Shown here: positions 1-47,362 of the stretch, one piece after another
Position numbering within the stretch: the stretch's first letter is position 1
How the letters are laid out: every line of letters starts with the position of its first letter
Assembly (NCBI GenBank): GCA_024103515.1
Contig: JAGGIK010000010.1
Span: 1-47,362 of the forward strand
Source of the DNA: Snodgrassella sp.
GTDB taxonomy: Bacteria > Pseudomonadota > Gammaproteobacteria > Burkholderiales > Neisseriaceae
DNA length: 47,362 nt
Direction of reading: 5' to 3'
Notes under the pieces: model-generated
Told to the model about the DNA's origin: nothing
Database searches by the model: none
The model's input: the letters and a program-made list of their open reading frames with translations, nothing else
Program-made: the position numbers and the translations under genes

Positions 1-2
1 TA

Positions 3-128
3 CAACAAGATATTGAGCTTTAGCTAGAGATTTACAATCGGGAAAGAGCACATTCAGGGAAATACTGTTATGGTAAGCCACCCTGGCAAACTTGGGTAGA
101 AAAGGACTGGCTCAAGAAAAGCAGCTAG
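3..128 (+). pseudogene. IS481-like transposase, 3' remnant
   Basis: Reading from base 3 gives the tail of an rve-type transposase: a region like IYNRERAHSGKYCYGK followed by PPWQTWVEK, ending in TAG at 126-128. The Y-N-x-E-R-x-H-S-G-K-Y pattern is typical of the C-terminus of IS481-family transposases as I know them. An in-frame TAG at 21-23 interrupts it, so this copy is dead or is only seen in part. The rest of the gene lies left of the window. Family assignment is from motif memory. Confidence 0.55.
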
Positions 129-186
129 AGAATTTATTTTACTCATCAGACAGTCATTGTGTTAGAACGAATGTCGATGAGTATGT

Positions 187-218
187 GGTGTCTGTCAGAT
201 TAAGTTTGAGCTAGTACA
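187..218. repeat. Probable right terminal inverted repeat of the IS481-like element
   Basis: Read on the minus strand this stretch begins TGTACTAGCTCAAAC and ends near ACAGACACC. It starts with TGT, as IS481-family ends usually do, and lies about 60 bases after the transposase remnant. The left end is outside the window, so the repeat cannot be verified here. Confidence 0.35.
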
Positions 219-241
219 TTTTAACCTGAGTGCGGGTTATT

Positions 242-1636
242 CTAATTTATTGTTGTAACAATTTCATATTCCTGCATTTTGTATAACAAGGTTCTTTTGC
301 TGATTCCAAGAGACTTGGCTGTGTTTTCTCGATGGCCGTGATTTCGTTTTAGTTCGTTGATAATCAGTTCTTTTTCGTAATTTTTGACTTTGTCTTTTAA
401 TGTGGCGCCATGTTGCTCATATATGGTTAAGTCCGGGTTAAAAGTTGGCATTTTATTTTGAGTAATAATGTGTGCTGGCAAATCTTGCGGATAGATAAAT
501 AGTCCGTTAGATATAATGACGGCATGTTCGATGGCGTTGGATAATTCGCGCACATTGCCCGGCCAGCTATATTGGTTAAGTACTTCGACTGCACTGATGG
601 AGAAATCCAGTAGTTCTTTGTTATTTTCGAGACAAAATTGATTGGCAAAATAGCGTGCCAGTAACATGACATCGTTTGTTCTTTCCCGCAATGGTGGCAA
701 ACATAGTCCCATCACATTCAGTCGATAAAATAAATCTTGTCTGAATTCTCCGCTGGCGATCATATCCTGCAAGCTGCGATTAGTAGCCGCGATCAATCTG
801 AAATCGGTTTTGATCGGTCTGTTGCCGCCTATTGGTTCAAATTCTTTTTCCTGAATTACCCGTAGGAGTTTTACCTGTAAGTTGGTTGACATTTCTGCAA
901 CTTCATCGAGAAAAAGTGTGCCTTGGTGCGCTCGTTCAAATAAACCTATCTGGCGTTGGTAAGCTCCGGTAAATGAACCTTTTTCATGTCCAAAAAGGGT
1001 GCTTTCTAATAAGGTTTCTGGCAATGCGCCACAATTAACTTTGATAAATGGACCGGTTGAACGAGTACTGTAAAAATGGATGGTCTTGGCCACCAGTTCT
1101 TTGCCTGTTCCGCTTTCTCCAGTAATTAATACGGTAGTTTTGGTTTGGGAAACCTTGGCGATATTGCGGCAAAGTTCCATCATATTTGGGCTATTAGTAA
1201 GAATATGCCCTTTGTGATCAGAATTGGATAATTCGATCTTCGGTGATAAGTTGATTCCCTGTTTTTTTGCTTTACTCAGTTCAAGTGTCCGTTTCACCAG
1301 TCCCTGTAGATCATTCAGATCAAACGGCTTCACAATATAATCAATGGCGCCTAGTTTAAGTGCTTCTACTGCGGTATCTACGCCCGCATAGGCGGTCATT
1401 AGGATAACGAATGTTTCAGGATCTGCTTTTTTTATCTGTTTAAGGGCATCTAGCCCTGACATACCTGGCAAGCGATTATCCATCAAAATGAGATCAATCG
1501 GTTGTTGTTGTATGATGGACATGGCTTCTTCAGCATTATCTACGGTGATAACCTGATAATGTTGCTGCGATAAGATGATTGATAACAGTTTACGCAGATT
1601 GAGTTCATCTTCAACAATTAAGATTTTTTCTGTCAT
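242..1636 (-). CDS. atoC: Sigma-54-dependent response regulator, AtoC type
   Basis: This is a cytoplasmic transcription activator of 464 residues. An N-terminal receiver domain has the phospho-acceptor Asp53 (in LMDN) and Lys103. A central AAA+ domain has Walker A GESGTGKE at 173-180, Walker B LFLDE ending at Glu245, and the sigma-54 contact loop at 220-225. That loop reads GSFTGA instead of the usual GAFTGA. A Fis-type helix-turn-helix (ENTAKSLGISKRTLLYKMQ) closes the protein. It lies 15 bases after the histidine kinase gene and next to atoDAEB, which it probably activates through the -24/-12 promoter near 7625-7640. NtrC-family membership is certain; the AtoC name rests on context and architecture. 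Confidence 0.9.
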   Translation of the reverse strand: MTEKILIVEDELNLRKLLSIILSQQHYQVITVDNAEEAMSIIQQQPIDLILMDNRLPGMSGLDALKQIKKADPETFVILMTAYAGVDTAVEALKLGAIDYIVKPFDLNDLQGLVKRTLELSKAKKQGINLSPKIELSNSDHKGHILTNSPNMMELCRNIAKVSQTKTTVLITGESGTGKELVAKTIHFYSTRSTGPFIKVNCGALPETLLESTLFGHEKGSFTGAYQRQIGLFERAHQGTLFLDEVAEMSTNLQVKLLRVIQEKEFEPIGGNRPIKTDFRLIAATNRSLQDMIASGEFRQDLFYRLNVMGLCLPPLRERTNDVMLLARYFANQFCLENNKELLDFSISAVEVLNQYSWPGNVRELSNAIEHAVIISNGLFIYPQDLPAHIITQNKMPTFNPDLTIYEQHGATLKDKVKNYEKELIINELKRNHGHRENTAKSLGISKRTLLYKMQEYEIVTTIN

Positions 1637-1651
1637 AAAATTTGGTTTAGT

Positions 1652-3472
1652 TCAGTTTACGGGAATGGCTAATTCTACGGTTACTCCGCTGGCGTTTTTA
1701 TTATTTTTGATGGTGATATGACCTTTATGTGAGGCAATAATTTTTTGTACCATGGGCAAGCCCAGACCTGTACCAGAAATTTTGGTTGTGAAAAATGGTG
1801 TGAAGATTTTTTCCAAGAGTTCTGGTTTGATACCTTCACCATTATCTTTTATGCGAATAAGCTGATATTTCTGATTGGTCGATAATAAGGTGGTTATTTC
1901 TATTACTCCTTTATCTTTTATCGCTTGTATGGCATTAATTAATAAATTCAATAAAGCTTGTTTGATCAGTTCTTTATCGACATATAACGCAGGTAATTGG
2001 TGGTCTAAGCATAGAGCAATGCTGATATTGTTGGAGCGATGGGAAGAGTTCACTAATACCAGAACTTCTTCAATTAAGGTATTAATTTGCGCTGATACAT
2101 AATAATTTTTGGACGGTACGGAAAAATCCAATAATTGCTGAATGACCTGATTAATTGAGTCCACTTCTTTTAGAATGATATCAATATATTCATTTTGCTC
2201 GTTACGTGGCAGATCACTTTGTAAATATTGCACAAATCCACGTACTGCTGCTAAGGGATTACGGATTTCATGGGCAATTCCGGCCATCAATTCTCCCAAT
2301 GCAACCAGTCGTTCGGTTTGTTGAATCAGTTTTTCTACTTCTTCGCGCTCGGTAATATCTTTAAAAATGACTACTGCACCAATAATTTTGCCCTGATAGT
2401 CTTTCAGGTGACTGGTGCTGGCTGAAATACGGATGATTTTTTTGGCTACCGGATAATCTATCTCAACACCAACGTGATCGACGCCATTGAATAGGGTGTC
2501 GAGTAGGGGGCTGTGGAAATTTTTGTCATCTACTAAGGTAGAATGTGGCTGACCCAGTACTTGTTCCAGTTTATAACCAGTCATTTTTTCAGCCGCTGGG
2601 TTAAGCATGGTAATGGCACCATTATTGTCTACAGTGATCACACCATCTAATGTGTTTTCCAATATCAGCTCATTCATAGTTTTGGTTTTTCTGAGTTTTT
2701 CTGCCAGACTATTGATACCATTTACAATTTCGTTTAATTCGCCCCGAATCTCTGGTAGGCGTGAGTCTAATGCATACGGCAGCTTTTCTAGCCCGTCTTT
2801 GATAATGTTAATATCGGTATTGAGTTTTTTTGATAAAAAGGAAGCAATAAATATGCAACTGAGCATGCATATCAAGCTGATGGTAAGCACATTTTTATCA
2901 AATACCAGTGTTTGTTTCTCAATATCATCTAGAGATTCATTTGCCCAGATATAACCTAAGATCTGCTTATTGCGCACAATTGGAATCATAGCATTCATGA
3001 TGTTGCCGCGTATTTGATTGCCACTGTCAACTATAGGCAGACCGTGAAGCATGACTTCGCGCCCTTTATGGGTGGCTGGGATAGATTTACCGACATTGGC
3101 TCCATAAGCTGCTTGCGGCGCATATACCACAATAGCATCCAGTTTTTTGTGATAATAGCCAGCAGCTATTTTGGGCATGTTTTGTAGTAATGGTTCTATT
3201 TTGGGAGATAATTTCTGATTAAGTAAATCAATTTGCTGATTTCGCGGTAATGTTGGATTGATCTGTTGATAGGTATCAGCCAGTAATAAATCAAGAGTTT
3301 TAGTCACAGCATAAAGCTTCTGAATTTTTTCCTGTCTGAGTAGGTCACGTCCTTCTTTATCGATTAATAACGCACAAACAATGATGGAAAAACAAGATAA
3401 TAGAGTGACCAGCAAAAATATGCGTGCGCTGATTTTGTCGGGATATAAGCGCTGAAAAAAACGGGCAGTCAT
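1652..3472 (-). CDS. atoS: Membrane sensor histidine kinase, AtoS type
   Basis: A 606-residue kinase with an N-terminal membrane helix (about 18-40), a periplasmic sensor region, a second membrane helix (about 195-214), a linker and a PAS domain (LENTLDGVITVDNNG onward). The HisKA domain carries the phospho-acceptor His in GIAHEIRNPLAAVRG, and the C-terminal ATPase domain has N (NLLINAIQAI), G1 (DNGEG) and G2 (GTGLGLPM) boxes. This is the AtoS layout (E. coli AtoS is close in length). It should phosphorylate the adjacent regulator. The gene is separated from atoB by about 210 bases with a strong hairpin, so it may have its own transcription start. The ligand cannot be read from sequence; acetoacetate or short-chain fatty acid sensing is inferred from the neighbours. 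Confidence 0.88.
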   Translation of the reverse strand: MTARFFQRLYPDKISARIFLLVTLLSCFSIIVCALLIDKEGRDLLRQEKIQKLYAVTKTLDLLLADTYQQINPTLPRNQQIDLLNQKLSPKIEPLLQNMPKIAAGYYHKKLDAIVVYAPQAAYGANVGKSIPATHKGREVMLHGLPIVDSGNQIRGNIMNAMIPIVRNKQILGYIWANESLDDIEKQTLVFDKNVLTISLICMLSCIFIASFLSKKLNTDINIIKDGLEKLPYALDSRLPEIRGELNEIVNGINSLAEKLRKTKTMNELILENTLDGVITVDNNGAITMLNPAAEKMTGYKLEQVLGQPHSTLVDDKNFHSPLLDTLFNGVDHVGVEIDYPVAKKIIRISASTSHLKDYQGKIIGAVVIFKDITEREEVEKLIQQTERLVALGELMAGIAHEIRNPLAAVRGFVQYLQSDLPRNEQNEYIDIILKEVDSINQVIQQLLDFSVPSKNYYVSAQINTLIEEVLVLVNSSHRSNNISIALCLDHQLPALYVDKELIKQALLNLLINAIQAIKDKGVIEITTLLSTNQKYQLIRIKDNGEGIKPELLEKIFTPFFTTKISGTGLGLPMVQKIIASHKGHITIKNNKNASGVTVELAIPVN

Positions 3473-3587
3473 AAATGCTCTATATCCTTAATGGCGAAGG
3501 TTTTGTTAACAAACAGTTTGCGTGATGCTGGACGGTATATTAAGATGGAATCGGATTATTGGTTAAATTAGTTGATTTAACAAGTCA

Positions 3588-3615
3588 GGTGATATTGGCA
3601 CAGGCCAATATCACC
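3588..3615. terminator. Strong 12-bp hairpin between atoB and atoS
   Basis: Arms GGTGATATTGGC (3588-3599) and GCCAATATCACC (3604-3615) are perfectly complementary with a 4-base loop. The T-rich run (ATTTTGTT) follows on the plus strand. On the minus strand, the direction of ato transcription, there is no good U-tract, so it may act as an mRNA-stabilising or attenuating stem-loop rather than a full terminator. Confidence 0.5.
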
Positions 3616-3684
3616 ATTTTGTTAACGTAATTTCACTTTATAATAAGCTGATTAGACATTCATCAGCTATGCAATGTATCGTAA

Positions 3685-4869
3685 TTAACAACGTTCGACA
3701 ATTACTGCAGTACCTTGTCCTCCACCAATACATAAAGTGGCCAGACCAAGTTGTTTATTACGGTGGATCATAGAATAAAGCAAAGTGACCAGAATGCGCG
3801 CACCGCTAGCGCCAATCGGATGGCCAAGGGCAATGGCACCTCCATGAATATTGGTTTTATCCATATCAAATTTTAGCTCGCGACCAACGCCCAAAAATTG
3901 CGCTGCAAAAGCTTCATTTGCTTCAATTAAATCAATATCTGATAGTTGTAGTGATGCTTTTTGCAAAGCCAGCTTGGTAGCAGGTACTGGACCCATGCCC
4001 ATAATGCTTGGATCAACTCCGCCAGAGGCGTAACTGCGGATATAAGCCAAAGGCTTTAAGTCTAGCTGTTTGGCTTTGCTTTCAGACATCACCACTAGTG
4101 CAGCGGCACCATCATTGATGCCCGAGGCATTGCCGGCAGTAACAGTGCCATCTTTCTTAAAGGCTGGGCGAAGTTTGGTTAAGCCTTCTATAGTGCTGCC
4201 AGCTTTAGGATATTCATCCTGTTTAAATATGATATCGCCTTTACGAGAATTAATGGTTACCGGCACGATTTCATCAACAAATGCACCATTATTGATTGCT
4301 TGTGTGGCCAGCTGTTGCGAACGTAAAGCCAATTCATCCTGTTCTTGTCGACTAATACCATATTGCTCGGCAATATTTTCAGCGGTTATGCCCATATGGT
4401 ATTGATTGGTGGCGCAGGTTAGCCCATCATTTACCATGGTATCGTACAATTCCGCGTTACCCATTTTTATGCCCCAACGCACTTTGCTATTGAGTAAATA
4501 CGGTGCCTGCGACATATTTTCCATACCACCAGCTACTACCACATCGTTGTCTCCGGCTAAGATGCTTTGAGCCGCTAGCGCGACTGATTTCAGACCGCTG
4601 CCACACACTTTATTAACGGTAAATGCCGGTATGGAGGTAGGCAGATTAGCGCGTAATGCAGCCTGACGAGCAGGGTTCTGGCCTAGACCGGCCTGTAGTA
4701 CATTTCCCATTATAACTTCGTTGACGGTACTTGCTTCAAGTGAAGCACGTTTTAACGCTTCTTCGATAACGATTTTACCCAGATCAAGCGCACTTACAGA
4801 AGTCAGCGCACCATTGAAGCTGCCGATTGCAGTGCGAGTAGCACTCACTATTACTGCTTTGTTCATCAT
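3685..4869 (-). CDS. atoB: Acetyl-CoA acetyltransferase (thiolase)
   Basis: This 394-residue enzyme interconverts two acetyl-CoA and acetoacetyl-CoA. It has the acyl-accepting Cys89 in NKVCGSG, the His of [17 protein letters not shown] and the C-terminal catalytic Cys in [10 protein letters not shown], and the usual length for the family. The open frame extends to 5028, but that extension overlaps atoE and is not thiolase-like. I place the start at ATG 4869 (or the next ATG at 4866), preceded by AAGGGA. It lies 17 bases after atoE and is the last gene of atoD-A-E-B. It should complete catabolism of acetoacetate produced by the CoA transferase, and could also run in reverse. Confidence 0.95.
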
Positions 4870-4886
4870 AAAATCCCTTGTTTTTT

Positions 4887-6233
4887 TTAGAAAAAGTACA
4901 AACCAATTAGGAATATTGGTGTGGTAAAGATCAATGCCGTCATGCAATATCCCATAATATCCCTGACACCTAATCCGGCAATTGCTAAAGCGGGGAGTGC
5001 CCAGAATGGCTGCAACATATTCATCCACTGTTCACCATAGGCAATAGCCATAGTGGATTTACCCAGATCAGCTCCTAATGCCTGAGCTGCCGGAATAACA
5101 AATGGCCCCTGAATCACCCAGTGACCACCACCAGAAGGGACGGCAAAATTGATGATGCCGGAACTAAAGAAGGTCCAAATAGGAAAAGTGTCTTTATTGG
5201 CAATGTTGATAAAGAATTCCGTAATCAGTCCACCTAAACCTGAGTGTTCCATCATTAACTGAATACCTGCATAAAATGGAAACTGGATAATGATACCGGC
5301 TGTACTTTTAGCCGCATTGGATACGGCACGCATATACGCCATCGGGGTACGATGCAACAGAATACCTGCGGTTAAGAACATCAGATTAACAGTGTTAATA
5401 GTGATATTAAAGCCTTTATTGGTGAAATAAATTGTTAAATAACAAATACCTAAAGCGCCAACCACTAAAGACAGAAGCTTGCTTTCCTCCATTTTTTCGG
5501 CAACAGTGGCTTTTTGCCGATCTAGTTTGCGCTGAAAATCTGGTTCCGCAGCCAGTAAAGCAGGATTGACCACGTTCACAGAACCATCCGTTCTAACCAT
5601 AAACCGCACCAGAATCGGCAGACAGATGATCAGCATCACGGTAATAAAAATATTACTGGCAGAGAACATGGTTTGTGAAATTGGCACAATTCCCTGTGGG
5701 TTGGCTTCGGTAACCATAAAGTGTGCTACTGGATTGCCCGGTGTAGCAGCCATTAATGGCATTGAACCGGATAAGCCGCCGCCCCAGGTCATAAAGGCGA
5801 TATAGGCGCAGGCAATCAGTAAGCCGTAATCGACATTTTTAACCTGTCTGGCTACCTCTTTGGCCAGCATAGCGCCGACTACCAGACCAAATCCCCAATT
5901 GAGAATACAGGCAATACAACCGACAAAAGTGACCAGCATTGCTGCTTGAGTCGGCGTTTTAGCGATAGAAGCTATAGAAACCAGAATAGACTTAACAGGT
6001 GGCGAGCTGGCTAAAGCATGACCGGTAACCACAATCAGGGCCATTTGCATGCCAAAAGCCAGTAAATTCCAGAAACCATTCCCCCACATTTCCACTAGCC
6101 CAAGTGGTTGTGCATCGGTTAAGCCCCAAGCCATAAAGAAAATAATAAAGGTTAGGATTAAGGCAAAGATGAGAGGATCTGGTAGATATTTGCTAACCAG
6201 ATTTGTGGTAAATTTCGATAAACGCGAAATCAT
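4887..6233 (-). CDS. atoE: Short-chain fatty acid transporter
   Basis: A 448-residue, very hydrophobic inner-membrane protein of the AtoE family with roughly ten or more membrane segments. Recognisable parts include the N-terminal [15 protein letters not shown] stretch, the conserved middle loop [13 protein letters not shown] and a glycine-rich [11 protein letters not shown] segment. The start codon overlaps the stop of atoA by 4 bases, implying translational coupling. In the context of atoD, atoA and atoB it probably imports acetoacetate or butyrate-like acids for CoA activation. Substrate specificity is inferred from the operon. Confidence 0.93.
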
Positions 6234-6892
6234 GATGTTGTAGCTCCTGCGATAGACATGGTTTTCAGGTTATCTGCTATAATAAATTCCGCTGTGGTAT
6301 GCGCTTTAACCGTTTCAACATCTACTCCTTCTGCTGTTTCAAGCAAGTACATTTGATTATTTCTAAACTCAAATACCGCTAATTCAGTAATAATCATGCT
6401 TACTTTACCTTTGGCCGTCAGCGGTAAAGTACATTCAGGAATAATTTTCGGTTCACCGGTTTTGGTGCAGTGTTCCATGGCGATAATGACTTTTTTGGCA
6501 CCAGTAACTAAGTCCATTGCTCCACCCATACCCGGTACCATTTTGCCCGGTACCATCCAGTTGGCCAGATTGCCGTATTGATCAACTTCTAAGCCACCAA
6601 GTACACAAGCATCCACATGTCCGCCACGAATCAGCATAAAAGAAAAAGCGCTATCGAATGTTGCTCCACCAGAAACAATGCCACAGGGCTGACCGCCAGC
6701 GTTAACAATATTCGGTTCATCAACTGTTTTTGGACCTAACCCCAGAAATCCGTTTTCTGATTGTAAAGTGATATTAATGCCTTCAGGCAAGTAATTGACT
6801 ACCATAGTGGGCAAACCAATACCCAGATTGACCACATCACCATCGCGTAATTCTTGAGCTACACGGCGAGCAATGAATTCTTTTTTATCCAT
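6230..6892 (-). CDS. atoA: Acetoacetate/acetate CoA-transferase, beta subunit
   Basis: A 220-residue family I CoA-transferase subunit. It has the VNLGIGLPTMV motif near 21-31 and the SENG motif with the likely catalytic Glu46 (LQSENGFLGLG), which forms the glutamyl-CoA intermediate in this family. With AtoD it moves CoA from acetyl-CoA to a short-chain acid. It begins 12 bases after atoD and overlaps atoE by 4 bases. Upstream GGGAGAGGGAAG is a strong ribosome-binding site. Similar subunits are also called ScoB or PcaJ; the atoE and atoB neighbours favour the ato name. Confidence 0.93.
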   Translation of the reverse strand: MDKKEFIARRVAQELRDGDVVNLGIGLPTMVVNYLPEGINITLQSENGFLGLGPKTVDEPNIVNAGGQPCGIVSGGATFDSAFSFMLIRGGHVDACVLGGLEVDQYGNLANWMVPGKMVPGMGGAMDLVTGAKKVIIAMEHCTKTGEPKIIPECTLPLTAKGKVSMIITELAVFEFRNNQMYLLETAEGVDVETVKAHTTAEFIIADNLKTMSIAGATTS

Positions 6893-6904
6893 CTTCCCTC
6901 TCCC

Positions 6905-7561
6905 TTAATCTTTGGTGCTAACAATAAAATCAATTAATGCTGCCGGTGTCATCACTGCGTCAGGGTTAATCAGACCAACGTCAACCAGTTGATCCACTTG
7001 AGCAATAACCGTGTCCGCCGCGGTTGCAATTAAAGGATTAAAATTACGCGCAGCATATTGATAGATCAGATTGCCACTGTAATCGGCTTTTTGGGCATGA
7101 ATAATGGCCAGATCAGCTCGCAAGGGAAGCTCCAGTAAATATTCACGATCATTGATGGTTAATACTTGTTTACCATCAGCAACTATGGTACCAATACCGG
7201 TAGGAGTTAATACTCCACCTAAGCCGGCTCCGCCAGAGCGAATGCGTTCAGCAAGTGTTCCTTGTGGCACAAGCTCAACTTCTATTTCCCCCGCGATCAT
7301 TCTTCTGCCTGTTTCGCGATTAGTGCCGATATGAGAAGTAATGACTTTTTTGACCTGATTATTATTAATCAGTGGTCCTACGCCTGTATCAACAAACGCC
7401 GTGTCATTACCAATTAGTGTAATGTCTTTAATGCCTGATTCTAGAATGGTATTGACAATCTTGGCTGGTGTGCCGCATCCCATAAAACCACCAAACATAA
7501 TGCTCATACCATCTTGGAGAAAATCCCGAATTTTTTCGGTACTGATTAACTTATTTTGCAT
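6905..7561 (-). CDS. atoD: Acetoacetate/acetate CoA-transferase, alpha subunit
   Basis: A 218-residue alpha subunit of family I CoA-transferase with the glycine-rich [10 protein letters not shown] segment near the N-terminus, [16 protein letters not shown] in the middle and [17 protein letters not shown] toward the C-terminal half, all family hallmarks. The frame runs back to 7606, but ATG at 7561 has AGGAG seven bases before it and gives the usual N-terminus [10 protein letters not shown], so I choose it. It is the first gene of the ato operon. A -24/-12 promoter element ends about 64 bases upstream, leaving a leader of about 50 bases. Confidence 0.94.
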
Positions 7562-7624
7562 AGAATGCTCCTGATTACACAATAAGATTTTGTTTATTAC
7601 TATCAATAAATCATCTTTAACTGT

Positions 7625-7640
7625 TGCAATTTGTGTACCA
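7625..7640 (-). promoter_or_regulatory. Sigma-54 (-24/-12) promoter of atoDAEB
   Basis: The minus strand reads TGGTACACAAATTGCA. Against the sigma-54 consensus TGGCACG-N4-TTGCW it keeps the GG and GC dinucleotides exactly 10 bases apart and differs only at C to T and at the terminal G of the first block. The expected transcription start is near 7614. The adjacent AtoC-type activator and the intact rpoN at 38568-39944 support it. Confidence 0.75.
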
Positions 7641-7742
7641 GAATGGAGAAATCTGAATAAAAAAATAATGTATTGAATTGTAAGTTTAATTTTATTTTTC
7701 TATTACAAACGAAGAAAAAAAAGCGCAATGGCTTGCACTTAG

Positions 7743-7760
7743 ACGCAAAAATTTGTGCGT
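7743..7760. promoter_or_regulatory. Candidate AtoC upstream activating site
   Basis: An 18-base inverted repeat with arms ACGCA and TGCGT around an AAATTT centre. It lies about 130-145 bases upstream of the predicted atoD transcription start, a normal distance for an enhancer-type site bound by an NtrC-family activator. A second, weaker dyad (GCAA-TGGC-TTGC) lies about 20 bases closer to the promoter. Binding by AtoC is inferred. Confidence 0.45.
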
Positions 7761-7799
7761 AAATTTTATAAAGTGAGTTATAGGTTGGCCTGGTTAGAC

Positions 7800-7820
7800 C
7801 CGCTTTGATGGTAAAAGCGG
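7800..7820. other. Small hairpin upstream of the ato promoter
   Basis: Arms CCGCTTT (7800-7806) and AAAGCGG (7814-7820) with a 7-base loop, followed by TTGTTTG on the plus strand. It could be a relic terminator of a lost plus-strand gene; nothing else supports a role. Confidence 0.25.
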
Positions 7821-8479
7821 TTGTTTGTACGGCTTAGCAAAGAGTCAATATTTATTGGATAAATTTTGTTTATTTAAATTAAATTTATGGAATAGCCAAC
7901 TTTTAAATGCAAATATCCTATTTGCTGAATTATATCTACTATTGCTTGGTAAAAGGTTAAATTTAAATAACTTATGATTTTTAAAAATAAAGTACGTATC
8001 TATATAGAGCGATAAATCGGTTTAATAATATCTATTAGAGCTGAGTAAGTATTCACATTTATTACAAAAATTGATTATTTATGTTAATAAAAATTTTATC
8101 AACCTAATAAATTATTGGTATGATAATATGATCTTAATAACAGAAGGCCAACGACCAATTTGATTAGCTGACGAATATTTTAAAAATTTGTTTTGCCGAA
8201 CGCAATAATTGTCTAGCTCGGCAGTTAGAAAGCAGGAATATATTAGGTTGACAAAGGGATGGCTTTAATTTGATAAAAAGTAAAAATATTATATAAATCA
8301 AAATTTTAAAAAGAGACTCATTAAGTGTATTGGTGTAGTCTGTATAGTCCGTACGATAAATTTAATTTTTTTTGTAGTTTAATCTAATGACGATCTTACG
8401 ATGCATTACAACCGGTATTTTCAGTACCAATTTTAAGGCTTGTAGAAATTAAATATTCGTCATAATACTAAGTGGTGGC
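7821..8479. other. AT-rich non-coding stretch
   Basis: I see no credible reading frame, RNA gene or repeat here. The strongly AT-rich sequence with scattered short frames looks like eroded coding DNA, but I cannot name a source gene. Confidence 0.5.
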
Positions 8480-9150
8480 CATTATTTGGCTGTGGATACT
8501 GACCCGGCTACAATTACATCAAACGACACTTATGGATATGTTCAGCAAATAGCCAAAGATAAAAATCATATATATTGCGGCAATAAAATTGTGCCTGATT
8601 TAAATCTTAAAACATTACGGTTAGTTTTGCCGGCTATATTGGTGAAGATATGCATTAATGTTATTGTTATTCAGCAACATTAAATTTAAATATTCTGTTT
8701 TCTGAATAGATGTGAGGGGGATAAAATCGCTTCTGATGATAAGCCGCAAATTTATTACAATTAATTAGTCCAATTGGAATGCGTTGATGTAATTTTCTAA
8801 GTAATATCAATAATTAATGTGAAAAAGTAAACAGCTGGTGTATGTTGAAGGCTAAAATTAGCCACCGCTAATCCGCATGCGGCAAGGATAATTCAAGAAA
8901 GCAATCTGAGTATAATATCGAAATAGTATCAGTATCTTTGATTTGCGGGCTCAATACTATATCTATTATAGAGGTAAGCTGTTGACAAAGCCTTAGCGGA
9001 AAGCACTGCATGGTATTGTAAACACTCTAGTGACTTAAATTTTGTTTATGATCGGTAACGTGATCAGTTTTATATTGATGATATCTGTTTGCTGCGGTAA
9101 GCCAAATCCAAACACATAGATGGCGGTGGTGGTGTCAACTGAGTATTTAT
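8480..9150 (+). pseudogene. Decayed DKNYY-repeat-like gene
   Basis: The open stretch at 8486-8683 encodes a run like DTDPATITSN, then YGYVQQIAKDKNHIYC, NKIVPDLNLKTLR, matching the rhythm of DKNYY-type repeats (D-P-x-T-F, then Y-x-x-D-K-N-x-V-Y). Around 8940-8985 another frame gives AQYYIYYRGKLL, and near 9045-9090 a third gives VYDR-x-RDQFYIDDICL. The pieces are in different frames and broken by stops, so this is probably one or more eroded copies. The family call is from motif memory and the boundaries are approximate. Confidence 0.4.
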
Positions 9151-9913
9151 AGTTTTTAAGTCGGACAAGTGATCATGCTAAGCTGGATCTTTTTCAATAC
9201 AGAAGCAATATTTTGATACCGGTAGGCAAAAATGAACAGTCACATGTTTCGCTCCCTTTAATAGTAAAATGTTGACCAGCTTAAGTGAAGATTTTCTGGC
9301 CGACCATATGAATAGTTATTTGTAAGAGCCGAAGAAATTTAGAATAGGAGCCGGTATGATCAAAGTTTAGCGAAGAGAGAAATAAGAATAATCAAACTCA
9401 AGAATATATCAACTCAGAGCTGGCAAAAATAGCTGATAGAAAAATAAACAGTCATCTTGTGGAAGAATATTTGGCCGGCGGGTAATAAATATTATTTTGG
9501 CCGTATGATTCCAAGACAAATTTTTATAATGTTATGCTTTACCTAATAAAAATAATTAATCTGCAATTATCATATTATTATTTTATGATAAATGAATTGA
9601 AATTTAATAAACCAGAAGTATCTGCGGCTGAAACTGTCTAACCTTAATTCAGATTCTCTTGGGCCGGTATTGTGCAAGTTATTACCAAGCTGAAATAACT
9701 TAAACTGTTAATTTATTTATAACACCGATCACATTGATACTGAATTTCATATATAGCCACTTTGATGATTGATACCGTGTTTAATAAATATTTGGCAGAG
9801 TGTCAGGCAGAAAACATGAATGCAAATAGTTTATTCATCTTGTTTAAATCTATTTAATTACCAATGATTTGCAAAATTTTCTCTTTTTTTATGCTAAAAG
9901 TACCTGAAAAGGA
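9151..9913. other. AT-rich non-coding stretch before the tRNA promoter
   Basis: Short fragmentary frames only, for example one reading KYYFGRMIPRQ near 9488-9530. I see no intact gene. It probably continues the eroded region to its left. Confidence 0.4.
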
Positions 9914-9942
9914 TTGACGGAATACAATACTAGCCATATAAT
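9914..9942 (+). promoter_or_regulatory. Sigma-70 promoter of the tRNA-Asn/tRNA-Lys unit
   Basis: TTGACG (-35, 9914-9919) and a perfect TATAAT (-10, 9937-9942) are separated by exactly 17 bases. The bases after the -10 box are GCGC, a G+C-rich discriminator of the type associated with stringent control of stable RNA genes. Transcription should start near 9949, just before tRNA-Asn. Confidence 0.85.
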
Positions 9943-9954
9943 GCGCACTTCCTT

Positions 9955-10030
9955 TCCCTGATAGCTCAGTCGGTAGAGCGACGGACTGTTAATCCGCAGG
10001 TCCCAGGTTCGAGCCCTGGTCGGGGAGCCA
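9955..10030 (+). tRNA. tRNA-Asn (GTT)
   Basis: A 76-base tRNA with an encoded CCA end. The acceptor arm TCCCTGA pairs with TCGGGGA (one G-T pair), the D arm begins AGCTCAGTCGGTAGAGC, and the anticodon loop CTGTTAA carries GTT at 9988-9990. The T arm contains GGTTCGAGCC. It is separated from the next tRNA by two bases and is expressed from the promoter just upstream. Confidence 0.96.
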
Positions 10031-10032
10031 AA

Positions 10033-10108
10033 GGGTCGTTAGCTCAGTCGGTAGAGCAGCGGACTTTTAATCCGTTGGTCGAGCGTTCGAATCGCTCACG
10101 ACCCACCA
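10033..10108 (+). tRNA. tRNA-Lys (TTT)
   Basis: A 76-base tRNA with an encoded CCA. The acceptor GGGTCGT pairs with ACGACCC, the discriminator is A, and the anticodon loop CTTTTAA carries TTT at 10066-10068. The T loop is GTTCGAATC. It is co-transcribed with tRNA-Asn. Confidence 0.96.
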
Positions 10109-10521
10109 AAATTTCTTTAGTTTGTCATCAGCTAATTTTTTACTTTCTAAGCCCATTTTAGGGTATTTCAACATAATCATTCTACAATTATTCCAATTTG
10201 CTTTAATGATTTCTATTACTGTTTTTAAATATTATTAATTTGCATTTGACTGTGGATTAAACTATTTTTGATAAAAATATTGATTATCGCGTCTTCTAAA
10301 AAAATCTGATATTTTGAATAATATCATTGTTTTATTCTTCAATCCGTATAAGCGATTGATCAATGACTATTAAATCAATCTAGACTAACCCGTATGTGCT
10401 TGCTAAAACGCTTATTTAAAGGTTAATAAGCCTATTTTTAGAAAAGATTTGATTATTACTTGATAATTGTGTAATTATAAAGTTAAGATATTAATAATAT
10501 ACGTTATTATCTATAAATAAA
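10109..10521. other. Intergenic AT-rich stretch
   Basis: No gene, RNA or convincing terminator seen after the tRNAs. The last 60 bases must contain the start signals of the next gene, but there is no clear Shine-Dalgarno sequence. Confidence 0.5.
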
Positions 10522-11469
10522 ATGCACAAGAACATTTTTTGTTTTGGGATCGTTTTCTTTTCTTTTGTCGCAACTGCTAATGACAGCACTGGCTATGCCA
10601 GTACAGGTGGAATTAATTATATAAAAAACCATCATATTTCGATGGAAACAGAAGATCTGTATATCAGTAAAGATAAAATTAATGTTGCTTACCAGTTTAA
10701 AAATTTAACCAATCGCGACATTACTGAGACTATATTGTTTCCATTCCCAGCTTTAGATGGAATGGATGGTGATTTTGCCGATACTGAAGGACTGCTTAAT
10801 AGTTTTCAGGTCAAAGTTAATGGCAAAGCGATCAAGCCCAAGCGTCATGTTAACATCTTTTTTCCACCTAAAAATAAAGCCGGGAGTAAGCCTATTGATG
10901 TTACAGTTGCATTGGCAGCATGTGGCGTATCGGAAAAATTACTTTTAAATTCATGGAAATTAAACGACGATATTAGTGAAAAAATAGCTGTTTGTCCAAA
11001 TCAGGAGTTACAAAAACTGTTGAAATATTATGATGACTGGGAAAGTGAGTGGAAAATCCAAATCACTTATAGTTGGCAGCAAACCTTTAAAGCCAATGCT
11101 ATTACCAGAGTAGAACACCATTATCGGCCTCTGGTTGGTGGTGGGATTAATACAATACAAGATCTTAATGGCCAATTGAAGAAAAATTTTTGTATTGATA
11201 AAAATTTTACTCAAAAGGTATTTCGTTTACATGACAAGGCAGATCGCACACCCTTAATATTGACACGTGAACTCAGTTATATTTTGACCACTGGAGCAAA
11301 TTGGGCGAAGCCGATAGGTAGATTTACATTAACTATAGAGCGCAAGCCAAATGAAGTGGTCTCACTTTGCTGGGATAAATCCTTGAAAAAAATCAATGCC
11401 ACTCAATTCAGAGCGGTTAAAACCAATTTTATACCCCAGCATGATATCGATATTGTGTTTACTGAATAA
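10522..11469 (+). CDS. DUF4424-type exported protein
   Basis: A 315-residue protein with a signal peptide (MHKNIFCFGIVFFSFVATA, likely cut before NDS). The mature start (NDSTGYASTGGINYIK, then HISMETEDLYIS, then YQFKNLTNRDITETILFPFPALD) matches the DUF4424 family as I know it: a small N-terminal motif followed by a beta-rich domain describing unmet changes in secreted proteins of unknown function. It contains several Cys residues (CGVS, CPNQ, CID, CWD) that could form disulfides in the periplasm. No strong ribosome-binding site precedes the ATG. A broken paralogue follows directly downstream. Function unknown. Confidence 0.75.
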   Translation: MHKNIFCFGIVFFSFVATANDSTGYASTGGINYIKNHHISMETEDLYISKDKINVAYQFKNLTNRDITETILFPFPALDGMDGDFADTEGLLNSFQVKVNGKAIKPKRHVNIFFPPKNKAGSKPIDVTVALAACGVSEKLLLNSWKLNDDISEKIAVCPNQELQKLLKYYDDWESEWKIQITYSWQQTFKANAITRVEHHYRPLVGGGINTIQDLNGQLKKNFCIDKNFTQKVFRLHDKADRTPLILTRELSYILTTGANWAKPIGRFTLTIERKPNEVVSLCWDKSLKKINATQFRAVKTNFIPQHDIDIVFTE

Positions 11470-11689
11470 ATCGAAGGCATATTTGCTTAAATGACCATGC
11501 AGCTTGTATAGGCTGTTTGTAATATGAGCTCGTAAAACAATTATCTACATCTGGTTTTTACAGGGATTGAAAGACAAGTTTAGCCATATAAAATATGTTT
11601 TAGCACCAGAGAACTGTGCAATTTTAATAACGTCAGTTGTAACGAATCATTGATTTAATTTCAATGAGGCAAAAAACGTTAAATAAATA

Positions 11690-12130
11690 TTTATATTTAT
11701 GCGGCGTTATTCTGTAGGTCCTTGAGTAAATAATAATACTGGTTATGTAGGTAGCGGAGCGATTAAATATTTAAATACCAGAATATCACGCTGGAAACGG
11801 AAGATTTAATGATCAGCAAAAATATAAGCAAAGTAGTTTATCCATTTGATCACTTTTGGTATCTACTATGCCTGTTTAATTTTTATTTTCGCTAATCAAT
11901 AATTTAGCTGAGGCCAGTTATTTTGCTAATATCATAATTATTTAATGGCCTTCAGCTTAGGGTTAACGGGCAGGCCATTAAGTTAGCTATCATGTTGATT
12001 CACTTTTTACCATGGTGCTATTGATATGAGGTAACCTATGGATGTTGTCGCGGCCTTTACTGCTTGTGCGGTGTCAAAGGAAAAAATCAATACAAGGTAA
12101 TTCTGGGCGGTGTTGTTTTTATTAGGTAGA
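11690..12130 (+). pseudogene. Decayed second DUF4424 gene
   Basis: Frame-by-frame reading recovers the order of the intact upstream gene: NNTGYVGSGAIKYLNT, then NITLETEDLMISKN in a second frame, then LRVNGQAIKLAIM, then PMDVVAAFTACAVSKEK. These align with GYASTGGINYI, HISMETEDLYISKD, VKVNGKAIKPKRHV and PIDVTVALAACGVSEK of the neighbour. Several frameshifts and stops make it non-functional, and the C-terminal half is not recognisable. It is probably a tandem duplication. Confidence 0.75.
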
Positions 12131-12366
12131 GGCTAGGTCAATTAAGCTTGTATGACTCCCAAGAATCCTTGTGCAGCTAAGTGATCTTTTAATGTTGTCA
12201 ACTAAACTTTAAAGCTAACCGGCATTTATATATATAAATACTATTGGAATGATATTTTGGACTTATATTTATTGTAGTAAAAGACGGAATTTTATATCAA
12301 ATAATTGTTTTTTAATGTTATTAATGGGAATGGTAGGCTGGGTATTACATTAGGCTCTATGCTTGA

Positions 12367-12915
12367 TTAGCAGATTACGGTTGCTCCTAATGCATTTTGA
12401 AAATGGTTTAAAGCCCATTTATGTCCTGCTGGATCAAAGCTGGCAACGGCATGCTGATGAATAACTATTTTATAACTGCGGTTGTAGGCATCTATTGCGG
12501 TATGTAATATACAAATATCGGTACATACTCCGATCAGGTGGATTTCTGTAATACATCTTTCACGTAGGCGCAAATCTAGATCGGTGCCACAAAAGGCGGA
12601 ATAATGGCGTTTGTTTAGCCAGTAAATTTGTGGATTCATTTGATATTGCGTATGCAGTTGTTTCAATGCACCATATAAATCTTGTCCCTTAGTACCAATA
12701 ATGTTATGTGGCGGAAACAATTTATTTTCTGGGTGATATTGATCCCCTGCCTGATGCGCATCAATGGCAAACACCACAAAATCCCCTTGCTTAATAAATG
12801 TATCGGTTACTTTCACCATCTGCTCTTCAATTGATTGACCGGCGAAGCCCGTTGTTAGCGCACCATCCGTGGCGATAAAGTCATTGGTGTAATCAATTGA
12901 AATTAGGGCTTTCAT
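12367..12915 (-). CDS. Nicotinamidase-like cysteine hydrolase
   Basis: A 182-residue isochorismatase-fold hydrolase. The triad expected for nicotinamidases is visible as Asp8 (LISIDYTNDF), Lys102 (LNKRHYSAF) and Cys135 (GVCTDICIL). The D-x-H pair (Asp52, His54 in IDAHQAG) and His61 resemble the metal ligands of PncA. It probably deamidates nicotinamide or a related amide in the cytoplasm, but this subfamily includes enzymes with other substrates, so I give no gene symbol. Neighbours give no pathway hint; flanking DNA is eroded. Confidence 0.8.
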   Translation of the reverse strand: MKALISIDYTNDFIATDGALTTGFAGQSIEEQMVKVTDTFIKQGDFVVFAIDAHQAGDQYHPENKLFPPHNIIGTKGQDLYGALKQLHTQYQMNPQIYWLNKRHYSAFCGTDLDLRLRERCITEIHLIGVCTDICILHTAIDAYNRSYKIVIHQHAVASFDPAGHKWALNHFQNALGATVIC

Positions 12916-13103
12916 ATGCCATCCATGATTTACTGCGAGAAGTTTAAATTGGAATAAATTATAAATTAATCGGCAAGGTTTATGTAGATATTATTATTGA
13001 GCCTTTCCTTTGAATTTTAGTTGTTTTGATCATGACTATTTCAATTATTGACTGGCGGTATTGAATTCAATGCTACTTTTAAACAAATGAGTTATAGATA
13101 TTT

Positions 13104-14366
13104 TTATATAGTTAATAAATCTGACCATTGTGTGGTATAGCACGGGCTGAGTTCTGTGCGGGTCATCTGCCAGTGGCTAGATTGGAGTTCGCTGCCAAGT
13201 TGGATACTGTTACGGCCATAACGGCTGGTGATGTTATCCCATGCACTCATCAGTTCGGTGCGGCTATCAGGTAGATTGGAGTAGAATAAGTCCTGTTGCT
13301 GGAAGGTTTGTGTTGGTTCAATGCCACTTAGTTCGATACCACATTTTTTGTATTCGTGGCCGGGGCGATAGATGTGGCGTAGCAGATTCTGTGCAATGTG
13401 GTTAAGGGTGAGGGTATTGGCGCTGGGTTGTGGCAATTTAATGAAATGGTAGCCATTGTATTGGGAAAGGTCGTGGCGAAAGCGATTGGTATAGATAAAT
13501 ACGCCGATGATATGTGCATGACTGTGTTGTTGGCGCAGTTTGGCGGCACCGGCGCTGATGTGATGGCTGATGGCCGCTTGCAGGCCTTCGAGGCTAGTAA
13601 TCATGTTGCCGAAACTGCGGCTGCGTACGATATTTTGTCGGTTGGGTTCTTCAATTATCAATTCGCTACAGGGGATACCCTGCATTTCGCGCTGGGCGCG
13701 TTCGAGTACAACGCCAAACTGTTTGCGTAGGGTGGGAGTATGAGCGTTGATGAAATCGAGGGCGGTATGGATGCCTTGAGCAGCGAGTTTCTGGCCAATT
13801 CGGCAGCCGATGCCCCAGATTTCGGTAACCGGTTCGCTGGCCAGAGCCCGTTGTTGAATATTATGGTTCCAGTCTGCCCAGACGACGACGCCGTCAAAGT
13901 GGTTACGGTGGCGTTTAGCCAGATGGTTGCAGAATTTGGCCAGTGTACGGGTTGGAGCAATGCCGACGCAGGTAGGAATACCAACCCATTGTTGGATGCG
14001 GTGGCGGAGATCTTGGCCAAGCTTATGCAGGTTGTTCAGGCCACGCAGATCGGCAAAGCATTCGTCGATAGAGTAGATTTCGATGGCCGGCACAAGCGAG
14101 GCGATGGTGTCCATCATGCGCCGTGATAGGTCAGCATACAGTTCGTAATTAGAGGAAAAAACGGTTAGTTTGCCCTGCTGCACCAGATGCTGAATCTGGA
14201 AGTAGGGTACGCCCATCCTGATGCCCATGTCTTTAGCTTCGTTAGAGCGGGAGATGACACAGCCATCGTTGTTACTCAGGACGATAATGGGCTGTTGTTT
14301 GAGTTCGGGGCGATAAATTTTTTCGCAGGAGCAATAGAAATTATTGCCGTCAATCAAGGCAAACAT
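13104..14366 (-). CDS. umuC: Error-prone Y-family DNA polymerase, UmuC
   Basis: A 420-residue catalytic subunit of a Pol V-like translesion polymerase. Catalytic carboxylates are Asp6 (MFALIDGNNF) and Asp101-Glu102 (YSIDECFADL), at the same numbers as in E. coli UmuC. A QQQDLF motif near the C-terminus fits a beta-clamp-binding peptide. The open frame continues upstream to 14831, but that part overlaps the nuclease gene and is not polymerase-like; ATG 14366 gives the family N-terminus. The start lies 17 bases inside the end of the preceding gene, so translation is probably coupled. It needs cleaved UmuD for activity in known systems, and umuD heads this operon. Confidence 0.94.
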   Translation of the reverse strand: MFALIDGNNFYCSCEKIYRPELKQQPIIVLSNNDGCVISRSNEAKDMGIRMGVPYFQIQHLVQQGKLTVFSSNYELYADLSRRMMDTIASLVPAIEIYSIDECFADLRGLNNLHKLGQDLRHRIQQWVGIPTCVGIAPTRTLAKFCNHLAKRHRNHFDGVVVWADWNHNIQQRALASEPVTEIWGIGCRIGQKLAAQGIHTALDFINAHTPTLRKQFGVVLERAQREMQGIPCSELIIEEPNRQNIVRSRSFGNMITSLEGLQAAISHHISAGAAKLRQQHSHAHIIGVFIYTNRFRHDLSQYNGYHFIKLPQPSANTLTLNHIAQNLLRHIYRPGHEYKKCGIELSGIEPTQTFQQQDLFYSNLPDSRTELMSAWDNITSRYGRNSIQLGSELQSSHWQMTRTELSPCYTTQWSDLLTI

Positions 14367-15747
14367 GAGCGGGATCCAGCGCTTGCAGGCGGTGTTTGTG
14401 TTGGTTGATGATTTGGTAAACGTCGCGATCAAGCTGTCCTTGTGGTTGGCTGAGGATGGTTTGTAGTTCGTCGGCATTACTGGCGCTACCCAGGTAAACC
14501 CAATGATGGAAGATATGGTATTTATGCCGCTCTTGAACGTAGGCATAGCTGTTAAATGGCCATGTGGCCAGTTTGATTGTTTGTAAGGATAGTGCCAGTT
14601 TGAGGTTATGCATGTCGGCAGTGATTTTGTTAATGCAGGCACCGCTACATTGGTGTAGCTGGTGACGGAAGCAGGGTCGATTGCTACGGCCTTTTTCGAT
14701 ACCAAGGGTTTGCAGGCATAGATCGGTGTTGCCGATGATGCTTTTGATGGCTTTTTGGGCATCGCTCTTATTATGAAACAGGCCGTAGTAGCGCTGTTGC
14801 TGGCTGAACTGGACTTGACGCATGGGTACAATGCTCAAGGTATGATAGCCGCGCGTGTTGGTGTTGAGCTGGAAGCTGAATAGGTCTTTCTGCCGACGCA
14901 AACGGCGATTAAGGATAGGCTGTTGCTGCTTGATTTGTGCCGATTCGGTGAGTAGGGCATCCAATTCGCCGCTACAAGGGATAACGTCAATTTTTTTGGC
15001 TTGTTGCGACAGGCTCATTTCTTTGCTGTTGTGTACATCCTGTCCAAAGTGGCTCATCAGCCGAGTTTTGACTCGTTTGCTTTTGCCGATATACAGAGGC
15101 AGGTTGTTATCGCCATAGATAAGGTAAACGCCATAATCATCACGAATGTTTTTCAGGCTGTCGTTATGCAAATGAGCTGGCAGGCTGGGGCGCTGCATGA
15201 TGGTTTTACAAGCCTGATGCAGGGTATCTTCAGTGAAGCTGTGTTTGAGCTTTTGCCAGAAATCGTAAATGGCGCGCGCATCAGCAAAGGCTCGGTGGCG
15301 GTTATGTATGTTAATATTATGACGTTCGATTATTTTATCCAGGCCATGGTATTTGTGCTGAGGGTAGAGCTGGCGTGACAGTTTGACAGTACACAGTTGC
15401 TGCGGGTTAAAGGTTCTGCCCAGCCGTTTAAACGCGGCTTTGATAAAGCCGTAATCAAAGCGTACGTTGTGGGCAACAAAGATGCGCTCTTTGAAGATGG
15501 CCGCGAGCTGGTCGGCAATGTGTTCATCGAAATGCGGTGCTTCGCGTACCATCTGGTTGCTGATGCCGGTGAGTGCTTGAATAAAAGCGGGTATACTGGT
15601 ATCAGGGTTAATCAGGGTATGGAAAAGACGTGGCTGTTGCTGACCAGCTTCGGTATAGATGACCGCGATTTCGGTAATGCGGTCTCGGGTGGCACGCCCA
15701 CCGGTGGTTTCTATGTCGATGAATGCAAGTTGCTGATCTAAAATCAT
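14350..15747 (-). CDS. DnaQ-like exonuclease fused to a GIY-YIG (UvrC/Cho-like) nuclease
   Basis: A 465-residue two-nuclease fusion. The first ~175 residues form a DEDD 3'-5' exonuclease: Asp11/Glu13 (FIDIETTGG), Asp98 (VAHNVRFDYG), His151/Asp156 (HRAFADARAIYDF). From about 204 a GIY-YIG domain follows: GVY (206-208), YIG (219-221), Arg and the likely catalytic Glu258 (LLTESAQIKQQQPILN). The remainder resembles the UvrC/Cho N-terminal half, including a Cys-containing CFRHQLHQCSGAC segment. Such fusions are annotated in bacteria as PolIII-epsilon-like proteins; their role in repair is poorly defined. Here it sits between umuD and umuC, with 10 bases before it and a 17-base overlap after it, suggesting a damage-inducible nuclease working with translesion synthesis. 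Confidence 0.88.
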   Translation of the reverse strand: MILDQQLAFIDIETTGGRATRDRITEIAVIYTEAGQQQPRLFHTLINPDTSIPAFIQALTGISNQMVREAPHFDEHIADQLAAIFKERIFVAHNVRFDYGFIKAAFKRLGRTFNPQQLCTVKLSRQLYPQHKYHGLDKIIERHNINIHNRHRAFADARAIYDFWQKLKHSFTEDTLHQACKTIMQRPSLPAHLHNDSLKNIRDDYGVYLIYGDNNLPLYIGKSKRVKTRLMSHFGQDVHNSKEMSLSQQAKKIDVIPCSGELDALLTESAQIKQQQPILNRRLRRQKDLFSFQLNTNTRGYHTLSIVPMRQVQFSQQQRYYGLFHNKSDAQKAIKSIIGNTDLCLQTLGIEKGRSNRPCFRHQLHQCSGACINKITADMHNLKLALSLQTIKLATWPFNSYAYVQERHKYHIFHHWVYLGSASNADELQTILSQPQGQLDRDVYQIINQHKHRLQALDPAHVCLD

Positions 15748-15757
15748 AATTTATGTA

Positions 15758-16381
15758 TTAGCGAATGTGTTTGATAACATAAGTCACCACGCCAACAATG
15801 GCGAGGGTGTCACCTTCGGTAAAGATGAAATTGGGATAAGCCTGACTGTTGTTTTCCGAATGTAGTTCGATACAGCCGTTGTCAAGCTGATGTAAGCGTT
15901 TGATGGTGAATTCGTTGCCTAAATCGGCCATAACGATATCACGGTGTTTAGGGATTATGGAACGATCGATAATCAGCAGATCATCGCGACTGATGCCGGC
16001 ATCGTGCATGGAGTCTCCGCCACAGCGTACGGCAATGGTGGCGGCCTGATTTTTGATCAGGTACTGGTTGAAATCCAGATAATCGCTGATGTAAGGCTCC
16101 GCAGGACTGGGAAAACCAGCCGGAATGGTTTCTGTGGCCAAGGGAATGTTTAACTGGCTAAGATGCTCGGCTATTTCCCAGCTATCGACCGGAAGATGTT
16201 GTGCCGGATACAAGCGGGTACCGGCTAGCTGGCTGATCATGTGTTCCACGGCGGGGATCAGGCTGACGGGAATACGTTTGACTATTTTCGGTTCAGCAAT
16301 TTTTGCTTTGCGTCCGGCGCCGGCTCTGGCTCCGCCGTGTCCATTGGATTTTGCTGATGAATCAACCACAAATCTGCTCAT
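15758..16381 (-). CDS. umuD: UmuD-like self-cleaving S24 protein with N-terminal extension (probable repressor)
   Basis: A 207-residue S24-family protein; E. coli UmuD has 139. The cleavage site is Ala88-Gly89 (IPAGFPSPAE), the nucleophile Ser124 (GGDSMHDAG) and the general base Lys161 (EFTIKRL); the Gly-to-Ser and Ser-to-Lys spacings (35 and 37) equal those of E. coli UmuD. The N-terminal 80 residues carry a basic GGARAGAGRKAK segment followed by a helical region, absent from classical UmuD. Acinetobacter UmuDAb has a similar extension and acts as a LexA-like repressor. A perfect palindrome directly before the start codon supports autoregulation. Its cleaved form should also assist UmuC. Repressor function is inferred. 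No Shine-Dalgarno sequence precedes the ATG. Confidence 0.88.
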   Translation of the reverse strand: MSRFVVDSSAKSNGHGGARAGAGRKAKIAEPKIVKRIPVSLIPAVEHMISQLAGTRLYPAQHLPVDSWEIAEHLSQLNIPLATETIPAGFPSPAEPYISDYLDFNQYLIKNQAATIAVRCGGDSMHDAGISRDDLLIIDRSIIPKHRDIVMADLGNEFTIKRLHQLDNGCIELHSENNSQAYPNFIFTEGDTLAIVGVVTYVIKHIR

Positions 16382-16404
16382 CTTGATTAAGTTATTTAAT
16401 CAAG
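16382..16404. promoter_or_regulatory. Palindromic operator at the umuD start
   Basis: Perfect inverted repeat with arms CTTGATTAA (16382-16390) and TTAATCAAG (16396-16404) around a 5-base centre. It fills the 23 bases before the umuD ATG and covers the predicted transcription start. The TTGA-N13-TCAA outline matches what I recall of the UmuDAb binding site in Acinetobacter. It is a likely autorepression site. Confidence 0.72.
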
Positions 16405-16405
16405 A

Positions 16406-16434
16406 ATGGTAGGATTTTGTTTTATTTGCGTCAA
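16406..16434 (-). promoter_or_regulatory. Promoter of the umuD-nuclease-umuC operon
   Basis: On the minus strand TTGACG (-35, 16434-16429) is followed after exactly 17 bases by TACCAT (-10, 16411-16406). The palindromic operator begins two bases after the -10 box, so a bound repressor would block initiation. The 5' leader would be only about 20-25 bases. Confidence 0.65.
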
Positions 16435-16648
16435 TTATGCTTACGGTTTATAGTATTTAATATTTTGTTTTTTTAGACTTTATGCTGGTGAATATTACCT
16501 ATGCTAATGCAAGCTAACTGTTTTTGGAATTAATTGTTTATTCCAATATAGGTTATTAATTAATGGTAAATTGGTATAGTCGGTTAAGGTATACAGGCAA
16601 TATTTAATCAGAATGTGTTTTGGCTGGTTAATTTTATTATTGCTGAAA

Positions 16649-16894
16649 TTATGGCTGGTGTAATGGTATAGACGCAGCATAAGCAGGTTGGCTGCTTGTA
16701 TTGGGTTTGTTTATCCCAGAAGCCATTTTGTCAGCGATTTGGTCTAAAGTGGTGTTGGCTTCCTGATGGGCTTTTTGGATGTCTGATGCGGTGATGGCGG
16801 TAGCTTCGTTAATATCATGGTAGGTTTCGTGGTATGAACAGGCACTGGTACTGGTAAGGGCGAGAGTAAACAATAAGAATGAGGTTTTCATCAT
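16649..16894 (-). CDS. Small exported protein, possible lipoprotein
   Basis: An 81-residue protein starting MMKTSFLLFTLALTSTSAC, with a clear signal sequence and a Cys19 that may be lipidated, although TSAC is not a canonical lipobox. The rest is polar and helical (EATAITASDIQKAHQEANTTLDQIADKMASG) with a Pro/Ser/Gln-rich tail. The frame extends to 16957 but overlaps maf; the ATG at 16894 (or 16891) before the signal sequence is the better start. It lies about 30 bases after maf, so it may be co-transcribed. No family recognised. Confidence 0.55.
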   Translation of the reverse strand: MMKTSFLLFTLALTSTSACSYHETYHDINEATAITASDIQKAHQEANTTLDQIADKMASGINKPNTSSQPAYAASIPLHQP

Positions 16895-16923
16895 GTTAGT
16901 GTGGAAAATTGGGTTAATCTGGT

Positions 16924-17532
16924 TTATTGTATTTGGATAAAGGGTGAGCAACCACACTGACTTAAAAGCTGGGTTGTTTCATAAACGGGCAAGCCCATGA
17001 TGCCAGTAAAGCTGCCACTGATATTTTTGACAAACACGCCTCCTAGACCCTGTATGCCATAGGCACCTGCTTTGTCCAATGGTTCTGCGCTAGCAATGTA
17101 GGCTGTAATTTGTTCGGGTTGTAAGGTAGCAAAGCTGACAGTGCTGGTTTGTAAGGCTTGGTAGGTTCGATTTTGCCAGTACAGACAAACAGCAGTGAGT
17201 ACCTGATGTTGTCGGCCAGAAAGCAGTTTGAGTGTGTGTGCTGCATCAGCGGCATTGGCTGGTTTGCCTAGAATAAGGTTATTTAGGCTGATGGTGGTGT
17301 CGGCGCTGAGAAGGGGAAATTCTGGCGGTTGTGAATAATTTTGTAACCAATTAGCTAAGGCTGCTTGGTTTTTCTTTAGCGCCATGCGTTGCACGTAATC
17401 CTGAGCATTTTCGGCAGGATAAGGGGTCTCATCAATATCTGCTGGAACACGCAGAACTTGATAGCCAAGGTTGGTCAGGATTTCATGCCGGCGTGGGCTG
17501 CCTGAAGCGAGGTAAATGGTTGGCTGATTCAT
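16924..17532 (-). CDS. maf: Maf-family nucleotide pyrophosphatase
   Basis: A 202-residue Maf protein. It begins with the substrate-binding IYLASGSPRRHEIL motif (Ser10, Arg14-Arg15) and carries the SADTTI motif with Asp78. Later KAGAYGIQGLGGVFVK and SFTGIMGLPVYET are typical conserved stretches. The family hydrolyses non-canonical or UTP/dTTP-type nucleotides to monophosphates and was linked to septum formation. Which substrate this copy prefers cannot be read with confidence. It is a single gene, followed by the small exported protein. Confidence 0.93.
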   Translation of the reverse strand: MNQPTIYLASGSPRRHEILTNLGYQVLRVPADIDETPYPAENAQDYVQRMALKKNQAALANWLQNYSQPPEFPLLSADTTISLNNLILGKPANAADAAHTLKLLSGRQHQVLTAVCLYWQNRTYQALQTSTVSFATLQPEQITAYIASAEPLDKAGAYGIQGLGGVFVKNISGSFTGIMGLPVYETTQLLSQCGCSPFIQIQ

Positions 17533-17812
17533 TGATATAAATGCATATCGTATAAAGCTGGTATGGTTATTTTACCATTATCTGCTGTTGCGTTAAGTGC
17601 TAATAGTATTTCTTCGGATAATGCTAAGAATTGTGGCAATAGTCTAGGCAGAATATTTGTTGGAATATATGCAATGTTTTTGGTGATGCTGGTAGACGGT
17701 GTTTACAAATGATGCGGCGGCGTTTAGGGTAAGGATAAAAAGAAGAAAGAAGTATGAATTATGTACAATGAATTATGTAAATACCTCAAACTTAACCGAT
17801 TCACCTAGAAAA
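17533..17812. other. Intergenic stretch between maf and the dead IS
   Basis: No gene seen. The bases just left of 17813 should hold the IS end, but I cannot define a matching terminal repeat. Confidence 0.4.
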
Positions 17813-18871
17813 TCAGGCTGTCTGTTTCAATGTATTATATTCAATTGGTGTCATATTATTGCGTGTCTCATGAGGTCTTGCGCTGTTATAAATGTTAGCC
17901 ATGTTTTGGTTACCTTTATTGTGTGTTTTAGGTTGTTAATAAAGATATCAATCCATTACTTCTGTGTGACAGTATGCTTATATCGTTCAATATCACTATT
18001 TTAATCAGGGCTGCTAGGTTGAATATCGTTTAGGGTTATACCATGTGATTTTGCCCAGTTGATGAACATTTTTCGGGTCAATTTTGCGCCATTGTTGACA
18101 CGTTTTTTTCATGGATAATCATGATGTTCGATCAGCTTATCAAGGTAACAAATTACTCTGCCGTCGTTCAACTGATCGCGATATCAATACTTAACGCTTC
18201 ACGATTAAAGCCATCAATAACACTAAACGTTCTAAAGTGGCGTTGATTGCAGCTGCGCTGACGCATTAAGTCTATTAACCTGCATTTATCAGGCCTATTG
18301 GGTACGAGTAGCCTTTCTAGGCTGCGTAGTGAAATACGTTGTTTACCCATTACGCTAAGATTAAACTTTAACGCGCAGCATACCGACTAAACACGTTTAT
18401 GATTCCATTTATAGCCGAGCTTTTGGATACGATGAAAATATTTAAGAAATCAACAGCATAAATGCTTGTCAGTGCTCGCATTCAGTACCGATATCATCAC
18501 CGAATTATTTTGTAACTTAGGTTGATCATCGTCAGTATAGCGGCTTAAGCCCATTGCGATAAATTGTGTGATTTGTCAATTCTCTGTCCACGTTTTACGT
18601 ACCTGAGAGGATACTAGGGCTTTTTATGATTTTTTTTGCTGAAACTGTGATTTTAGACTTAATTCCGCAAACAACAGCTTAAGCTGACGATTTTCAGCTT
18701 CCAGTTTTTTTAAGCATTTGCTATTCGAGGATTTGATACTACGGTATTACTCTGGCTATTGCTAACAGGTTGATTTACCTAAGCTATATTGATAGCAAGG
18801 TTTTTTGACAAGGATAGTGGCTTTGGCTTGTATTAAAATGGATACGAATTGATTTGGTGTTATTTATGCAT
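17813..18871 (-). pseudogene. IS3-family transposase remnant (orfA and orfB)
   Basis: On the minus strand the orfA start is ATG 18871 after AAAGAGGATTTAAAC. Fragments PNQFVSILIQAKATILVKK and LKKLEAENRQLKLLFAEL (leucine zipper of orfA) are recognisable, then VPNRPDKCRLIDLMRQ and HFRTFSVIDGFNREALSID (DDE catalytic core of orfB), and finally NIYNSARPHE and NNMTPIEYNTLKQTA at the C-terminus, ending at TGA 17813-17815. Frameshifts and stops throughout make it non-functional. The order and motifs are those of IS3-family elements. Confidence 0.8.
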
Positions 18872-18945
18872 GTTTAAATCCTCTTTTACTTTTATGATAG
18901 AGAATCTTCGACTTTTTGGCGGTACTTTTTTTGGGGTACGGTTAT
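18872..18945. mobile_element. Upstream end of the decayed IS3-like element
   Basis: Read on the minus strand, CCGTACCCCAAAAAAAGTAC, then CGCCAAAAAGTCGAAG, lead to the orfA start. The same arrangement (TATCCCCTAAAATAGTAC, TGCACAAAAGT, GAGGATTTAAACATG) is found at 47166-47235, so both places carry the end of the same element type. Confidence 0.5.
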
Positions 18946-19176
18946 ATGGGAATATTTCATGGCAGAAGACCAATTGAAAGGGTTGGATAATCATGAATCA
19001 AAAGGGTAAGTCAAAAAAAGAATCAACAATAAATTGCCTCCTATTATTCAATAAATGATTTTTTATGTGAGTTAACGAAACACGAAACACCTAGTAGTGA
19101 TAAAAGTTGCTTTGTTAATGGAATTTGTTGAGTAAATTCAAACGAAGAGGTGAAGGTTTGACTTTGGGTTGGCAGT

Positions 19177-19212
19177 AAAAACCATCATCTGAAAGCAGCA
19201 ATGACGGTTTTT
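19177..19212. terminator. Terminator after acuI
   Basis: Arms AAAACCATCAT and ATGACGGTTTT (one G-T pair) with a 12-base loop, flanked by A-run and T-run so that it can work in both directions. On the minus strand it lies directly after the acuI stop codon. Confidence 0.7.
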
Positions 19213-19222
19213 ATTTATTATT

Positions 19223-20215
19223 TTAATAGTTCGGATCTACTATAAATCTGCCTTTGATTTGACCGTTGATGATTTCTTTGGCCATTCGAGGGCATTCGTC
19301 TAATGAAATCATTTGAGCAATTTGCTCCAGCATTTGCGGATTGAGTAATGTAGCGAGGAATTCCCAGGCGGCAATACGTTTTGCCCGTGGAGCCATGACG
19401 CTATCGATGCCGGCTAAGGTGATGCCTCTTAAGATAAATGGAGCAACGGTGGCCGGTAAATCCATACCTTGGGCTAAACCACAACTGGTGACAATGCCAC
19501 CGTATTGGGTTTGTGCACAAATATTAGCCAGACTATGGGAACCCAGTACGTCAATGGCTGCAGCCCATTGTTCTTTTTGCAGAGGTTTATTTGCTGTGGC
19601 CAATGTTTTGCTATCAATAAAATGCTGCACGCCCAGTTGTTGCAAGTAATCAGTATTGCTGATTTTACTGGTGGCTGCGGTAATGGTGTAGCCCAATTGG
19701 TTTAGTAACATAATGGCTATGGAACCTACGCCGCCGGTAGCGCCAGTGATTAAGATATTGCCTTGTTCAGGGGTAATCCCATATTCGATAATGCGTTGCA
19801 CACACAATGCAGCGGTATAGCCGGCCGTACCAATAATCATGGCCTGCTTTGCGCTCAGGTTGGTAGGTAGGGGAATAAGCCAATCTGCTTTGAGATAGGC
19901 TCGTTGGCTCAGGCAGCCCCAGTGCGTTTCTCCACAACCCCAACCATTTAAAATAACCTTGTTACCAACACAAAGAAGGTGGCTGTTGGTTTGAATAACA
20001 GTACCGACTCCATCTATGCCCGGTACCATCGGCCATTGTCGCACCACCGGACCGCTGTTGGTGATGGCCAAAGCGTCTTTGTAATTCAAGCTGGAATACT
20101 GAACTTGTATGAGTGTGTCACCTACTTGTTGCAGCAAATTTTCTTCGCTGATATTCTGGATGTTACAGGAAAATGCTGTTTGGTTCTTTTCTAAGAATAT
20201 TGCTTTAAATAACAT
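19223..20215 (-). CDS. acuI: Acrylyl-CoA reductase (AcuI/YhdH-type MDR)
   Basis: A 330-residue zinc-independent medium-chain dehydrogenase/reductase. It matches the YhdH/AcuI group along its length: SSLNYKDALAITNSGPVVRQWPM near 41-63, PGIDGVGTV, the GWGCGETHWGCLSQRA segment, GTAGYTAALCV and the Rossmann motif ITGATGGVGSIAIMLL. Such enzymes reduce toxic acryloyl-CoA to propionyl-CoA with NADPH. AGGAG lies seven bases before the ATG. The promoter carries a TetR-type dyad and the decayed AcuR-like regulator lies about 860 bases upstream, so expression is probably no longer regulated as it once was. Confidence 0.88.
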   Translation of the reverse strand: MLFKAIFLEKNQTAFSCNIQNISEENLLQQVGDTLIQVQYSSLNYKDALAITNSGPVVRQWPMVPGIDGVGTVIQTNSHLLCVGNKVILNGWGCGETHWGCLSQRAYLKADWLIPLPTNLSAKQAMIIGTAGYTAALCVQRIIEYGITPEQGNILITGATGGVGSIAIMLLNQLGYTITAATSKISNTDYLQQLGVQHFIDSKTLATANKPLQKEQWAAAIDVLGSHSLANICAQTQYGGIVTSCGLAQGMDLPATVAPFILRGITLAGIDSVMAPRAKRIAAWEFLATLLNPQMLEQIAQMISLDECPRMAKEIINGQIKGRFIVDPNY

Positions 20216-20239
20216 GATTCTACTCCTGTTAATGGTGAC

Positions 20240-20254
20240 TAGACGGTTAGTCTA
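20240..20254. promoter_or_regulatory. TetR-type operator of acuI
   Basis: Dyad TAGAC-GGTTA-GTCTA, with a second overlapping dyad GACTA/TAGTC. It lies between the acuI -10 box and the start codon, where a TetR repressor would block transcription. The regulator candidate at 21075-21620 is a pseudogene. Confidence 0.55.
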
Positions 20255-20260
20255 ATTTTC

Positions 20261-20290
20261 ATTATGAACTGGTTGTCTCAGTGTCATCAA
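20261..20290 (-). promoter_or_regulatory. acuI promoter
   Basis: On the minus strand TTGATG (20290-20285) and CATAAT (20266-20261) are separated by 18 bases. The operator dyad begins six bases after the -10 box. Confidence 0.55.
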
Positions 20291-21074
20291 TAGGCAATGA
20301 GTTGGCTGTATGGATTAGTCATCACTGGATGGCTGTTACAAGAGAAATTTATTGGTTCGGGCTATGACCAGAATCAACCTATTTTTCAAGTTCAATGAAT
20401 TTAGTTTGATCATTGATCTTGCCATAAGTACTGTTAATTTGATTAATTATTGTAAGTTTTTATACAAACTATTAATACAAATTCACTATGCAATTTTTTA
20501 ATAACTGCACTTCTGTTCGTTCTTGTAAAATTTATACGGCAATTTCTAATAACGCATTTGATATTTCAAAAATAATAGTTGTTTATTAGACAGCCTCATA
20601 TATTCATTTAAAAGTTTTTTATTAATTTGTGAATGCTGTTTCAGTTGTTATTTCATTAGTATTATTTATATTTTATTTAAAGTGTTTATTATGATTTTCT
20701 TTTTTTACTAGAGTTGTTTAAGTTTTGATTGTTGTGATGATGATTGAAATTCTCGTGACCGATTAATCCGTCTATAAATCAAGTCCACACGTTTCTTCTT
20801 GATTTAATTTTATTGGACATTAAAAGGCAGTTTTGGTAATTTTTAAATTCAAAATTGTTCATTTTATCTGTCTTAATATTTTCTATTCATTCTAGCATTA
20901 GTAAAACATTAGATTTTGCAACTCGTCACCAATTCCTACCGCCCTTGTTTATTCTGCATGGTCTATTCACGATAATCGTTAGACAATTTAAAGCTGTACT
21001 AAACTTACTTCTATCTAAATGGTCATTGCAATAGGAATTAGTGGCCAGATTGTATTAAGCTAAAAACTGATCGG
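20291..21074. other. AT-rich gene-free stretch
   Basis: About 780 bases with no credible reading frame, RNA gene or clear repeat on either strand. Confidence 0.5.
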
Positions 21075-21620
21075 TTAATTATCCAGTATGGTTGCATTTT
21101 TGAGCAGTTTGGTGTGGTTTATGGCACCTTCCCAGCCAAGCCAGAAGAAGTAGGCAAGTGCAGTATTTACCGTCCACATGCAGCCTTATTTCGCGCTGTT
21201 GTCGTGTAGGTGCAGTAGCTGGGTATCTGTGCTTTTCAGTTGTGCAATATGTTATTCAGTAAAACAGAATAGTTTGGCGGTAAAAGAAACTTGCCCTGCA
21301 TCTGTTCTCCAATCAGATTGCGTCTGTTAAATTGATATTTGCTAATGCTGATATTTGCATCGGGGCAGAAAGTATGGATTCTGGCCAGAGTACTGAAGAA
21401 ATATTTTCGTATAGCAGATGTTGTTTTAATTTTTAGTAAAAAACAACTGTAGTAATCGAGTATGGCATTGCCAACTTGTTCTTTGCTTTTAAAGTAGTAA
21501 TAAAACGCACCTTTAGGTATACCTACTTTTATCAGTATGCTTTCAATATTTGCACCGATATAGCCATGAGTGGTCATGATTTATACACCACTGCGAATTA
21601 AAGCAATTCTGGTATTATGA
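21075..21620 (-). pseudogene. Broken AcuR-like TetR regulator
   Basis: The pieces of a TetR repressor are present in order. TRIALIRSGV is followed by an in-frame TAA. Then come THGYIGANIESILIKVG and IPKGAFYYYFKSKEQVGNAI (helix-turn-helix and start of the ligand domain), then FNRRNLIGEQMQG. After a frame change, FFWLGWEGAINHTKLL ends at TAA 21075-21077. The longest intact frame (21236-21577, 113 residues) lacks both ends of a normal ~190-residue protein. The PKGSFYHYF and FFWLGWEGA-type motifs resemble AcuR-type regulators, fitting the nearby acuI. Confidence 0.75.
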
Positions 21621-21718
21621 TTTTTAAGAGATAATGATTGGGCAATTGGGCGATTCTATATATTGCGATAAATTTTTTTATTTGTTCGAAGAGTAGTGGA
21701 TAGCTAATTTTATTGGGT

Positions 21719-22558
21719 CTATTTTCCCTGTTTGTGCACAGCAAGGCGACATAGCCAGTCCAGCCAGCAAATGGGTAAGAATTTTTTTAAATACCAGAAC
21801 AGATGTGCTGGTATAGTAACTGGGTAGCGCGCTTTGGGCTTGCGGGCATTGAGCGCACGAGCGCAGACAGTGGCACATTGTTCGGCGGTTAGGGTGAATG
21901 GAGCAACAGAACCTTGTGTTTGCAGTCGATTGAGCTGTGCCTGATAGATTGTACGATGCACGCTGTTTTCAACCTCAATATACTGTTTGAATTTGACCAG
22001 TGCATTGGGGCGGAAGCGGGTGGTGATGGGTCCGGGTTCGAGCAGGCTGATGTAGATTCCACTTCTATGAATTTCCTGACGCAGGGTATCGCATAAGCCC
22101 TCCAGGGCAAACTTACTGCTGGTGTAGGCACTGCGCCACGGCATAGCCGCATAACCCAGTATGCTGGAATTAACCAAGATACGTCCATGTTGCTGACGGC
22201 GAAAAACTTTCATGGCGGCATTGATACATTGCCATGTGCCGAATACGTTGGTATTGAATTGTTCTTGTAAAGCTATACGGCTCAAATCCTCAACTGCTCC
22301 AGTCTGACCATAGCCGGCATTACAAAATATAGCATCCAGATGACCAAATTCGGTGATGACAGTTTTGATGGCGGCGCTAATTTGTTCGTCGCTGGTGATA
22401 TCCAGTTGTAAACAATGAAAACCTTCTGCTCGCAATCGGGCAACATCTTCTGAACGGCGGCAACTGGTATAGACACGCCAGTTATCTTTACGCAGTAGTT
22501 GTGCTGTGGCATAGCCTATGCCACTGGAACAGCCGGTAATCAGGATGGTTTTTTGCAT
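21719..22558 (-). CDS. Short-chain dehydrogenase/reductase
   Basis: A 279-residue classical SDR. The cofactor motif is TGCSSGIGYATA (9-20), CNAGYG follows at the usual place, and the catalytic set is Ser (NSSILGYAA), Tyr and Lys (YTSSK). The C-terminal part is extended and ends in a hydrophobic Trp/Leu-rich segment (LFWYLKKFLPICWLDWLCRL) that may touch the membrane. The overall layout is like the YbbO group of SDRs. Substrate unknown. No clear Shine-Dalgarno sequence. Confidence 0.85.
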   Translation of the reverse strand: MQKTILITGCSSGIGYATAQLLRKDNWRVYTSCRRSEDVARLRAEGFHCLQLDITSDEQISAAIKTVITEFGHLDAIFCNAGYGQTGAVEDLSRIALQEQFNTNVFGTWQCINAAMKVFRRQQHGRILVNSSILGYAAMPWRSAYTSSKFALEGLCDTLRQEIHRSGIYISLLEPGPITTRFRPNALVKFKQYIEVENSVHRTIYQAQLNRLQTQGSVAPFTLTAEQCATVCARALNARKPKARYPVTIPAHLFWYLKKFLPICWLDWLCRLAVHKQGK

Positions 22559-22671
22559 ATTTATGTCTGGTTAGAGCCGTTATTTAGAATAGTTTAGCAT
22601 ATTGAATAATATTTTATATCTAAATTTTATCGAATAAGGCTGTGTGTACCCATATATACTAAAATGTTGAT
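22559..22671. other. Short intergenic stretch
   Basis: No gene recognised between the oxidoreductase and the small reading frame to its right. Confidence 0.4.
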
Positions 22672-22818
22672 TTATTCATCGTAAGGAATATTTAATTCTT
22701 CCAAAATTGCTCGGAATGCATTGGTTTCATCAATCATTTTGTCTGCAATTAGCATACCTTGATGTATGCTTAGCAGTGGTCGAATTTTCAACCCTTCAAT
22801 TAACATAAGTGGCGGCAT
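22672..22818 (-). CDS. Small reading frame, possible gene fragment
   Basis: A 48-residue frame starting MPPLMLIEGLKIRPLL and ending ETNAFRAILEELNIPYDE. Composition is protein-like and the same frame stays open upstream to about 22851 (NFYYEG before the ATG), where a TAG stops it. It could be the surviving C-terminus of a lost gene or a very small protein. GAAGGG touches the ATG directly, too close to be a useful ribosome-binding site. No family recognised. Confidence 0.3.
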   Translation of the reverse strand: MPPLMLIEGLKIRPLLSIHQGMLIADKMIDETNAFRAILEELNIPYDE

Positions 22819-22851
22819 CCCTTCATAATAGAAGTTATTCTAGTGGCCGGT

Positions 22852-23237
22852 TCATTTCGCTGCTTGATTGAAGCATGTATGGTTGGTTTTATCTAGATGT
22901 GTAATACAGCGTAAAACCTATGAAGATTCAAAAGATAACGTACTCACTGCATATTGCAATTTAATTTATTTAGGTCATTCATCATGGGAATAAATTGTTT
23001 TTCGTTAACGATTGCTGTCACTTTCTATTTTTCATTATCTATATCTTTCCAGAAGCTTAATTAATATTTATACTCATCGAATAGAGTAGTTATATGTTTA
23101 AAATTAATGATTTTAAACATGATTATAAAATTTTTCACAGTTAGTTTGGTTTCTGCTTTTCGTTCTATGATGCGATGGGTAAATCATTCATTTAAATCAT
23201 TTAAGTCGTAGCTGATTGAATTACATAAAAAATTGGG
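22852..23237. other. AT-rich stretch downstream of phoH
   Basis: No reading frame, RNA gene or strong terminator seen. A ybeY gene, often next to phoH, is not here. Confidence 0.45.
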
Positions 23238-24197
23238 TTATTGCTCCTTATCATCTTCCATATTATAAGCATCGACAATTTTTTGCACCAAAGGGTGACG
23301 TACAACGTCTTCGCTGGTAAAAACATGGAAATAAATACCTTCGATATTGCTGAGTTTTTCCCGAGCATCTTTCAAGCCGCTTTTGATATTTTTAGGTAAA
23401 TCTATCTGGCTGGTGTCACCGGTAATAACCGCTTTTGCACCAAAACCTATTCGGGTCAAAAACATTTTCATTTGTTCTGGTGTGGTATTTTGGGCTTCAT
23501 CCAGAATAATGTATGCACCATTGAGGGTGCGTCCACGCATATAGGCTAAAGGGGCGATTTCAATCAAACCCTTCTCCAAAAGTTTAGTTACGCGCTCGAA
23601 ACCCATCAGATCGTATAGGGCATCATACAATGGGCGTAGATAGGGGTCGACTTTCTGAGCAAGATCGCCGGGTAGAAAACCAAGTTTTTCACCAGCTTCA
23701 ACAGCGGGCCGAACCAGTACAATGCGTTCGACCTGATGTTTCTCAATGGCATCTACAGCGGCTGCAACGGCCAAATAAGTTTTACCGGTTCCGGCTGGTC
23801 CTAATCCAAAAACAACGTCATGTTTTAGCAAGGCTTGTATATATCCACTTTGACGCGGCGTACGACCGGCTATATTGCCCCTGCGCGTGCGCAATGTCCA
23901 GACTTTTTGATCTGCTTGTTTGTTGTCGTTGTGTGTACTTGTTCTGGCTTCAATTGCAGCCAGTTGAATATCACGGTCTTCCAGATCACGCTCATTTGCT
24001 ATTATGGCAAGGCTTTCCAATGCACAAATGCCTTGGTTAATGTGGTCACCATTGATGGTAAATTGGTTGAAATGACGAGTAATATTTAGATTCAAAGCTT
24101 TGCCCAGATTACTGATGTGCTGATCAAGAACCCCACAAAGGCGTTGTAAGGCGGTATTATTGATCTCTTTTAACTGATAATGACTGGTTTGACTCAT
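23238..24197 (-). CDS. PhoH-like ATPase
   Basis: A 319-residue PhoH-family protein (YbeZ/PhoL type). An N-terminal KH-like portion precedes the ATPase domain, where Walker A is GPAGTGKT (133-140) and Walker [29 protein letters not shown] and the RTLNGAYI and [12 protein letters not shown] stretches are diagnostic. The family is tied to RNA metabolism and ribosome maturation, usually together with YbeY. Here it stands alone, divergent from hisB with about 230 bases between them. Confidence 0.93.
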
Positions 24198-24429
24198 AGT
24201 TAATATGTAGAAATATATTCATAGGTTGTTAATATTATGTAGTCAATATGCTCGAAAGCAAGAGCATGTTGTTTTTCCACCAAGCGGAAATCATTAGTGA
24301 TAATATTAATCAGGCGATAAATGATTATGCTATTTAGCGAATGGACAGCTGGTTGGGCGAAATGTTGAAATTAGGTTAAAAAATTGGTGAAACAGACAAA
24401 TAAATAATTTTTTCAAATGAGTGATTTAA

Positions 24430-25023
24430 ATGCGAACAGCAACTGTGATGCGTAATACTAGTGAAACACAAATTAAAATTTCTATTAATTTGGATGGAAA
24501 AGGTAAAGGACATTTTGATACCGGTGTTCCTTTTTTAGAGCATATGCTCGATCAGATTGCTCGTCATGGTTTGATAGATCTAGATATTTGTTGCCGTGGT
24601 GACACACATATTGATGACCATCATACAGTAGAGGATATTGGTATTACGCTGGGTCAGGCATTGAAAATAGCCTTGGCGGATAAATGTGGTATCTGCCGTT
24701 ATGGGCATAGTTACATTCCGCTTGATGAGTCTTTAAGCCGAGTAGTGGTAGATTTGTCTGGTCGCCCTGGGCTTGTATTTAACGTTGATTTTACCCGTGC
24801 TGTGATTGGGCGTTTCGACGTTGAGCTATTTAGTGAGTTTTTTCAAGGTTTGGTTAACCATGCAATGATGACTGTGCATATTGATAATTTACGTGGAGTA
24901 AATGCCCATCATCAGGCTGAAACTGTGTTTAAAGCATTTGGCCGGGCTTTGCGGATGGCCGTGGCTTATGATGTACGAATGAATGGAGTAATGCCTTCTA
25001 CTAAAGGGACTTTAACCACTTGA
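24430..25023 (+). CDS. hisB: Imidazoleglycerol-phosphate dehydratase
   Basis: A 197-residue monofunctional dehydratase of histidine synthesis, converting imidazoleglycerol phosphate to imidazoleacetol phosphate. Two manganese-binding motifs are present: DDHHTVED near residue 65 and [14 protein letters not shown] near 160. [18 protein letters not shown]-like text near the N-terminus (with D for G) is also typical. GAGTGA precedes the ATG. It is the first his gene of the cluster but is separated from hisH by about 690 bases. Confidence 0.97.
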
Positions 25024-25711
25024 TTATTTAAATATCATTTAGATGAATGCAGATATGATGGTCAATATATGAGACTACACAAGCCATTCTATCAATTGAT
25101 AACTCATACAATCCAGTATAAAAATTAGTTCTAAATGCTTTAGTATGCAGTTACTTCGCATATAAATTGAAAATATAATGTCATTTAATAACACCAAAAG
25201 ATGAAAATATAATATTTTAATTTTGGCTACGAAATTATGAAAATAATTTATATAAAGGTTTTGTTATTTTAACTTTATACTAAATATAGTAAATAATCCT
25301 ATATGTGTATAGGTAAATAAATATGTTGTGACCGATGTAAATCATTTATATGTGTTGTATTTTTGATGAAATAGTGTAAAATTAAGTTAATTTGAAGCCA
25401 GGTCTGAACTAGACTTTTATGCAAATAGCTTGAGAAATTTAAATATTCCGATTGGTTAATTAGATATAAGCTAAATAAATTTCAGTTATAGTAGGTGTAC
25501 GAATAATTAAATAATGACAAATTATGCTAAAATTGTGAAATTATTTAGTTAAACGAGTGTTTTTAAAAGTAAATCAAAGGTGTGTTGGTAATCTTTACTT
25601 TGCGAAATAATAGATAATAGAATTTTTCTCTATGACGTATGATTATGAGCTAATGTGAAATTGGTTTATAACTGATTATTCAAATTATATTTATTTGAAG
25701 AGTGAGCCAAG
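25024..25711. other. AT-rich gap between hisB and hisH
   Basis: Nearly 690 bases without a credible gene on either strand. I looked for a leader peptide rich in His codons and for an obvious terminator/antiterminator and saw neither. It probably contains the hisH promoter and may be an eroded gene. Confidence 0.5.
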
Positions 25712-26356
25712 ATGAAAATAGCAATTGTCGATTATGGTATGGGAAACCTTCAGTCTGTATTCAATTCGGTTCAGACTGCGAATGAGCTAGAAGCGCTCAA
25801 TGCTGAAATTGTACTGACAGCAGACTCTGGAGATATTTTATCTGCTGATAAAATTATATTCCCTGGGCAAGGCGCCATGCCGGATTGTATGGCTTCATTG
25901 CACAAAAGTGGTTTGATAGATGTATTACATGATTGCTTGCAAAAAAAGCCATTTTTGGGCATTTGTGTGGGGGCGCAATTATTATTTGAGTATAGTGAAG
26001 AAGGAAATACAACTGGATTAGGTTGGTTTAAAGGAACAGTTGCACGTTTTACTTCTGAACATGTGGACGGACAAGGGAGGTATCTTAAAGTCCCCCATAT
26101 GGGATGGAATCAGGTGTATCAAACGCAAACACATCCTTTATTTGCTGCAATTGAGCAGAATGAATGGTTTTATTTTGTTCATAGTTATTATTTTTTACCG
26201 CGAGAGACTGATAATGTGTTTGCTACTGCAGATTATCCAAATAAATTTGCGTGTATTGTCAGTAAGGATAATGTGTTTGCTACGCAGTTTCATACAGAAA
26301 AAAGTCACACTGCTGGTTTACAGCTTTTACGAAATTTTCTGTTATGGAATGGATAA
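25712..26356 (+). CDS. hisH: Imidazole glycerol phosphate synthase, glutaminase subunit
   Basis: A 214-residue class I glutaminase that feeds ammonia to HisF. The catalytic triad is Cys85 (FLGICVGAQLLFE), His194 and Glu196 (TQFHTEKSHTAG). The nucleophile motif is GICVGAQ rather than the common GICLGMQ, and the His/Glu motif reads HTEKS rather than HPEKS; both keep the catalytic residues. The start follows GAAGAGTGAGCC. hisA follows after about 40 bases. Confidence 0.96.
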   Translation: MKIAIVDYGMGNLQSVFNSVQTANELEALNAEIVLTADSGDILSADKIIFPGQGAMPDCMASLHKSGLIDVLHDCLQKKPFLGICVGAQLLFEYSEEGNTTGLGWFKGTVARFTSEHVDGQGRYLKVPHMGWNQVYQTQTHPLFAAIEQNEWFYFVHSYYFLPRETDNVFATADYPNKFACIVSKDNVFATQFHTEKSHTAGLQLLRNFLLWNG

Positions 26357-26395
26357 ATTTTAATTGTTTTATTTTTTTAAAATTGTGAAACTAAT

Positions 26396-27130
26396 ATGTT
26401 ATTGATACCTGCAATTGATCTTAAAAAAGGCAAGTGCGTACGTCTGCAACAAGGGTTGATGGATAAAGCAACTGTGTTTTCAGATGATCCAGCTCAAATG
26501 GCTGAGCACTGGTGTCAGCAAGGTGCACGGCGTCTGCATCTGGTTGATCTTGATGGTGCCTTTTCTGGTAAACCGGAAAATATGAATGCGATCAAATCTA
26601 TTATTAATGCGGTTGGTCAGCGTATACCTATACAGTTAGGCGGAGGCATTCGTAATTTGCAAACGGTAGAGAATTTTTTACGTTTAGGCTTGCATTACGT
26701 GATTATTGGTACAGCAGCGGTCAATAATCCCGAATTTGTAAAGCAAGCATGTGCTGAGTTTCCGGGGAAAATTATTGTTGGTCTAGATGCAAAAGAAGGA
26801 ATGGTTGCTATTAATGGTTGGGCTAAAGTTACTGATTATCAAGTGAAAGATCTAGCCCGGGATTTCGCTGATTTTGGTATTGACAGTATTATTTATACGG
26901 ATATAGGTCGAGATGGCATGATGCAGGGTGTCAATGTTTCTGCCACAGTCAAGCTTGCTCAAGCTGTTCCTATCCCAGTAATTGCTTCGGGAGGGGTTAC
27001 AGATTTAGGTGACATCAAGGCATTACGAACTGCAGCGAATGATGCTGATATCAGTGGTGTAATCGTCGGTCGGGCGATTTATGAGGGGACCATTGATCTG
27101 AAAGAGGCACAGTTGCTGGTAGATGCTTAG
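26396..27130 (+). CDS. hisA: ProFAR isomerase
   Basis: A 244-residue (beta/alpha)8 isomerase in histidine synthesis. Catalytic Asp8 is in [16 protein letters not shown] and the second Asp in [14 protein letters not shown]. The phosphate-binding QLGGGIRN and VIASGGVT motifs are present. It follows hisH by about 40 bases and is followed by a small membrane protein gene before hisF. Confidence 0.97.
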
Positions 27131-27131
27131 G

Positions 27132-27151
27132 AAATTGACTTCTGTCAATTT
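27132..27151. other. Small AT-rich hairpin after hisA
   Basis: Arms AAATTGAC and GTCAATTT with a 4-base loop immediately after the hisA stop. No U-tract follows, so at most a weak pause or mRNA-stability element. Confidence 0.3.
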
Positions 27152-27300
27152 AGCAGTTCTTAATTAAGATTTTGGAATTATTATTATTATTTTTTTTGTA
27201 TCAAAGGCTTGTGTTGGTTTGTATTTGGGAAAACACATATTAATTGGCTATAAAATGGTTAATTAAAATTGCCTGCTTATTTCTCAAGGAAATAATATAG

Positions 27301-27627
27301 ATGTTAAGTATTTTGTTTGCAGTAGTATTGGGTATATGGTTACTTTTTGCGTTTGATCGAGCGAGGCTGGCTTCGGTAGATTCCATTTTATTCATGGTAA
27401 TGGTTATTATTTTGACAAGTGCTATGCATCGATCTTTTCCGGTTGTAGAGAAGACTTGGATGTTACAAAATTTTTTCTTGTGGGTTTATGTGTTTGTAGT
27501 AATATGGTTGTTAGATATTATTTGTTTTAATTTTGTCAACGCATTTATATATGCTGTGATTGTCTCAGCAGGCTGTTATTATGTCCAATCACATGCATTA
27601 AACTGGACTAAATTTATATTAAATTAG
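27301..27627 (+). CDS. Small membrane protein of unknown function within the his cluster
   Basis: A 108-residue hydrophobic protein with about four predicted membrane segments (1-19, 28-40, 54-80, 82-97). AAGGAA lies nine bases before the ATG, and it ends about 30 bases before hisF, so it is likely translated and co-transcribed. Charged residues sit mainly between the first two segments (FDRARLASVD) and in HRSFPVVEKTW. I do not recognise a family. Its position between hisA and hisF says nothing firm about function. Confidence 0.7.
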   Translation: MLSILFAVVLGIWLLFAFDRARLASVDSILFMVMVIILTSAMHRSFPVVEKTWMLQNFFLWVYVFVVIWLLDIICFNFVNAFIYAVIVSAGCYYVQSHALNWTKFILN

Positions 27628-27660
27628 TATGGCTACTAATAAAATCAGAAAGATTATGCT

Positions 27661-28428
27661 ATGGCTTTAGCCAAACGTATTATTCCCTGTCTTGATGTGG
27701 ATAATGGTCGGGTAGTCAAAGGTATTAACTTTATCGCATTGCGTGATGCAGGTGATCCAGTTGAAATTGCACAACGTTATAATGATGAAGGTGCCGATGA
27801 ATTAACTTTTCTGGATATTACAGCCAGTTCTGACAACCGTGATACCATTTTGCATACCATTGAGGCTGTGGCCAGCAAGGTATTTATTCCGTTAACAGTT
27901 GGTGGAGGAATACGCAGTGTAGATGATGTACGTCGTCTACTTAATGCTGGCGCTGATAAAATTTCTATTAATACCGCAGCAGTCAATCGTCCCAATCTGG
28001 TTAAAGAAATCAGTACTTTTTTTGGCAGTCAAGTATTGGTTGTGGCTATTGATGCTAAGGCAACTAATGTCGAAAATACATGCTGGGAGGTATATACTCA
28101 TGGTGGCAGACAAAAAACGGGTCTGGATGCGGTGATATGGGCGCAGACTATGGTACAGCTCGGAGCTGGTGAGCTTTTGCTGACCAGTATGGATCGCGAT
28201 GGAACCAAAAAAGGTTTTAACCTTGCTTTGACCAGAGCAGTCAGTGATGGAGTATCCATACCCGTTATCGCCTCAGGAGGAGTAGGAAATATCAATCATT
28301 TGATTGAGGGCGTGCAATCGGGTCACGCTGATGCGGTGCTGGCTGCCAGCATTTTTCATTTTGGCGAAGTGAGAATTAGCGAGGCTAAGGCAGCAATGTA
28401 CAATGCAGGAATTACTGTACGACTGTAA
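27661..28428 (+). CDS. hisF: Imidazole glycerol phosphate synthase, cyclase subunit
   Basis: A 255-residue (beta/alpha)8 cyclase that uses ammonia from HisH to make imidazoleglycerol phosphate and AICAR. Catalytic Asp11 is in [15 protein letters not shown]; the second catalytic Asp is within VVAIDAK, and LTVGGGIRS and VIASGGVGN bind phosphate. hisI begins about 25 bases later. Confidence 0.97.
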
Positions 28429-28454
28429 TTGGTTTAAATTTTATCTGAGGCAAG

Positions 28455-28868
28455 GTGCAAATTGTGGCTAACGTACTAATGGAAACCATCAATTGGGATA
28501 GTAATGGTTTGGTCTGTGCTGTTGTGCAGGAAAGACATAGTTTACGGATCTTAATGGTTGCATGGATGAATGCTGAAGCTTTGCAACACACAATTGAAAG
28601 TGGTTATGCTCATTACTATAGTCGTTCACGGCGTAAATTGTGGATGAAAGGTGAGCAATCTGGTCACCGGCAAAAAGTATTTGAAATGAGATTGGATTGT
28701 GATGGCGATGCAATCGTATTGTTAGTAGAGCAGCTGGGAGATATAGCTTGTCATACCGGCCATGCTTCTTGTTTTTATCGAATCTATCAGCAGCAAAATT
28801 GGCAAATAGTCGATCCAATAATCAAAAGTGAAGATGAAATATATTCCAGTCAATCTAATGAACAATAA
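28455..28868 (+). CDS. hisI: Phosphoribosyl-AMP cyclohydrolase
   Basis: A 137-residue monofunctional cyclohydrolase opening the purine ring of phosphoribosyl-AMP. The metal sites are visible as DCDGDA and the Cys pair in [17 protein letters not shown] and [18 protein letters not shown] are family hallmarks. The start is uncertain: GTG 28455, GTG 28464 and ATG 28479 are all possible, and GAGG at 28447-28450 favours one of the GTGs. It is followed by hisE as a separate gene (not the fused hisIE of E. coli). Confidence 0.95.
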
Positions 28869-28895
28869 ATAACAAAGCGATATGAGAGAAAATTG

Positions 28896-29243
28896 ATGAC
28901 AGAAACATCACTACAAAAAAAAGCAATTACAGTTTTAAACGAATTAACTGATATTATGATGTCGAGACGAAATGCAACACCAGAAAGCTCTTATGTTGCG
29001 CAACTATTGCATGCCGGTGAAGATAAAATTTTAAAGAAAGTAATTGAAGAGGCAGGAGAAGTGTTGATGGCTTCTAAAGATGGAGATAAGGCCCATCTGA
29101 TTAAAGAAGTAGCTGATCTCTGGTTTCATACTATGGTATTGTTGACTTATCATGAGCTTCAGGTAGATGATGTATGTAATGAGTTGCAGCAGCGACAACA
29201 TGTGTCTGGATTGACTGAAAAAGCCAATCGAAAGCCACAGTGA
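28896..29243 (+). CDS. hisE: Phosphoribosyl-ATP pyrophosphatase
   Basis: A 115-residue enzyme removing pyrophosphate from phosphoribosyl-ATP. The MazG-like helices contain KILKKVIEEAGEVLMA and HLIKEVADLWFHTMVLL with the metal-binding Glu/Asp residues. I use ATG 28896, preceded by GAGAG; the TTG three bases earlier is a weaker choice. It is the last his gene, followed by a terminator. Confidence 0.95.
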   Translation: MTETSLQKKAITVLNELTDIMMSRRNATPESSYVAQLLHAGEDKILKKVIEEAGEVLMASKDGDKAHLIKEVADLWFHTMVLLTYHELQVDDVCNELQQRQHVSGLTEKANRKPQ

Positions 29244-29260
29244 TGGTGTTAATCTAAAAT

Positions 29261-29296
29261 ATGCGCTGTTGCTCGTTGCTAACAGGCGCATTTTTT
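29261..29296 (+). terminator. Rho-independent terminator after hisE
   Basis: ATGCGC-TGTT pairs with AACAG-GCGCAT (one bulge) around a 10-base loop, followed by six T residues. It separates the his genes from tatA. Confidence 0.85.
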
Positions 29297-29320
29297 GTTG
29301 TAGAGTTAAAGGATTTAATA

Positions 29321-29521
29321 ATGGGTAGTTTATCAATTTGGCATTGGGCAATGGTTCTACTGATTGTAGTATTGATTTTCGGTACTAAAAAGTTGCGAAA
29401 TGTCGGTAAAGATCTGGGAAATGCTGTCCATGATTTTAAAAAAGGTTTAAATGAAGGTGATAGCGATGGTACCAAAAAAGATGAAATAATTGAGCACCAA
29501 CAAGACGATCGTAAAGCGTAA
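29321..29521 (+). CDS. tatA: Twin-arginine translocase subunit TatA
   Basis: A 66-residue inner-membrane protein that forms the protein-conducting element of the Tat pathway. One membrane helix ([15 protein letters not shown]) is followed by the hinge and amphipathic helix [25 protein letters not shown] and a charged tail. AAAGGA lies before ATG 29321; the longer frame from 29261 runs through the terminator and is not used. It overlaps nothing and leads tatB by 5 bases. Confidence 0.95.
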
Positions 29522-29526
29522 ACACA

Positions 29527-29997
29527 ATGTTTGGTTTGGGTTTTAGTGAAATTTTGCTAATAGCAGTTGTGGCATTGGTGGTGCTGGGGCCAGAGAGATT
29601 GCCAAAAGTAGCACACAGTGCTGGATTATGGGTGGGCCGTATTCAAAAATTTATACATAATGTTAAATCTGAATTAAATCAGCAGGCAGGTATCGTTGAG
29701 TTCAAACAAGCTCGTGACAGTATTGAATTAGCTGCCCGTTCGATTGAATCTGATATCAATCGTAATATTGGTAGGCTACGGGATGAAGTAGAATCGCTTA
29801 ACCATCCCATGGCCGCAGATGAGCAAAAGCTTCGTGCTCCAGCGTCACTTTTATCTATCCATGCTAAATATGATTCACACCTTACTGAGATATCATCTAT
29901 ACACCGTGTTTCCTTGCGTCGTCAGGCATTACAACGTAAAAGGGATATGAGACCAAAACGTCAGTTAACGCCAAAGTTGCGTGTACGACGTCATTGA
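29527..29997 (+). CDS. tatB: Twin-arginine translocase subunit TatB
   Basis: A 156-residue protein with the TatB start MFGLGFSEILLIAVVALVVLG, the PERLPK hinge and an amphipathic helix, followed by a long basic C-terminal tail. With TatC it recognises twin-arginine signal peptides. Its stop overlaps the tatC start region, indicating coupled translation. Confidence 0.95.
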   Translation: MFGLGFSEILLIAVVALVVLGPERLPKVAHSAGLWVGRIQKFIHNVKSELNQQAGIVEFKQARDSIELAARSIESDINRNIGRLRDEVESLNHPMAADEQKLRAPASLLSIHAKYDSHLTEISSIHRVSLRRQALQRKRDMRPKRQLTPKLRVRRH

Positions 29998-30773
29998 TGG
30001 GTTATGTAGTTATGCCGCTTGATGAAAATGCTGAACTGTCTTTAATCGACCATTTATTGGAACTGCGTCGCCGTTTACTTTGGGTATTAGGCATTTGGCT
30101 ATTGTGTTTTGTCATTATGGTTCCTTTCGCTCAGAAAATTTATACTTTCATTGCAGAACCATTGCTGGTGAATTTGCCGGCAGATACTCATATGATTGCT
30201 ACCGAGGTCATTGCGCCTTTTTTTGTTCCAATTAAGGTAACTTTAATGGCTTCGTTTCTACTGACCTTACCGCATAGTTTATTTCAAATCTGGGCATTTG
30301 TTGCGCCTGGTCTATACCGACATGAAAAACGGTTAATTTTGCCATTGCTGATAGCCAGTGTTTTGCTGTTTGTATTAGGAATGGCTTTTGCTTATTTTTT
30401 GGTGTTTCCGATTATTTTCAAATTCCTGACCGAAATAACGCCGGCGGGCGTCAGTATGGCTACAGATATTGATAAATATTTGTCATTCGTACTGGGTTTG
30501 TTTGTGGCTTTTGGCGTGACGTTTGAAGTGCCTGTTTTGGTTATTTTGCTTAATCGAATGGGAGTAGTGTCTGTAGAGCAACTTAAACGAGTTCGTTCTT
30601 ATATCGTTGTAGGCGCTTTTGTGGTTGCTGCAATAGTAACCCCTCCTGATGTATTATCACAAACTTTATTGGCAATTCCTTTAATACTGCTATATGAGAT
30701 CGGTATTGTCGCTTGCCGTTGTCTGGGTCAGAGCAGTAAACAGCATTCATCGATTGCTGTCAGATCGGATTGA
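29997..30773 (+). CDS. tatC: Twin-arginine translocase subunit TatC
   Basis: A 258-residue six-helix membrane protein. The cytoplasmic N-terminus LIDHLLELRRRLLW, the loop with FVAPGLYRHEKR, the Phe/Glu region FGVTFEVPVLVILL and VVAAIVTPPD are TatC hallmarks. ATG 29997 shares its A with the tatB stop (TGATG); ATG 30012 (MPLDENAEL) is an alternative with GATGGG upstream. The order tatA-tatB-tatC makes a complete translocase. Confidence 0.95.
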   Translation: MGYVVMPLDENAELSLIDHLLELRRRLLWVLGIWLLCFVIMVPFAQKIYTFIAEPLLVNLPADTHMIATEVIAPFFVPIKVTLMASFLLTLPHSLFQIWAFVAPGLYRHEKRLILPLLIASVLLFVLGMAFAYFLVFPIIFKFLTEITPAGVSMATDIDKYLSFVLGLFVAFGVTFEVPVLVILLNRMGVVSVEQLKRVRSYIVVGAFVVAAIVTPPDVLSQTLLAIPLILLYEIGIVACRCLGQSSKQHSSIAVRSD

Positions 30774-30808
30774 GACTAAATTAATAATTTTACCTAGCAT
30801 GGTTATTT

Positions 30809-30840
30809 CAGGCTGTCTGAATGCTTCGGACAGCCTGTTT
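30809..30840 (+). terminator. DUS-like terminator after tatC
   Basis: Perfect 9-bp stem CAGGCTGTC/GACAGCCTG with an 11-base loop, then TTT. The left arm and loop contain AGGCTGTCTGAA, one base away from two known Neisseriaceae uptake-sequence dialects as I recall them. Confidence 0.75.
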
Positions 30841-30887
30841 GTGATGGTATACCTGCTCTAAATAAACCATCAATTGTTGGAGAATAT

Positions 30888-32699
30888 ATGAATCAGCATA
30901 AACTTGATTCGAAACCATTCACGAATTGTTCATCTGCCAATATTATCTGGTGGGCAGGTATGCTTGCCATATGTATTGTGCCATTTATGTCAAGTTGGCG
31001 TGTTGGTACTTTATCCAGTTTTTATCTGGATGCAGGAACATTATTTTTTGCTATTGGGCTATTTGGTCTGACCATATTGACTCAGAAAACTCGTATAAGA
31101 TTACCTGCTGCAACAATTGGATTAATATTGCTGGCCATATTACTGATGCTGCAAGCCAGAATTATTAGGCTGCCTTATGTGAGTCAATCTGATTTAACTG
31201 CATTAGTTTTTATTCTTTTTGCTGCGCTTGCATGGTCAGCCCGAGCATGGGTTGTCAGAATTGGTCAAACTGAGGCTGTTACGATTTTGGCTTTTGCATT
31301 AGTGATTGGTGTACTGTTGCAGACTATTGTTTGTGCGTTGCAATTTGTTGGAGTGGCTGGATCCATACCCGGTGTACTGCCGGGACCGGGTAACTATTAT
31401 ATTTATGGGCAGCTAGCACAGCGTAACCATCTTGGTCATTATCTGATGTGGGGTGTGCTAGCTCTGTGCTTTTTGTGGCATCAGCGTCGGTTATCAGCTT
31501 GGCTTGCAATACCCTTACTGATCTGGTTTACGGGTGTGATGGGTTTGATCGGTTCACGTACAATTATCGTATATGTTGTGGTGATTGGTTTTTCCTTGTT
31601 ATTTTGGCGCATTCATGCGGGGAAGTCTTCAACTAGGCTATTGATAATGCTGGCTGGTGGAATCGTATTGGTTTTGCTGTTTCAATTAATACTCAGCCCT
31701 TTGTTTGAATGGTTATGGCACATTAGCTTTCAATCTGGTACCTCACGGCTAGAGCAAGGAGGATTTGTACAGTCTGGTCGGCAGATGGAATGGCATAAAG
31801 CATGGTTGATTTTTAAAAGTGCCCCTTGGTTTGGCTATGGTTGGGGAAGTTATTCTTATCAGGGGTTTGCCATAGAAAATGTTTACCCGTTAGGTTTTCG
31901 GGAATATGAAACTTCTGTCTTATTTACTCATTGTCATAACCTGATCTTGCAACTTTTGGCTGAAACAGGTTTGGTCGGATTTTTTATTGTTGTTGGCAAT
32001 TTTATTTATACAATCTGGCCATACTTTCGAAGAGAATTTAATCCAGCATCTATATTACTGGTCAGCCTGATTTTGGTTTCACTTTGCCATAGTATGCTGG
32101 AGTATCCGTTGTGGTATGGCTATTTTCTGGCCGTTTTTGTTTTGTGTATTTCGTTGACACCTGTGTCTGAGAAACAACAAACTGCCCATGCTCAACCACT
32201 TTGCAATAAAACTAAGCTGTTTTTGGGGATTGTAGCGTTATTAACTATGGCTCTGCTATTTTGGCAAATGATTTTGTACCAGCAATTTATTCTGGTTCGC
32301 GCCAATAAATCATTACCACGCACAGAACAGATAGTACGTATGCAGCATTTACGTAAACGTATGTATTTTATGCGCTATTACATAGACATGGCCATTATTG
32401 AACAACTTAATGCACAATATCCTGACTTACCTTCCTGGGGCAAACAGGCAGCTTTGTTAACAGGCAGATATCGTCCGTACTCCAATACGATTGTACGCGG
32501 GTTTTATTTGTCACAGGAAGATAAAATTGCTGAGGCGAAGCAGTGGTTCGATCATGTAAGTTATTACTATCCGAATACACTGCCCGAATTGTTGAAAAAA
32601 GTTAATCAACAGCCTAAAACTGTGGTGATGAAACCACATTTACAGCAATTATGTGACCGATTTAATAGACAAAAACCACAGTCATTCAAATGTATGTGA
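30888..32699 (+). CDS. pglL: PglL-type protein O-oligosaccharyltransferase
   Basis: A 603-residue inner-membrane enzyme that moves an undecaprenyl-linked glycan to pilin and other periplasmic proteins. It matches Neisseria PglL/PglO along its length: about a dozen membrane segments, GQLAQRNHLGHYLMWG, GWGSYSYQ, the Wzy_C loop LFTHCHNLILQLLAETG with the essential His region, and CHSMLEYPLWYGYFL. The C-terminal soluble part (RYRPYSNT, IAEAKQWFDHVSYYYPN) also matches. GGAG precedes the ATG. It is a single gene flanked by terminator and misR. WaaL/Wzy ligases share the domain, but the soluble C-terminus favours PglL. Confidence 0.9.
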   Translation: MNQHKLDSKPFTNCSSANIIWWAGMLAICIVPFMSSWRVGTLSSFYLDAGTLFFAIGLFGLTILTQKTRIRLPAATIGLILLAILLMLQARIIRLPYVSQSDLTALVFILFAALAWSARAWVVRIGQTEAVTILAFALVIGVLLQTIVCALQFVGVAGSIPGVLPGPGNYYIYGQLAQRNHLGHYLMWGVLALCFLWHQRRLSAWLAIPLLIWFTGVMGLIGSRTIIVYVVVIGFSLLFWRIHAGKSSTRLLIMLAGGIVLVLLFQLILSPLFEWLWHISFQSGTSRLEQGGFVQSGRQMEWHKAWLIFKSAPWFGYGWGSYSYQGFAIENVYPLGFREYETSVLFTHCHNLILQLLAETGLVGFFIVVGNFIYTIWPYFRREFNPASILLVSLILVSLCHSMLEYPLWYGYFLAVFVLCISLTPVSEKQQTAHAQPLCNKTKLFLGIVALLTMALLFWQMILYQQFILVRANKSLPRTEQIVRMQHLRKRMYFMRYYIDMAIIEQLNAQYPDLPSWGKQAALLTGRYRPYSNTIVRGFYLSQEDKIAEAKQWFDHVSYYYPNTLPELLKKVNQQPKTVVMKPHLQQLCDRFNRQKPQSFKCM

Positions 32700-32861
32700 T
32701 TGGCAATATGATTGTTTAACATTGTGGTTTTTAATGAAAAAATTAGCAAAAGCGGCTCCAATGTAAAGATAAATTTTGCTTACATGTTAAGATATAAACC
32801 GTAAATTGAGTTAAAAACTTGTATTGAATACAGACCTTATACTTCCATTGAGGAGGATGAT

Positions 32862-33545
32862 ATGAATCGTGTACTTTTGATTGATGACGATAACTTATTG
32901 ACAGAATTGTTAACTGAGTATTTGACAGCCGAAGGGCTGGAGGTAAGTAGTGTAGCCGATGGTGAAACTGGTGTTAAAGATATTTTGTCCGGGCAGTATG
33001 ATGTAGTAGTGCTGGATTCTATGATGCCGAAGATGAATGGTCTGGATGTGTTGAAAACGGTACGTGTTCAAAGCAAAATCCCAATTATTATGCTGACTGC
33101 TAAGGGTGATGATATTGATCGAATTATAGGTTTGGAAATGGGAGCAGATGATTATGTGCCCAAGCCATGTCAGCCACGTGAATTGTTAGCACGTATTAAT
33201 GCTATTTTACGCCGTACTCATCAAAGTCACGACAATGACCAAAATGGGATTCCTAATAGTATTGCTGCCAGTGGTGTGGTTCTTTATCCAGCCAAACGTC
33301 AGGTAACTATTGAAGATGAACCGTTAGAACTGACCAGTACCGAATTTAATCTGCTAGAAGTTTTGATGCGTCATGCAGGTCAAGTTGTGAGTAAAGAAAC
33401 CTTGTCATTGGAAGCACTGGATCGGAAACTAGCCAAATTTGATCGTAGTATTGACGTTCATATTTCTAGTATCCGGCATAAATTGGGTAATGCAAGCCTG
33501 ATCCAAACAGTACGCGGACTTGGTTATTTGTTTGTTAAAAATTAA
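32862..33545 (+). CDS. misR: OmpR-family response regulator, MisR/CpxR type
   Basis: A 227-residue regulator. The receiver domain has Asp52 (VLDSMMPKMNG) and Lys101 (YVPKPCQPRE); a winged-helix domain follows (ELTSTEFNLLEVLMRHAGQVVSKETL and DVHISSIRHKLG). It is close to Neisseria MisR over the whole length. A very good GAGGAGG lies before the ATG. In Neisseria the pair responds to envelope stress; that role is inferred here. misS follows after a perfect palindrome. Confidence 0.9.
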   Translation: MNRVLLIDDDNLLTELLTEYLTAEGLEVSSVADGETGVKDILSGQYDVVVLDSMMPKMNGLDVLKTVRVQSKIPIIMLTAKGDDIDRIIGLEMGADDYVPKPCQPRELLARINAILRRTHQSHDNDQNGIPNSIAASGVVLYPAKRQVTIEDEPLELTSTEFNLLEVLMRHAGQVVSKETLSLEALDRKLAKFDRSIDVHISSIRHKLGNASLIQTVRGLGYLFVKN

Positions 33546-33554
33546 ACGGATATA

Positions 33555-33576
33555 CAGGCTGTTAATTAACAGCCTG
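33555..33576 (+). terminator. Perfect 22-base palindrome between misR and misS
   Basis: CAGGCTGTTAA is directly followed by its reverse complement TTAACAGCCTG, then TTTT at 33577-33580. It looks like a rho-independent terminator or attenuator and lies only about nine bases before the misS ATG. The arms share CAGGCTGT with the other DUS-like terminators here. Confidence 0.7.
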
Positions 33577-33585
33577 TTTTGATTT

Positions 33586-34989
33586 ATGAAACTGTTTCCA
33601 CGTATTTTTGCAACATTTTGTGCTGTAATTGTCTGTGCTATCTTTGTGGCCAGTTCTTCTTTCTGGCTAGTGCAAAATACTTTAGCCGAAACAAGGTTTA
33701 AGCAGCAGCGGAATTTTGAAGAAAATTTATTAAGTAGTACCATGCAGGCCTTTCATCGACATGGTGATACGGGTGTACGAGAACAATTAATACAATGGGG
33801 TAACAACCCTGGTGGTGAGAACCTATATGTTATCGCTTTAGATAATAAAAATGATGTCTTGGGTCGGCCGATCGATCCTGATGAAATCGATAAAGCACGT
33901 AAATTTGCGCAGTCGAATCCTAATTCTAAGTTAGTAAAAATTGGATTTAGTAATTTGGGTGAAGAGTATCTGTTTATGATTCGTGGTTGGAATTATGAAC
34001 GTACCCCCAGACCGCCTAGTCCGTTTTTTATACCCGGTTTGCCAATTGCCCCTGTTTGGCATGAATTTATCATCCTCAGCTTTATAATTGTAGTTGGCTT
34101 GCTGACCGCATATATTTTGGCCAACAATATTACTCAGCCAATACGGGTACTGTGGCGGGGTATGGATCGTCTGGCGCATGGAAATTTACAAACCCGCGTT
34201 TCGCATCAATTGTCTGAACGTCGCGATGAGCTGTATTCGCTAGCAGTACAATTTGATAATATGGCTGATAAATTACAGAAATTGGTAGAAAAAGAACGTC
34301 ACTTGCTCCACCATGTTTCTCATGAGATGCGATCTCCATTGGCGCGGATGCAAGCGATTATCGGGCTTATCCATGTTCAGCCTCAGAAGCAGGAGCAACA
34401 TTTGCAGCGCCTGGAAAGTGAATTAGGACGAATGGATTTGCTGGTGGGTGAACTTTTAACCCTGTCACGTCTAGAAACTTCTGATTTGCCGATTACTTTG
34501 GAACCTTTGGCTTTAGTGCCATTGATCAAACAAATAGTCGAAGATAATCAGGCTGTGGCCATGCAACATGAGCAAACGTTGTATTGGGAGTGCGAAATTC
34601 CGGAAGATACGATAGTTGAAGCGAATGAAAGCTATTTATATCGCGCTTTTGATAACGTAATTCGCAACGCTATTAATTACAGCCCTAACGGTAGCAATAT
34701 CAGGGTTCATATGTATGATGCCGGTAAATCATATTGGCAAATCGATGTATCTGATAATGGTCCTGGGGTTGCAGAAAATCAATTACCACATATATTTACT
34801 GCATTTTACCGGGCTGATAGCAGTGCTAATAAACCGGGTACTGGACTGGGGTTGGCCTTAACCAAGCATATTATGGATAGACATCATGGTCGTATTTTGG
34901 CAGAAAATCTGCAACCAAATGGTTTGATCATGCATTTTCTGTTACCTAAATTTATCCCGAGTAAAAACAAAATACGACAGAAAATATAA
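33586..34989 (+). CDS. misS: Sensor histidine kinase, MisS/CpxA type
   Basis: A 467-residue membrane kinase with two membrane helices (about 5-27 and 156-178) bracketing a periplasmic domain, a HAMP linker (NITQPIRVLWRGMDRLAHG), HisKA with phospho-acceptor His in LHHVSHEMRSPLARM, and an ATPase domain (NVIRNAINYS, DNGPGV, GTGLGLAL). It is partnered with misR. The start ATG lacks a Shine-Dalgarno sequence, and the terminator-like palindrome lies just before it, so its expression may be lower than that of misR. Confidence 0.9.
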   Translation: MKLFPRIFATFCAVIVCAIFVASSSFWLVQNTLAETRFKQQRNFEENLLSSTMQAFHRHGDTGVREQLIQWGNNPGGENLYVIALDNKNDVLGRPIDPDEIDKARKFAQSNPNSKLVKIGFSNLGEEYLFMIRGWNYERTPRPPSPFFIPGLPIAPVWHEFIILSFIIVVGLLTAYILANNITQPIRVLWRGMDRLAHGNLQTRVSHQLSERRDELYSLAVQFDNMADKLQKLVEKERHLLHHVSHEMRSPLARMQAIIGLIHVQPQKQEQHLQRLESELGRMDLLVGELLTLSRLETSDLPITLEPLALVPLIKQIVEDNQAVAMQHEQTLYWECEIPEDTIVEANESYLYRAFDNVIRNAINYSPNGSNIRVHMYDAGKSYWQIDVSDNGPGVAENQLPHIFTAFYRADSSANKPGTGLGLALTKHIMDRHHGRILAENLQPNGLIMHFLLPKFIPSKNKIRQKI

Positions 34990-35010
34990 TATTCAAGGTT
35001 AGAGTGTCAG

Positions 35011-35045
35011 AACCGGGTGAATATTGAAATATTTTCATCCGGTTT
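35011..35045 (+). terminator. Terminator after misS
   Basis: AACCGG at 35011-35016 pairs with CCGGTT ending at 35044, with an inner TGAA/TTCA pairing and T-rich sequence after. engB converges from the right, so it may serve both genes. Confidence 0.6.
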
Positions 35046-35233
35046 ATTATTGGTGCCTTATTTCTGCTCGAATTGTACAAGTGTGCATATTGAAATTAGC
35101 ACTGTTTACACAGTGAATAATTTAGAATAAATCTTTATTTAGATCCGAATTAAGAAAATATACAATTGTATATTTAAACGTAAAGTCTAGTTTGTCGCAG
35201 GAATAGAAAAAGGTTTGCAATGGATTAATCAGT

Positions 35234-35872
35234 TCAGTTTGGTAATGATGCTTCGCTGGATGTTTGCTTCGTATCATGTTGGCTAAACCATTCTGAAACA
35301 ATCTGATTGACTTCGTCTATACCTTGTTTTTTCAAACTGGAAAACAACTGTGCAGTTACTTGCTGACGGGCAATATAAGGCTGGAGCATCTTTTTAACTA
35401 AAACCAAGGTTTTGATCTGCTCATTCTTGGAAAGTTTATCTGACTTGGATAATAAAATATGAACAGGTTGCTTAGTGACCGCAAAAAAATCTAACATCCT
35501 TTTATCTAACTCTTTGAGTGGGTGGCGTATGTCCATGATCAGAATCAACCCAATCAGCTGCGAGCGTGTTTGTAAATAATTGCCTAGCAATGTGAACCAA
35601 TGTTTGCGCACCGCTTCTGGAACCTGCGCATAACCATAACCCGGTAAATCAACCATAAATCGCCCATTTGCCAGCTCAAAAAAATTGATATGCTGGGTAC
35701 GACCAGGTGTTTTGGAGACATAAGCCAAGCGGGCATGATTGGTTAATGTATTAATTGCACTCGATTTTCCGGCGTTACTGCGGCCGACAAAAGCGATTTC
35801 GGCAGGGGTAGTTGGCAAATCTTTTAAATGATTAACAGTGGTATAAAACTGAGCGTGATGAAACAGATTCAT
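35234..35872 (-). CDS. engB: Ribosome biogenesis GTPase EngB/YsxC
   Basis: A 212-residue GTPase for 50S subunit assembly. G1 is [10 protein letters not shown]3 DLPGYG and G4 SKSD (in [13 protein letters not shown]); the N-terminus [12 protein letters not shown] and [12 protein letters not shown] closely match Neisseria EngB. No strong Shine-Dalgarno sequence precedes the ATG, but the start gives the family N-terminus. It is convergent with misS and divergent from the TerC gene. Confidence 0.95.
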
Positions 35873-36097
35873 GAATAACTAAATTTTAGGGTAATAAAAA
35901 TTAGCAGCATACCATGGTTTTGCTTTAAACCTGAGCTTTCTGTAATAATACTGCGTGCAGATGTTGTCAAACATGCTTGATTTTTTAATGCAGACTGTTA
36001 AACTTAACCTATAAAATGAATTAACTTTAAGGAAAATTTCAGATGGAAGACGATGTCTCGAGTGGTAAAATATATGTAGACGTGTTTTTCTCTGAAT

Positions 36098-36109
36098 TTC
36101 AGGCAGCCT
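36098..36109 (-). repeat. DNA uptake sequence dialect (AG-simDUS type)
   Basis: The minus strand reads AGGCTGCCTGAA, an exact 12-mer match to the dialect I recall for Simonsiella. It forms part of the left arm of the terminator-like hairpin upstream of the TerC gene. Dialect naming is from memory. Confidence 0.5.
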
Positions 36110-36135
36110 GTTGATATATCAGGTTGCCTGTTTTC
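36100..36135 (+). terminator. Terminator-like hairpin before the TerC gene
   Basis: CAGGCAGCCTG (36100-36110) pairs with CAGGTTGCCTG (one G-T pair) around a 9-base loop, followed by TTTT. No intact plus-strand gene precedes it; it lies upstream of the TerC gene and could be a relic of a lost gene or an uptake element. Confidence 0.6.
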
Positions 36136-36157
36136 GTTTAGCGGATAGGAAATTAAA

Positions 36158-37723
36158 ATGGATTTTAGCTGGTTGGGGGAACCGACCACTTGGATCGGAC
36201 TAACCACTCTGGTGATTCTGGAAATTGTACTGGGTGTAGATAATCTGGTATTCGTTGCTATTTTGGCCAATAAAGCTAACCCTAGACAACGAAAGCAGGC
36301 GCGCATTACAGGTCTGTGTCTGGCCGTTATTATTCGTATTGTCATGCTGGCAATGATGTCGTTGATCGTTACCCTTACCCAACCGTTTGCTCATATTCGT
36401 GGGTATGGTATATCGGTTAAAGATTTGATCATGTTGTTTGGCGGAATGTTTCTACTATACAAAGCCACTACGGAATTACATGAACGGCTGGAAGGTCATA
36501 CTGCAATGGCCTCGGTGACAAATGTAATGGTTTACTCTAGTTTCTGGAGTGTAGTCATCCAAATTATTGTTCTGGATGCAGTATTTTCTTTAGATTCAGT
36601 TATTACTGCAGTTGCCATGGTACAGCATATTACTGTGGCCATGATTGCTGTGGTGATTGCCATGGCAATGATGATCTGGGCCAGCGGACCATTAACCGAA
36701 TTTATCAACCGTCATCCAACAGTAGTGATGCTGTGTTTGGGCTTTTTGCTAATGATCGGATTTAGTCTTATAGCTGAAGGTTTGCATTTTGAAATACCTA
36801 AAGGCTATTTATATGCCGCAATTGCTTTCTCTATTGTAATAGAAATATTTAATCAGATATCAACACGTAATACTCGGCGCAACGACATGATCGGGCGTTC
36901 ATGGCGTTATCGTACAGCCGATAGCGTGTTGGGTATGATGGGGTTACGCGAGAAAGAACTGGCTAAAGGCGGGCTGCAAAGTGATGATGATGAGCACTTT
37001 GAAGAAAATGAAAAATCAATGATTCGCAGTGTTTTAACGCTCGCTGAACGACCGATCCCCGGAGTCATGACACCACGCAGTGATATTGAAAGACTAGACA
37101 TTTCTCAGTCACGTGAACAACAACATGAACAATTACAGTCTACGCCTTATTCCCGCTTAATCGTAGTTGGTAAAGCCGGTATTGATGAGCCACTTGGCTT
37201 TGTAAATAAAAAAGATCTGTTAAATCAGTTATTAAAACAACAGCAATTAAATATTTTTCAGGCTCTGCGTCAGCCGCTGGTTGTGCCGGACAGCAGTACG
37301 GTATTAGAGGCCATGGAACTGTTTCGATCTAGTAGTGCTGATATCGCGCTGGTTGTGGATGAATTTGGCGCAGTACTCGGTTTGGTAACAATGAAAGATT
37401 TATTGGAAACCATAGCCGGCGATTTCCCAGAAGAATATGAACGCACTGAGGCACCCAGTATTCAGCAAAATGCGGATTGCAGTATTGAAGTCGATGGTAG
37501 TCTAGAGTATGCAGTATTGGCGCAGCATCTACACTTACCGCCATTGCCGGACAATGCTGAATATCATACTGTGGCAGGATTAATAATGGAAGAAATGGAA
37601 GATATTCCAAATGAAGGAGATAACGTAAATTATTCAGGTTATCGCTTTGAGGTTCTAAGCAAAGACGGGCGCCGTCTGGAAAGAGTGCGCATCAGTAAAA
37701 TTGTATTGCCAGAAACGAATTAA
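36158..37723 (+). CDS. TerC-family membrane protein with CBS and CorC_HlyC domains
   Basis: A 521-residue inner-membrane protein. Residues 1-220 form a TerC-type membrane domain (LEIVLGVDNLVFVAI with acidic residues in the membrane; VLDAVFSLDSVITAVAM), about 300-420 hold paired CBS domains (VMTPRSDIERLD, ALVVDEFGAVLGLVTMKDLLE) and the C-terminal 80 residues a CorC/HlyC-like domain (VDGSLEYAVLAQHL and GYRFEVLSKDGRRLERVRI). E. coli YoaE and YegH share this layout. A role in metal export or homeostasis is suggested by the family. AGGAAA lies before the ATG. Confidence 0.9.
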   Translation: MDFSWLGEPTTWIGLTTLVILEIVLGVDNLVFVAILANKANPRQRKQARITGLCLAVIIRIVMLAMMSLIVTLTQPFAHIRGYGISVKDLIMLFGGMFLLYKATTELHERLEGHTAMASVTNVMVYSSFWSVVIQIIVLDAVFSLDSVITAVAMVQHITVAMIAVVIAMAMMIWASGPLTEFINRHPTVVMLCLGFLLMIGFSLIAEGLHFEIPKGYLYAAIAFSIVIEIFNQISTRNTRRNDMIGRSWRYRTADSVLGMMGLREKELAKGGLQSDDDEHFEENEKSMIRSVLTLAERPIPGVMTPRSDIERLDISQSREQQHEQLQSTPYSRLIVVGKAGIDEPLGFVNKKDLLNQLLKQQQLNIFQALRQPLVVPDSSTVLEAMELFRSSSADIALVVDEFGAVLGLVTMKDLLETIAGDFPEEYERTEAPSIQQNADCSIEVDGSLEYAVLAQHLHLPPLPDNAEYHTVAGLIMEEMEDIPNEGDNVNYSGYRFEVLSKDGRRLERVRISKIVLPETN

Positions 37724-37736
37724 ATTTATCTAATAT

Positions 37737-37770
37737 AAAAAAAGCCTGCTGTCATCAGCAGACTTTTTTT
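37737..37770. terminator. Bidirectional terminator
   Basis: Stem CTGCTG/CAGCAG extended by A-run and T-run pairing (AAAAAAAG...CTTTTTTT) with a TCAT loop. It separates the convergent TerC and lipoprotein genes and works on either strand. Confidence 0.85.
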
Positions 37771-37779
37771 GAGCTCTGT

Positions 37780-37983
37780 TTATTTAATCTGACTGCCGAA
37801 TACACCACCCAGTGCAGCACCGCCTAAAGTAGCACCGGTATCACCGCCGATTAAATTACCAGTAACACCACCGACAACAGCTCCAGCCGCAGCATGACGC
37901 TGGGCTGTTGTCATATCAGCACAGGCAGATAGTGCAGAAGCCAAAGCAACCAGAAATACCATTTTTTTAATACGCAATTTCAT
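37780..37983 (-). CDS. Glycine-zipper lipoprotein
   Basis: A 67-residue lipoprotein precursor with basic start, hydrophobic core and lipobox ALSAC (Cys21 modified). The mature part is almost only a glycine-zipper: AAAGAVVGGVTGNLIGG, then TGATLGGAALGG, like the SlyB/OsmB type of small outer-membrane proteins. AAAGG precedes the ATG. It stands alone between terminator and hpf. Function unknown; structural or envelope-stress roles are usual for the type. Confidence 0.85.
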   Translation of the reverse strand: MKLRIKKMVFLVALASALSACADMTTAQRHAAAGAVVGGVTGNLIGGDTGATLGGAALGGVFGSQIK

Positions 37984-38001
37984 GATAAACCTTTCTAAGC
38001 G

Positions 38002-38015
38002 CGGTAAATTTACCG
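38002..38015. promoter_or_regulatory. Perfect 14-base palindrome upstream of the lipoprotein gene
   Basis: CGGTAAATTTACCG, 19-32 bases before the start codon. It could be a regulator site in the 5' region or a small RNA hairpin. No binding protein can be named. Confidence 0.35.
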
Positions 38016-38189
38016 TGTTAAATCCACCTAAAATTGTCTGTGCCAGTTAAAAGTGCTGGCATCAGGCATGAATGCATCAATGATAATAAATGAAATTACT
38101 GTTAAATCGGTTTAGAAGAAAAAATAATTATTTATACATTAATTACTTTTCTTTGCTGTTTGCAGATTATTAATGCATTACCAATAGGC

Positions 38190-38516
38190 TTATTCGGCAA
38201 TATTTTCGGGTTGCAAAGTTGGTACCTCTCGGGTTGGCTGTTTTTTCTCTTTGTGTTTGATTACTGCACGATCGAGCTTGGTCATTAACCCATCAATTGC
38301 GGCATACATATCGCTATCGCTACTCAGAATATGGATATCCTTACCAGCTAAATGCAAATTGATTTCTACTTTTTTCTGCAATTTTTCCACAGAAAATGTG
38401 ACAGATGCATTGATCATCTGATCAGTATGGCGAATAATTCGCTCAAGTTTGCTAGTAGTATAGTCTTTTAGTGCAGCAGTAACATCAAGATTTAATCCAA
38501 CAAATTTCAGGTTCAT
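38190..38516 (-). CDS. hpf: Ribosome hibernation promoting factor (short form)
   Basis: A 108-residue HPF/YfiA-type protein binding the 30S subunit in stationary phase. MNLKFVGLNLDVTAALKDYTTSKLERI and HLAGKDIHILSSDSDMYAAIDGLMTKLDRAVIKHKEKK are family signatures. GGAGG lies six bases before the ATG. It follows rpoN directly, the classic order in proteobacteria. Confidence 0.94.
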   Translation of the reverse strand: MNLKFVGLNLDVTAALKDYTTSKLERIIRHTDQMINASVTFSVEKLQKKVEINLHLAGKDIHILSSDSDMYAAIDGLMTKLDRAVIKHKEKKQPTREVPTLQPENIAE

Positions 38517-38535
38517 ACCATGCCTCCTTGTCGAT

Positions 38536-38550
38536 GTTCTTTACAAGAAC
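38536..38550. other. Small hairpin between rpoN and hpf
   Basis: Arms GTTCTT and AAGAAC with a 3-base loop, about 20 bases upstream of the hpf start. It may modulate hpf translation or be a processing site; weak evidence. Confidence 0.3.
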
Positions 38551-38567
38551 AAAAAATTTTATGTAGT

Positions 38568-39944
38568 TTAACGATTTTGGTTTTGTAATTTACGTTGGTG
38601 CGCCGGTGCAATTTTCAAGGCCTCACGGTATTTTGCTACTGTGCGTCTAGCCAGATTAATACCTTGTTTGGCCAGTTGCTTAACCAAGTGAGAGTCAGAA
38701 TACGGCCGTTGTGGGTCTTCCTGACTAATCAGGCTTTGCAATAATGATTTTACAGCGGTCTGACTGTTGCCGGTAGCATTATTATCACTGCTGGCTACCG
38801 CTAGACTAAAGAAATAGCGTAAAGGAAAAATACCCTGAGGGCAAGTCAGATATTTCTGATTAATGGCACGAGAGATAGTGCTTTCTGCTAATCCAAGTTC
38901 CTGTGCGGTGGCTTTAATTGTCAACGGAATAAGAGCTAAAGCGCCAAAAGTAAAGAAATCATGCTGTTGTTGTAAAATCCACTCTCCTAATCGCTGTAAG
39001 GTATGTTTACGCATTTCTAGGCTATTGATATAAGTTTGTGCTTCCTGTAATTTAGTTTTACACAAAGGATCAATTTCATTGTCTTGTTGCCGTATCCATT
39101 GTTCAAAAGTATTTTCAATGCGTATCTGAGGAAGGGCATTTTTTAGCAGACGTAATTGCCAATTACCGCTTTGATCGGCATAAATCTCCATATCTGGTTG
39201 TATCGCCATTGCGGTATTGCCATCAGGTAAACCGTAACACGGAAAGGGATTAAGCCGACAAATCAGATTACAGGCTGAATCAATGGTAGCGGGTGAGAAT
39301 TGTGGCAATTGCCGATATAATTGATTGAGCTGATGAGTGCTAAGCCACTGCCCCAAATATTTGGCAATCAATAGGCGAGCACAGGCCAATACCTCACTAT
39401 TGGCATCCTTATCTGTTAGATTATCCAGTTGTAAAGACAAAGATTCTTTCAGATCACGAGCGCCTACACCATTTGGTTCAAATTGTTGCAAAATACTTAA
39501 AGCGTGCTCCAGCTCAACTTCATCCAGTTGCCATTCTAATGGCGTGTTTTCAACCAGATCTATTAAGCTACAGCCAAGATAACCTTGTTCGTTCAAATTA
39601 TCTATTAGAAAATGAACCAATGTTGCAGTTGATTCATCCAAATTGAAGTGGCACACTTGCTGATGTAGCTGTGCATACATATCAGGATTATCCGGCAGGG
39701 TTTCCCAAGCCTCGATGTCATCGTGGTTTCGGCCTATCTGCGGGGGCTGAACGTATTGCGCAAGCGTAGATTCTTCATTATTGAAACTGTCTATTTCTTC
39801 TAAAAAAGGATTATCAGCCAGCCAGTCAGAAACCAGCTCCTGCAATTCCAAAGTGGATAACTGCAATACACGTAAGGATTGTTGCAGTTTCTGATTTAAT
39901 TGCTGGTTGAGTTTTAGTTTTAGTTGCGATACTGGCTTTTGCAT
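38568..39944 (-). CDS. rpoN: RNA polymerase sigma-54 factor
   Basis: A 458-residue sigma-54. Region I is Gln/Leu-rich (KLNQQLNQKLQQSLRVLQLSTLELQELV), followed by an acidic linker and the core-binding part. The C-terminal RpoN box ARRTVAKYRE, which reads the -24 element, is intact. No frameshift is seen. Neisseria gonorrhoeae has only a broken rpoN as I recall, so an intact copy here is notable and fits the -24/-12 promoter and AtoC at the ato locus. It begins six bases after lptB, with no clear Shine-Dalgarno sequence. Confidence 0.96.
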   Translation of the reverse strand: MQKPVSQLKLKLNQQLNQKLQQSLRVLQLSTLELQELVSDWLADNPFLEEIDSFNNEESTLAQYVQPPQIGRNHDDIEAWETLPDNPDMYAQLHQQVCHFNLDESTATLVHFLIDNLNEQGYLGCSLIDLVENTPLEWQLDEVELEHALSILQQFEPNGVGARDLKESLSLQLDNLTDKDANSEVLACARLLIAKYLGQWLSTHQLNQLYRQLPQFSPATIDSACNLICRLNPFPCYGLPDGNTAMAIQPDMEIYADQSGNWQLRLLKNALPQIRIENTFEQWIRQQDNEIDPLCKTKLQEAQTYINSLEMRKHTLQRLGEWILQQQHDFFTFGALALIPLTIKATAQELGLAESTISRAINQKYLTCPQGIFPLRYFFSLAVASSDNNATGNSQTAVKSLLQSLISQEDPQRPYSDSHLVKQLAKQGINLARRTVAKYREALKIAPAHQRKLQNQNR

Positions 39945-39950
39945 AGGTAA

Positions 39951-40700
39951 TTAATATTCAAAGTGTTCTCCCAAATAAACCGCGCGTACTTCTTCATTAT
40001 TAACCAATTCTTCCGGAATACCGGCGGCCAGAACACTGCCCTGGTTAATAATATAGGCGCGATCACAAATTCGTAGTGTTTCACGTACATTGTGGTCTGT
40101 TATTAATGTGCCAATTCCACGTTGTTTCAAAAAGAAAATGAGATTCTGAATGTCGATTAGAGCAATCGGATCGACACCGGCAAAGGGCTCATCCAGTAAT
40201 ATAAAACGTGGATTTCTGGCTAAAACCCGAGCTATTTCAACCCGACGACGTTCACCGCCTGAAAGAGACAGAGCTTTATTATTACGTAAATGTTCAATAT
40301 GCAGATCCGCCAGCAGCATTTCCAGCTGTTGTGCGCGTTTTTGCCGCGGGTAGCTGATTTCCAGAATGGCGTTAATATTTTGTGCCACTGTCATTTTGCG
40401 GAAAATAGATGCTTCCTGAGGCAAATAGCCTAAACCAAGTCGAGCGCGTTCATAAATAGGGCGATGACTAATTTCCTGTCCATCTAGGGTGATACTGCCA
40501 CCATCAGCAGCAATCAGACCGACAATCATATAAAAACTGGTGGTTTTGCCGGCACCATTCGGCCCCAGTAAGCCGATTACCTCACCGTTGTTGACTTCTA
40601 AGGCAACATCATTGACTACCTGACGCTGCTTAAAACTTTTTTTTAAGCCACTTACACACAGTTGGCTACTGGACAATTCAGTTTGGGAGGTTACATTCAT
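39951..40700 (-). CDS. lptB: LPS export ATPase LptB
   Basis: A 249-residue ABC ATPase that powers LPS transport. Walker [10 protein letters not shown] (46-54), signature [16 protein letters not shown], Walker [14 protein letters not shown] and the H-loop [10 protein letters not shown] are all present. The frame opens with TTG at 40706, but ATG 40700 (MNVTSQ) is the likely start. Its partners LptA and LptC are encoded just upstream, while LptF/G are not in the window. Confidence 0.95.
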
Positions 40701-40708
40701 GGTCAAGT

Positions 40709-41215
40709 TTATTTCTTTTTCGTTGGCGATTGTGGTTGAATAACGACTTGCACTCGGCCTGTTTTAGCCGCGTTGACCGTATAAACTTCTGTATTAGTGT
40801 TGTAAACAATAACGGCACCACGCGCCATATCACCACCCCGATTTACCTGAGCATTACCGGTAATAGTGACAATACCGCTCTGACTGTCATAATGTACATT
40901 ATTACCCTTGCCGAATACTTTACCTTCTTTTTCCAGTTGTTGCCCGAAAGTGGCGGGGCTTCCAATGGCGATAATGGTCTGATTGCCTGCATTATCTTTA
41001 TGTGCTGTGATCTTTGCCGCATTCATATACATCGTGCCTTGTCGCATTTTCACATTTCCACTGAATACCGTGGTTTGGTTTTGCTTATCCAGCGAACCTT
41101 GGTCAGCTTCAATCTCGATTGGTTGATGCCGGTCACTCTCTAATGCCCAAATTTGCAGATTGCTTATCAATAGGCATACAGTCAGTAATATTTTTTTATG
41201 GTTTTTGCGGATCAT
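40709..41215 (-). CDS. lptA: LPS transport periplasmic protein LptA
   Basis: A 168-residue periplasmic protein with a signal peptide (cut probably after WALE or nearby, before [14 protein letters not shown]). The OstA-like fold is suggested by [27 protein letters not shown], then [16 protein letters not shown] and VYNTNT. It bridges the inner and outer membranes for LPS. It overlaps lptC by 20 bases. Confidence 0.92.
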
Positions 41216-41780
41216 AAATAATTGCCTTTACACGAGCGGGTAAATTCAGGAAACCGCGCTGTTTATCGTACTCAAAACCTACAGATGTTCCTTGTGATAA
41301 GCCGTATTGATACTTAACAGGCGCATCGGTCTTAGCCGATTGTGTTTGGGTATCAATATGTAAAATACTCGTATTGAGCTGACCTTCCGGTTCCTTATCC
41401 ACTGCATTTTTGTGCCAGATTACATCGTCTATCAAATCCACTTTACGACTATCAGTATAATACTGTGCTTTTTTTGCAGTAACGTGATAAAGAGCTTTAC
41501 CGTCCTTATATAAATGCATATCCGGCTTGTCAATAAAAATAATTGATTGTTGTGGATATTGGCGTGCAACCTCTGCTTTAATCGATTCACTCAGCTGTCC
41601 CTGTTGGTTAAAGCGTTCGCCAGAAATCGACTCTATCTGATACTTTGGTTCTTTTGGGTTTAGCGGTATTTCCACGGTTTTTACCTCGGTGATTCGATCT
41701 AGCCAGAAACTGATTCCGCCAAGACCGAGAGCCAGAACCAACGGAAACAGCCAGTTACTGCGAGCGTGAATAACACTCAT
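41196..41780 (-). CDS. lptC: LPS export protein LptC
   Basis: A 194-residue protein with one N-terminal membrane helix (LFPLVLALGLGGISFWLD) and a periplasmic OstA-like domain. LptC is poorly conserved in sequence, but length, topology and position between kdsC and lptA are typical. The start overlaps kdsC by 4 bases. Confidence 0.88.
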   Translation of the reverse strand: MSVIHARSNWLFPLVLALGLGGISFWLDRITEVKTVEIPLNPKEPKYQIESISGERFNQQGQLSESIKAEVARQYPQQSIIFIDKPDMHLYKDGKALYHVTAKKAQYYTDSRKVDLIDDVIWHKNAVDKEPEGQLNTSILHIDTQTQSAKTDAPVKYQYGLSQGTSVGFEYDKQRGFLNLPARVKAIIYDPQKP

Positions 41781-42319
41781 GCCAGATACTCCGCTAAATC
41801 TGTATCTAAATATCCCTGTGCATCCAGCAATAAATCACATACTTCCCGTACAGCACCGCTGCCGCCAGCAGCTTGGGTAATATAATCTGCATGTTTTAAT
41901 ACCAACGGATGTGCATTAGAAACAGCAATAGCCAGTGCACAATGCTTCATCACCGGTAAATCTACCACATCATCACCAATGTAAGCACATTGTTGCTCAT
42001 GTAAACCCAGTTTGGCAATGAGTTGCTGATAACAACTGCGCTTATCAGCAATACCTTTAAAATAATGCTCAATCCCAAGCTGTTGGGCACGAATTCCTAC
42101 CGAAGGAGCGTCACGTCCAGTAATAATTGCCGTCTGAATACCATGTTTATGCAGCATTTTCAGCCCATGTCCGTCCAAAGTATGGAATGACTTAATTTCT
42201 TCGCCGGTATCGCGGATAAAAATCCGCCCATCAGTGAGCACACCGTCTACATCCATAATAAACAGTTTAATTCGTTGAGCGGCTTTCAGTACAGCAGCAG
42301 AAGCAATTAAAGTCATCAT
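41777..42319 (-). CDS. kdsC: Kdo-8-phosphate phosphatase
   Basis: A 180-residue HAD phosphatase releasing Kdo for LPS inner core. The nucleophile motif is FIMDVDGVLTDG; AIITGRDAPSV and YIGDDVVDLPVM supply the other HAD motifs. AAGGA precedes two adjacent ATGs (42319 and 42316); I use the first. It sits between kdsD and lptC with close spacing. Confidence 0.94.
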   Translation of the reverse strand: MMTLIASAAVLKAAQRIKLFIMDVDGVLTDGRIFIRDTGEEIKSFHTLDGHGLKMLHKHGIQTAIITGRDAPSVGIRAQQLGIEHYFKGIADKRSCYQQLIAKLGLHEQQCAYIGDDVVDLPVMKHCALAIAVSNAHPLVLKHADYITQAAGGSGAVREVCDLLLDAQGYLDTDLAEYLA

Positions 42320-42346
42320 CAATCCTTAAATATGGGTAGAACAGGT

Positions 42347-43321
42347 TTAAACAATACGTGCCTGCAATAAATCATGCATATTGACTGCACCAATTGGCTG
42401 GTGATGTTTATCTATAACAGCCAGACCATTAACTTTATTTGTCTGCATTAATTTTAAAGCTTCCGTGGCCAGTCGCTCAGATGTAATCGTTTTTGGATTC
42501 GGGTGCATCACATCTGCCATGACCAAACGATCCAATTGCTGATTTTTTTGTAAAAGGCGGCGTAAATCACCATCAGTAAATAAGCCACTCAATTGACCAT
42601 GCTCATCAACCACAAGCAACATGCCCAAGCCTTTTTCACTCATTAATACAATTGCCTGTAGCAATAAGGTTTGTGTCTGTACCAGCGGCATATCCTCTCC
42701 ACTGTGCATTACGTCGGCCACTGTTAACAACAATCGTTTGCCTAGACTGCCGGCGGGATGACTGAGAGCAAAATCTTCAGATGTAAATTGCCGCGCTCGT
42801 AATAAAGCCACCGTTAGCGCATCGCCCAGCACCATCACTGCAGTAGTGCTGGAAGTAGGTGCCAACCCCAAAGGGCAAGCTTCTTGTGATACACGTGCGC
42901 ACAGATGAATATCCGCATGTTTGGCCATAGTAGAGTCATTTTTACCGGTAATGCAGATCAATTGCACATGTTTACGCTTAATGGCAGGGATAATTGCCAA
43001 AATCTCATCACTTTCGCCGGAATTAGAAAGTGCCATCACCACATCACCATCTACAATCATCCCCAAATCGCCATGGCCGGCTTCGGCCGGATGCACAAAG
43101 TATGCAGGTGTTCCTGTAGAGGCCATTGAAGCTGCAATTTTGCGCCCGATATGACCACTTTTACCCATGCCCGTGACAATAACACGCCCGTGACAATCCA
43201 GAATCGTCTCAACAGCAGCTGTAAAATGCTCATCCAAGCTGGCGCCTACCTCGCGCACTGACTGCTGCTCAATAGCAAATACCTCTTTGCCCCAAAGCAA
43301 ATAATTCTCGCGTGCATTCAT
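42347..43321 (-). CDS. kdsD: Arabinose-5-phosphate isomerase
   Basis: A 324-residue enzyme converting ribulose-5-phosphate to arabinose-5-phosphate, the first step of Kdo synthesis. The SIS domain contains VIVTGMGKSGHIGRKIAAS, then HPAEAGHGDLGM and LSNSGESDEILAI; two CBS domains occupy the C-terminal third (VMHSGEDMPLVQ and VMHPNPKTI). It heads the minus-strand block kdsD-kdsC-lptC-lptA-lptB-rpoN-hpf. No clear Shine-Dalgarno sequence. Confidence 0.95.
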   Translation of the reverse strand: MNARENYLLWGKEVFAIEQQSVREVGASLDEHFTAAVETILDCHGRVIVTGMGKSGHIGRKIAASMASTGTPAYFVHPAEAGHGDLGMIVDGDVVMALSNSGESDEILAIIPAIKRKHVQLICITGKNDSTMAKHADIHLCARVSQEACPLGLAPTSSTTAVMVLGDALTVALLRARQFTSEDFALSHPAGSLGKRLLLTVADVMHSGEDMPLVQTQTLLLQAIVLMSEKGLGMLLVVDEHGQLSGLFTDGDLRRLLQKNQQLDRLVMADVMHPNPKTITSERLATEALKLMQTNKVNGLAVIDKHHQPIGAVNMHDLLQARIV

Positions 43322-43530
43322 AAAAACATCAGCATAAAATGATCAAGTCAACAAAATTTAAATTTATTAAAACTAATTATAACCTGTAATAGCGTTTTGT
43401 TCGCTTTAAAAACTTGTCAAATGTTAGCAGTCTCGTTAGAGTAACCCACAAATCATCGCTAACATTTAACCACCGATTGCTGAAATACCGTGACACCAGT
43501 CTGTATCAGCTTGCCTAAAAGGAAATAAAA

Positions 43531-44586
43531 ATGGCCGTTATATCTGAAGTTAACCAACTTGGACAACAAATCTGGCTCGATAACCTATCCAGATCATTAA
43601 TACAATCAGGGGAACTGGCCAGAATGCTTGATGCTGGCATCAGTGGTGTAACATCTAACCCAGCCATTTTTCAAAAGGCTTTTGCAGGGGATCCACTTTA
43701 TAGCGAAGATATTGCGCGTTTAAAACAACAAACACTGTCACCCAAACAACGCTATGAATTGCTTGCTGTTGCTGATGTACAGGCTGCCTGTGATGTTTGC
43801 CTGCCGTTATATCAGCAGAGTAAAGGTAGAGCCGGACTGGTTAGCTTAGAAGTAGCACCTAATCTAGCAGATGATACTTCTGCTACCATTACCGAAGCCT
43901 TACGCTTGTGGCAGACCTTGAACCGGCCTAATGCCATGATTAAAATACCAGCTACCGATAGCGGACTAGCAGCACTGACCAAGCTTGTTGCGCAGGGTGT
44001 AAATGTCAATCTGACCTTATTATTTTCTAAAGATCAGGTACAAAAAGCCTATCAGGCTCATGTTGCTGGTATTAGGCAAAGACTGGCGCAGAATCTTCCG
44101 GTAGATTGCATCCAAGTGGTGGCCAGTTTTTTCCTTTCTCGGATTGATAACGCATTGGATACCATTTTGCCGGCAGTGTTACAGGGTAAAACTGCCGTTG
44201 CCTTGGCGAAAACAGCCTATGCAGAATGGCAAGAGTTTATTCAAAGCCGAGAATTCAAAAATCTAAGCGTGCAACAGGCTGCTCCAGTAAGATTATTATG
44301 GGCTTCTACAGCCACCAAAAATCCGCATTATTCCGACGTAGTCTATATTGAAAACGTCATTGGCCAAGATACCATCAATACCATTCCTGCACATACCCTG
44401 AATGCCTTTATCGATCACGGTACAGCTGCTGCGACCATTAGCGAACATCTGGCGCAGGCAAAAAGCAGCTTAATCGAAATCGAAAAACTGGGTATCAATC
44501 TTGAATCACTGGCCACACGCTTACAACAGGAGGGCATCCAACAATTTATTGATGCATTTGATACCTTATTGCAACCGCTAAACTAA
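43531..44586 (+). CDS. tal: Transaldolase
   Basis: A 351-residue transaldolase of the pentose phosphate pathway. IWLDNLSRSLI, GVTSNPAIFQKAF, the Schiff-base Lys in MIKIPATDSGLAAL and VASFFLSRIDNALD are characteristic. The ~350-residue length is that of the longer Neisseria-type enzyme. AAAGGA precedes the ATG. It is divergent from kdsD with about 210 bases between. Confidence 0.95.
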   Translation: MAVISEVNQLGQQIWLDNLSRSLIQSGELARMLDAGISGVTSNPAIFQKAFAGDPLYSEDIARLKQQTLSPKQRYELLAVADVQAACDVCLPLYQQSKGRAGLVSLEVAPNLADDTSATITEALRLWQTLNRPNAMIKIPATDSGLAALTKLVAQGVNVNLTLLFSKDQVQKAYQAHVAGIRQRLAQNLPVDCIQVVASFFLSRIDNALDTILPAVLQGKTAVALAKTAYAEWQEFIQSREFKNLSVQQAAPVRLLWASTATKNPHYSDVVYIENVIGQDTINTIPAHTLNAFIDHGTAAATISEHLAQAKSSLIEIEKLGINLESLATRLQQEGIQQFIDAFDTLLQPLN

Positions 44587-44799
44587 ATCGTTTACATCGC
44601 AAGTTTGTATAAAAATACACTTAATAACTGTGCACAAACTTGCTTAATAAATCCTATTTTAAAGTTAAAAGTAAAAATTAAATTAATTAATAAAACTGAT
44701 AATAATTATAACTCTAAAATTAAATTATCGCTAAAAATTAATCTCAAGTTGCAAGATTGGCTAATAAAATTAATCTTTATTGGTATAAAAGTAAGTGTA
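44587..44799. other. AT-rich stretch after transaldolase
   Basis: A Lys/Asn/Ile-rich open frame exists here by composition only. I see no gene. Confidence 0.5.
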
Positions 44800-44844
44800 A
44801 ATAAAAACTAAAACTGCCATAACAGATCTAATCAATCATGGCAG
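44800..44844 (-). terminator. Terminator after fhs
   Basis: On the minus strand CTGCCAT pairs with ATGGCAG around a 17-base loop, followed by TTTTAGTTTTTATTT. It lies about 40 bases after the fhs stop codon. Confidence 0.65.
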
Positions 44845-44882
44845 CAACCCAAATCAAAATGGAAACGAATCAATAAATAATA

Positions 44883-46580
44883 TTAATGTAGTCCATGAAT
44901 AGTGCCGTCTGCATCAACATCAATATCGCGATATGCAGGTAGTGTCCCCAAACCTGGCATCGTCATTACATTGCCAGTATAAACCCGAATAAAACCAGCA
45001 CCAGCTGAAACCTGTATACGTGATACCTCCACATCAAAATTAGTCGGTACATTTTTTAGATTAGGATCGGCACTGATAGACATCGGCGTTTTCACCATAC
45101 ACAGCGGAAGATGGTCAAGTTTCAATTGCTTGATTTCTTCAATATTTTGCAAGGCCATTGCCGATAAATTGGCCTGTCTGCCACCGTATTTTTTGACCAT
45201 TGTCTGAATCTTATCCACCAAAGGCATCTCATCAGAATAGGGCAGAACCACCTCATTGTGCTGGCAACATGCAGCAGTGACATGTTGAGCTAGTTTTTGC
45301 GTACCGACCCCGCCCTGAGTGAAGGCATCGCTGACTTCACAGGCAAAAGCACCGTGTTCCAGAGCATATTGTTGTATAAAATCTAGCTCCTGTTGATGGT
45401 CATATGGGAACCGATTGATCGCCACAATCACCGGCAAACCATAACTTTGCGCATTTCGAATATGCCAGCTCAGATTCGCACTGCCCTCAGCCAGCAATTC
45501 CACATTACATTCCGTCACTTCCTTAGGTAAAGCCTGACCAGGTTTAATATTAAAGCGACCACTATTGGATTTTAAGCTGCGTATCGTCGCCACCAGTACA
45601 ATACAGGATGGTGCAACACCCGTCTGACGATACTTAATATTGAAAAATTTCTCCATGCCCATATCAGAACCAAAACCGGCTTCAGTCACCACAAAATCGG
45701 CCAGCTGTAGCCCTACCTTATCCGCTAAAACAGAAGAATTGCCATGGGCAATATTGGCAAATGGACCAGCATGAATCAATACTGGTGTTTGCTCCGCTGT
45801 TTGCATCAGATTCGGATTAATTGCTTCTTTCAACAACACCGTCATCGCGCCCGCTACCTCTAGCTTTTCAGCCGTGATTGGCTCACCATCCAAATCATAA
45901 GCCAAAATAATACGACCAATACGCTCACGCATATCCTGCAAATCAGTAGCCAATGCCAGAATCGCCATCAATTCAGAAGCAGCAGAAATCTCAAAACCGT
46001 CTTCACGCTCCACCCCATTAACTCCGCCACCAACACCAACCTGAATTCGGCGCAGGGTGCGGTCATTGTGATCAATCACCCGTTTCCATACAATCCGGTT
46101 TTTATCAATATTCAAACGTGGCAGCTTAGTTTGCTCTGCAAAATTTTCACCCAGACGCTCCTCATGATACAAACGCGCATCCAGTGCAGCCGAAGCCAGA
46201 TTATGTGCAGCTGTAATAGCATGAATATCCCCGGTTAAATGAAGATTTAGCTTCTCCATTGGTAATACCTGCGCTTTACCACCACCCGCAGCACCTCCTT
46301 TTACCCCGAATACGGGGCCCAAACTGGGTTGACGAATGCAAGCAATTGCTTTCTGTCCGATAAAATTTAATCCCTGACTCAGTCCAATAGTAGTGACCGT
46401 TTTACCTTCTCCCAAAGGGGTAGGCGTGATGGCTGATACCAGTACCAGTTTTCCTTGTTTCGTATCCGAATTAATCACCTTTAAATCAATTTTGGCCACT
46501 TCCTTGCCATAAGGAATTAAATACATTTCAGGAATACCGAAATTTTCGGCAATAGTAGTAATCGGCAATAAGGTAGGCAT
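44883..46580 (-). CDS. fhs: Formate-tetrahydrofolate ligase
   Basis: A 565-residue ATP-dependent ligase forming 10-formyl-tetrahydrofolate from formate. The nucleotide-binding motif [18 protein letters not shown] is near residue 53; [28 protein letters not shown] and [15 protein letters not shown] are signature stretches. AAGGA precedes the ATG. It is a single gene, ended by a terminator. It lets the cell use formate for one-carbon metabolism. Confidence 0.96.
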
Positions 46581-46717
46581 ATAAATCCTTAAACAACAAA
46601 TAATAAATAAAATACAGAAATAAAAAAAATTTAATGATCATAAACCCCAAAACAGAGTCAACAAACTTAGTCAGTAGTATAGCCAAAAAAATCACACATT
46701 GATTAACATAAATCATC
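46581..46717. other. fhs upstream region
   Basis: Very AT-rich; should contain the fhs promoter, but I cannot pick a clear one. Confidence 0.4.
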
Positions 46718-46915
46718 TTAATAATACTGTATCCCCAATCCTACCGGTAAAATGTCATCAGATTTAAAGGCCTGAATTAATCTTGCCTCTTTTTCAACAA
46801 ATATGATGGCCTTTTCACTTTCTGATAAACGCAGGAAAATCATCACAGGTAAATAATTCAACCGGTGCCAATTGGGGTCATTTGGTACCCAATGTATGAA
46901 TTCATGTATGACCAT
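46718..46915 (-). CDS. Small hypothetical protein
   Basis: A 65-residue frame (MVIHEFIHWVPNDPNWHRL to LPVGLGIQYY) of protein-like, mixed composition, with AGGAAAAGGT just before the ATG. It may be an intact small protein or the remainder of a larger one. No family recognised, no meaningful neighbours. Confidence 0.4.
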   Translation of the reverse strand: MVIHEFIHWVPNDPNWHRLNYLPVMIFLRLSESEKAIIFVEKEARLIQAFKSDDILPVGLGIQYY

Positions 46916-47165
46916 ACCTTTTCCTATTCTAGGAACCGTTCATAAAGAACGTATTTTAAGCACTCCCCTTGATATCAACACTATATTATCTGCTCATAGT
47001 CTCCATCATAAATAAATACTAAACCAACCAAATCAATATTATAACTTCTATTTATTCCATGAATTTATAATTCACCTTCTACATCGAACGTATAAATCTC
47101 TAAAGCATTATTTGAGTTGAATTGATATATTTTGTGCAGTCAAGAAAAAACAAATTATTTTGTAA
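46916..47165. other. AT-rich intergenic stretch
   Basis: No gene or RNA seen; the right part adjoins the end of the IS3-like element. Confidence 0.45.
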
Positions 47166-47362
47166 CTATCCCCTAAAATAGTACTGCACAAAAGTAGCAA
47201 ATTATCTTTATTAATTCACAGAGGATTTAAACATGAAATAGATAACACCCTATCAATTCGTAGCTATTTTATAAGAAGCTGAAGCTGGTATTCTTATTAA
47301 AAATTTGCGGTATATATGGCATCGGCAATTCGACTTTTTATAAATGGCGGGAAAAATATGGT
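47166..47362 (+). pseudogene. Decayed IS3-family element, left end and orfA start
   Basis: The end-like sequence TATCCCCTAAAATAGTACTG leads to GAGGATTTAAAC and ATG at 47233. The orfA reading has TAG at codon 3, then PYQFVAIL, a TAA, EAEAGILIKN, and after a frameshift YGIGNSTFYKWREKYG, the helix-turn-helix of IS3-type OrfA. So the copy is dead at least here; the rest lies beyond the window. It resembles the minus-strand copy at 17813-18945. Confidence 0.7.

Follow-up and report, generated by a model that had tools for sequence, protein, structure and literature searches.

The locus analysed here raises the question of whether a umuD-type gene in a member of the genus Snodgrassella (Neisseriaceae) encodes an ordinary UmuD protein or one that also represses its own operon. 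The gene lies on contig JAGGIK010000010.1 (assembly GCA_024103515.1), of which the window, the whole stretch of 47,362 nucleotides from position 1 to 47,362, was analysed; the source assembly comprises 2.05 Mb in 108 contigs and is 86% complete. The original prediction, a switch of the type formed by UmuDAb in Acinetobacter, is supported at the level of sequence by homology of the N-terminal regions, by the outline of the operator, which recurs within the genus and across further genera of the Neisseriaceae, by a relative in which both the N-terminal region and the operator have decayed and by the lack of a match to the LexA DNA-binding domain (PF01726) in the Neisseriaceae genomes searched. 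We consider it highly probable that the protein is a UmuDAb-type self-repressor of a umuD - exonuclease/Cho - umuC unit, which would be relieved by self-cleavage upon DNA damage.

The umuD gene and its operon

The umuD-type gene (15758..16381; genes, protein features and promoter elements given below are all on the reverse strand) is recognised as an open reading frame and by family models, and encodes a protein of 207 residues, the proposed self-cleaving repressor. A Pfam search places Peptidase_S24 at residues 84-199, and the NCBIfam model NF007621 (UmuD subfamily) matches residues 88-204 with 127.5 bits against a cut-off of 110; even at a threshold of E 1, Pfam recognises nothing in the first 80 residues. 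A script check bore out the cleavage site Ala88-Gly89 (16115..16120), which is invariant in two alignments, and the catalytic residues Ser124 (16010..16012) and Lys161 (15899..15901), as well as their UmuD-like spacing, the intervals of 36 and 37 residues being those of A83-S119-K156 in UmuDAb as numbered in PMC4807011. The best solved relative is E. coli UmuD (8gmt, E 2.4e-24), residues 13-139 of which align with 77-207 of the window protein, in agreement with the predicted extra N-terminal length of about 64 residues. The nearest named kin are proteins of Snodgrassella species (84-87% identity) and of an uncultured Neisseriaceae bacterium (92%).

The second gene of the operon (14350..15747) encodes a 465-residue protein in which domain and family models recognise a DnaQ-type exonuclease (RNase_T, 3e-34) joined to a GIY-YIG/Cho-like part (GIY-YIG, 3e-5; excinuclease Cho model, 3.5e-65 and 220 bits, below the cut-off of 367). 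It is followed by umuC (13104..14366), with 420 residues from the ATG at 14366, the IMS, IMS_C and DUF4113 domains and 413.6 bits to the UmuC model, below the cut-off of 431. A frame of similar size also separates umuD from umuC in four loci of the genus (L010, L011, L014 and L018), and umuC comes directly after umuD, without an intervening gene, in three loci of other Neisseriaceae (L034, L035 and L038).

The N-terminal region

The candidate for DNA binding spans residues 15-53 (16223..16339), delimited by alignment, homology and structural modelling, and consists of the arm HGGARAGAGRK at residues 15-25, which holds the basic GGARAGAGRK segment originally singled out, the motif RIPVS and a predicted helix at residues 42-53. 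In a 28-row alignment of N-terminal regions G16, G17, R19, A22, G23, R24, R36 and P38 are invariant. The region is identical to that of UmuDAb at 26 of 79 positions (E 1e-9, in a single BLASTP comparison), and the family phrog_21736 matches the N-terminal regions of both the window protein (5.4e-7) and UmuDAb (1.7e-17). These similarities bear on the reading that the protein is an ordinary UmuD whose long arm contacts RecA or UmuC and whose neighbouring palindrome is unrelated, a reading that agrees with the NCBIfam assignment, with the operon shared with umuC and with an arm that lacks a recognised DNA-binding domain. We regard it as very unlikely, as the arm has its homologue in the stretch of UmuDAb that is described as required for repression (PMC4807011) and is linked to the operator across the class, as set out below.

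The winged helix originally expected within residues 1-80 was not predicted, either in the window protein (mean pLDDT 73.8) or in the viral relative L232 (mean pLDDT 76.4); in both models the C-terminal part is well predicted, the tail contains a single helix (residues 42-53 and 31-44, respectively) and the arm before it is of low confidence. As the models are DNA-free monomers built from shallow alignments, they are weak evidence against such a fold. A search of solved structures with a profile of the 28 N-terminal regions gave matches at chance level (E 0.69 and 0.73). For UmuDAb itself, the helices obtained by AlphaFold and I-TASSER are described as resembling those of LexA, and mutations in them as lowering binding only slightly (PMC11332147). 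Our guess from the models is that the tail perhaps makes contact through its arm and a strand-helix element in a manner like that of ribbon-helix-helix proteins, which would fit the near-normal binding reported for the UmuDAb helix mutants (PMC11332147).

A palindromic candidate operator at the umuD promoter

The space between the -10 element and the start codon is filled, as predicted, by a perfect 9+5+9 palindrome of 23 bp, CTTGATTAA-GTTAT-TTAATCAAG (16382-16404), which directly adjoins the umuD ATG and is taken as the operator (16382..16404, no strand assigned) from its sequence, a genome scan and its conservation. On the umuD strand it has the form TTGA-N4-ATAAC-N4-TCAA, so that the proposed TTGA-N13-TCAA outline is correct. 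The promoter reads TTGACG-N17-TACCAT, followed by one base, the palindrome and the ATG, where the -10 element TACCAT (16406..16411) and the -35 element TTGACG (16429..16434), 17 bp apart, were read from the sequence and chosen as the same pair by a script, and the -35 element is kept in L010-L018. No other place in the window comes within three mismatches of the palindrome, 100 shuffles giving 0.06 such matches on average, and permutation of the promoter region yielded neither a palindrome (0/100) nor an equally good arm score (0/100). The proven operator of UmuDAb is given as TTGA(N4)GTWAC(N4)TCAA, with the GTWAC core counting for more than the arms in A. baumannii (PMC11332147). The window site, TTGA TTAA ATAAC TTAA TCAA, agrees with it at 12 of 13 fixed positions, its core ATAAC departing from the GTWAC consensus at one base.

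The exact 23-mer is present in seven of the nine genus-type loci taken from named records (L010-L018); in L011 the outermost base is changed, in L018 three bases are changed, and the flank further upstream is variable across the nine. Two further members of the genus lack the exact palindrome, which says little, umuD being cut by a contig end in G077 and without a match in G078. Within the 2.05 Mb assembly the palindrome has one exact match, at the umuD promoter, and five places with three mismatches each, compared with one in a reversed control; no recognisable repair gene lies beside the three of these five that were inspected (L007-L009). A scan with the operator form gave 26 forward matches against 13 in the control and added two places with two mismatches (L305 and L306), neither of which precedes a recognisable repair gene. 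A small excess of weak operator sites elsewhere in the genome is thus conceivable, and with one exact site the genome gives no sign that several umuDC operons are controlled in trans, as they are by UmuDAb.

In the window the palindrome runs up to the ATG with no clear Shine-Dalgarno sequence in between, so that it could also be read as an mRNA hairpin that controls translation at the start codon. A transcript from the -10 element at 16411-16406 would, by expectation, start inside the left arm and form an incomplete stem, the UmuDAb site is described as overlapping -35 elements and so lies outside the message (PMC7273328), the promoter scan places the sites of L069, L071 and L106 upstream of the -10 element, and the GT(N)AC core, which would form the loop, is conserved. 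The hairpin reading was rejected as weak on the position of the UmuDAb site and on the promoter scan, and is in our estimate barely conceivable.

Operators and N-terminal regions in other Neisseriaceae

Among 83 genomes covered by a family search, 30 matched, and nine loci outside the genus have the N-terminal motif. At seven of these nine the umuD promoter matches the UmuDAb operator at 12 or 13 positions: all 13 in L034, L035, L037, L038 and L039, and 12 in L033 and L036. The remaining two, L040 and L042, keep GTTAC and have an additional base in their right half, between the core and the right arm, with 9 and 8 of 13 positions, respectively; both belong to one Neisseriaceae genus, and in L042 the Ala-Gly cleavage site is apparently changed as well. 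The protein and site of L033 are identical to those of L019 from Neisseria sicca, where a resolvase-like frame precedes umuD and its operator (within 1302-4031), a hint of a mobile element.

Within the genus, L018 amounts to an experiment of nature. It shares 93% identity with the window protein past the cleavage site and 42% over the first 60 residues, compared with 73-92% over those residues in six other genus loci; the GGARAGAGR segment is gone, RIPVS is altered and the operator is down to 10 of 13 positions. Such joint decay of tail and operator is what contact between the two predicts, and L018, which has the same protein as L032 and probably comes from the same genome, counts as a single case.

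LexA and other S24 proteins

The LexA DNA-binding domain PF01726 has no match in the 86% complete assembly of the window's own genome, and none in the 21 Neisseriaceae genomes (12 of the genus, including the window's, and nine others) among the 60 searched; RecA is present in the window's own genome. Control of the window umuD promoter by LexA was rejected, as its best CTGT-N8-ACAG box has 4 of 8 positions and PF01726 has no match in the assembly. The premise that Neisseria lacks LexA calls for caution, as the gonococcus is described as having the LexA-like repressor NG1427 (PMC3040777) and the window's own genome encodes further S24 proteins, described below. Across the class, PF01726 matches 231 of 369 genomes, with 8 of 28 genomes that hold a tailed UmuD compared with 223 of 341 others (Fisher 1.8e-4), where the 28 exclude and the 341 include the window's own genome, and where tailed UmuDs are recorded only if their loci were fetched, one (G140) being assigned by visual inspection of a frame that a contig edge truncates. 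Tailed UmuDs that have an operator of their own and lack a LexA box are also found in some genomes with LexA.

The window's own genome encodes four other S24 proteins (on contigs C75, C24, C40 and C47; L002-L005), which by eye look like helix-turn-helix repressors and are not UmuD-like in appearance. The one on C40 adjoins what looks like clpX and is a candidate for comparison with gonococcal NG1427. The presence of these four, together with the LexA-like protein of the gonococcus (PMC3040777), gives room to a reading in which the palindrome is the true operator of another repressor, such as an S24 protein substituting for LexA in the manner of NG1427, with UmuD merely its target; against it, the site follows the UmuDAb consensus and decays together with the tail in L018.

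Tail and operator across the class

Promoters of umuD were collected from a class search (369 genomes, 30 loci fetched), from IMG/VR and from the loci above; eight loci were dropped for a contig edge or a missing start codon, and 128 were reduced by upstream similarity to 73, of which 38 have the GAGR motif (tailed) and 35 do not (tailless). Sites were scored out of 12 by their arms, TTGAWT-N8..11-AWTCAA, with the core ignored. With shared ancestry uncorrected in each comparison, 10/12 is reached by 33 of 38 tailed and 10 of 35 tailless promoters (Fisher 3.8e-7), 11/12 by 27 and 8 (Fisher 5.4e-5), and a LexA box of at least 7/8 is found at 0 of 38 tailed and 16 of 35 tailless promoters (Fisher 7.7e-7); these values overstate the link because the loci share ancestry. 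The 10/12 threshold is lax, since among 433 AT-rich windows of these loci, with an AT content of 0.60 or more, 88 reach it and 9 reach 11/12. A full score of 12/12 occurs in 0 of all 1394 windows compared with 14 of 38 tailed promoters. A palindrome test that assumes no model (p at most 0.05) also favours the tailed group (17 of 38 vs 6 of 35) and is weaker than the arm test.

A GT(N)AC core, which had no part in the score, is present between the arms at 27 of the 33 tailed sites, compared with an expectation of 1.8 when the spacers are shuffled; the window site belongs to the six that lack it. The spacing is that of UmuDAb, 9, in ten of the 33, 8 in three, 10 in ten and 11 in ten. The exact 21-bp UmuDAb pattern is otherwise rare in the 369 class genomes and hardly exceeds a reversed control (28 sites vs 22), as loci outside the Neisseriaceae and the Acinetobacter group mostly have arms separated by one or two more bases.

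A further 32 class UmuD regions, of which three were left out, repeat the pattern: all five with the N-terminal region reach 10/12 and none has a LexA box of 7/8, while among the 24 without it, several of which resemble LexA rather than UmuD, two reach 10/12 and five have a LexA box. Viral relatives with the N-terminal region mostly repeat the operator site as well (27 looked at, 25 tested and 8 distinct without near copies, with rows L250-L302 left out), the listed site lacking GT(N)AC in two of the eight (L223 and L232). The profile of the 28 N-terminal regions, 48 positions long, picked out 2 of 120 genomes of the phylum, and the full-length search found tailed UmuDs in 28 class genomes and the window's; as the two draws differ and the short profile is insensitive, no rate is taken from them. 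In a tree built from the C-terminal parts, with 72 rows (the 73-promoter set minus one), few columns and a tailless group rich in prophages, the tail changes at least 12 times on the best tree and four times on well-supported branches; a tree-based test of tail against operator in independent pairs had four contrasts and showed nothing.

The ten tailless promoters at 10/12 comprise six in the UmuDAb clade, L018, L127, and two (L079 and L179) at shuffle level. L127, a viral-contig UmuD without a tail, has a clean TTGATTTCGTACACAATCAA site upstream. Control in trans by UmuDAb is published for Acinetobacter, and because of it the 13/13 sites kept at three Acinetobacter UmuDs without the N-terminal region (L107, L108 and L109) are as expected. 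The genomes of the two regionless class UmuDs that reach 10/12 (L199 in G338 and L200 in G300) also own a tailed UmuD, as if these too were controlled in trans. The operator at some tailless UmuDs is a further point in favour of another repressor acting on the window site, but these are mostly members of the Acinetobacter clade or L199 and L200, and across the class the operator accompanies the tail; with the UmuDAb consensus and the L018 case also against it, we consider control by another repressor unlikely.

A proposed damage switch

The preferred reading, self-repression of the UmuDAb type, would operate as follows, where every step from operator binding and repression through cleavage driven by RecA to induction, and the dual function of the protein as well, is proposed. 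Uncut UmuD would pair via its UmuD/S24 part, as suggested by UmuDAb and UmuD, and the N-terminal arm and helix would grip the palindrome. The operator covers the expected transcription start, so that bound repressor would block the polymerase and silence umuD, the exonuclease/Cho gene and umuC. Upon DNA damage, RecA filaments would provoke the cut at Ala88-Gly89, the tail would leave and the promoter would open, and the remaining UmuD'-like part could serve UmuC, one cut thus both lifting repression and yielding the active polymerase subunit. The window UmuD would need to perform both tasks because the other S24 proteins of the genome do not look like UmuD. The double role is put forward with caution because UmuDAb of A. 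baylyi is described as unable to replace UmuD in polymerase function (PMC4807011).

More broadly, we lean towards the view that UmuDAb is one member of an old and wide class of self-repressing UmuD proteins in the Gammaproteobacteria (in the GTDB sense, including the former Betaproteobacteria). In this class GG.R.GAGR[KP]...T..RVP.S and the following helix would form a DNA-binding module without a solved relative, probably not a helix-turn-helix, that reads TTGAWT...GT(N)AC...AWTCAA in place of the LexA box, and a single self-cleavage would release the operon from repression and at the same time yield the active polymerase subunit. If so, LexA control of umuDC would be an alternative state, reached where the tail is lost. 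UmuDAb is treated as a feature of Acinetobacter or the Moraxellaceae in the descriptions available (PMC11332147, PMC4807011, PMC8565304, PMC7273328), and among the titles listed in searches of an open-licence library none reports a UmuDAb-type self-repressor in Neisseriaceae or as a general class. The Neisseriaceae, a family in which no LexA was found by its DNA-binding domain, thereby gain a concrete and testable candidate for a damage switch, UmuDAb may be one case of a general LexA-free control of the mutagenic polymerase, and the DNA contacts of UmuDAb could be traced through the many naturally occurring combinations of N-terminal region and operator.

Comparison with known systems

Several regulators resemble the proposed switch in part. 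HdiR and the SOS regulators of Bacteroidetes are likewise S24 proteins in place of LexA, and are set apart by their description as phage-repressor-like with other motifs (PMC8565304). NG1427 of N. gonorrhoeae, likened by its description, is a LexA-like damage repressor of the same family that is cleaved with RecA, and differs in being called a LexA homologue and in coming from a strain described as without predicted UmuD/UmuC (PMC3040777). With E. coli UmuD the window protein shares a self-cleaving C-terminal part and a umuC partner gene, but it has about 64 extra N-terminal residues and its own operator replaces the LexA box. LexA is also an S24 self-cleaving repressor acting on a palindrome at its own promoter, as in the UmuDAb model and as predicted here; the window UmuD, in contrast, has neither the winged helix-turn-helix of PF01726 nor a CTGT-N8-ACAG box (best 4/8).

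The closest likeness is to UmuDAb. A 203-residue UmuD on CAKLQH020000001.1, which served as the UmuDAb in the N-terminal comparison above, has E24, K40, N41, A83-G84, S119 and K156 as published for UmuDAb, with TTGAAAATGTAACTTTTTCAA upstream of its gene and a small divergent gene beside it that is taken as ddrR. This 328-kb record is labelled phage and is apparently a bacterial contig; L106 and L110 (Acinetobacter phage MD-2021a, 328 and 378 kb), which carry UmuDAb together with ordinary bacterial genes, look like bacterial contigs. No DdrR-like gene is found in the window or in 14 other loci of the same genome, and DdrR is counted as a trait of the genus Acinetobacter rather than of UmuDAb-type repressors generally because it is reported as unique to that genus (PMC7273328). 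The window UmuD differs from UmuDAb of A. baumannii and A. baylyi in having ATAAC rather than GTWAC at the operator core, an operator that follows the -10 element instead of overlapping the -35, one genomic site rather than several umuDC operons as targets, an exonuclease/Cho gene within the operon and no DdrR-like neighbour in the window. It shares with UmuDAb its length (207 and 203 residues), the spacing of cleavage and catalytic residues, a homologous N-terminal region, the operator outline, a setting in which LexA is not found, and the position of its gene as the first of its own umuDC unit, as is described for UmuDAb in several Acinetobacter species (PMC4807011).
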